Shown: positions 1 to 32,642, counted from the first letter of the stretch. The stretch is DNA of 32,642 bases from an uncultured Bacteroidales bacterium (GCA_905235535.1 CAJOLS010000044.1:1-32642); one strand, 5' to 3'. Numbers and translations: made by a program. The notes: generated by a model from the letters alone, not told the origin.

Positions 1-98
1 TTCACCCATAGGAACCCCTATGGCCAAAAATTTTCAAGAAAAATTTCCACAAAAATAAACTATAAATAAAAATATCAATCATTTCAAAACAGACTCTA
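1..98 (-). repeat. Fold-back repeat copy A (long form, cut by window start)
   Basis: AT-rich intergenic repeat whose terminus ends in CATTTCAAAACAGACTCT. The part in view starts inside the central hairpin (CCATAGG, loop AACC, CCTATGG) and runs through one arm to the terminal repeat. The arm matches copies B, D, F and G almost base for base. The orientation is the reverse of copies C, F and G. The hypB stop codon (TAG on the minus strand) lies at the terminus of the repeat. Confidence 0.85.
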
Positions 99-770
99 AT
101 TGTGTTTCCAGTTATTCACTTCCTCCAGAATCCACTGGGCAAAAGCCTCCACGCCTTCTCCCGTCTTGGCGCAGATGGGAATCACCTGGGCCTTGGGATT
201 TCGCATATGAACGTATTCCTTGCATTTCTCCATATCGAAATCGAAGTAGGGGAGCACATCTATTTTGTTAATCACCACTACGTCGCAGACGGAGAACATG
301 AGGGGGTATTTGAGCGGCTTGTCGTGCCCCTCCGGGATAGAGAGGATCATGGCATTCTTGACGGCGCCGGTGTCAAACTCGGCCGGGCATACCAGGTTGC
401 CCACATTTTCCAGCACAACCAGGTCCAGGCCTTCCGTCTCTACACCTGAGAGGCCCTGGCGAGTCATTTCCGCGTCCAGGTGGCACATTCCGCCCGTATG
501 CAGCTGGATGGAAGGGATGCCGGTGGCCTCCTTGATTTTGACGGCATCTACGTCCGAGTCTATATCGGCCTCCATGACGGCGATGCGAAGTTTCTCCTTA
601 AGCAGGTTAAGGATCCCGATGAGTGTCGTGGTTTTGCCGCTGCCGGGTGAGGACATCAGGTTCAGAAGATATACCCCCTTCTGTTTCAGTTCCTTGCGGA
701 GCCTTCTGGCATCGGCATCATTATCCTCGAAAACACTCTTTTTGATTTCGATGACTTTGACAGGGTCCAT
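96..770 (-). CDS. hypB: HypB, hydrogenase nickel-incorporation GTPase
   Basis: This 224-residue protein is a SIMIBI-class GTPase that, with HypA, delivers nickel to [NiFe]-hydrogenase (in some bacteria also urease) in the cytoplasm. The P-loop SSPGSGKTTTL is near residue 40. The family metal-site Cys-His pair appears in GGMCHLDAEM, followed by ENVGNLVCPAEFD with a second Cys, and the guanine-specificity motif NKID is near residue 168. The His-rich or CxxCGC N-terminal extension of some HypBs is absent, so this is the short form. The ATG at 770 is preceded by AAAGGA. No other hyp or hydrogenase gene is in view, but the gene lies at the window edge. Its TAG stop is formed by the end of repeat copy A. 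Confidence 0.93.
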   Translation of the reverse strand: MDPVKVIEIKKSVFEDNDADARRLRKELKQKGVYLLNLMSSPGSGKTTTLIGILNLLKEKLRIAVMEADIDSDVDAVKIKEATGIPSIQLHTGGMCHLDAEMTRQGLSGVETEGLDLVVLENVGNLVCPAEFDTGAVKNAMILSIPEGHDKPLKYPLMFSVCDVVVINKIDVLPYFDFDMEKCKEYVHMRNPKAQVIPICAKTGEGVEAFAQWILEEVNNWKHN

Positions 771-839
771 GGGCAGATCCTTTTTAGTGTTATTAATGGG
801 TGCAAGTTACAAAATCTTTTCCGGAATCCGAATTTTTTC

Positions 840-847
840 TACCTTTG
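840..847 (+). promoter_or_regulatory. -7 box for the M23 peptidase gene
   Basis: TACCTTTG matches the Bacteroidota -7 consensus TAnnTTTG and sits 19 nt before the ATG at 867. No clear -33 TTG was found at the usual spacing. Confidence 0.5.
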
Positions 848-866
848 TACACCTGAATCCATCGCT

Positions 867-2096
867 ATGAAAAGAAACCTTACCGCCATTCTCATTCTCT
901 TTGTTCTCACCCTTTCCTGCACCTGGACGGGCCGGAAGGCCAGCCGGGCAGAGGCCCCGGAAGAGAAGAAGGACACGGTGTATCCGCTGGGTTTCTGCAC
1001 GGATTCTTTTACCGTGGTGGAGGGAAAAGTACCGGAAGGGGCCACCTTTTCCGGGCTTATGGGCAGCCTGGGGTTGAACGGGGACAATACCTATAAACTC
1101 ATCAAGGCCTCCGACAGCCTTTTCGATGTACGTAAATTCCGTGCCGGCAATGCCTGGAGGGCGTATTACGAGGATTCTGCCAGCCTCTGTTACCTGGTGT
1201 ACGAAGAAAACCGGGTTCGCAGCATCGTCTTCCAGTGCCGGGATTCCCTGGCCGCCTGGGCTTTTGACAAGGAAGTGATTCACGAAGAAAAGGTGGCCGA
1301 TGTCACCATCCACAGTTCCCTCTGGAACGATATGACAGAGGCCGGGGCGTCTCCGCTGATGATAGTGGAACTGGCCGATATCTATGCCTGGACGGTGGAT
1401 TTCTTCGGCCTGCAGGAGGGAGACCGCTTCCGCGTGCTGTATCACCAGGACGTGTGCGAAGGGGAGGTTTTCCGCATTGCGGACGTGGAGTATGCCGTTT
1501 TTTCCCGCGGGGAAAAGGAGTCCCACGCCCTTTATTTTGACCAGCAGGATGGCGGCAACAAATATTGGAATGAGAAGGGAGAGAGTATGCGGAAAGCTTT
1601 CCTGAAGGCCCCGCTCAAGTTCACCCGCATTTCTTCCGGATTCACCTATCACCGCCTGCATCCCGTGCACGGGGTGGTAAGGCCCCATACGGCCATAGAC
1701 TACGCGGCACCCACCGGAACGCCCGTGATGAGCATAGGAGACGGAACCGTCATCAGCCGGGGCTGGGCCGGCGGTGGCGGCAATACCGTCAAAATCCGGC
1801 ACAATTCCGTTTACACCACTTCTTATATGCACCTTTCCAAGTACGCGGCGGGCCTCAAGGTGGGGGACCGCGTGCACCAGGGGCAGGTGATTGGCTATGT
1901 GGGCATGACGGGAACGGCGACGGGCCCGCACCTGGACTACAGGGTATATAAAAACGGAACGCCCATCAATCCTTTGACCATGGAAGCTCCCTCCGGAGAC
2001 CCCATCCGGGAACAATACAAGCCGGCTTTGGATTCCCTTTACCGGCTCAGAACTCACAAAATGGATTCCCTGCTGGCTACGAAGCCGATTCTTTAG
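867..2096 (+). CDS. M23-family murein metallopeptidase lipoprotein
   Basis: A 409-residue envelope protein, probably a peptidoglycan endopeptidase or related LytM-domain factor. The N-terminus is a lipoprotein signal with lipobox LTLSC (Cys near residue 18). The middle part (about 60-250) fits the LysM/OapA-like adaptor region common in Bacteroidota M23 proteins. The C-terminal LytM domain (about 265-380) has the zinc-site motifs HTAID (HxxxD), SYMHLS and GPHLDYRV; the last replaces the commoner HxH form, as seen in other Bacteroidota members. Active-site residues look intact, so it is likely enzymatic, though an activator role cannot be excluded. Its 3' end overlaps the convergent FNT-type gene by 20 bp. 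Confidence 0.88.
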   Translation: MKRNLTAILILFVLTLSCTWTGRKASRAEAPEEKKDTVYPLGFCTDSFTVVEGKVPEGATFSGLMGSLGLNGDNTYKLIKASDSLFDVRKFRAGNAWRAYYEDSASLCYLVYEENRVRSIVFQCRDSLAAWAFDKEVIHEEKVADVTIHSSLWNDMTEAGASPLMIVELADIYAWTVDFFGLQEGDRFRVLYHQDVCEGEVFRIADVEYAVFSRGEKESHALYFDQQDGGNKYWNEKGESMRKAFLKAPLKFTRISSGFTYHRLHPVHGVVRPHTAIDYAAPTGTPVMSIGDGTVISRGWAGGGGNTVKIRHNSVYTTSYMHLSKYAAGLKVGDRVHQGQVIGYVGMTGTATGPHLDYRVYKNGTPINPLTMEAPSGDPIREQYKPALDSLYRLRTHKMDSLLATKPIL

Positions 2097-2658
2097 GCAG
2101 GATTACCCGGCGCACGTTGCAGCCCACATAGTTTCCCAGTACAATAACAGGGTAGTACCACAAAATGGCGGGGCTCCACTTGAAGGCGGCCACCAGGTAA
2201 ACCACGTCGGCGATAGAGTGGTAGAAGCCGCAGACGATAAACAGGGGAACGCCGAAGAGAACAGGAATAAGGGATTGGGAACTCCGGTACAGGTATACGG
2301 AAATGTCTATGATAATTCCGCAGCCCACAGCCCGGAGAAAGCTGCGCCAGGGCCCCTGTGCAAAGCGGCCCGCCACAATGGACTGCGCCCTTTCCAAGGG
2401 TTCTCCTCCGATGGCATAGACCAGCAGGCCCACCGCAATGCAGGCAACCACATTCCACAGCCAGATTTTGGCAAGGGCTCCCATGTCTGTGAGGACGCCC
2501 GCTTTCCCTGTGTACAACAGGGAGCCGGAGAGCACCACGCCCACCAGGCCGAAGGCAAAGATAATGGCGCCGGGAATGCCTCCCAGGGCTAGAAAACCGT
2601 ATGCGCCCAGGCCAATCAGAAGGCCTGCAAACAGGGAGAGTCGGGTTTCGTTACTCAT
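2077..2658 (-). CDS. Short formate/nitrite transporter (FNT)-family protein
   Basis: A 193-residue polytopic membrane protein with about six hydrophobic segments. The segment after TM1-2 (GSLLYTGKAG) matches the FNT ELFTGN-type loop. The stretch GFYHSIADVVYL resembles the FNT GFEHSVANM motif, and VIVLGNYVGC resembles the GNxxGG motif near the last helix. FNT channels are pentamers passing formate, nitrite or other small anions. Family members are usually 250-290 residues, so this is a compact version with short loops; the substrate cannot be told. The ATG at 2658 follows a TATATTTG box by about 20 nt. It is transcribed in the same direction as the SusC/SusD genes but separated from them by a strong terminator. 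Confidence 0.75.
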   Translation of the reverse strand: MSNETRLSLFAGLLIGLGAYGFLALGGIPGAIIFAFGLVGVVLSGSLLYTGKAGVLTDMGALAKIWLWNVVACIAVGLLVYAIGGEPLERAQSIVAGRFAQGPWRSFLRAVGCGIIIDISVYLYRSSQSLIPVLFGVPLFIVCGFYHSIADVVYLVAAFKWSPAILWYYPVIVLGNYVGCNVRRVILPKESAS

Positions 2659-2677
2659 GGTCAGTCTTAATTTTCCC

Positions 2678-2685
2678 CAAATATA
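2678..2685 (-). promoter_or_regulatory. -7 box for the FNT-type gene
   Basis: On the minus strand this reads TATATTTG, a match to TAnnTTTG, 20 nt before the ATG. It lies immediately after the U-tract of the SusD terminator, so termination and the next promoter are almost contiguous. Confidence 0.5.
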
Positions 2686-2687
2686 AT

Positions 2688-2722
2688 AAAAAAACCGGAG
2701 CGGGCCTTGCGACTCGCTCCGG
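2688..2722 (-). terminator. Intrinsic terminator after the SusC/SusD operon
   Basis: On the minus strand the stem CCGGAGCG pairs perfectly with CGCTCCGG across a 12-nt loop and is followed directly by a run of seven T. It is about 60 nt downstream of the SusD stop codon. Confidence 0.88.
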
Positions 2723-2783
2723 GGGTACAGATCATATCAATATTTTGTTTAACAAATCTGTATTCTCTGTATCTTTTTTAGAA

Positions 2784-4373
2784 TTAAAGTGCCGGGGGAA
2801 CGCATTCCTCTTCAGGAATCACACCTTCCTCGTTGTCGGCAACATCCCACCACAGGCGGCTGTTTATATCGTCCACACCGCCGTTGAGGAGCTTGACGGC
2901 CTCCAGGTAGTTGGCGTTGTTGTAGGAAACATCGGTGTCGGCATAGAAGCCCAGACGGTAAGGATAGTGAAGAATGCCGTTATCTTCTGCACCGGGACCT
3001 ACAGGCATTTTGGGGATGTCCAGTCTGCGCCAGTCGGCCCAGGCTTCCACACCGTCGGACATGTAGGAGGCAATCCAGCGCTGAAGGGCAATCTGTTCCA
3101 GGCCGTTGGCCGGGTTGTAGGCAATTTCGGCGCTTGCGATGTATTCGTCAGCCCCGTCGGCACCCCACTGGTCGAAGGAAACGGCGATACCTTCCTCGTA
3201 CAGAGCCTTGGCATCGGCATTGATCCAACCGCGGAAAGCGGCTTCGGCCTCGGTGAGCAGCACACGGGCGGCGGGAATAACCGGTATGGTGGCGTCCATG
3301 GAGATGAGACTCTTGTTGACGGAACAGCATACGGTGGTCCAGGCATTGACGGCATCATTGTTGGAAAGGCCGAAGGGTACGCCATAGAAGGAATCGTAAG
3401 AATCACGGGGGAACTTGTCCTCGGAGCGTTTGCCGCGATACCCTTCAATGTCAAAGTACTTGAACATGCGGTTGTCTTTGAAAGCCTTCATCTGGTCCAC
3501 GATGAACTTGTTGGGAACAGCGTTGAAACCAGCGCCGGAGTAGTCCGGGCTAACCCAGTAATAAAGGCGGTTCCAAGTGAGGTCGTCGTAAGTATAGGTG
3601 AAGCTGTCGGCATCGCTTTCCATACCACCGTCGGCATAGGCGGCAGCGAAACGGGCCTTGCCATTGGCAGGATCTACATCGGCCATTTTGATGGCCAGGA
3701 GCATACGCAGGGAGGCGTTGAACTTCTTCCACTTGGCAATGTCTCCGCCATAGAGGATGTCTGCGGAGCCATCCAGGTCTTCGTTTTCTCTGAACTGGGA
3801 ATAGGCTTCCTTGAGCATGGCGTCCAGACCTTCGTAAACCTTGTCCTGAGCGTCGTATTTGGGCGTCCAGTTGTCATCGCTCAGGCCCTGGAAGGCCTCG
3901 GAGAAGACAATGGGTCCCACGATGTCCGTTATGGACATATAGTAGAAGGCAGAGAGGGTCTTGGAAACGGCAATCTGGTTGTTGTTGGAGCCAAACGCCA
4001 TTATGTTGGATTCGCTCTTTTGATCTTCGTCCTGGTTCATTTCAATAATCTGGTGAAGGTTGCGGAGACCATAGAGATAGATGGTGCTTACCGAGGAGTA
4101 GGTGGAGGTGGTGGTCAAGGGACCGTACTGGTTGTTCTTGGACTCGGAGAGGTATCCGGGCCACTCCTGCTGCCAGGGGTCGTAGCCGTTGGTGGTGCTG
4201 CCCAGCACGAAGTAAGGAACATAGGTGCAGGCCGACGTGAACAGGTAGTTGGTGAAAGCCGTCGAGGGGTTGTTGGGGTCCTTGTTGATTTCACCGAAAT
4301 CTGCAGGATTGCAGGCGGTTACAAGGATGGAGGCCGTCAGAACGGAAAGAAGGATATTATATAACTTTTTCAT
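2784..4373 (-). CDS. SusD/RagB-family outer-membrane substrate-binding lipoprotein
   Basis: A 529-residue surface lipoprotein that would form the lid of a SusC channel and bind the imported glycan or peptide. The signal peptide ends in the lipobox VTAC, followed by NPADFGEINKDPNNPS, the N-terminal motif typical of the SusD-like group represented by PF12771. The C-terminal part has the usual WADWRRLDIPKMPVG and YPYRL-type motifs near residues 445-470. It starts 15 bp after the stop of the SusC gene, so the two are co-transcribed, and its transcript ends at the hairpin at 2688-2722. The ligand is not apparent: no glycoside hydrolase, lyase, sulfatase or peptidase gene is beside it. Confidence 0.93.
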   Translation of the reverse strand: MKKLYNILLSVLTASILVTACNPADFGEINKDPNNPSTAFTNYLFTSACTYVPYFVLGSTTNGYDPWQQEWPGYLSESKNNQYGPLTTTSTYSSVSTIYLYGLRNLHQIIEMNQDEDQKSESNIMAFGSNNNQIAVSKTLSAFYYMSITDIVGPIVFSEAFQGLSDDNWTPKYDAQDKVYEGLDAMLKEAYSQFRENEDLDGSADILYGGDIAKWKKFNASLRMLLAIKMADVDPANGKARFAAAYADGGMESDADSFTYTYDDLTWNRLYYWVSPDYSGAGFNAVPNKFIVDQMKAFKDNRMFKYFDIEGYRGKRSEDKFPRDSYDSFYGVPFGLSNNDAVNAWTTVCCSVNKSLISMDATIPVIPAARVLLTEAEAAFRGWINADAKALYEEGIAVSFDQWGADGADEYIASAEIAYNPANGLEQIALQRWIASYMSDGVEAWADWRRLDIPKMPVGPGAEDNGILHYPYRLGFYADTDVSYNNANYLEAVKLLNGGVDDINSRLWWDVADNEEGVIPEEECVPPAL

Positions 4374-4388
4374 ATTGATTCCTCCTGT

Positions 4389-7300
4389 TTAGAAAGTGAC
4401 GTTGATGGTAACACCGAAGGTGCGGGTGGACATGGCCTGGCCGCCTTCGAGGTAGTTGTATTCTACACCTGCAATCTCGGAAGGATCCAGGTTGGGGCAG
4501 GCAGAATAGATGAGCCAGGGGTTGGTGGCAACCAGGGCTACGCTGGCCTTGGTGATGCCGATACCCATGTTCTGCAGGAACTTCTGGGGAAGGTCGTATT
4601 TGAGGGAGACCTCGCGGAGTTTCACGTAGGTACGGTCATATACCCAGGAGTCGCAGTCGTAGTAGGCCTTGTAGTGATAATACTGGTAGGCATCTACGTA
4701 ACCATCCATGGGATTGCCGTCCTTGTCAACACCCGTCATGTGAACACCACCGCCGGCGGCAACGGGCTCACGCTCGTTGACACCTCTGTCGTTCACCTTT
4801 GCGGTGGAAGCGAACAGACCGGAACCGGTGCCCCACATGTTGGTCCAGGAGACCAGGCTGCCGCCCACCATGAAGTCCAGGGATGCGCCCAGGGTGAAGT
4901 TCTTGAATCGGAGGTCGGTGGAGAAACCACCGGTGAGTTTAGGCTGTACGTTGCCTACGGTATTCTGGGTGCCCAGATCATAGACCGGCCGTACGTCTCC
5001 CCAAGTGGCGTTGCCCTTCTGGAGGATAGGAATTCCGTCCTCGGTCTTGGCCCAGCGGGCGTTGGATACAATGGAGCCGATAGGCTGGCCTTCTATGGCC
5101 ATGTTGTACCACTCATAGAAGAAGCGGGTCCAGTAGATGGTGTACTTCTCGTTGGGGTCGTTGGGATCTGTGAGCTCCATGAGCTTGTTCACGTTCTTGG
5201 CCAGGTTCGCGCTCAGGTTCCAGGTCACGTTCCTGGTCTGGACAGGAGTTCCGCCCAGAACGATTTCAATACCCTGGTTGCGCACCAGACCGGCGTTGAC
5301 CTTGCGGGTGGAATAACCGGACTGGGGAAGGACGTTGGCATCGATGATGTCGTTGCGGGTGTCCTTGCGGTAGAAGTTCACATCACCGAACAGACGGTTG
5401 CCGAACATCTTGAATTCCGTACCGATTTCGAAGGAAGTGGAAATGGTGGGAAGCACGTTGGGGTTCTTCAGGGTGGCAGGCTCATACATGGTGGTCTGTC
5501 CGTCCTTCTTGGTGCCGATGGTGTAGGTGGGATAAATCTGATAGGCACTGATGGTGGAACCTACCTGGGCCACGGAACCACGGATTTTCCAGAAGTTGAG
5601 CCAGGGGGCATTGATGAGCTTGGAAGCCATGAAGGACACGGAACCGCCGCCATAGAGGTAGCCGTTGTTGTCGGCCGGCAGGCGGGAATCCAGGTCGTAA
5701 CGGAGGGAACCATCCAGGTAAACGAGGTCGTCCCAACCGATGGTGGCCGTACCGAAGAAGGAACGGGTCTTGTAGTGGGTTTCGTCGTTGTTGGTGGAGT
5801 AAGTGCTGGAGGAAGCCTTCAGGTTGTAATAGTCCTTCAGGGATAGACCGCCGTTGGTGCTGGAATTCAGGTAGCGGTAGTCGTAACGGCGGGTTTCAGC
5901 AAAGGCGGCAGCCTCTACGGAGAGCTTGTTGTCCACGAACTGGCCACCATAAGTGATATAGCCCTGAGCGGTGAAATCGTTGTCCTGGACGTGGTAAGTA
6001 CGGAAGTAGGAATCCCAGTTGATGGATCCGGTGCCGTGCTTGGCCTCATACTGACGGGCATTGATATAGTTGTTGATGCGGGCGCCTATCTTGATGTTGA
6101 AAGGCAGGGTGGCATAAATGTCACCCGAGATGAGGTGGTAGTTGAAGGTGCTCTTGCTGTTGTAGTTGTCAAGGGTGGCATACGGGTTGTCGTGGAACTC
6201 GGGAGTGAGGTCGTCGATGTCATGTATGTTCCATGTGCGCCAGGAACCGTCGGGGCGCTCCCAGTCAAAATAGTCCCGGATGTTCACGTTCGTGTGGCCC
6301 CACTGGGTGAAGTCGCAAACCACATTGCCCTCGGCGCTGTAACCTTCTGTTGCGGCGTTCCGGTTCTCACGGAAACGATAGCGGTAGCTGATGTCTGCAT
6401 TGAGCCAGGAAGTGGGCTTCAACTGAGTGGAGATGCTGAAGCTGCGGCGGATGGCCTTGGAGTTGTACATGACACCCTGGCGGTCCACATTGGTGAAGGA
6501 CACACGGGTGCTCATGCCTTTGACGGACTTGGAGAAGGCCACGTTGGTGGTATTGGACCAGGCGGGACGCGTGAGGTCGCTCAGTTTGAGCCGGTAGGAC
6601 CAGGGCTCGGCCTTTCCGTACATCTCGGAAGTGGGATCCCAGGAGATGGCGGGACGAACCAGGGTTACATCGTCGAAGCGGGGACCCCAGTTTTCATCGG
6701 AATAGTAGTCCATGTAGTAGGTGCCGTCACCAAGGGCCATTTCACCCCAATCATCACCGAACAGGAAAGAGGGGGAGGTCCAGTCGTGGGCGTTCCCACC
6801 TTCTGCGGCAGCGGCGGCGGAAAGGCCTGCAAGCATGGAACCGCCACCGTAAAGGTTGTTCAGCTTGACGTGGTTGTAGTAAGTCTCAACGGCCGTGGTG
6901 TGGGAGAATTCCAGGGTGGTCTTGCCTTCCTGGGCCTTCTTGGTGCTCACAATTACGGCACCGTTGGCGCCGCGGGAACCATACAGGGCGGTGGCGGAGG
7001 GGCCTTTGAGGATGTTGATGCTTTCTACATCGTCCATGTTGATGGCGGAAGCGGTAGTAATGGTGCCGTCAATCACATAGATGGGCTCGCTACCCTTGGC
7101 GTTGCTGTAAGAGGTGGCACCGCGCAGGACGATGGAACCTTCATTGAAGGTGGCACCGCCGGCACCCCAGAACTGGGCGCCCGCAACCTTACCGGCCAGG
7201 GAGTTACCCATGTCGGAGCTGTGGGTCATGGTGAGTTTTTCCTCGCTGATGGTCTGGGCAGAGTAGCCGATGGCCTTCTGCTTACGGGTGAGGCCTTGTG

Positions 7301-7622
7301 CGGTAACCACAACTTCTTCCAGGAACTCTGCGTCTTCCTGCATCATGATGCGGATGGGAGAAGCGGAGATAGGAACGGTCACAGTGGAGTAACCGATGCA
7401 GGATGCCACCAGGGTGGTGGCCGATGCAGGCACGTTTGCAATGGAGAAGGCACCGGATTCGTCGGTGATGGCGCCCAGGGAAGAACTTCCCTGAACCATC
7501 ACGTAAGCGCCCGCGATGGGAGCGCTGGCACCGTCAACGACAGTACCCTTCACGGTGGTCTGAGCAAACGTTGCCGTCAGGCTTGCGAAAGTGCAGGCCA
7601 AAAGCAATAAAGCTCGTTTCAT
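4389..7622 (-). CDS. SusC/RagA-family TonB-dependent outer-membrane transporter
   Basis: A 1077-residue TonB-linked beta-barrel protein. In order: signal peptide ending near TATFAQ; a CarboxypepD_reg-like domain (about 22-95, TVKGTVVDGASAPIAGAYV); a TonB-box-like EEVVVTAQG; a plug domain with YVIDGTITTASAINMDDVESI and LKGPSATALYGSRGANGAV; then the barrel to a C-terminal Phe (TFGVTINVTF). No N-terminal anti-sigma interaction extension is seen. It is the first gene of a two-gene operon with the SusD-like gene. The leader is about 130 nt if the TATATTTG box at 7762-7769 is the promoter. Substrate unknown. Confidence 0.95.
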   Translation of the reverse strand: MKRALLLLACTFASLTATFAQTTVKGTVVDGASAPIAGAYVMVQGSSSLGAITDESGAFSIANVPASATTLVASCIGYSTVTVPISASPIRIMMQEDAEFLEEVVVTAQGLTRKQKAIGYSAQTISEEKLTMTHSSDMGNSLAGKVAGAQFWGAGGATFNEGSIVLRGATSYSNAKGSEPIYVIDGTITTASAINMDDVESINILKGPSATALYGSRGANGAVIVSTKKAQEGKTTLEFSHTTAVETYYNHVKLNNLYGGGSMLAGLSAAAAAEGGNAHDWTSPSFLFGDDWGEMALGDGTYYMDYYSDENWGPRFDDVTLVRPAISWDPTSEMYGKAEPWSYRLKLSDLTRPAWSNTTNVAFSKSVKGMSTRVSFTNVDRQGVMYNSKAIRRSFSISTQLKPTSWLNADISYRYRFRENRNAATEGYSAEGNVVCDFTQWGHTNVNIRDYFDWERPDGSWRTWNIHDIDDLTPEFHDNPYATLDNYNSKSTFNYHLISGDIYATLPFNIKIGARINNYINARQYEAKHGTGSINWDSYFRTYHVQDNDFTAQGYITYGGQFVDNKLSVEAAAFAETRRYDYRYLNSSTNGGLSLKDYYNLKASSSTYSTNNDETHYKTRSFFGTATIGWDDLVYLDGSLRYDLDSRLPADNNGYLYGGGSVSFMASKLINAPWLNFWKIRGSVAQVGSTISAYQIYPTYTIGTKKDGQTTMYEPATLKNPNVLPTISTSFEIGTEFKMFGNRLFGDVNFYRKDTRNDIIDANVLPQSGYSTRKVNAGLVRNQGIEIVLGGTPVQTRNVTWNLSANLAKNVNKLMELTDPNDPNEKYTIYWTRFFYEWYNMAIEGQPIGSIVSNARWAKTEDGIPILQKGNATWGDVRPVYDLGTQNTVGNVQPKLTGGFSTDLRFKNFTLGASLDFMVGGSLVSWTNMWGTGSGLFASTAKVNDRGVNEREPVAAGGGVHMTGVDKDGNPMDGYVDAYQYYHYKAYYDCDSWVYDRTYVKLREVSLKYDLPQKFLQNMGIGITKASVALVATNPWLIYSACPNLDPSEIAGVEYNYLEGGQAMSTRTFGVTINVTF

Positions 7623-7937
7623 AACACGATAAACCTTAGATTAAACATAAATATTGATAGTGATAAATAGTTTTCAAAAAACACTACCAGAATATTACTA
7701 ACCTTACTTTAAGCACCCTCTATTTACGCATTTGGCGTCGCTTTTCCGGGGTTGCCGGGCACAAATATAACAATTTTTTAAAACAAAATAATGAACGTAT
7801 CTTACGTATTTGTAGTGTTTTATGAATAATTATTAAAATATTTAATATAATTTTGCGAATTAATCTTATAATCTGTAATTAAAAAATTTAATATCTATGC
7901 AGATTAAAAGAAAAAGAAATTTTTTTAATTTTTTCGT
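7623..7937. other. AT-rich divergent intergenic region, SusC gene / anmK
   Basis: About 315 bp with no gene. It holds the probable leader and promoter of the SusC gene on the minus strand and the upstream side of the anmK promoter on the plus strand. The region near 7738-7760 is a GC-rich island (CCGGGGTTGCCGGGC) inside otherwise very AT-rich DNA and can form a small hairpin in the SusC leader. No sigma-factor or sensor gene accompanies the pair. I saw no copy of the fold-back repeat here. Confidence 0.6.
7762..7769 (-). promoter_or_regulatory. -7 box for the SusC/SusD operon
   Basis: The minus strand reads TATATTTG (TAnnTTTG). It would give a leader of roughly 130 nt ahead of the SusC ATG. 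A TTTTG lies upstream but at shorter spacing than usual. Confidence 0.45.
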
Positions 7938-7945
7938 TACCTTTG
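7938..7945 (+). promoter_or_regulatory. -7 box for anmK
   Basis: TACCTTTG matches TAnnTTTG. Transcription would begin at about 7949-7952, so the TTG codon at 7947 used by the ORF track cannot be the translation start. This points to the ATG at 7968 or 7980. Confidence 0.55.
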
Positions 7946-7967
7946 TTTGAACCTTTGTATGAACCAT

Positions 7968-9026
7968 ATGAGCAAGACCATGACCAGTATCGGCCTCATG
8001 TCCGGCACTTCCGTGGACGGGCTGGATGTCTGTTGCGCAACTTTCACCTTGGATAAAGACAAGTGGAATTTCCACATAGACTGTGCGCGCGGGTACGATT
8101 ATCCGGCCGATTTGAAAAGGAAGCTGGGAAAGGACGTTCAGAATATGAGCGCCTACGAATTCGTGGCCTTCCACAGCGAATATGGCCGCTTCATAGGGCA
8201 GCGGGTGAAGGACTTTATGGCCGAATTTGGCGTAAAGCCGGATATCATAGCCTCCCACGGCTCCACGGTTTTTCACGAGCCTGGAAAGAAGATCATGTAC
8301 CAGATTGGGGACGGCGCCGCCATTGCAGCCGAAACGGGCATCCCCACCGTGTCGGATTTCCGCCGCCTGGATATCATGCTGGGCGGGCAGGGAGCGCCCC
8401 TGGTGCCCATCGGCGACAATCTCCTCTTCGGTGAGTACGACTATTGCCTCAATATCGGCGGCTTCTCCAACATTTCCTGGAGGGAAGGGGACCAGCGCAT
8501 AGCCTTTGACATTTCTCCGGTGAACTATGTGATTAACCGCTTCACGCGGCAAATCGGCCTGGATATGGACAGGGACGGTGTCCTTGCTTCCCGCGGCACG
8601 GTATGCCAGCCCCTTATAGACAAGCTGAATGCGCTGGATTATTATTCCAAAACCTGGCCCAAGTCCCTGGGCCGCGAATGGGTGGAAGCCCAGGTTTTTC
8701 CGCTGCTGGATGCCGCCGGCCTTTCCATAGAAGATTTGCTTCGCACCTATTACGAGCATTGCGCCCACCAGCTGGCCCGGGTTACCCGGCCCGGCAGAAA
8801 CCTTCTGGTTACGGGCGGCGGTGCATACAACAAGTTCCTCATTGAGAGAATGAAAGCGCTCTCCGGATGCGATATCGTGGTTCCGGAGAGCGCCATCATA
8901 GAGTTTAAGGAGGCTTTGATTTTTGCCTTCCTGGGCGTTCTGTATATGTGGGATATCCCTTCCTGCCTGCGCTCGGTCACCGGTGCCGCCCGGGACAATA
9001 TCGGCGGTATGCTGTTTAAGGTGTAG
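7968..9026 (+). CDS. anmK: AnmK, anhydro-N-acetylmuramic acid kinase
   Basis: A cytoplasmic kinase that opens and phosphorylates 1,6-anhydro-MurNAc to MurNAc-6-phosphate during cell-wall recycling. The family N-terminal ATP-site motif SIGLMSGTSVDGLD comes a few residues after the start. Later motifs are ASHGSTVFHEP, DFRRLDIMLGGQGAPLVPIGD, LNIGGFSNISW (about 150), DISPVNYVIN and LLVTGGGAYN (about 285). Length, about 352 residues, is normal. I chose the ATG at 7968 because the ORF-track TTG at 7947 lies at the predicted transcription start; the ATG at 7980 is also possible. It ends 15 bp from the convergent dipeptidase gene. With the M23 peptidase it adds a cell-wall theme. Confidence 0.94.
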   Translation: MSKTMTSIGLMSGTSVDGLDVCCATFTLDKDKWNFHIDCARGYDYPADLKRKLGKDVQNMSAYEFVAFHSEYGRFIGQRVKDFMAEFGVKPDIIASHGSTVFHEPGKKIMYQIGDGAAIAAETGIPTVSDFRRLDIMLGGQGAPLVPIGDNLLFGEYDYCLNIGGFSNISWREGDQRIAFDISPVNYVINRFTRQIGLDMDRDGVLASRGTVCQPLIDKLNALDYYSKTWPKSLGREWVEAQVFPLLDAAGLSIEDLLRTYYEHCAHQLARVTRPGRNLLVTGGGAYNKFLIERMKALSGCDIVVPESAIIEFKEALIFAFLGVLYMWDIPSCLRSVTGAARDNIGGMLFKV

Positions 9027-9041
9027 GGACCCCCTTCCTTT

Positions 9042-10715
9042 TTATTTCTTCACCTCGGGCCTTACGTAACGGTCTCCGGTCTGGGCCTTGACGGCCTCGA
9101 TGAAGGCGGGGGCGTAAGCGGGGGAGGTGTGGCGTCCGGGGACAATCTCACCGTCCTTGGAAGGACGCATTACCTGGTCGTTGTGCTTCACGATGAGGAA
9201 CTTGGCCAACTTGTCCCAGCGCTGCATCATCTTGTCCGTGTAGGCGAGGGTTTTGCCGGTGAGGAAGTCGGAGAGGTCTCCGGCCGTCATTCCGGCGGCC
9301 TTGGCCTCCACTTCGGCCTGGTCTGCCTCATAATAGTCTTCCAGCTCTTTCTGGGCGTCGCGGAGGTCTCCAATCATGGCGCTCCAGCGGGGGTAAATCA
9401 TATTGGCCACCCAGTTGTTCATCCAGAAGGCGCTCCCGAAGGAGAATTCGGTGAGTTTGTTGTTCTCCTCGCGGAAAGGGTCCGGAATGCGGTTGATGCC
9501 GCAGTACACGGGCACGTAGGCCACCATGGTGGCATCGTCCATATTGAAATAGGTGATGCCGCCCAGGGCGTCGGGCAGCCAGCTGCGCATGCGGCAAACC
9601 AGGGTCATGCCGCTTTGCTGGCAGCCGATGGGGCGCTCGCGGAACATGTTGGTGCCGTCTTCGCTCTTGAAGTTCACAGGCTGGTTGCGGTAGGGGGAAG
9701 CCCAGGGACCGGCGCTCACATCGGCCGTCATATCCAGGGCGGTTCCCTCGAAGTGGTCCCGCATGTCGTTCTGGATGTCGCGGTAGGTGACGGGCTTGTC
9801 GGGTTTGATCCAGAGGGGCAGGTGGTCCTTTTCGGTCATGTCGCCGTTGATGAAGGGCAGGTAGGAGTCCATCTCCTCCGTGTTGTAGTGGTGGCGGAAG
9901 AAGCTCCATACGCGGGCTTCGCAGGCGCGGATTTTCCCAAAGTCCATGGGGTTGTAGGCCTCGCGGAAGCTGAAGTCCTTGTCGGCCCCGGTGAAATAAC
10001 CCATCTCGCGGGCGAAGCTGATGCAATCGGCCGAATACATGGTATTGCCGTCGGCGGTTACGTAGAAGCCCAGCTTCTTGTCCACCTTCCGGGCCTGGGG
10101 AAACTGCTGGATGCGGCTGGAGTTGGCATAGGCGGTGATGCAGTCGTCGGGGACGCGGAGGGCCACCCAGACGGCGCCCTTGCGGCCTTCGCCCTTGCCC
10201 ACCAGTTCCATGATCCAGGCTTCGTCCTTGTCGCAGATGGCAAAGGATTCACCCGTCTCGTTGTAACCGTATTCATTCACCAGCTGGTTCATGACGGCAA
10301 TGGCCTCGCGGGCCGAGGCAGCGCGCTGAAGGGCCAGTTCCATGAGGTTGAAATAGCCCAGCCAGCCTTCGGGGTTGCGCAGTTCCCGGCGGCCGCCCCA
10401 GGTGGTTTCCACGATGGAGACCTGTTTCTCGTTCATCAGGCCCACCACGGCATAGGTGTAGGGAGCCTGGTCGATGTAGTGGACCGGGGAGCCCGGGAAA
10501 AAGCCGCGGATGGCCACCTTCTCCCCGGGGGCGTGCTGGCCCGGACGGGAATAGGTGAGGGGAGAGATAAAGCCGAAGCTGTCGCAGTTGTAGGTGCAGA
10601 TGACGCTTCCGTCGGCGGAAGCCAGTTTGCCCACCACCAGGTTGGTACAGGCGTGGGACGGGGCCGATAAAGCCAGAAGGGCGGCCGAAAGGGCCAGGGC
10701 CAGGATTCGTTTCAT
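9042..10715 (-). CDS. Secreted C69-family dipeptidase (PepD-like)
   Basis: A 557-residue N-terminal-nucleophile dipeptidase. The signal peptide (MKRILALALSAALLALSAPSHA) ends directly before Cys23 (CTNLVVGKLASADGS), which after cleavage would be the free N-terminal catalytic Cys of the C69/U34 family. Other family features are the Asp/Asn-rich YNCDS, the WGGRRELRNPEGWLGYFNLMELALQRA helix and ESFAICDKDEAWIMEL. It likely acts in the periplasm on dipeptides. It begins 25 bp after the guaA stop on the same strand with no terminator between, so co-transcription with guaA is probable. PSHAC is not a lipobox, which favours the Cys being the nucleophile and not a lipid site. Confidence 0.9.
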   Translation of the reverse strand: MKRILALALSAALLALSAPSHACTNLVVGKLASADGSVICTYNCDSFGFISPLTYSRPGQHAPGEKVAIRGFFPGSPVHYIDQAPYTYAVVGLMNEKQVSIVETTWGGRRELRNPEGWLGYFNLMELALQRAASAREAIAVMNQLVNEYGYNETGESFAICDKDEAWIMELVGKGEGRKGAVWVALRVPDDCITAYANSSRIQQFPQARKVDKKLGFYVTADGNTMYSADCISFAREMGYFTGADKDFSFREAYNPMDFGKIRACEARVWSFFRHHYNTEEMDSYLPFINGDMTEKDHLPLWIKPDKPVTYRDIQNDMRDHFEGTALDMTADVSAGPWASPYRNQPVNFKSEDGTNMFRERPIGCQQSGMTLVCRMRSWLPDALGGITYFNMDDATMVAYVPVYCGINRIPDPFREENNKLTEFSFGSAFWMNNWVANMIYPRWSAMIGDLRDAQKELEDYYEADQAEVEAKAAGMTAGDLSDFLTGKTLAYTDKMMQRWDKLAKFLIVKHNDQVMRPSKDGEIVPGRHTSPAYAPAFIEAVKAQTGDRYVRPEVKK

Positions 10716-10740
10716 ATCAGTGTTTTGTTTGTGTTGTCAA

Positions 10741-12318
10741 CTATTCCCATTCAATGGTTGCCGGCGGTTTGGAGGAGACGTCGTAAACTACGCGGTTTAC
10801 CCCGCGCACTTTGCGGATAATCTCGTTGGAAACCTCCCGGAGGAAATCGTAGGGGAGGGGGAACCAGTCGGCCGTCATGGCGTCTGTGGAAACCACTGCG
10901 CGAAGGGCCACGGGGTTCTCGTAGGTTCTCTCGTCTCCCATTACGCCCACGCTCCTGATCGGCAGAAGGATTACGCCTGCCTGCCAGATGGCGTCGTAGA
11001 GGTTGGTGGCCATTACGCGGGGGTCTGAGGCGGAGGGGAAGCCCATGCCGGTGCAGTCGTAGCTGCGAAGGCCCCGGATGAAGATATCGTCGGCCTCGCG
11101 GAGCACGGAGAGCTTTTCTTCCGTGATGTCTCCTATGATGCGCACGGCCAGGGACGGGCCCGGGAAGGGATGGCGGCTCACCAGTTCTTCCTTGATGCCC
11201 AGGGCGCGGCCCACGCGGCGAACTTCGTCCTTGAAGAGCATCCTGAGCGGCTCCACAATCTTCAGGTTCATCCTTTCCGGAAGGCCGCCTACGTTGTGGT
11301 GACTCTTGATTTTGGAGGCAATTCCGGGGATGCCGGCGCTCTCAATCACGTCCGGATAAATGGTGCCCTGGGCCAGCCAGCGGGCGTTTTCAATCTTTTT
11401 GGCGTATTGGTCAAAGGTTTCTACGAACAGCCGGCCGATGATTTTGCGCTTGGCCTCGGGGTCCGAAACGCCGGCGAGTTCTTTCAGGAAAGCCTCTGAA
11501 GCATCGGCTCCTATTACATTGAGGCCCATGTTCTGGTAGGAGGCCAGTACGTCTGTATATTCGTTCTTTCTAAGGAGGCCGTTGTTCACGAAGATGCAGG
11601 TGAGCTGGCTTCCTATGGCTTTGTTCAGCAGCACGGCCGCCACGGTGGAATCCACGCCGCCGCTCAGGCCCAGGATCACTTTGTCCTGGCCGATGGTCTT
11701 TCGAAGGCTCTCCACCGTGCTGTCCACGAAGGAGTCCGGCGTCCATTCTCCGGTGCAGCCGCAGATGCCGTACGCAAAGTTGCGAAGGATGGTGCCGCCT
11801 TCGGCCGTATGGTACACCTCAGGGTGGAACTGCACGGCGTAAAGGTTTTTATCGGCCATCTGGTAGGCGGCGTTGCGCACGTCCTTGGTGGAAGCTATCA
11901 CCGTGGCTTCGGAAGGGATGGCCGATATGGTGTCTCCGTGGGACATCCAGACGGCCGATTCCGGGGAAATGCCTTCCAGCAGGGGGGAATCGGCCACTTT
12001 GGTAAGGATGGCGCGGCCGTATTCGCGGGTGTTGGAGTGTTCTACCTTGCCGCCCAGCCTGTGGGCTATGTACTGCGCTCCGTAGCATATGCCCAGCACG
12101 GGTACTTTGCCCAGGAAATGGGCCCAGTCAATCTGGGGGGCATTGGTGTCCAGCACGGAGCAGGGGCTGCCGGATAAAATGATTCCGCGGACCTCCGGGG
12201 AGAGCTCCACCGGCTTGGAGAAGGGGATAATTTCGCAGTAAACGTTGAGTTCCCGGAGTCTTCTGCCAATGAGCTGGGTCACTTGGGATCCGCAGTCCAG
12301 AATGATGATTTTTTGCAT
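10741..12318 (-). CDS. guaA: GuaA, GMP synthase (glutamine-hydrolysing)
   Basis: Converts XMP, ATP and glutamine to GMP, the last step of guanine nucleotide synthesis. The class I glutaminase domain (1 to about 190) carries the nucleophile Cys78 in VLGICYGAQ and the His-Glu pair in QFHPEVYHT. The ATP pyrophosphatase domain has the PP-loop [14 protein letters not shown] near 220. The C-terminal dimerisation domain ends in PPATIEWE, the canonical GuaA end. The ORF track starts at a TTG at 12348, but a TAATTTTG -7 box overlaps that codon; the ATG at 12318 ([12 protein letters not shown]) fits the family and gives 525 residues. The dipeptidase gene follows 25 bp downstream. Confidence 0.96.
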
Positions 12319-12345
12319 ATTGCCAATGTGCATTTGTGTAATTTG

Positions 12346-12353
12346 CAAAATTA
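12346..12353 (-). promoter_or_regulatory. -7 box for guaA
   Basis: The minus strand reads TAATTTTG (TAnnTTTG), about 28 nt before the chosen ATG and only about 15 nt outside repeat copy B. It rules out the upstream TTG as start codon. Confidence 0.5.
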
Positions 12354-12368
12354 ATGATTTTCTTTAAA

Positions 12369-12477
12369 AGTCTGTTTTGAAATGATTCAATAAATTCTTT
12401 ATGTTTCTTTTTGGTAAATTTTCCTCAAAAATTTCCACAAAAATAAACTATAAATAAAAATATCAATCAGACTCTAA
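12369..12477 (-). repeat. Fold-back repeat copy B (short form)
   Basis: Begins AGTCTGTTTTGAAATGATTCAATAA and ends ATCAATCAGACTCTAA. The central hairpin is missing; the junction reads CCTCAAAAATTTCCAC, the same as in copy D. One terminal repeat has lost 10 bp (ATTTCAAAAC). It fills the gap between the NhaC-type gene, whose TAG stop it forms at 12474-12476, and guaA. Confidence 0.9.
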
Positions 12478-13910
12478 GGAAGATGCCGCACAATCTTCCA
12501 GCCTATGACGGCCATCAGGATGGACATCAGCGGGGACAGGAGATTGAAAAAGCAGAACGGGGCATACACCAGCGTGGGCACCGAAAGGATGGTGGCCTGA
12601 GTCATGCCGCAGCTGCTCCAGGGAAAGAGGGGAGAGGTAACCGTGGCGGAATCTTCCACGCTGCGGCTCAGAAGGCGAGCCTCGTAGCCCTCCTTTTCAA
12701 ACGTGTCCCGGTACAGGTTGGAGGTGAGGATGATGGCCAGGTACTGGTCCGAGACCATGCCCACCATGCCCGTTCCCGTTACCACGGTAGAGGCAACCAG
12801 GCCGCTGCGCGTGCGGGTGAAGGGGGCCATGATGCGGGCCAGGTCCGTAATCATGCCGCTGGCCTTCATGGCGGCGCCGAAGCACATGGCGCAGAGGATG
12901 AGGAATACCGTATTGAGCATACCTGTCATGCCCCGGCTGGCCACCAGCCGGTTCACTTCGGCATTGCCGGTTTCTATGGAAACGGTGTTGTAGATGCTTT
13001 CGATGACGCCGGTGAAATAGATTCTGGCGTTGCCGCCTTCCGTGACGGAGGCGCCAATCCCCTTGACTATATCCGGTTGCAGGATGATGGCTGCGATGCT
13101 GGCGGCCAGGGCCGACAGGGCCAGCACCATCACGGCCGGTTTCCTTTTCCAGATAAGGAAGACGGTATAGGCCGGCACCAGCAGCACCCAGGGGGTGATG
13201 TTGAACTTCTGGGACAGGACCTGGGAGTACACCTGCATCTCGTCACTGGGGGTACCACCGTGGGTGAGGCCCAGGATGGTGAAGATGATGAGGGTGATGG
13301 CAAAGGACGGCACCGTGGTGAACATCATGTAGCGGATGTGCGTGAACAGGTCCACCTTGTTGATGGAGGAAGCCAGCACCGTGGTGTCCGAAAGGGGGGA
13401 AACCTTGTCTCCGAAATAAGCGCCGGAGATGATGGCACCGGCTGTCATGGCGTCCGGGAATCCTTCGGCCCGGCCTATGCCCAGCAGGGCCACTCCCACC
13501 GTGGCTATGGTGGTCCAGGAAGAGCCCGTCATCACGGAAACCAGGGCGCAAAGGGCGCAGGCGGTGAGCAGGAACACCTTGGGGCTGATGATCTTGAGGC
13601 CGTAGTAGATGAAGGCCGGCACAACGCCGCAGGAGGTCCAGGTGCCGGAAATGGCGCCAATCATGAACAGGATGATGATGGCCATGGCCACCTCGCCGAC
13701 ATTTTCCATGATGGCCTTTTCGAAGCTCTTCCAGGGCGTTTTGTACAGCCAGGAGGAAAGGGCTATGCTAAGGCCTGCCCCTATGAGCAGGGCCACCTGG
13801 GAAGCGCCAACGATAGAATCGGCCCCCCAGATGATGATGACAAGGGCCAGGAGAAGCACCAGCACTCCTAAGGGGATGAGGGCTATGAGCGTCCTTTTGT
13901 CGGGGGGCAT
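12474..13910 (-). CDS. nhaC: NhaC-family Na+/H+ antiporter
   Basis: An inner-membrane secondary transporter with about 11-12 hydrophobic segments, 478 residues from the chosen start. Family features include GAISGTWTSCGVVPAFIYYGL, the conserved TGSSWTTIATVGVAL, ISGAYFGDKVSPLSDTTVLAS (acidic and Ser/Thr residues of the ion site) and a second-half MVSDQYLAIIL. It probably exchanges Na+ for H+; some NhaC relatives exchange malate or lactate, which cannot be excluded. The ATG at 13910 follows an A-rich AAAAGAAAGAAAC, normal for this phylum. An upstream ATG at 13979 overlaps the GNAT stop as ATGA and could couple translation, but would add 23 polar residues unlike the family. The TAG stop comes from repeat copy B. 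Confidence 0.88.
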   Translation of the reverse strand: MPPDKRTLIALIPLGVLVLLLALVIIIWGADSIVGASQVALLIGAGLSIALSSWLYKTPWKSFEKAIMENVGEVAMAIIILFMIGAISGTWTSCGVVPAFIYYGLKIISPKVFLLTACALCALVSVMTGSSWTTIATVGVALLGIGRAEGFPDAMTAGAIISGAYFGDKVSPLSDTTVLASSINKVDLFTHIRYMMFTTVPSFAITLIIFTILGLTHGGTPSDEMQVYSQVLSQKFNITPWVLLVPAYTVFLIWKRKPAVMVLALSALAASIAAIILQPDIVKGIGASVTEGGNARIYFTGVIESIYNTVSIETGNAEVNRLVASRGMTGMLNTVFLILCAMCFGAAMKASGMITDLARIMAPFTRTRSGLVASTVVTGTGMVGMVSDQYLAIILTSNLYRDTFEKEGYEARLLSRSVEDSATVTSPLFPWSSCGMTQATILSVPTLVYAPFCFFNLLSPLMSILMAVIGWKIVRHLP

Positions 13911-13975
13911 TGTTTCTTTCTTTTGAGTACGGCTACACAGGTGGGCGGCACCACGTTCATCATCAGGGAATACAT

Positions 13976-14455
13976 TCATTCTTCGCAGACAAGTTCAAAG
14001 GAGGTGTATTGGATTTTCAGGCCCAGGGAGCGGTAGAAGGCCATGGCGGCGGGATTGCACTCCCAGGCGTGGAGGGTGATGTTGTGGCAGCCCTTCTCCC
14101 TGGCATAGCCTTTCACGTATTCGAAAAGGGTGGTGCCTATGTGCCGGCCGCGGGCGTTCTCTTCCACACAGAGGTCTTCTATGTACAGGGTGGTCAGTTC
14201 CTTCAGGCTGCCGCTGCCCTTGTGCTCCAGGGCGCAGAAGGCATAGCCCAGCACTTTCCCATCGGCCTCATAGACAAAGACGGGTGTTTCCGGATGGGCA
14301 AAGATGGCAAGAAGCTCCTCGTCCGTATATTTTTTCCCTATGGCGTGGAACAGGTCCGGACGGCCCCGGTGGTGCACGGCAAGCACCTGATGGAGCAGGC
14401 GGTTCACGGCATCCAGGTCCTTGGGCCCGGCCAGTCTGATGCAGGGATGGTCCAT
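13976..14455 (-). CDS. GNAT-family N-acetyltransferase
   Basis: A 159-residue acetyl-CoA-dependent acetyltransferase of the GNAT fold. Strand beta4 (LTTLYIEDLCVEENARGRHIGTTLFEYV) carries the acetyl-CoA pyrophosphate loop in the form RGRHIGT. The following CHNITLHAWECNPAAMAFYRSLGL is the classic helix-strand-helix end. The substrate, a small molecule or a protein N-terminus, cannot be told. The ORF-track start at 14500 lies upstream of a TAACTTTG promoter box; the ATG at 14455 (MDHPCIRLAGPKDLD) is the sensible start. It is first in a pair with the NhaC-type gene. A second, OhrR-type promoter module lies further upstream at 14598-14649. Confidence 0.87.
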   Translation of the reverse strand: MDHPCIRLAGPKDLDAVNRLLHQVLAVHHRGRPDLFHAIGKKYTDEELLAIFAHPETPVFVYEADGKVLGYAFCALEHKGSGSLKELTTLYIEDLCVEENARGRHIGTTLFEYVKGYAREKGCHNITLHAWECNPAAMAFYRSLGLKIQYTSFELVCEE

Positions 14456-14473
14456 TTCAGTACAATTTGGCCG

Positions 14474-14481
14474 CAAAGTTA
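14474..14481 (-). promoter_or_regulatory. -7 box for the GNAT-NhaC pair
   Basis: The minus strand reads TAACTTTG, 18 nt before the ATG at 14455, with a TTG about 16 nt upstream of it. Confidence 0.5.
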
Positions 14482-14553
14482 GTAAAAATAGCCGATTCAA
14501 TTCGTATCTTTGTAATCCTATCTTTCGCAGGCGTGAAAGTTACCCAACTTGGA

Positions 14554-14566
14554 GCCCTGAAAGGGC
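14554..14566. other. GCCCT-GAA-AGGGC hairpin in leader region
   Basis: A perfect 5-bp stem with a 3-nt loop in the GC-rich stretch 14520-14592, which encodes nothing convincing. On the minus strand it would sit in a leader made from the promoter at 14613-14620. No poly-T tract follows on either strand, so it is not a standard terminator. Confidence 0.4.
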
Positions 14567-14597
14567 GATAGCAAGCCTCCTTCCTAACCTTGCATTT

Positions 14598-14649
14598 ATA
14601 TCGTTTGCGATGCAAATATACGGAAATCTTTTTATATCGCAAGCGATAT
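14598..14649 (-). promoter_or_regulatory. Two-palindrome operator/promoter module 1 (OhrR-type, predicted)
   Basis: Two operator-like sites lie 37 bp apart centre to centre: the imperfect ATATCGTTTGCGAT (14598-14611) and the perfect 16-bp palindrome ATATCGCAAGCGATAT (14634-14649). On the minus strand the perfect palindrome contains a -33 TTG followed by exactly 19 nt and TATATTTG (14613-14620). The other site overlaps the expected transcription start. The same arrangement recurs at 18212-18263. On the plus strand the module lies just upstream of the DMT transporter promoter, so one repressor could control both directions. Confidence 0.75.
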
Positions 14650-14676
14650 TTTGAAAAAATCATTCCAATTCTTTGC

Positions 14677-14684
14677 TATCTTTG
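14677..14684 (+). promoter_or_regulatory. -7 box for the DMT transporter operon
   Basis: TATCTTTG, 15 nt before the ATG at 14700. A TTTTG at 14649-14653, touching the palindrome at 14634-14649, is the only -33 candidate but has long spacing (23 nt). The box shows the ORF-track start at 14673 is too far upstream. Confidence 0.5.
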
Positions 14685-14699
14685 CATCGCAGTACCGAT

Positions 14700-15635
14700 A
14701 TGCAACATCTTGGAGAAATCATAGCCCTGGTGGTGGCCATGTCCTGGACGGTGACCGCCCTGTTTGCCGACAAGGCCAGCCATCGCATAGGGTCCATGTC
14801 GGCCAATGTGATCCGGCTTGTCCTGGCCACTTTGTTCCTCTCCCTTATCCTCTGGGTGGGGGTGGGCCGTCCCTATCCCGTTTATGCCGACGGTAAAGCC
14901 TGGTTCTGGCTGGCCCTGTCGGCCCTGGTGGGGTATGTCTTCGGAGACTGGTGCCTGTTTAACTGTTACCTTTATATAGGAGCGCGTTTCGGCCAGCTGT
15001 TCATGACGCTGGCCCCGCCCATGGCCGCCATCGCCGGTTGGGCCATCCTGGGAGAAACGCTCACCTGGAAAGCCTGCCTGGCCATGGCCGTTACCCTAAT
15101 CGGTATCGCCCTCTCTATCCTGAGCAGGGGAGAGGGGCATCATGTACGCCTCACCTTGCCCCTGAAGGGCGTTTTGCTGGGCCTGGGCGCCGGTATAGGA
15201 CAGGGCGTGGGCCTGGTTTTGAGCAAGGTGGGCATGGAGCATTATGCCAGCATAATCCCGGCCGATGCCCCATCGGCCCTGGAAACGCTGCTTCCCTTTG
15301 CCTCCACCATGATTCGCGCCGTGGTGGGAGCCGCCGGTTTCCTGGCGCTGATGGCCCTCCAGAAAAAGACGGCCGAACTGAGGGCGGCCACCCATGACAG
15401 GAAAGGGATGGGCTATGCCCTCATCATGACTCTCTTCGGCCCGGTGATTGGCGTTTCCCTGTCCCTGATGGCGGTGAGATATACGGCGGCCGGCATTGCC
15501 TCCACCCTTATGGCGCTCACCCCTGTCTTTATCCTCATCCCTTACGCCTTTATCTATCACCAGCGCATCAAAGCCCGCGAAGTCCTGGGCGTTCTGGTGA
15601 GTATGACCGGCGTAGCCCTTTTCTTCCTGCTGTAA
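14700..15635 (+). CDS. DMT (EamA-type) transporter
   Basis: A 311-residue inner-membrane protein with ten hydrophobic segments in two EamA-like halves. The first half begins EIIALVVAMSWTVTALFADKAS. The end of the first repeat reads LAPPMAAIAGWAILGETLTWKACLAMAVTLIGIALS, and the second repeat ends with ALTPVFILIPYAFIYHQRIKAREVLGVLVSMTGVALFFLL, the usual position of the family signature. Such proteins export or import metabolites; no substrate can be assigned. Start ATG 14700 lies after the TATCTTTG box. It is followed after 21 bp by the aldo/keto reductase gene, so the two form an operon, with the palindromic module 1 in front. Confidence 0.88.
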   Translation: MQHLGEIIALVVAMSWTVTALFADKASHRIGSMSANVIRLVLATLFLSLILWVGVGRPYPVYADGKAWFWLALSALVGYVFGDWCLFNCYLYIGARFGQLFMTLAPPMAAIAGWAILGETLTWKACLAMAVTLIGIALSILSRGEGHHVRLTLPLKGVLLGLGAGIGQGVGLVLSKVGMEHYASIIPADAPSALETLLPFASTMIRAVVGAAGFLALMALQKKTAELRAATHDRKGMGYALIMTLFGPVIGVSLSLMAVRYTAAGIASTLMALTPVFILIPYAFIYHQRIKAREVLGVLVSMTGVALFFLL

Positions 15636-15656
15636 ACACTATTTAATTGACATGAT

Positions 15657-16670
15657 ATGATTGAGCCCGTTTATTCCCCTTCCCCCAGCAGATATGATGC
15701 AATGGAATACCGCCGCAGCGGACGCTCCGGCGTCAAGATTCCCGTCCTGGCCTTAGGCCTTTGGCACAACTTCGGCTCCCACAAACCCCTGCGGGACATC
15801 CAGGCCATGGCCCATTATGCCTTTGACAAGGGTATCTGCCACTTTGACCTGGCCAACAACTACGGACCGGAATACGGTACGGCCGAGGAGAACTTCGGCC
15901 TGCTCATGGAGCGTTCTTTCCGCCCCTACCGCGACGAAATGCTCATCAGCACCAAGGCCGGCTGGGACATGTGGCCCGGTCCCTATGGAAACTGGGGCTC
16001 CCGCAAATACCTCATGGCCAGCCTGGACCAGAGTCTGAGGCGCATGAAGCTGGACTATGTGGACGTGTTCTATTCCCACCGCTGGGACCCGGAAACGCCC
16101 CTGGAAGAGACCATGCAGGCCCTGGTGGACATTGTCCGGCAGGGGAAGGCCTTGTACGTGGGCCTTTCGCGCTATCCCGCAGAGCAGGCTCGCGTAGCCT
16201 ACAGGTATCTGGCCGCTCATGATGTCCCTTGCCTGCTGTATCAGGACCGGTACAACATCATAGACCGGGTTCCGCAGTGCAGCGGCCTCATAGACCTTTG
16301 TGAAGAAAGCGGGACGGGCTTCATTTCCTTCTCCCCGCTGCAGCAGGGCCTCCTGACGGGCCGATATCTGAACGGCGTTCCGGCCGATTCCCGCATGGCC
16401 AAGGGTGTTTTCCTGAAGGAAGAAATGCTAACCCCCACCATGATGGAAGCCCTCCACGGGCTCAATGCTCTGGCACAAAAAAGAGGACAGAGCTTTGCTC
16501 AGATGGCTCTGTCCTGGTTACTTCAAGATTCCCGTGTCTGCTCGGTTATCATAGGTGCCAGTTCGGTGGCTCAGATGGAGGACAACCTCAAATCTTTGGA
16601 TAACCTCGCTTTCTCTCAGGAGGAGCTCAGGCTCATAGATTCCTTATCGGCTCCTGTCCAGTTGAGATAG
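15657..16670 (+). CDS. yghZ: YghZ-type aldo/keto reductase (L-glyceraldehyde 3-phosphate/methylglyoxal reductase)
   Basis: A 337-residue NADPH-dependent AKR of the AKR14 group. The N-terminus (MEYRRSGRSGVKIPVLALGLWHNFG) and HFDLANNYGP, ISTKAGWDMWPGPYG, GSRKYLMASLDQSLRRM and FYSHRWDPETPLEET closely follow E. coli YghZ. The catalytic tetrad is present as Asp and Tyr in FDLANNYG, Lys in STKAG and His in YSHR. E. coli YghZ reduces L-glyceraldehyde 3-phosphate and methylglyoxal, so detoxification of reactive aldehydes is a fair inference. It is second in an operon with the DMT transporter. Its 3' end overlaps the convergent ohrR-type gene by 38 bp. Confidence 0.92.
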   Translation: MIEPVYSPSPSRYDAMEYRRSGRSGVKIPVLALGLWHNFGSHKPLRDIQAMAHYAFDKGICHFDLANNYGPEYGTAEENFGLLMERSFRPYRDEMLISTKAGWDMWPGPYGNWGSRKYLMASLDQSLRRMKLDYVDVFYSHRWDPETPLEETMQALVDIVRQGKALYVGLSRYPAEQARVAYRYLAAHDVPCLLYQDRYNIIDRVPQCSGLIDLCEESGTGFISFSPLQQGLLTGRYLNGVPADSRMAKGVFLKEEMLTPTMMEALHGLNALAQKRGQSFAQMALSWLLQDSRVCSVIIGASSVAQMEDNLKSLDNLAFSQEELRLIDSLSAPVQLR

Positions 16671-17118
16671 CCCGGTTGCTTTTGTCCAGCCGGTTTATCA
16701 TGTCGTCCAGCATGAGGAAGAGCTCCGGAACGGTCTGGGGATTTACGCTCTTGCACATGACGGCCTGGCCTACGGTGAAGGGGACATTCCCCAGTTCTTC
16801 CTGTAATTGCCTGCCTTTGGGGGCAAGGGTGACAATCATCTGACGACCGTCTTCCTTTCCTTTCTTCCTCACCAGGATTCCTTCTTTCTCCATGCGCTGG
16901 AGAAGGGGAGTCACGGTGTTGGTTTCCAAGTACAGGCGTTTGGCTATGTCGTTCACCGGTTGGTTATCTTTTTCCCACAATACCAGCAGCACCAGATACT
17001 GCGGATAGGTCAGTCCTTGTGCGGCCAGCAGCGGATGATAGGCCTGGGTAAGAAGCCTCGATGCCGTGTACAGCCTGAAACAGAGTTGATTATCCAGCAA
17101 AAAAGCTTCTTTTTCCAT
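16633..17118 (-). CDS. ohrR: OhrR-type MarR-family peroxide-sensing repressor
   Basis: A 161-residue winged-helix regulator. The N-terminal QLCFRLYTASRLLTQAYHPLL and GLTYPQYLVLLVLWE are hallmarks of OhrR. Cys13, Tyr27 and Tyr38 align, with a shift of two, to the sensing Cys15 and its Tyr29/Tyr40 partners of Bacillus subtilis OhrR. A second Cys at 122 (AVMCKSV) is placed like the resolving Cys of 2-Cys OhrR proteins. The recognition helix lies in RLYLETNTVTPLLQRMEKEG and the wing in KKGKEDGRQMIVTL. Its ATG overlaps the TAA of the peroxidase gene (TAATG), so it is the last gene of the ferritin-peroxidase-ohrR operon. It probably autoregulates through the palindromes at 18212-18263. Confidence 0.88.
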   Translation of the reverse strand: MEKEAFLLDNQLCFRLYTASRLLTQAYHPLLAAQGLTYPQYLVLLVLWEKDNQPVNDIAKRLYLETNTVTPLLQRMEKEGILVRKKGKEDGRQMIVTLAPKGRQLQEELGNVPFTVGQAVMCKSVNPQTVPELFLMLDDMINRLDKSNRAISTGQEPIRNL

Positions 17119-17729
17119 TACAGCATGGATTCAATGTCTTTCTCGATATCGACCGGCTCGGTGGTGGGGGCGTAGCGCATGATAACGGTTCCGTCGCGGT
17201 TCACCAGGAACTTGGTGAAGTTCCACTGGATGTCGCTGTCTTTTTCCACGCTCTTGCTGATGTTCTTGAACATTTTGGCCGTCGCCTTGGCTTTGAGACC
17301 CTTGTATTCCTCCGTGGGAGCCTGGGCTTTCAGGTACTCGAAAACGGGCTCTGCGTTGGCACCGTTCACTTCTGTTTTGGCCATGAGCGGGAAGGTGACA
17401 CCGTGGTTGAGGCGGCAGAATTCGGCAATCTCTTCATTGGAGCCGGGTTCCTGACCGGCAAACTGGTCACAGGGGAAGCCCAGGATAACCAGACCCTGGT
17501 CCTTATACTTCTGATAGAGAGCCTCCAGACCGTCGTACTGGGGGGTGAAGCCGCACTTGGAAGCGGTGTTCACCAGCATGAGGATTTTTCCTTTGTACTG
17601 GGCCAAATCCACTTCTGCACCCTTGTTGTTCTTGGTTTTGAAATCGTATATTTTCATGATATTGTCCTTTTGAGCGCTTAGCGACAGTACCATGAGTATT
17701 GCCGCTAAACAAGTTAGGAATCTTTTCAT
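17118..17729 (-). CDS. Secreted glutathione peroxidase-family thiol peroxidase
   Basis: A 203-residue peroxidase. The first 20 residues (MKRFLTCLAAILMVLSLSAQ) form a signal peptide, so it should act in the periplasm. The catalytic set of the GPx family is complete: Cys59 in NTASKCGFT (Cys, not selenocysteine), Gln93 in FAGQEPG, and Trp169-Asn170 in IQWNFTKFLV. Cys87 and Cys105 are candidate resolving cysteines, so thioredoxin-like reduction is more likely than glutathione use. The ORF track runs to 17981, but upstream residues are a shadow of the ferritin gene; the ATG at 17729 lies 1 nt after its stop. An internal ATG (MKIYDF) would give a cytoplasmic form. Confidence 0.9.
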   Translation of the reverse strand: MKRFLTCLAAILMVLSLSAQKDNIMKIYDFKTKNNKGAEVDLAQYKGKILMLVNTASKCGFTPQYDGLEALYQKYKDQGLVILGFPCDQFAGQEPGSNEEIAEFCRLNHGVTFPLMAKTEVNGANAEPVFEYLKAQAPTEEYKGLKAKATAKMFKNISKSVEKDSDIQWNFTKFLVNRDGTVIMRYAPTTEPVDIEKDIESML

Positions 17730-17730
17730 A

Positions 17731-18192
17731 TCAGAGCTGCTTGACCAGCCAGTTCTGGAGGCCGATTTTTTCGATAAGCTCCAGCTGGGTCTCACTCCAG
17801 TACATGTCCTCTTCCTCGTCCAAGGCATAACCTCTGAGGATGTCGTAGGTTTTGAAATCTTCCTGAAGGCTGATGGTGAGGTTCTGAAGTACGGGAACTT
17901 CCTTCTGGGAAATGGCAAGGTCTGCCTTGATATATTCAACGGGATCCGTGAAGACGGGCATCTCGGGAGCGGGCTGTACAAGCGGAGTGCCTCCCAGATC
18001 CAGGATGCGGTCCATGAACTGCTCTACCCAGCTCATCTCTTCCGCGGAGTGTTCTGCGTATTTTTCCGCCAGTTTGGTGAATCCCTGTGCGGCGAAGATT
18101 TTGCTTTCTGCTTTGTGCTGAAGGCTCTGGGCGGCAAGGCCGGTGGCGTAGGCCTGAAGGGTTGCGATTGATTTGTTCTTATCCATAGTCAT
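17731..18192 (-). CDS. Ferritin-like/bacterioferritin-type diiron protein
   Basis: A 153-residue all-helical protein. Helix motifs YATGLAAQSLQHKAESKIFAAQGF, KYAEHSAEEMSWVEQFMDRILDLGGTP and LDEEEDMYWSETQLELIEKIG carry the Glu/His positions expected of a ferritin ferroxidase centre; the EEM..VEQFMDRIL..GGTP stretch is very like bacterioferritin. It probably stores or oxidises iron and so limits Fenton chemistry. It lacks the Cys pair of Dps-like DPSL proteins. It leads the operon with the peroxidase (1-nt gap) and the ohrR-type gene. Either ATG 18192 or ATG 18186 could be used. The promoter module 2 lies directly upstream. Confidence 0.82.
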   Translation of the reverse strand: MTMDKNKSIATLQAYATGLAAQSLQHKAESKIFAAQGFTKLAEKYAEHSAEEMSWVEQFMDRILDLGGTPLVQPAPEMPVFTDPVEYIKADLAISQKEVPVLQNLTISLQEDFKTYDILRGYALDEEEDMYWSETQLELIEKIGLQNWLVKQL

Positions 18193-18211
18193 ATTCTTTA
18201 ATTGGTTATTT

Positions 18212-18263
18212 ATATCGTTTACGATGCAAAGATACGACTTTATTTTTATATCGCAAGCGATAT
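18212..18263 (-). promoter_or_regulatory. Two-palindrome operator/promoter module 2 (OhrR-type, predicted)
   Basis: ATATCGTTTACGAT (18212-18225) and the perfect palindrome ATATCGCAAGCGATAT (18248-18263) lie 37 bp apart centre to centre, as in module 1. On the minus strand the palindrome holds a -33 TTG, then exactly 19 nt, then TATCTTTG (18227-18234): a consensus Bacteroidota promoter. The first site covers the expected transcription start. Occupation would block the promoter of the ferritin-peroxidase-ohrR operon. Confidence 0.8.
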
Positions 18264-18283
18264 TTCTAAAAAAGAGGAAAAAA

Positions 18284-18595
18284 TTACTTTTTCCTCAAAT
18301 TCTCGTAATATGCATGCCTTTTGGGGTTCTCCGGAAACCAGCCCTTGAGGACCCGTTTCTCCTGGAGGAACATCTCGTGGATGGCCCAGAAGCAGGAAAA
18401 CGCAAAGCCGCCCAGGATGGTGGAGACTATGGAATGCCGGACAAACAGGGAAGCGCCGGTGCACAAAAGGCCCACCAGCAGCCACACCCACCAGCTTTGT
18501 TTTCCCCAGTGGTATTCCATCTTGATGACGGCCGGATGGCAGATGCCTATGCTCAGGAACACGGCGGCTCCCACAATGATTCCGCTAAAATTCAT
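18284..18595 (-). CDS. DUF4491 family small membrane protein
   Basis: A 103-residue protein with three hydrophobic segments: FSGIIVGAAVFLSIGICHPAVI, WWVWLLVGLLCTGASLFV and SIVSTILGGFAFSCFWAIHEMF, then a basic tail with KGWFPENPKRHAYYENLR. The order, spacing and the WWV, FSCFW and GWFPxNPKR motifs fit DUF4491, a Bacteroidota family of unknown function. It lies upstream of, and in the same direction as, the ferritin operon, but module 2 gives that operon its own promoter. A TAAATTTG box at 18616-18623 probably drives it. Confidence 0.8.
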   Translation of the reverse strand: MNFSGIIVGAAVFLSIGICHPAVIKMEYHWGKQSWWVWLLVGLLCTGASLFVRHSIVSTILGGFAFSCFWAIHEMFLQEKRVLKGWFPENPKRHAYYENLRKK

Positions 18596-18615
18596 TTCTT
18601 TAAGGATTCAACGTG

Positions 18616-18623
18616 CAAATTTA
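18616..18623 (-). promoter_or_regulatory. -7 box for the DUF4491 gene
   Basis: The minus strand reads TAAATTTG, about 20 nt before the ATG at 18595. No -33 TTG at normal spacing. Confidence 0.4.
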
Positions 18624-18699
18624 AGTGTTTCCGGGAGATTTCTTTAGGAGTTAGCAGGCATGAGTTAGGACTTATCGGCGCTTTTGACTGGTTGGAATA

Positions 18700-18811
18700 A
18701 GAGTCTGTTTTGAAATGATTGATATTTTTATTTATAGTTTATTTTTGTGGAAATTTTTCTTGAAAATTTACCAAAAAGAAACATAAAGAATTTATTGAAT
18801 CATTTCAAAAC
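18700..18811 (+). repeat. Fold-back repeat copy C (short form, distinct deletion)
   Basis: Begins AGAGTCTGTTTTGAAATGATTGATATT and ends TTGAATCATTTCAAAAC, followed by CTAA. A 5-bp loss (AGACT) in the right terminus explains the end. The central hairpin is absent, with junction CTTGAAAATTTACC, a different deletion from copies B and D. It separates the upstream flank of DUF4491 from a transporter remnant. Confidence 0.9.
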
Positions 18812-18925
18812 CTAAATAATCCTATCTGTTCCGCCATGGCCTTTCTGGGAGAGAGGATGACTCTTCCGGCCGCCGTGGGTTCCATAGCCATCCTGGCCGG
18901 ATTTGTCTGGGCCGGGAAACGCTGA
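18812..18925 (+). pseudogene. C-terminal remnant of an EamA/DMT transporter
   Basis: Directly after repeat copy C an open frame reads NNPICSAMAFLGERMTLPAAVGSIAILAGFVWAGKR and ends at TGA (18923-18925). The pattern of a Pro-containing helix start, FLGERMTLP and then a final helix with ILAG is the typical C-terminus of an EamA-repeat transporter. No start, promoter or upstream half is present; the frame runs back into the repeat. It is too short for the ORF track. The TGA is 1 bp from the stop of the convergent Lrp-type gene. It was probably cut down by a deletion associated with the repeat. Confidence 0.65.
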
Positions 18926-18926
18926 A

Positions 18927-19397
18927 TTACAGGATGGGAATGCCCGGGGACGTCTTTACCGGGTTCATGACAAAGGAACTCTGGATGGACCCCAGGCTCT
19001 CTATGGTACCCAGGACATTGATGATGAATTCATTATAATATTGCATATCCGGGGCGTAAATCTTTAGGAGATAGTCAAATTCCCCGGAAATGTTGTAGCA
19101 TTCGGCCACTTCGGGGATATCTTTGATCCGGTTCACAAAGTCGTGGGCTATGTCTTTGCCCATCCTCCGGAGTTTTACGCTGCAAAACACCACAAAGCCG
19201 CGCCCCAGTTTGGAGGCGTTGAGGATGGTGGTGTACCGTTCTATGATGCCGGCGGTTTCCATGCGGTGCATACGCTCGAAAACGGGGGTGGGGGACAGGT
19301 GCACTCTTTGGGCCAGTTCCTTTACTGTGATGCGGCCGTTTTCCTGCAGAACTTTCAGGATTTGGATGTCGGTTTTGTCCAAGTTTTGTATTTCCAT
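18927..19397 (-). CDS. Lrp/AsnC-family transcriptional regulator
   Basis: A 156-residue protein with an N-terminal helix-turn-helix (about 8-50: LDKTDIQILKVLQENGRITVKELAQRVHLSPTPVFERMHRMETAGII) and a C-terminal RAM ligand-binding domain (about 70-145: FVVFCSVKL..., EVAECYNISGEFDYLLKIYAPD). Such proteins are amino-acid-responsive regulators forming octamers. It is divergent from the O-acetylhomoserine sulfhydrylase gene across 164 bp, so control of that gene is a reasonable inference. A TTTG-N20-TAAATTTG promoter is upstream. The stop lies 1 bp from that of the EamA remnant. Confidence 0.92.
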   Translation of the reverse strand: MEIQNLDKTDIQILKVLQENGRITVKELAQRVHLSPTPVFERMHRMETAGIIERYTTILNASKLGRGFVVFCSVKLRRMGKDIAHDFVNRIKDIPEVAECYNISGEFDYLLKIYAPDMQYYNEFIINVLGTIESLGSIQSSFVMNPVKTSPGIPIL

Positions 19398-19465
19398 GGC
19401 GAGGATTCAACTGCTGCGAGGCTTGTGGGCCTCTATTTCTTTGTTTATTCTCTGTTAGTGGATAC

Positions 19466-19473
19466 AAATTTAG
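19466..19473 (-). promoter_or_regulatory. Promoter (-7 box) of the Lrp-type gene
   Basis: The minus strand reads TAAATTTG with TTTG 20 nt upstream. The leader, about 65 nt, contains a GAGGC/GCCTC hairpin at 19418-19433. Confidence 0.6.
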
Positions 19474-19523
19474 AGGATTTCTCTTATTTTTGCAAATTCC
19501 TTGTTTGATAAATCTTTGTGCTT

Positions 19524-19531
19524 TAACTTTG
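19524..19531 (+). promoter_or_regulatory. Promoter (-7 box) of the O-acetylhomoserine sulfhydrylase gene
   Basis: TAACTTTG, with a TTG at 19501-19503, 20 nt upstream. The gap between the two divergent -7 boxes is only about 50 bp, so a regulator bound there could act on both. Confidence 0.6.
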
Positions 19532-19561
19532 CAAGTGGAAATTTAACAAAACGTAATAGAT

Positions 19562-20848
19562 ATGAGTACCCAGAAATTACACTTCGAGACCCTTCAGATT
19601 CATGTAGGACAAGAACAGGCAGACCCGGCTTCCGACGCCCGCGCCGTTCCCATTTACCAGACTTCCTCCTATGTATTCCATAATTCCGAGCATGCGGCGG
19701 CCCGTTTTGGCCTGACAGACCCCGGCAACATCTACAGCCGCCTCACCAATTCCACACAGGATGTGCTGGAAAAGCGCATTGCTGCCCTCGAAGGCGGTGT
19801 GGGCGCCCTGGCCGTGGCCTCCGGTGCGGCCGCCATCACGTATTCTATCCTTAACATTACCCGTGCGGGAGACCATATTGTATCGGCCAAGACCATCTAT
19901 GGCGGCACTTATGACCTGCTGCAGCACACGCTGGTTCCCTACGGCATTTCCACCACTTTCGTGGACCCTTCCGACGTGAACAATTTCGAGAAGGCCATCC
20001 GTCCCGACACCAAGGCCGTCTTTATTGAGACTTTTGGTAACCCCAACGGAAATGTCATTGATATTGAGGCGGTTGCGGCCATAGCCCATGCGCACAAGAT
20101 TCCCCTTGTCATAGACAATACCTTCGCTACACCGTATCTTTTTCGTCCCATCGAGCACGGGGCCGATATCGTAGTGCATTCGGCCACCAAGTTTATTGGC
20201 GGACACGGCACCACCATCGGCGGCATCATCGTGGACAGCGGCAAGTTTGACTGGAAAGCCTCCGGCAAATTCCCTCAGTTCACCCAGCCGGAAGCCAGCT
20301 ACCACGGCATTGTGTTTGCCGATGCCTGCGGCCCTGCCGCCTATATCACCCGCGCCCGTGCCACGCTGCTCCGAGATATCGGCGCCACGCTTTCCCCGGT
20401 AAGTTGCTTCGTGTTCCTGCAGGGCCTGGAGACCCTTTCCCTGCGGGTAGAAAGGCATGTAGCCAATGCCCTCAAGGTGGTGGACTTCCTTTCCAAGCAC
20501 CCCAAGGTGGCCAAGGTGAACCATCCCTCCCTGCCCAGTCATCCGGACCACGCCCTGTACCAGCGCTATTTCCCTGACGGCGGCGGTTCCATCTTCACCT
20601 TCGAAATCAAGGGCGGGAAGAAAGAAGCCTTCAAGTTCATCGATTCCCTGGAGATTTTCTCCCTGCTGGCCAACGTGGCCGATGTGAAATCCCTTGTGAT
20701 TCACCCCGCCACCACCACGCATTCCCAGCTGACGGAAGCGGAACTGGCCGACCAGGGCATCTTCCAGAGCACCATTCGCCTTTCCATAGGCACGGAGCAC
20801 GTGGATGATATCATCGCAGACCTGTCCCAGGCTTTTGACAAGATCTAA
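19562..20848 (+). CDS. metY: O-acetylhomoserine sulfhydrylase (MetY-type, Cys/Met metabolism PLP enzyme)
   Basis: A 428-residue enzyme of the Cys/Met metabolism PLP family. It should make homocysteine from O-acetylhomoserine and sulfide in the cytoplasm. The PLP lysine is Lys210 in VVHSATKFIGGHGTTIGG; other family motifs are YSRLTNSTQDVLEKRIAALEGG, FIETFGNPNGNVIDIEA and SLVIHPATTTHSQL. The length near 430 and the insert around 225-300 (YHGIVFADACGPAAYITRAR) are typical of MetY and unlike the roughly 390-residue methionine gamma-lyases. It is divergent from the Lrp-type gene and ends 25 bp before repeat copy D, which lies between it and the convergent permease gene. Confidence 0.9.
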   Translation: MSTQKLHFETLQIHVGQEQADPASDARAVPIYQTSSYVFHNSEHAAARFGLTDPGNIYSRLTNSTQDVLEKRIAALEGGVGALAVASGAAAITYSILNITRAGDHIVSAKTIYGGTYDLLQHTLVPYGISTTFVDPSDVNNFEKAIRPDTKAVFIETFGNPNGNVIDIEAVAAIAHAHKIPLVIDNTFATPYLFRPIEHGADIVVHSATKFIGGHGTTIGGIIVDSGKFDWKASGKFPQFTQPEASYHGIVFADACGPAAYITRARATLLRDIGATLSPVSCFVFLQGLETLSLRVERHVANALKVVDFLSKHPKVAKVNHPSLPSHPDHALYQRYFPDGGGSIFTFEIKGGKKEAFKFIDSLEIFSLLANVADVKSLVIHPATTTHSQLTEAELADQGIFQSTIRLSIGTEHVDDIIADLSQAFDKI

Positions 20849-20873
20849 ATTTTTACTAACTTGCAGGTGCTAG

Positions 20874-20990
20874 TTAGAGTCTGTTTTGAAATGATTCAAT
20901 AAATTCTTTATGTTTCTTTTTGGTAAATTTTCCTCAAAAATTTCCACAAAAATAAACTATAAATATCAATCATTTCAAAACAGACTCTAA
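20874..20990 (-). repeat. Fold-back repeat copy D (short form, perfect 23-bp ends)
   Basis: The ends TTAGAGTCTGTTTTGAAATG... and ...CATTTCAAAACAGACTCTAA are perfect inverted repeats over 23 bp. The interior lacks the central hairpin, with the same junction as copy B, and has a further 6-bp loss near AACTATAAATATC. It fills the gap between the convergent metY and permease genes and forms the permease TAG stop (20987-20989). The hairpin may act as a two-way terminator there. Confidence 0.93.
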
Positions 20991-22141
20991 ATGAGCGAAG
21001 ACGTATTTTCCGTTTCAATATCCGGCATCAGGCGCCGGACCACTTTGTGCTTGTAGAAAAAGCGGGCGGCAATCACACGCACCACCGTATAGACGGGGAT
21101 GCCGATAAGAAGCCCTACCGTGCCGCCGATATGACCGGCCATGAGCAGCACGATGAAAATCTCCAGTGGGGAAGACTTGATGCTGGTGGAATAGATAAGC
21201 GGCTGATAGACAAAGTTATCCACCAGTTGGGTGAGCAGCATTACGGCCAGTACAATAAGGGCGAAGGCCCAGATGGGAACGGCCAGCCCGGCTCCGGCGC
21301 CATACTTGAGCACCACGCACAGGATAACACCAATCACTTCTCCCAGCAGGGGACCCACGTAGGGAATCACGTTAAGGACACCGGCGATGAAGGCAATGCC
21401 GATGGCATAATCGGCCCCAATCCTTGCGATGAGCCAGAGGCCCAGGAAATCCAGCAGGATAACCCCCGCCACCTCGATGGTAAGACCCAGGAAATAGCGG
21501 GAAAGCAGGTGCGTAATGTCGTTGATGGTTTTTTCCACGGACTCTTCTATGCGGTCCGGAACCAGGGCGCTGATGATTTTGCAGAAGAGTTTATCGTCCT
21601 TGATGAAGAAGAAGGAGATGAAAACCACGGCAAACAGACCCACAAACACGCTGACGGCGGCCGATGCCACGGAGCCCAGCACGGCGGATACATTGGAAAG
21701 GCTTACCACGGAACGGATTTGTTCCAGAACAGTGGTAACCAGGTTGAAGTCTTTTCCTACCGTCGGGAAAACACTTATGATCCAGTTGTTTACCTGTTCC
21801 AGCAGGGAATTGTAGGGGATGCTCTGGGCATTCATCAAGGACGCATCCCGGGTGATGTGCATCACAATGGGGACCAGCTGCGTCACAAACAAGGACAGCA
21901 CCAGAAGGATAATCAGGATGGTTACCACGGCCAGAACGGCATCCGGGAAGGATTTCCCCTTGATTCTGATTCTCTTGAGCAGCTGCATGACGGGCTGGCC
22001 GATGAGGGACACCACAAAGGCCAGCAGTACATAAATGAGTACGCTCCGGAAATACCAGCAGGCGGCGCAAACGGCAGCCACCACGCTCAAACGGAGAATC
22101 CAGCCGGCCAGCCGGTCTGTGTTTCTTTCACATTGAATCAT
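20987..22141 (-). CDS. AI-2E transporter (PerM/UPF0118) family permease
   Basis: A 384-residue polytopic membrane protein. Two N-terminal hydrophobic segments (LSVVAAVCAACWYF, LIYVLLAFVVSLIG) precede a soluble loop with amphipathic helices (about 80-150). The remaining segments include FVGLFAVVFISFFFIKDDKLF, YFLGLTIEVAGVILLDFLGLW, and the family motif GVLNVIPYVGPLLGEVIGV followed by LLTQLVDNFVYQPLI. The family exports AI-2, Na+ or other small solutes; substrate unknown. The ORF track begins at 22222 inside the preceding gene; the only sensible start is ATG 22141, which lies in the lone repeat terminus E. The stop codon lies in repeat copy D, so both ends of the gene abut repeats. Confidence 0.85.
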   Translation of the reverse strand: MIQCERNTDRLAGWILRLSVVAAVCAACWYFRSVLIYVLLAFVVSLIGQPVMQLLKRIRIKGKSFPDAVLAVVTILIILLVLSLFVTQLVPIVMHITRDASLMNAQSIPYNSLLEQVNNWIISVFPTVGKDFNLVTTVLEQIRSVVSLSNVSAVLGSVASAAVSVFVGLFAVVFISFFFIKDDKLFCKIISALVPDRIEESVEKTINDITHLLSRYFLGLTIEVAGVILLDFLGLWLIARIGADYAIGIAFIAGVLNVIPYVGPLLGEVIGVILCVVLKYGAGAGLAVPIWAFALIVLAVMLLTQLVDNFVYQPLIYSTSIKSSPLEIFIVLLMAGHIGGTVGLLIGIPVYTVVRVIAARFFYKHKVVRRLMPDIETENTSSLI

Positions 22142-22156
22142 TTCAAAACAGACTCT
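22132..22156 (-). repeat. Lone repeat terminus E
   Basis: ATTGAATCATTTCAAAACAGACTCT matches one terminus plus the adjacent arm bases of the repeat family and nothing more of it. It is the whole junction between two co-directional genes. Read on the minus strand, TAAGAGTCTG ends the PCMD gene and GAAATGATTC supplies the probable ATG of the permease. Confidence 0.85.
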
Positions 22157-22911
22157 TAACGTATTTCCAATTCGTCCAAATAGAGGATGCTGCCCGTAGA
22201 ACCGGTAAAGCTGTCTCCCCATTTGCTGGAGGCGGCTATGATGCCTATGTAAGTTGGAGTCTTGTCCGAGACATAAACCACCGGGATGTCAAATTCTACA
22301 TAACCGTCCGTAGCCTTGTCCAGTTCCAGCACCCCGTATCCAATCACGTAAGGGGCCTTGGGATTCAGGCCGATGCCCTGGGTGTTGTCAATGACAAAGG
22401 GCTCGCTCCAACTGGTGAGGTAAATCTCGATAAGACCCTGGTCCGTGGTTCCCTTCTTGGAGGCGTGCTCCTTGGAAGCATAGTCAATCTTTCCGGGCTT
22501 ATAGGCATAGTAGCCATGCAGGGAAGCGGGACGCCGGGAATAGGGAAGGCCGAAGGACATCTGGGCTCCCTTCATGCCCACCACCTTGAGGAATTGGCCG
22601 GTATAGAGGCAGGCCGATGCGAATTTGCCGATTCCCGCCATACCGATGAATTCGCTGCGAAGGCGCGCCGCCCGTTTGCCGGGGCCCTTCACAGCCACAA
22701 ATTCCTCTTCCGGTTCCGTGACGTTTTTCCCCAGGACTATGGTTCCCTTGTTGCCGCTGTCCCAGGTTCTGGAGGGGGCGTCGGCCGCATTGGGAGACCA
22801 CACTTTTCCCTCCTTGGACCAGGCGTCCAGGGAAAGGTTGTATAGCTGGGCAGAGGCTTTGTTGCCGCCCCAGGCAGTCAGAAGAGTCAGGGTGAGAAGT
22901 ATTTTTTTCAT
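22156..22911 (-). CDS. Secreted PCMD-domain protein
   Basis: A 251-residue exported protein with a signal peptide (MKKILLTLTLLTAWGGNKASAQ). The body matches the pattern of the PCMD (putative carbohydrate metabolism) domain: WSPNAADAPSRTWDSGNKGT, AARLRSEFIGMAGIGKFASACLYTGQF, SFGLPYSRRPASLHGYYAY and a C-terminal SGSILYLDELEI strand. It has a jelly-roll-like, carbohydrate-module-like pattern, but no enzymatic residues are known for the family. The ATG overlaps the TGA of the glycosyltransferase gene (ATGA), so they are translationally coupled. The TAA stop is part of repeat terminus E. A role at the cell surface is inferred. Confidence 0.8.
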   Translation of the reverse strand: MKKILLTLTLLTAWGGNKASAQLYNLSLDAWSKEGKVWSPNAADAPSRTWDSGNKGTIVLGKNVTEPEEEFVAVKGPGKRAARLRSEFIGMAGIGKFASACLYTGQFLKVVGMKGAQMSFGLPYSRRPASLHGYYAYKPGKIDYASKEHASKKGTTDQGLIEIYLTSWSEPFVIDNTQGIGLNPKAPYVIGYGVLELDKATDGYVEFDIPVVYVSDKTPTYIGIIAASSKWGDSFTGSTGSILYLDELEIR

Positions 22912-24047
22912 TGCTTGTTTATGGATTTGTGGAACATTTGGAGAAGAGCCCGGGCCGAATTTGAAATCTCATACTCCTTCATGGATTCTATGTAGGCGTT
23001 CCGGGCTTCTTCCAGCTCCTGGGGATGGTCCAGCCACCAGTCTATCTTCCGGGCCAGTTCCCGGGCGTCGTGCTGATGGAAAAGGCTTCTGTCGTCCAGG
23101 GCAAACTGGCAGGCTCCGGTGATGGGGCCGGTGGCAATGACGGGAACGCCGCCCTGCTGCATGGCTTCCATGATGGAAAGGCCTTCCACCTCGGCCAGGG
23201 CGCAGTGGATGAACAAATCGGCCTTGGCGCCCAGCTGGCGAAGCTGGTCCCGCTTCATGAACTCAAAGGTAGGGTTGTGGGCCAGGATGCCTTTCTTATA
23301 GAGCCGGGCCGCTTTCCGGCGGGTCTTCTTCTCCTGAGGGCCCCGGCCGGCAAAGACCAGCTGGATATCATGGGCATGGCGGCTGTATTTCATGGCCTCC
23401 AGCAGCGTAAGAGGGTCTTTTTCTCCGGAAAGGCGGCCGATGCAGGCCACTATGTAGGGATGGTTTTCGTGCGGCTGCCGTATGCTTTCATCCGGAATGA
23501 TACCATTGGATATGAGGTGAAGCTGAGAGGTACAGCCTATCTTTTTCATGCGCTCCATCACGTTCTGGGTGGGGCACTGGACATGGCTCCAGTGGTTGAA
23601 ACACCAGTTCCTCCAAATATGGAGCAAAAGCCGGTTGGGGAATTTCCAACCGCCCATTCCCAAGGAATAGAAGATATTCTCAGGATGCAGGTGATAGGTT
23701 CCCGTAACGGGTTTTCCCAGCCTTTTGGCAATCTTGGCCGTACGGATTTCCAGCACGAAGGGCTCTTGCATGTGAACTACATCGGCCCAGCGGACGGCCT
23801 CTTCCACCACTTTCACGTCGGTGCTGGAAAACTGGTAACCGTGGGCGCGGATAATGGGCTGGAAAACAGGGAAGTAGAAGTCTTTGAGCCGATAATCCGG
23901 CTGGGGACCTTCGGGATTGTGGTTGGGGCCGGAAAGCACCCTTACCTCTTCTCCCAGCTCTTTTAAAACCTGCACGGTGCGGCGGGCCGATGCCGCCAGG
24001 CCATTCCCGGTGGTGTAAATGCTGTTTAGTACAAAGAGTATTCTCAT
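22908..24047 (-). CDS. GT4-family glycosyltransferase
   Basis: A 379-residue GT-B fold, retaining glycosyltransferase. The N-terminal Rossmann half starts RILFVLNSIYTTGNGLAASARRTVQVLKELG with a Gly-rich acceptor loop. HMQEPFVLEI and GTYHLHPENIFYS are typical of this group. The C-terminal half has CIGRLSGEKDPLTLLEAMKYS (donor phosphate site) and the EX7E motif in AEVEGLSIMEAMQQGGVPVIAT near 298. It likely adds a sugar to a lipid or cell-surface glycan; donor and acceptor cannot be told. It heads an operon with the PCMD protein and probably the permease. A TAACTTTG box is about 30 nt upstream. Confidence 0.9.
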   Translation of the reverse strand: MRILFVLNSIYTTGNGLAASARRTVQVLKELGEEVRVLSGPNHNPEGPQPDYRLKDFYFPVFQPIIRAHGYQFSSTDVKVVEEAVRWADVVHMQEPFVLEIRTAKIAKRLGKPVTGTYHLHPENIFYSLGMGGWKFPNRLLLHIWRNWCFNHWSHVQCPTQNVMERMKKIGCTSQLHLISNGIIPDESIRQPHENHPYIVACIGRLSGEKDPLTLLEAMKYSRHAHDIQLVFAGRGPQEKKTRRKAARLYKKGILAHNPTFEFMKRDQLRQLGAKADLFIHCALAEVEGLSIMEAMQQGGVPVIATGPITGACQFALDDRSLFHQHDARELARKIDWWLDHPQELEEARNAYIESMKEYEISNSARALLQMFHKSINKQ

Positions 24048-24077
24048 TCGTGGAGTTTCATAGTCTTTAAAAGTTTA

Positions 24078-24085
24078 CAAAGTTA
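24078..24085 (-). promoter_or_regulatory. -7 box for the glycosyltransferase operon
   Basis: The minus strand reads TAACTTTG, 30 nt before the ATG at 24047. No TTG at ideal spacing; the upstream DNA is AT-rich. Confidence 0.45.
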
Positions 24086-24155
24086 AACAAAATTTGCGGC
24101 AAATAGAAAGAGGCAGGGAGTTTTCCCATTTTCCCGTCTTTTTAACAACCTACTC

Positions 24156-24186
24156 TTGTTGTAGCAAAGGAAATCTGCTATCTTTG
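24156..24186 (+). promoter_or_regulatory. Promoter upstream of repeat copy F
   Basis: TTG (24156-24158), 20 nt, then TATCTTTG (24179-24186). It directs transcription through repeat copy F into the PEP-synthase-like operon. The -33 region lies in a small inverted repeat (ACAAC...GTTGT, 24144-24163), a possible operator. Confidence 0.6.
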
Positions 24187-24194
24187 GAAGAGTA

Positions 24195-24359
24195 AGAGTC
24201 TGTTTTGAAATGATTGATATTTTTATTTATAGTTTATTTTTGTGGAAATTTTTCTTGGAAATTTTTGGCCATAGGGGGGTTCTTATGGGTGAAAATTTTT
24301 GAGGAAAATTTACCAAAAAGAAACATAAAGAATTTATTGAACATTTCAAAACAGACTCT
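24195..24359 (+). repeat. Fold-back repeat copy F (long form)
   Basis: 165 bp, AGAGTCTG to CAGACTCT, with the central hairpin CCATAGG...CTTATGG and long complementary arms. It lies between two TATCTTTG boxes, and thus inside the control region or 5' leader of the downstream operon. One base is missing in the right terminus (GAACATTTC versus GAATCATTTC). Confidence 0.93.
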
Positions 24360-24366
24360 AAAAGTG

Positions 24367-24374
24367 TATCTTTG
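24367..24374 (+). promoter_or_regulatory. -7 box downstream of repeat copy F
   Basis: TATCTTTG, 26 nt before the ATG at 24401. The base triplet at -33 would fall in the repeat end (CATTTC), a weak match. It could be a second promoter of the operon. Confidence 0.45.
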
Positions 24375-24400
24375 CACCCGGATTTTAGAGCCAGGAGAAT

Positions 24401-25417
24401 ATGTTCTTTAAACTGAAACAAGCTATTATGTGCAAGGCGCTGGAAAGAAGGAATGCGCAGAATCCTTTCCATGCCCAGACTGCCGACAACTATACTATGG
24501 AGGGTGCAACAGACCCTTTGCTGAACAATTCCTATTATTTTTCTGCGCACAGTAACAGGATGTCCGTGTTCGCGCGTCTGGGAAGGCGCGTAAACATGGA
24601 CGAATCTTGGTTCTGCATCTATCTGGACGGGAAGGTTTATTCCCTGCAGGAGGAGGTTTTCCCCGCCGGAGAATCTCCGCTTCTGGTAGAACGGGAAGGG
24701 GAGGACTGGCTGCTCTCCTTCAAGGGAAAGTTGAACGGAAGCGACGAGGTGGACTTTCGGGCCCGCTTTGCACCTAAGTTCGGCCTCATAGATTTTACCA
24801 GCCACATGCCGGCCGTAAGGATGGCTACCGGTATTGCCAACGAGAAGTGGAGCCGGGCTTTCTTCGGGGAACTGCAGAATGTGAGCGGCCAGCACCATTT
24901 TGAACAGGAGGGTGTCCTGGAAGGGCAGTTTACCCTGAACGGCCAAAGCGTGGAGTTTTCCCTGTCCTGCGTAAGGGACCATTCCTATGGCAAGCGTGAC
25001 TGGAACTACATGAACAACCACCTGTGGCTGATGGCCGTATCCGAGGACTGCCAGTTCAACTATTCCCTGGTTTCCTATCCCGTGATTTCGGCCCTGGAAG
25101 TGGGCAATTTCAGGACGGAGGCCGGCATGAGCTATATGCTGGAAGCCAACCTGGATTTCCAGGAGGTAGGGAAGGGCCTTGTGCCGGAAAAACTGGCCTT
25201 CAGCGTAAAGCTGGACGGTGGACAGAACTTGCCGGTACAGGCCAAAAAGCTGGCGGGCGTAACCTATCATTTTCAGGACGGAAAGTATATCCTGCACGAG
25301 AATGTGGCCGAATTCAGGCTGGGAGACAAGCTTTGCCGCGGCATCCTGGAAATTGGCTTCAACAGGGAAGCCGGCCGATATTTTAATCAGAGAGACTTGG
25401 ACAAGATAAAGAGATGA
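24401..25417 (+). CDS. CrtC/DUF7064-like protein, partner of a PEP-synthase-like enzyme
   Basis: A 338-residue soluble protein with no signal peptide or membrane segment. It is rich in beta strands; the second half has CVRDHSYGKRDWNYMNNHLWLMA (about 190-213). This HSxGxRDW signature recalls carotenoid 1,2-hydratase (CrtC)/AttH-like and DUF7064-like lipocalin-related domains, which handle hydrophobic small molecules. That assignment is from motif memory, not a search. An AGGAGA ribosome site precedes the ATG. Its TGA overlaps the ATG of the next gene (ATGA), so the two products are made together and probably act together. From memory, similar domains are fused to PEP-synthase-like enzymes in some animal proteins. 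No function is established. Confidence 0.6.
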   Translation: MFFKLKQAIMCKALERRNAQNPFHAQTADNYTMEGATDPLLNNSYYFSAHSNRMSVFARLGRRVNMDESWFCIYLDGKVYSLQEEVFPAGESPLLVEREGEDWLLSFKGKLNGSDEVDFRARFAPKFGLIDFTSHMPAVRMATGIANEKWSRAFFGELQNVSGQHHFEQEGVLEGQFTLNGQSVEFSLSCVRDHSYGKRDWNYMNNHLWLMAVSEDCQFNYSLVSYPVISALEVGNFRTEAGMSYMLEANLDFQEVGKGLVPEKLAFSVKLDGGQNLPVQAKKLAGVTYHFQDGKYILHENVAEFRLGDKLCRGILEIGFNREAGRYFNQRDLDKIKR

Positions 25418-27756
25418 AGATTTACCCGTTAGGAGCATTGCCCCAGGAACTGTATCCCGGGGTTGGAGGGAAAGCAAAAGGGCTGGATTTATTGGTGAGG
25501 AAGGGGTTCACCGTTCCTGCCGGATTTGTAATCACCGATGGGGATAACATTGAGCAGGAGGCTGTATATCAGGCCTTTGACGCCCTTGGGGTGAAACAGG
25601 TTTCCGTGCGCTCTTCCGCTTCCAATGAAGACGGCGCCGAGGCTTCCAACGCGGGCCAGTACGAGACTTGCCTGTTTGTGGACCGGGAGCATCTTCTGGA
25701 AAGCGTGCAGAAATGCCTGGCTTCCCTGGACTCCGAGCGCGTACAGGATTATGCCCGGCATTTTGATCTGTCCAAGGGCCGGATGAACATTGTGGTGCAG
25801 GAGATGATTGACAGCGACAAGGCGGGCGTTCTCTTTACGGCCGATCCCAACAAGGGCTCCCACATCCTCATTGAGGCGGTGGAGGGGCAGGGAGAGAACC
25901 TGGTCTCAGGGCAGGTATCGGCCCGCCGCTACCAGATTTCCCGCAAATGCTACAGGCCTTGTGCCGATGAGCTTCTGTCCGAAGAAGAAGTGAGGCAGCT
26001 CTATGAAGCCGGGAAGAAAATACGGGAAGTGTTTGGAGAGGAAATGGATGTGGAATGGGCCCTTTGCGGCGGAAAGCTGTATCTTTTGCAGATGCGCCCC
26101 ATTACTACGGAAATCGTTGACATAGAGGAGTTTGACCGGGAGGATGATTTGAGCGGCCATCTGTTCACCAAGCGGAATGTGGGGGAGATGATGCCGGGCG
26201 CCGTTACCCCGCTCACCCTGTCCACCTCCGTCAAGGCCATAGATTACGGCATGCGGTATTTCCTGATGACGGCCGGGGTGTATAAGTCTCCCTGCGAGGA
26301 AGCTCCTCTGCGGCTTGTCTCTTCCATCTCCGGGCACCTGTTTTTCGACATGAACCTGCTGTACAATATGTACGCGAAGGTGGCCATAGCCCATCCCCAG
26401 TCCATGAACCTGTCCATTATGGGAGAGTATCACGACTATCCGCCCGTTACGCTTCCTTTCTCCAATGCCTTTGTACGCTGCGTCAATTCCGCCAAGTTTC
26501 TTACCTATGTTTTCTCCGGCCACCGCGCCATGGGAAAATTCGACGAACTGCTCACAAGGGTGCATTTTGTGGAGACTTCATCGGCCCGGGAACTTTATAA
26601 GAGCATAGACGCCAACCTGGCCCTTCTGGACGAGAGCCTCATTTACCACTATGCTTCATCGGCCTATTCCGGCAGCGCTTCCAGTACGCTGTACCGGATG
26701 GTGGACAAGTATTTCCCGGATAAGAAGGAGTACCAGTCTTTCCTTTCGCACCTTCTTTCCAATATCCCGCATATTGAAAGTGCGGATATCCTGACCCGCC
26801 TGCAGGAAATGGCGCGGATTATCAAGAAACAGGAGCCCAGGGCCCTGGAAATGGGGCCTCAGGAACTGCTGGATTGTATTCAGGCCGACAAGGACCTTCA
26901 CCGCCGCTATCTGGATTTCCTGGCCCATCACGGCCACCGCTGCATCAAGGAGGCCGAGATGAGGAACAAGCCCTGGAGGGAGGACGAGATTCCGCTGATG
27001 AATTACCTCTCCAGCATCATCCGTTCGCCCATGGACCTGGAGCAGAAGGAGCCGGTGACAGACTACCGGAAAGAGTTTGGTTTTGTCAAGAATCCGCTCC
27101 TGAAGGCGGCCTGCATCAGCTATGCCAAAAAGTCCCGCGAGGCGGTGGTGGACCGCGAATATACCAAGTCCCGCCTGATAGAAATCATAGACCTTTTCAA
27201 GACACAGTATGCCCGGCTGGCCAAGCTTCTGGTGGCTGGCGGCCTTCTCCCCGACACGGATTTGGTCTATTTCCTCACGCACGGGGAAATCGGCCGTCTC
27301 ATCGAGGGAGAAACCTCCCTTGCTCCGCTGGCCGAAAGGCGCCGGAAGGCTTATGCCATCCAGGAAGAACTTTCCTTTGACGATATTTACATGGGAAAGC
27401 CCGTGGCCGATGTCTTTGACGTGGAAGAAAGTGACGGAACCCTGACCGGAGTGCCGGTTTCCAACGGGGAATGCGAGGGCTTTGTGCGCATTATCCGTTC
27501 TGCCGAAGACGCCAACAAACTGCAGAAGGGGGAGATTATGGTGGCCAAGTTTACGGATATTGGCTGGACCCCTTACTATTCCATGGTCAAGGGATTGGTC
27601 ACGGAGATTGGTTCCTCCCTGTCCCATGGGGCGGTGGTGGCCCGGGAATACGGTTTGCCCACCATTGTCAATGTAAAAGGAGCCACCAAACTGCTCAAGG
27701 ATGGCGACTACATTGTGATGGACGCCAGCAGGGGCCGGATTACTCTACGGGATTAG
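25414..27756 (+). CDS. PEP-synthase/rifampicin-phosphotransferase-like enzyme
   Basis: A 780-residue three-domain enzyme. The N-terminal ATP-grasp domain (PPDK_N; 1 to about 230) has GGKAKGLDLLVRKGFTVPAGFV, VSVRSSASNEDG, VVQEMIDSDKAGVLFTADP, LIEAVEGQGENLVSG and QMRPIT. A middle domain (about 240-660) starts with NVGEMMPGAVTPLTLS, as in rifampicin phosphotransferases. The C-terminal swivelling domain (about 680-780) has FTDIGWTPYYSM and the catalytic His738 in SSLSHGAVVAREYGLPTIVNV. The TIM-barrel PEP/pyruvate domain of true PEP synthase is absent, so the enzyme more likely moves the beta-phosphate of ATP to an unknown small molecule via phospho-His. It is translationally coupled to the CrtC/DUF7064-like gene. 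Confidence 0.85.
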   Translation: MKIYPLGALPQELYPGVGGKAKGLDLLVRKGFTVPAGFVITDGDNIEQEAVYQAFDALGVKQVSVRSSASNEDGAEASNAGQYETCLFVDREHLLESVQKCLASLDSERVQDYARHFDLSKGRMNIVVQEMIDSDKAGVLFTADPNKGSHILIEAVEGQGENLVSGQVSARRYQISRKCYRPCADELLSEEEVRQLYEAGKKIREVFGEEMDVEWALCGGKLYLLQMRPITTEIVDIEEFDREDDLSGHLFTKRNVGEMMPGAVTPLTLSTSVKAIDYGMRYFLMTAGVYKSPCEEAPLRLVSSISGHLFFDMNLLYNMYAKVAIAHPQSMNLSIMGEYHDYPPVTLPFSNAFVRCVNSAKFLTYVFSGHRAMGKFDELLTRVHFVETSSARELYKSIDANLALLDESLIYHYASSAYSGSASSTLYRMVDKYFPDKKEYQSFLSHLLSNIPHIESADILTRLQEMARIIKKQEPRALEMGPQELLDCIQADKDLHRRYLDFLAHHGHRCIKEAEMRNKPWREDEIPLMNYLSSIIRSPMDLEQKEPVTDYRKEFGFVKNPLLKAACISYAKKSREAVVDREYTKSRLIEIIDLFKTQYARLAKLLVAGGLLPDTDLVYFLTHGEIGRLIEGETSLAPLAERRRKAYAIQEELSFDDIYMGKPVADVFDVEESDGTLTGVPVSNGECEGFVRIIRSAEDANKLQKGEIMVAKFTDIGWTPYYSMVKGLVTEIGSSLSHGAVVAREYGLPTIVNVKGATKLLKDGDYIVMDASRGRITLRD

Positions 27757-27862
27757 CATTCAGCTCCCAGCCGGTGAGGGTGGAGATGTAAGGAATAACG
27801 GAATACGCTATCTTCTTGTGGCCGGTGCATAGGCGTATATTCTATTTGTTCCAGGTTTTGTT

Positions 27863-28306
27863 TTACAAATAGTTGGCATGTTTTACTTCGATGTCCGGAT
27901 TAAGTCTTAGGAGGTGGGAGACTATCTGATCGGCCTTTCCCTTGCTGGTGTGGATGTCCATGAAGCCTATGCCGGTGTCGTGCAGAAAGAGGGAACGGAA
28001 GCGCCCTTTCTTGCTTTCCTTGTAGGTGGCCGATTTTAGCTGGGAGATGTGCAGGGGATATTTTTTGGAATCGAAATCCGTGATGGTATCCTCCTCGTCA
28101 TCAATTTCATACGCCTTCAGTTTGTACATGCCATAAAACAGGGCTCCCTGGAACAAACAGAATGAGGCAATGTAAAGAAGTACCCGGTAACCGGCATCCT
28201 GCAAGATGATGTAAAGTACAAACAGGCCGATTCCCAAAATGACGGAAACGGCCACACCCCATTGGGTGAGTTTCCGTTTTCTTGTGTTTGCGTAAACAGT
28301 TTTCAT
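27863..28306 (-). CDS. Small membrane protein with PH-like C-terminal part, function unknown
   Basis: A 147-residue protein not recognised as a named family. Two hydrophobic segments (about 15-35 and 41-60) form an N-terminal hairpin, followed by a soluble part beginning AYEIDDEEDTITDFDSKKYPLHISQLKSATYKES. The strand pattern and final helix (KADQIVSHLLRLNP) resemble bacterial PH-like (bPH) domains that follow paired membrane helices. The gene starts 6 bp after the stop of the nitroreductase gene, so they form an operon. The A-rich context before the ATG is normal for the phylum. Confidence 0.65.
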   Translation of the reverse strand: MKTVYANTRKRKLTQWGVAVSVILGIGLFVLYIILQDAGYRVLLYIASFCLFQGALFYGMYKLKAYEIDDEEDTITDFDSKKYPLHISQLKSATYKESKKGRFRSLFLHDTGIGFMDIHTSKGKADQIVSHLLRLNPDIEVKHANYL

Positions 28307-28312
28307 TTGTAG

Positions 28313-28987
28313 CTATTTCCAGCTGAAATTGCCTTTTCCGGCACCCGACTCAAAGTGATACTTCACAATGCCAAGGTCTATCTGCGTGTAGCCGGACAGG
28401 GAGAACTGGGTCTTGGCTTCCACTATGTTCCCGGGGTGGAGAATGAACTTGAATTTCTGCTGGTTCACGGCGGTGGGAGCCAGCAGTGCGGCTTCCAGGC
28501 CGTCCCGGAACCACTGGGGAAGTTCCCCATCGGCCTCAAAGAAGTTCTCCATGGGCTTCTGAGGGTGTTGTTTGCCCTGGTCCTGGCCATAGCCAAGAGC
28601 AATTACGCAGTGTACGATGTCATTATCCCGTAGCGAGAAGGTGCCCGGAATCTTTTTGTAGGTGAGACCCACCCAGCAGGTATTCAGCCCCAGGGCCTGC
28701 GCCTGCAGTACCAGTTCTTCTCCGAAGTAGCCCAATTTCTCTTCGGCCTCTTTCCCCTTGGGACCGGCCATGACAAAGTAGTTCTTTACTCCGGAGAACT
28801 GACCGTACTTCCACATGCCGGTAGAGAACGCCCTGGGCTCTTCCACCACCAGTTGGATGTTCAGGCTGGTTTGGGCATTGATACGCTCCACGGAGGCCTT
28901 GATGGTCTCCAACTTTTCGGCCTCAATGGGCCTGTCGGTATATTTTCGCACGGAATGCCGCGCCTTGATTGCCTCTTTTACTTCCAT
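28313..28987 (-). CDS. Nitroreductase-family flavoprotein
   Basis: A 224-residue FMN-dependent oxidoreductase. The N-terminal IKARHSVRKYTDRPIEAEKL is the family FMN-binding Arg-x-Ser-x-Arg motif. GYFGEELVLQAQALGLNTCWVGLTY is the core helix, and VIALGYGQ the following strand. The C-terminal half repeats part of the fold (WFRDGLEAALLAPTAVNQQKFKF), as in the TM1586-like nitroreductase group. It likely reduces quinone-like or nitro compounds; substrate unknown. The ORF track starts at 29029, but a TATCTTTG box ends 4 nt before the ATG at 28987, so that ATG is the start and the mRNA may be leaderless. A small membrane protein gene follows. Confidence 0.88.
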   Translation of the reverse strand: MEVKEAIKARHSVRKYTDRPIEAEKLETIKASVERINAQTSLNIQLVVEEPRAFSTGMWKYGQFSGVKNYFVMAGPKGKEAEEKLGYFGEELVLQAQALGLNTCWVGLTYKKIPGTFSLRDNDIVHCVIALGYGQDQGKQHPQKPMENFFEADGELPQWFRDGLEAALLAPTAVNQQKFKFILHPGNIVEAKTQFSLSGYTQIDLGIVKYHFESGAGKGNFSWK

Positions 28988-28991
28988 ACTG

Positions 28992-28999
28992 CAAAGATA
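28992..28999 (-). promoter_or_regulatory. -7 box 4 nt before the nitroreductase ATG
   Basis: The minus strand reads TATCTTTG, then CAGT, then ATG. With the usual distance from this box to the start of transcription, the transcript would begin at or next to the ATG. Confidence 0.55.
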
Positions 29000-29038
29000 A
29001 CATTTTCGCGGATTTTTCGTATCTTGCAATTCCTATTG

Positions 29039-29196
29039 AGAGTCTGTTTTGAAATGATTTTTATTTATTGTTTTTTTTGTGGAAATTTTTCTTGAAAATT
29101 TTTGGCCATAGGGGTTCCTATGGGTGAAAATTTTTGAGGAAAATTTACCAAAAAGAAACATAAAGAATTTATTGAATCATTTCAATAACAGACTCT
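29039..29196 (+). repeat. Fold-back repeat copy G (long form)
   Basis: 158 bp, AGAGTCTG to CAGACTCT, with a perfect central hairpin CCATAGG-GGTT-CCTATGG. The flanks extend the inverted repeat (TTG outside the left end, CAA outside the right). The right terminus has AATAACAG for AAAACAG. It lies between the divergent nitroreductase and broken EamA genes. Confidence 0.93.
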
Positions 29197-29217
29197 CAAA
29201 TATACGAAAATCCGGCA

Positions 29218-29245
29218 TTGATAGACAAATAATTCCGTATATTTG
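29218..29245 (+). promoter_or_regulatory. Promoter of the broken EamA gene
   Basis: TTG at 29218-29220, then 17 nt, then TATATTTG (29238-29245), a full match to TAnnTTTG. It lies 22 bp outside repeat copy G. Confidence 0.5.
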
Positions 29246-29268
29246 CTCCCTGAAACAGAAAGAAAGCT

Positions 29269-29760
29269 ATAGAAAAGTCCGATAATACCAGAATCCTTGT
29301 CATTCTTCATCTGGCCGTGTTCCTGGCGGGCTGGACGGGGATTTTCGGCCGTCTCATCTCTCTGGGCGGCCTGCCTTTGGTGTGGTACAGGATGATGGTG
29401 AGCGTAGTTGTATTGGCCGTGGTGATGGAGTTTTTGCACAGGCTTCACCATCCGGGCTGGAAGGCCCTTGGGAAGATTGCTGCGTGCGGCATCATCCTGG
29501 CCTTGCACTGGGTGGCTTTCTTTGCCAGTATCCAGGCTTCCAATGTTTCTGTCGGCGTGGCCTGCGTGGCTACTACCACCCTGTTCCATCCGCTGATTAA
29601 CCGCAAACGTGTCTCTTGGACAGAGGTTCTGGTCAGTTTCATTTCCATTGCCGGAGTGCTCCTGATTTTCAGTTTAGATGTGCGTTACAGGCTGGGGATT
29701 ACCCTAATCATTGTCTCCGTCCTCATCCAAACCTACAGGGTCAGGACTTCCAGGCAGTAG
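29269..29760 (+). pseudogene. EamA/DMT transporter with internal deletion and ATA in place of the start
   Basis: The frame reads EKSDNTRILVILHLAVFLAGWTG..., a normal EamA N-terminus, but the codon at the expected start is ATA (29269-29271). The ORF track begins at a GTG (29317) inside helix 1. The first EamA repeat is normal up to SWTEVLVSFISIAGVLLIFSLDVRYRLG. It is then followed at once by ITLIIVSVLIQTYRV and the stop, which resembles the last helix of a full-length (about 300-residue) member. The product would be about 163 residues, as if about 140 residues were lost in frame from the middle. A small functional protein is possible but unlikely. Confidence 0.7.
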
Positions 29761-29820
29761 GAGACGGACCGCCTGTTTCAGAGCCAGGGCTATGCGTATC
29801 AGGAGAAGTTCTAATAGACA

Positions 29821-30459
29821 ATGAAAGCATTGGTATTGGGCGCAACGGGCGCCATAGGAAAAGACCTGGTTTCGCAGCTTCTCCAGGACGAGGCCTTCGA
29901 CAGGGTGGATATTTTTGTGAGGAGGGAAGTTCCTGCCTTTTCGGACAAGCTGGTGGTTCACGTGGTGGATTTCGAACATCCGGAGCAGTGGGCCGGAGAA
30001 CTCACCGGAGACGTCCTTTTCTCCATGCTGGGAACCACCATCCGGGCCGCCGGCAGCCAGCAGGCCCAGTGGAAGGTGGATTATACCTATCAGCTGCAGG
30101 CGGCGCAAGGGGCCCGGAAGAACGGGGTGCCCGTCTATGCGGTGGTGTCTTCCGTCGGGGCCGATGCCAAGTCCAGGATATTCTACAGCAAGATGAAAGG
30201 CGCGTTGGACAGGGATGTCCAGGCCCTGGGCTTCGAAGGCTGCTTCATTCTTCGGCCGCCGTCTCTTATCCGGAAGGGGAGTGACCGTTTGGGAGAGAAG
30301 GTTGGCGTGGTGGCCCTCCGGGCTATCAATGCCATCGGCCTTATGCGAAACTTTACGCCCATGCCCACAGAGGCAGTGGCTGCTGCTATGATTCGTCTGG
30401 CCAAAAGCGGCCGGAAAGGCACCGGAATCTTTACTTCACAGGAAATTTTATCGATATAG
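29821..30459 (+). CDS. NAD(P)-binding Rossmann protein (HTATIP2/atypical SDR type)
   Basis: A 212-residue cytoplasmic protein. The N-terminal MKALVLGATGAIGKDLVSQLL carries the GxxGxxG dinucleotide loop. VDFEHPEQWAGELTGDVLFSMLGTT follows the order of atypical short-chain dehydrogenases. VVSSVGADAKSRIFYSKMKGALDRDVQALGF includes the Ser and the Tyr-x-x-x-Lys of the active site (YSKMK). The end LRPPSLIRKG matches HTATIP2/TIP30-like proteins. Substrate unknown. AGGAGA is 15 nt before the ATG. The next gene starts 1 nt after its TAG, so the two are an operon. Confidence 0.83.
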   Translation: MKALVLGATGAIGKDLVSQLLQDEAFDRVDIFVRREVPAFSDKLVVHVVDFEHPEQWAGELTGDVLFSMLGTTIRAAGSQQAQWKVDYTYQLQAAQGARKNGVPVYAVVSSVGADAKSRIFYSKMKGALDRDVQALGFEGCFILRPPSLIRKGSDRLGEKVGVVALRAINAIGLMRNFTPMPTEAVAAAMIRLAKSGRKGTGIFTSQEILSI

Positions 30460-30460
30460 T

Positions 30461-31327
30461 ATGGATAATTACGAACTCATTCATTTAGAGGACTATACAC
30501 AGTCCGGAGAAGGCGGAACGGCCGTTTCCTATACCCATAAAAACCGCAGAACCCTTGCCAAACTGTATAAACCCGGTTTCGAGGCAGACAGGGCCAAGGC
30601 GGAATTCTTTACCGCCCGTGCGGTCTATCAGATGGGCATCCCCACTCCGGAACCCTACAGACTGGTAACGGACGGGGAGCGCTACGGAGCAGAATACGAG
30701 CTGGTAGGTGGGAAGCGTTCGTTTACCCGCATCATTTCGCAGGAACCGGAGCGGCTGGAGGAAATCTCCCTTGCCTTTGCGGCCCAGGCGAAAGCCTTGC
30801 ATTCCACACCGGCCGATACGGCTCATCTCCACTCTTACAAGCAGGTTCTCGCGAAGTTCTACAAGGAGAAGGATATGGTTCCCGAATCGTACAGACAGCG
30901 TTCTCTGGCTTTCCTTGAGACAGTGGCCGATACGCCCACCTGCCTGCACGGAGACCTCCAGATCGGGAATATCATCACCGACGGAAAACGTACCCTCTGG
31001 ATAGATGTGGGAGAGTTCAGTTATGGCGCTCCCGAGTGGGATCTGAGCATTATGTGGATTATGTCGTACAGGATGGATGCCCAGCGGGCCGACCATCTGT
31101 TTCACATTACCCCGGAACAGATAAAAAAGCATTGGAACATTTTCCTTCCTGCCTATCTGGGTACTTCAGACCCTCAGGTTCTGGAGGAATACTCGCGCCG
31201 TCTTGCCCCTTACTATGCGGTAAAGGTGCCCTATGTCTATGACATGGCGTACCACACCCGCCTCCCGGAGCAAAGTTTCCAGCTTATCGACCGTTTCCTT
31301 GAAAAAGTGCCCGGTTCGGAGGAATAG
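30461..31327 (+). CDS. APH-family phosphotransferase (TIGR02172-like)
   Basis: A 288-residue protein-kinase-like small-molecule kinase. The N-lobe has a Gly-rich GEGGTAVSY loop (about 17-25) and a Lys in RRTLAKLYKPGFE. The C-lobe has the catalytic loop CLHGDLQIGNII (about 165) with Asp and Asn, then the metal-binding Asp in LWIDVGEFSYGAPEWDLSIMW, a variant of the usual DFG/DFE motif. The pattern fits the TIGR02172 group of aminoglycoside-phosphotransferase-like proteins. The substrate is unknown and antibiotic resistance should not be assumed. It is second in the operon with the NAD(P)-binding protein and ends 14 bp from the convergent pgeF. Confidence 0.83.
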   Translation: MDNYELIHLEDYTQSGEGGTAVSYTHKNRRTLAKLYKPGFEADRAKAEFFTARAVYQMGIPTPEPYRLVTDGERYGAEYELVGGKRSFTRIISQEPERLEEISLAFAAQAKALHSTPADTAHLHSYKQVLAKFYKEKDMVPESYRQRSLAFLETVADTPTCLHGDLQIGNIITDGKRTLWIDVGEFSYGAPEWDLSIMWIMSYRMDAQRADHLFHITPEQIKKHWNIFLPAYLGTSDPQVLEEYSRRLAPYYAVKVPYVYDMAYHTRLPEQSFQLIDRFLEKVPGSEE

Positions 31328-31341
31328 GCCGAAGGAAGGGA

Positions 31342-32019
31342 CTATTTCAGCATAATGGAATTGATAGTCCTGCCGCAGTTCACTCCCTCCCGCCGGGCCG
31401 AGAAGAAGGATTCGTCGGTAAACGTATCTATACCACACACCCGGATATTCTCCGGCTTCACGCCGGCCTTCTCCAGTAACCAGCAGTTTGCTTTCCAGAG
31501 GTCAATATGATGCCCGCCGGACATGGGCCTGCCGTCTCCCTTACCCTGGAAGGACCAGATTCTGTCCATCGGAAAATCGGCATTCTTGAAATGCTCGGCC
31601 ACTTCTTCACCAACCTGGAAACTGTCCGGTCCGATGGAGGGGCCCAGGACGGCCCATATGTCTTCTGCGTTACATTGATACTTGACCGTCATCATTCCCA
31701 CGGTTTTCTCGGAAATATGCAGGACTGTTCCTTTCCAACCGGCGTGGGCGGCCGCTACAACCCGTTTCACCGGATCGTATAGCAGAACGGGTACACAATC
31801 GGCCGTCCTTACGCCGATGGCAACACCCGGCAGCGTGGTCACGAAGACATCATACCCCTCCAGTTCCTCCCGCGTCATTCCCGGACGCTCGATGAACGCC
31901 ACTTTGGCTTCGTGCACCTGGTGCCCCTGGATGACGGGATAGGGGAGTTCAGAATCCCTCCGCGTAGAGAATGCCTCCACACCGGCACCCAGGTCATATT
32001 TCAAAAGCTCAGAAAACAT
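31342..32019 (-). CDS. pgeF: PgeF, YfiH-type polyphenol oxidase/purine nucleosidase family
   Basis: A 225-residue protein of the multicopper-oxidase-like LACC1/YfiH family. Metal-site motifs are complete: IQGHQVHEAKV, VRTADCVPVLLYDP and VVAAAHAGWKGTVLHI supply the His-Cys-His set, followed by LGPSIGPDSFQVGEEV and the C-terminal CGIDTFTD..FFSARRE. Family members were called laccases, but are now known as purine nucleoside-acting enzymes and as editing factors (PgeF) that keep L-Ser out of peptidoglycan. It follows greA by 20 bp and is probably co-transcribed with it. The ATG at 32019 gives a normal length. Confidence 0.92.
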   Translation of the reverse strand: MFSELLKYDLGAGVEAFSTRRDSELPYPVIQGHQVHEAKVAFIERPGMTREELEGYDVFVTTLPGVAIGVRTADCVPVLLYDPVKRVVAAAHAGWKGTVLHISEKTVGMMTVKYQCNAEDIWAVLGPSIGPDSFQVGEEVAEHFKNADFPMDRIWSFQGKGDGRPMSGGHHIDLWKANCWLLEKAGVKPENIRVCGIDTFTDESFFSARREGVNCGRTINSIMLK

Positions 32020-32039
32020 ATCACAAAACTCTCTGGAAA

Positions 32040-32504
32040 TTATAATGCAATACTTTCGATTCTCAGGTGCAGGGTGCCGGATGGAACCTGTGCCTCGGCT
32101 ATTTCGCCCACCTTCTTGCCCATGAGGGCGGCGCCGATGGGGGATTTCAGGGAAATCTTGCCGGCCTCCAGGTCCATCTCGTGAGGGCTCACTATCTCAA
32201 ATTTCATCCGGGTATTGGTGGAAAGGTTGGTGAATTCCACCCGGCTCAGAAGGCAAACCCTGTCTTTGGGGAGAGCATCCGGGTTAATTACACGGGAGTG
32301 CTCCAGGATTTTCTGCAGGAAACGGATGCGGCTGATGGTCTTTGCCTGCATCCGCCTTGCTTCCCGGTATCCGGCATTGTCGCTCCTGTCCCCCTGGGCG
32401 CTGGCCTCTGCAAGCTCTTCCTTCACACGGGGATACACCTCGCTGATCAGGTGATTCAGCTCGGCCGATATTTCCTGGTATCTTTCCTTGGACAGGTATT
32501 CCAT
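32040..32504 (-). CDS. greA: GreA-type transcription elongation factor
   Basis: A 154-residue factor that inserts a coiled coil into the secondary channel of RNA polymerase to promote cleavage of backtracked RNA. The N-terminal coiled coil (about 1-75) has the acidic tip in AQGDRSDNAGYREARR, matching the GreA G-D-x-x-E/D-N-A-x-Y form. The C-terminal FKBP-like domain has EIVSPHEMDLEAGKISLKSPIGAALMGKKVGEI. Length and motifs favour GreA over GreB. A TAACTTTG box ends 4 nt before the ATG, so the mRNA may start at or next to it. It heads an operon with pgeF. Confidence 0.93.
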   Translation of the reverse strand: MEYLSKERYQEISAELNHLISEVYPRVKEELAEASAQGDRSDNAGYREARRMQAKTISRIRFLQKILEHSRVINPDALPKDRVCLLSRVEFTNLSTNTRMKFEIVSPHEMDLEAGKISLKSPIGAALMGKKVGEIAEAQVPSGTLHLRIESIAL

Positions 32505-32508
32505 GCTT

Positions 32509-32516
32509 CAAAGTTA
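32509..32516 (-). promoter_or_regulatory. -7 box 4 nt before the greA ATG
   Basis: The minus strand reads TAACTTTG, then AAGC, then ATG, the same geometry as at the nitroreductase gene. No clear -33 TTG. Confidence 0.55.
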
Positions 32517-32607
32517 CAAAAATTTTTCGGCCTTTCCCGATTTTAAACTGCGTCTTGTCTGGCATTTTAAGGAAAATATGTATATTTAGGGGCTGAATTA
32601 TGAAAGT

Positions 32608-32642
32608 ATGAGTAGATTGGTAACGCGGCTCTCTGCCATCTG
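32608..32642 (+). CDS. Possible start of a gene cut by the window end
   Basis: ATG at 32608 opens a frame MSRLVTRLSAI that runs off the window. It is divergent from greA, with a near-consensus TATATTTA box about 20 nt upstream. Only 11 codons are visible, so nothing can be said about function. Confidence 0.3.
   Translation, partial: MSRLVTRLSAI

Follow-up and report, generated by a model that had tools for sequence, protein, structure and literature searches.

A two-gene cassette of Bacteroidales pairing an RPH-type dikinase with a 25-PSL-like protein, a candidate system for ATP-driven dehydration

Two overlapping genes of an uncultured Bacteroidales bacterium probably encode a kinase-lyase pair for the ATP-driven dehydration of a hydrophobic alcohol, although considerable room for doubt is left. 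They lie in the window, i.e., the whole 32,642-nucleotide stretch of DNA that was analyzed (CAJOLS010000044.1:1-32642), and their products are referred to as P1 and P2 (Table 1). The reading draws on the folds, on catalytic residues that P2 shares with rifampicin phosphotransferase (RPH), on the distant kinship between P1 and 25-phosphosteroid lyase (25-PSL), on how tightly the two genes are linked, and on the neighborhoods in which DUF7064 genes adjoin kinases. Annotation of the existing type names the pair 'phosphoenolpyruvate synthase' and 'hypothetical protein'.

Table 1. Features of the P1-P2 locus (positions counted from the first letter of the window)
Feature	Position	Strand	Evidence
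P1: 338-aa DUF7065/DUF7064-superfamily protein, CrtC/AttH-like double barrel, proposed phosphoester lyase	24401-25417	+	ORF, Pfam/NCBIfam, AlphaFold2, PDB fold match, hhalign
P1 motif R192-D193-H-S195-x-G197-x-R199-D-W201, proposed active site	24974-25003	+	Conservation in 62 P1s; 25-PSL alignment
P1 D193 codon	24977-24979	+	Aligned to 25-PSL D176
P2: 780-aa RPH-type small-molecule dikinase	25414-27756	+	ORF, Pfam, PDB relatives, fold match
ATGA, overlap of P1 stop and P2 start	25414-25417	+	ORFs; same -4 geometry in 44/48 loci
P2 ATP-grasp domain (~aa 17-230) with K20, R66, T85, E214	25462-26103	+	Pfam, RPH residue map
P2 middle (substrate) domain, equivalent of the RIF-binding domain of RPH	26131-27423 (approximate bounds)	+	Collinear RPH alignment, residue map
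P2 R581-E582-x-x-K585, inside middle domain	27154-27168	+	RPH residue map
P2 swivel phospho-His domain	27451-27747	+	Pfam PEP-utilizers, aa 704-774
P2 H738 codon	27625-27627	+	Aligned to RPH His825

Layout and conservation of the gene pair

Both open reading frames were found where the initial annotation had placed them, sharing ATGA. A promoter scan at the locus gave signal no better than in shuffled sequence. The sole anomaly in base composition of the window was a G+C dip (0.45) in the block 24000-24999, which begins upstream of P1.

A genome-wide pattern search identified a P1 relative at 56 loci, mostly from ruminant-gut Bacteroidales as the sequence records describe them, with outliers in Acholeplasmatales and Clostridia. 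In the one Clostridia class sample searched, the query genome itself was the sole match. P2 directly followed P1 wherever the contig extended far enough, except at locus L071, where P1 is solitary, and at locus L040, where a 3.1 kb insertion separates the two. The gap between them was exactly -4 at 44 of the 48 measured loci. Distance matrices of P1 and P2 were correlated across 44 rumen loci (r = 0.86), a value reached by 0 of 1000 permutations. For the 101 genomes compared (the window's own genome and its relatives), both genes were present in the same 6 and both absent otherwise; random co-occurrence was estimated at 8e-10, relatedness ignored. By this strict genetic coupling P1 and P2 very probably form one functional unit, and their conservation together, on which the initial annotation had staked its proposal, was confirmed across genomes.

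The same presence and absence in 101 genomes, the constant 4-base overlap and the correlated divergence amid variable flanks, together with the independent pairing of DUF7064 and an RPH-type kinase in Rhodococcus, make it highly improbable that P1 and P2 are only co-transcribed and serve different processes. Two observations point the other way: one Rikenellaceae genome has a P1 on its own, with an SDR gene next to it, as well as a P2 on its own, and a joint model of P1 and P2 did not place the two proteins with confidence (pTM 0.46).

For the flanking genes of the 56 loci, no third gene family was found in more than 5 loci. A larger conserved operon was accordingly rejected, with the best flanking cluster at 5 loci only. 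As the flanks are not conserved, the pair looks like a small cassette spread horizontally, and it looks as if neither the substrate nor the rest of the pathway is encoded next to it. No P1-P2 fusion was seen among the bacterial loci examined; at one locus (L028) an in-frame stop, if read through, yields a single P1-P2 chain, which was modeled at pTM 0.46. Nothing useful was found in the literature on the fusions in animal PEP-synthase-like proteins that the initial annotation mentions.

Architecture of P2 and its relation to RPH

Pfam matches of P2 were PPDK_N (6.5e-43) and C-terminal PEP-utilizers (3.5e-22), and no PEP-binding barrel domain was reported by the Pfam search. The closest PDB relatives by sequence were Listeria RPH structures (about 1e-59), and the P2-RPH alignment was collinear at both ends and, within the middle domain, toward its C-terminal side. 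When the joint P1-P2 model was used for the fold search, RPH ranked first (5hv1, E 6e-24), with HpeI also among the matches. H738, which lies within SSLSHGAVVARE, aligned with the catalytic His825 of RPH. Pfam domains and RPH alignment therefore agree with the initial description of P2 as having an ATP-grasp domain, a phospho-His swivel domain (His738) and no PEP barrel, and collinearity over part of the middle domain upholds the resemblance to RPH claimed for that domain.

In RPH, R117 and T136 belong to the ATP site, R666, E667 and K670 to the acceptor site, and H825 is the carrier; rifampin resistance or inactivation disappears when R117, T136, R666 or E667 is lost (PMC4844700). RPH R117, T136, E297, R666, E667, K670 and H825 corresponded to R66, T85, E214, R581, E582, K585 and H738 of P2. 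These comprise all RPH phosphoryl-transfer residues tested, and they were invariant in 21/21 P2 sequences; the Arg/Glu/Lys set and the His were also kept in remoter relatives, which come from another genus of the class and from a Rikenellaceae genome. At the rifampin site, Q336/Q337 of RPH are replaced by G257/E258. P2 scored 259 bits against the rifamycin-inactivating RPH model (NF041857, cut-off 999), and against the models of the prodigiosin ligases 274 bits for PigC (cut-off 1300) and 270 bits for RedH (cut-off 1350).

By architecture (ATP-grasp, middle and swivel domains, no PEP barrel) and by acceptor site (catalytic His with Arg/Glu/Lys, present and invariant), P2 is assigned from its sequence to the RPH-type small-molecule dikinases, though by the model cut-offs it is not RPH, PigC or RedH. 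Because Q336/Q337 are not kept and the RPH-model score is far below its cut-off while the catalytic residues are retained, P2 probably combines the phosphoryl-transfer machinery of RPH with a substrate different from rifampin. PEP synthase and RPH proper were ruled out as identities for P2 by architecture and scores.

The nearly equal scores of P2 for the PigC, RedH and RPH models would also suit a scheme in which phosphorylation drives a condensation, as with PigC or RedH, and P1 is a biosynthetic enzyme of hydratase, cyclase or pericyclase type; the fold of P1 also matches kievitone hydratase and pericyclases. This scheme is decidedly unlikely, since the PigC and RedH scores amount to a fifth of the cut-offs, the 56 loci share no further biosynthetic gene around the pair, and the sequence kinship of P1 is to 25-PSL, not to hydratases or pericyclases.

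Fold, motif and relatives of P1

An AlphaFold2 model of P1 was built from 27 sequences (pLDDT 95.2, pTM 0.92). A Foldseek search of the PDB with this model returned 25-PSL first (9g4c, E 2.5e-12), followed by AttH (2ich), kievitone hydratase and pericyclases, and the TM-score between P1 and the 25-PSL structure was about 0.58. The CrtC/AttH-like fold that had been foreseen for P1, with an unrelated fold named as the refuting outcome, was thus recovered by prediction, and the HSYGKRDW signature noted at the same time is present at aa 194-201. This fold is also used by hydratases, pericyclases and proteins without assigned role. The CrtC Pfam family gave no match to P1 at E up to 1, and squalene/phytoene synthase was not found in eight genomes of the genus; a carotenoid hydratase was rejected on these grounds.

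Pfam matches of P1 were DUF7064 at 9.5e-5 and, at 7.6e-4, the end of DUF7065, each slightly under its curated cut-off; P1 fell 1.5 bits short when searched as a protein but was above the cut-off in the genome search. Against NCBIfam Rv3169_fam (NF053593) it scored 21 bits (1.1e-4, cut-off 150), whereas 25-PSL is a full member at 368 bits. P1 reaches the cut-off of no named family. When the P1 profile was searched against PDB sequences, 25-PSL was the top match, weakly (E 0.024), and hhalign of the profile against the single 25-PSL sequence gave 60% probability (8.8e-5). The P1 family aligned to 15 plasmid DUF7064/7065 proteins at 99.6% (E 1.5e-23, 278 columns), and the profile of those 15 proteins matched 25-PSL over its whole length (E 7e-12). 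The DUF7064 family profile matched AttH at 1e-6. On profile evidence P1 is placed in the DUF7065/DUF7064 superfamily, and two-step profile chaining through DUF7064 supports distant homology to 25-PSL. Because it lies below the 25-PSL/Rv3169 family cut-off, P1 is described as working like 25-PSL, not as being 25-PSL. A literature search on DUF7064/DUF7065 found nothing, and the listed titles and abstracts on Rv3169 named no biochemical role.

RDxSxGxR is common to P1, DUF7064 proteins and 25-PSL, so that P1 has both the fold and the Asp-containing motif of 25-PSL. Every one of the 62 P1 sequences pooled from the pattern and class searches kept all six defined residues of RDxSxGxRxW. Among relatives Ser is the least strict position, and one has RDRAWGKR. 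The motif of 25-PSL reads RDRSWGVR in the wild type and RNRSWGVR in the product complex 9g4c. Since Asp is replaced by Asn in this crystallized complex, that single variant is taken as a sign that the motif Asp (25-PSL D176, P1 D193) is catalytic.

For 18 plasmid loci with a DUF7064/7065 gene, the next gene was a kinase in 12 (10 APH-type, 2 RPH-type). APH-type neighbors occurred in Pseudonocardia, Sphingomonas, Novosphingobium (two loci), Sphingopyxis, Mycobacterium paragordonae, M. branderi (two loci), Cupriavidus and Rhodococcus rhodochrous GD02, and PEP-utilizer/RPH-type neighbors in M. avium pP7a and Rhodococcus sp. ZPP. The remaining 6 loci had an APH gene nearby (3) or no kinase (3). 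Positions were tallied manually in the annotation tables: at annotated plasmid loci, kinases occupied 10/26 adjacent positions vs. 2/97 other positions (p 1.8e-6; p 9.9e-6 once the locus that a kinase query had turned up was removed). The kinase of the Rhodococcus DUF7064 pair is without the Glu of the R-E dyad. Because DUF7064 proteins adjoin small-molecule kinases of two unrelated folds, the neighborhoods argue that the role of a DUF7064-type protein is tied to the phosphorylated product, not to one kinase.

The initial annotation saw in P1 a binder of hydrophobic molecules, which its CrtC/AttH-type fold favors and its closest characterized relative, a phosphate-removing lyase, does not. Carried further, P1 would be a lipocalin-like carrier without catalytic activity, presenting substrate or product or keeping it sequestered, while P2 phosphorylates a hydrophobic xenobiotic for inactivation or trapping. 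The resemblance of P2 to RPH, the lipid binding of AttH-type double barrels (2ich match) and the accessory, patchy occurrence of the pair (6/101 genomes), typical for detoxification genes, would fit, but such a carrier appears unlikely given that relative and the two unrelated kinase classes beside DUF7064 genes. The most conserved part of P1 is moreover its polar motif (R, D, S, G, R, W), so phosphate chemistry fits better than passive binding.

Proposed reaction and comparison with known systems

As the closest characterized relative of P1 removes phosphate, the net reaction is likely an ATP-driven dehydration, with phosphorylation not the end product. The two-part enzyme initially suggested, phosphorylating a hydrophobic molecule, is retained in so far as P2 is an RPH-like phosphotransferase forming one unit with P1; phosphorylation as the end result is disfavored by the kinship to 25-PSL.

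In the proposed mechanism, the swivel-domain residue H738 would be phosphorylated by ATP bound in the ATP-grasp domain of P2, with AMP and Pi released as in RPH. The swivel domain would move to the middle domain, where R581/E582/K585 would pass the phosphate to the substrate hydroxyl. The phosphorylated product would then go into the P1 barrel, where RDxSxGxRxW would grip the phosphate and D193 would aid elimination, giving Pi and an alkene. By analogy with 25-PSL we infer that P1 acts as a lyase, and both steps would act on the same molecule. Phosphorylating a tertiary alcohol is uphill for an ordinary ATP kinase. A dikinase (ATP -> AMP + Pi) may overcome the unfavorable equilibrium and render phosphorylation of a tertiary alcohol effectively irreversible.

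With no squalene/phytoene synthase found in the eight genomes of the genus, a self-made carotenoid or triterpenoid is unlikely as substrate. As no terpenoid pathway genes flank the pair either, an alcohol taken up from food or host is suggested, and our guess is a tertiary or otherwise activated one (plant terpenoid or sterol).

Counted against dehydration were the weak direct match between P1 and 25-PSL, the lack of a confident P1-P2 complex, the solitary P1 and P2, the other functions of the fold, the separate kinase and lyase genes of Sterolibacterium denitrificans and the Glu missing from the Rhodococcus kinase.

To our knowledge, a kinase and a separate lyase drive dehydration with ATP in one anaerobic sterol pathway only. 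A broader proposal, whose chances we judge to be evenly balanced, is that an RPH-type dikinase and a 25-PSL-type lyase together form a new type of dehydratase, irreversible and driven by ATP, with which bacteria of the ruminant gut convert tertiary alcohols (isoprenoid or sterol-like) to alkenes, and that DUF7064/7065 proteins are widespread phosphate-eliminating lyases working with two unrelated kinase classes. If true, ATP-driven dehydration would be a general strategy, borne in gut bacteria by a two-gene cassette. The two large Pfam domains DUF7064 and DUF7065, including the mycobacterial Rv3169 family, would receive a first functional hypothesis, and an anonymous annotation would become a directly testable two-step reaction.

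The statement in the initial annotation that there was no described pathway does not hold, as 25-hydroxysteroid kinase (25-HSK) and 25-PSL are a described analog (PMC8449060, PMC11061730). In S. denitrificans, 25-HSK phosphorylates a tertiary alcohol and the lyase then removes the phosphate to give an alkene; the phosphoryl transfer potential of the phosphoester is unusually high and the 25-HSK reaction is reversible (PMC8449060). 25-HSK, a 'phosphotransferase' of 40 kDa, works by a sequential mechanism that turns ATP into ADP, and its gene is not a neighbor of the lyase gene (PMC8449060). P1-P2 would follow the same course of alcohol phosphorylation and phosphate elimination to an alkene, and 25-PSL and P1 are distant homologs with RDxSxGxR in both. 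The kinases, in contrast, belong to unrelated classes (RPH-type dikinase for P2, ATP-to-ADP kinase for 25-HSK), and the genes are adjacent for P1-P2 but apart for 25-HSK/25-PSL.

P2 and RPH are alike in domain order, phosphoryl-transfer residues and fold, whereas P2 has a diverged middle domain and is nearly always paired with P1. The two-component phenol dikinases HpeHI, CreHI and PpsAB are RPH-related small-molecule dikinases that start catabolism, and in kinship they resemble P2; their two components are split halves of RPH, whereas P2 has the RPH-type chain in one piece and P1 has another fold (PMC12167813 for the phenol dikinases). The CrtC carotenoid hydratase, AttH (NE1406) and kievitone hydratase share the double-barrel fold with P1, the latter two as matches; CrtC differs in that P1 has no Pfam CrtC match and the eight genomes of the genus are without squalene/phytoene synthase. 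Plasmid DUF7064/DUF7065 and APH pairs (Sphingomonas, Mycobacterium, Novosphingobium, Cupriavidus) have a lyase-like partner homologous to P1, with genes often overlapping, but there the kinase is APH-type, save in M. avium pP7a and Rhodococcus sp. ZPP.

Solitary, variant and interrupted copies

P1 (DUF7065/DUF7064-superfamily protein) and P2 (small-molecule dikinase of the rifampin phosphotransferase, RPH, type) were also found apart. One Rikenellaceae genome (L071:2204-4200; in genome G786, loci L088, L098 and L110) carried a P1 on its own downstream of an SDR gene, a P2 likewise on its own and, at a third locus, a P1-P2 pair in which the P1 motif, otherwise RDxSxGxRxW, read RDRAWGKRDW. Interruptions were present in both genes at L066:8001-11320, and P2 was split into two frames at L051:9018-11409; these broken copies reflect either gene decay or assembly errors. 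At locus L040, P1 was parted from P2 by a 3.1 kb insertion (L040:9018-12089) carrying tyrosine phosphatase, HAD hydrolase and metallophosphoesterase genes, with a 103-nt direct repeat (88%), spanning the P1 end, on both sides.

Kinase and phosphatase genes in the neighbourhood

APH-type kinase genes were located a few genes away from P1-P2 in the window, L017, L056 and L040; this closeness may be due to chance, given the classification of TIGR02172 as a paralogue family. A Y_phosphatase3 gene recurred near the pair in rumen loci (L017, L040, L049 and L056), and in sphingomonads DUF7064-APH pairs likewise had a tyrosine-phosphatase gene in their vicinity (L085 and L112). The phosphorylated molecules handled by the pair may also be substrates of the neighbouring tyrosine phosphatase.

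Coordinates of APH-type kinase and tyrosine-phosphatase genes near P1-P2 or DUF7064-APH pairs
Gene	Location	Family or basis	Position
APH-type kinase	window 30461-31327	TIGR02172
APH-type kinase, two genes	L017:11385-13119		directly after P2, same strand
APH-type kinase genes	L056:13088-14922	one copy TIGR02172
APH-type kinase	L040:3794-4717
Y_phosphatase3	L017:1451-2356	PF13350	near P1-P2
Y_phosphatase3, two copies	L040, one at 9134-9985	PF13350	that copy between P1 and P2
Y_phosphatase3	L049:6187-7065	PF13350	near P1-P2
Y_phosphatase3	L056:11353-12234	PF13350	near P1-P2
Tyrosine phosphatase	L085:4604-5359	PF13350 confirmed	near DUF7064-APH pair
Tyrosine phosphatase (partial)	L112:8642-8855	annotation only	near DUF7064-APH pair

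Plasmid-borne relatives

A Roseinatronobacter plasmid (L125:523-7093) held a tightly packed series of genes for an RPH-like kinase that matches P2 at 27% over 97% of its length, a UbiA prenyltransferase, a DUF3419 protein and two further proteins without any Pfam match. A Mycobacterium branderi plasmid (L115:2529-7681) carried APH kinase, DUF7064 and cytochrome P450 genes in a single run, as expected for hydroxylate-phosphorylate-eliminate chemistry. An APH-type kinase gene also adjoined a DUF7064 gene on a plasmid of Rhodococcus rhodochrous GD02 (L124:2455-5047), the strain from which HpeHI, a two-component phenol dikinase, originates.
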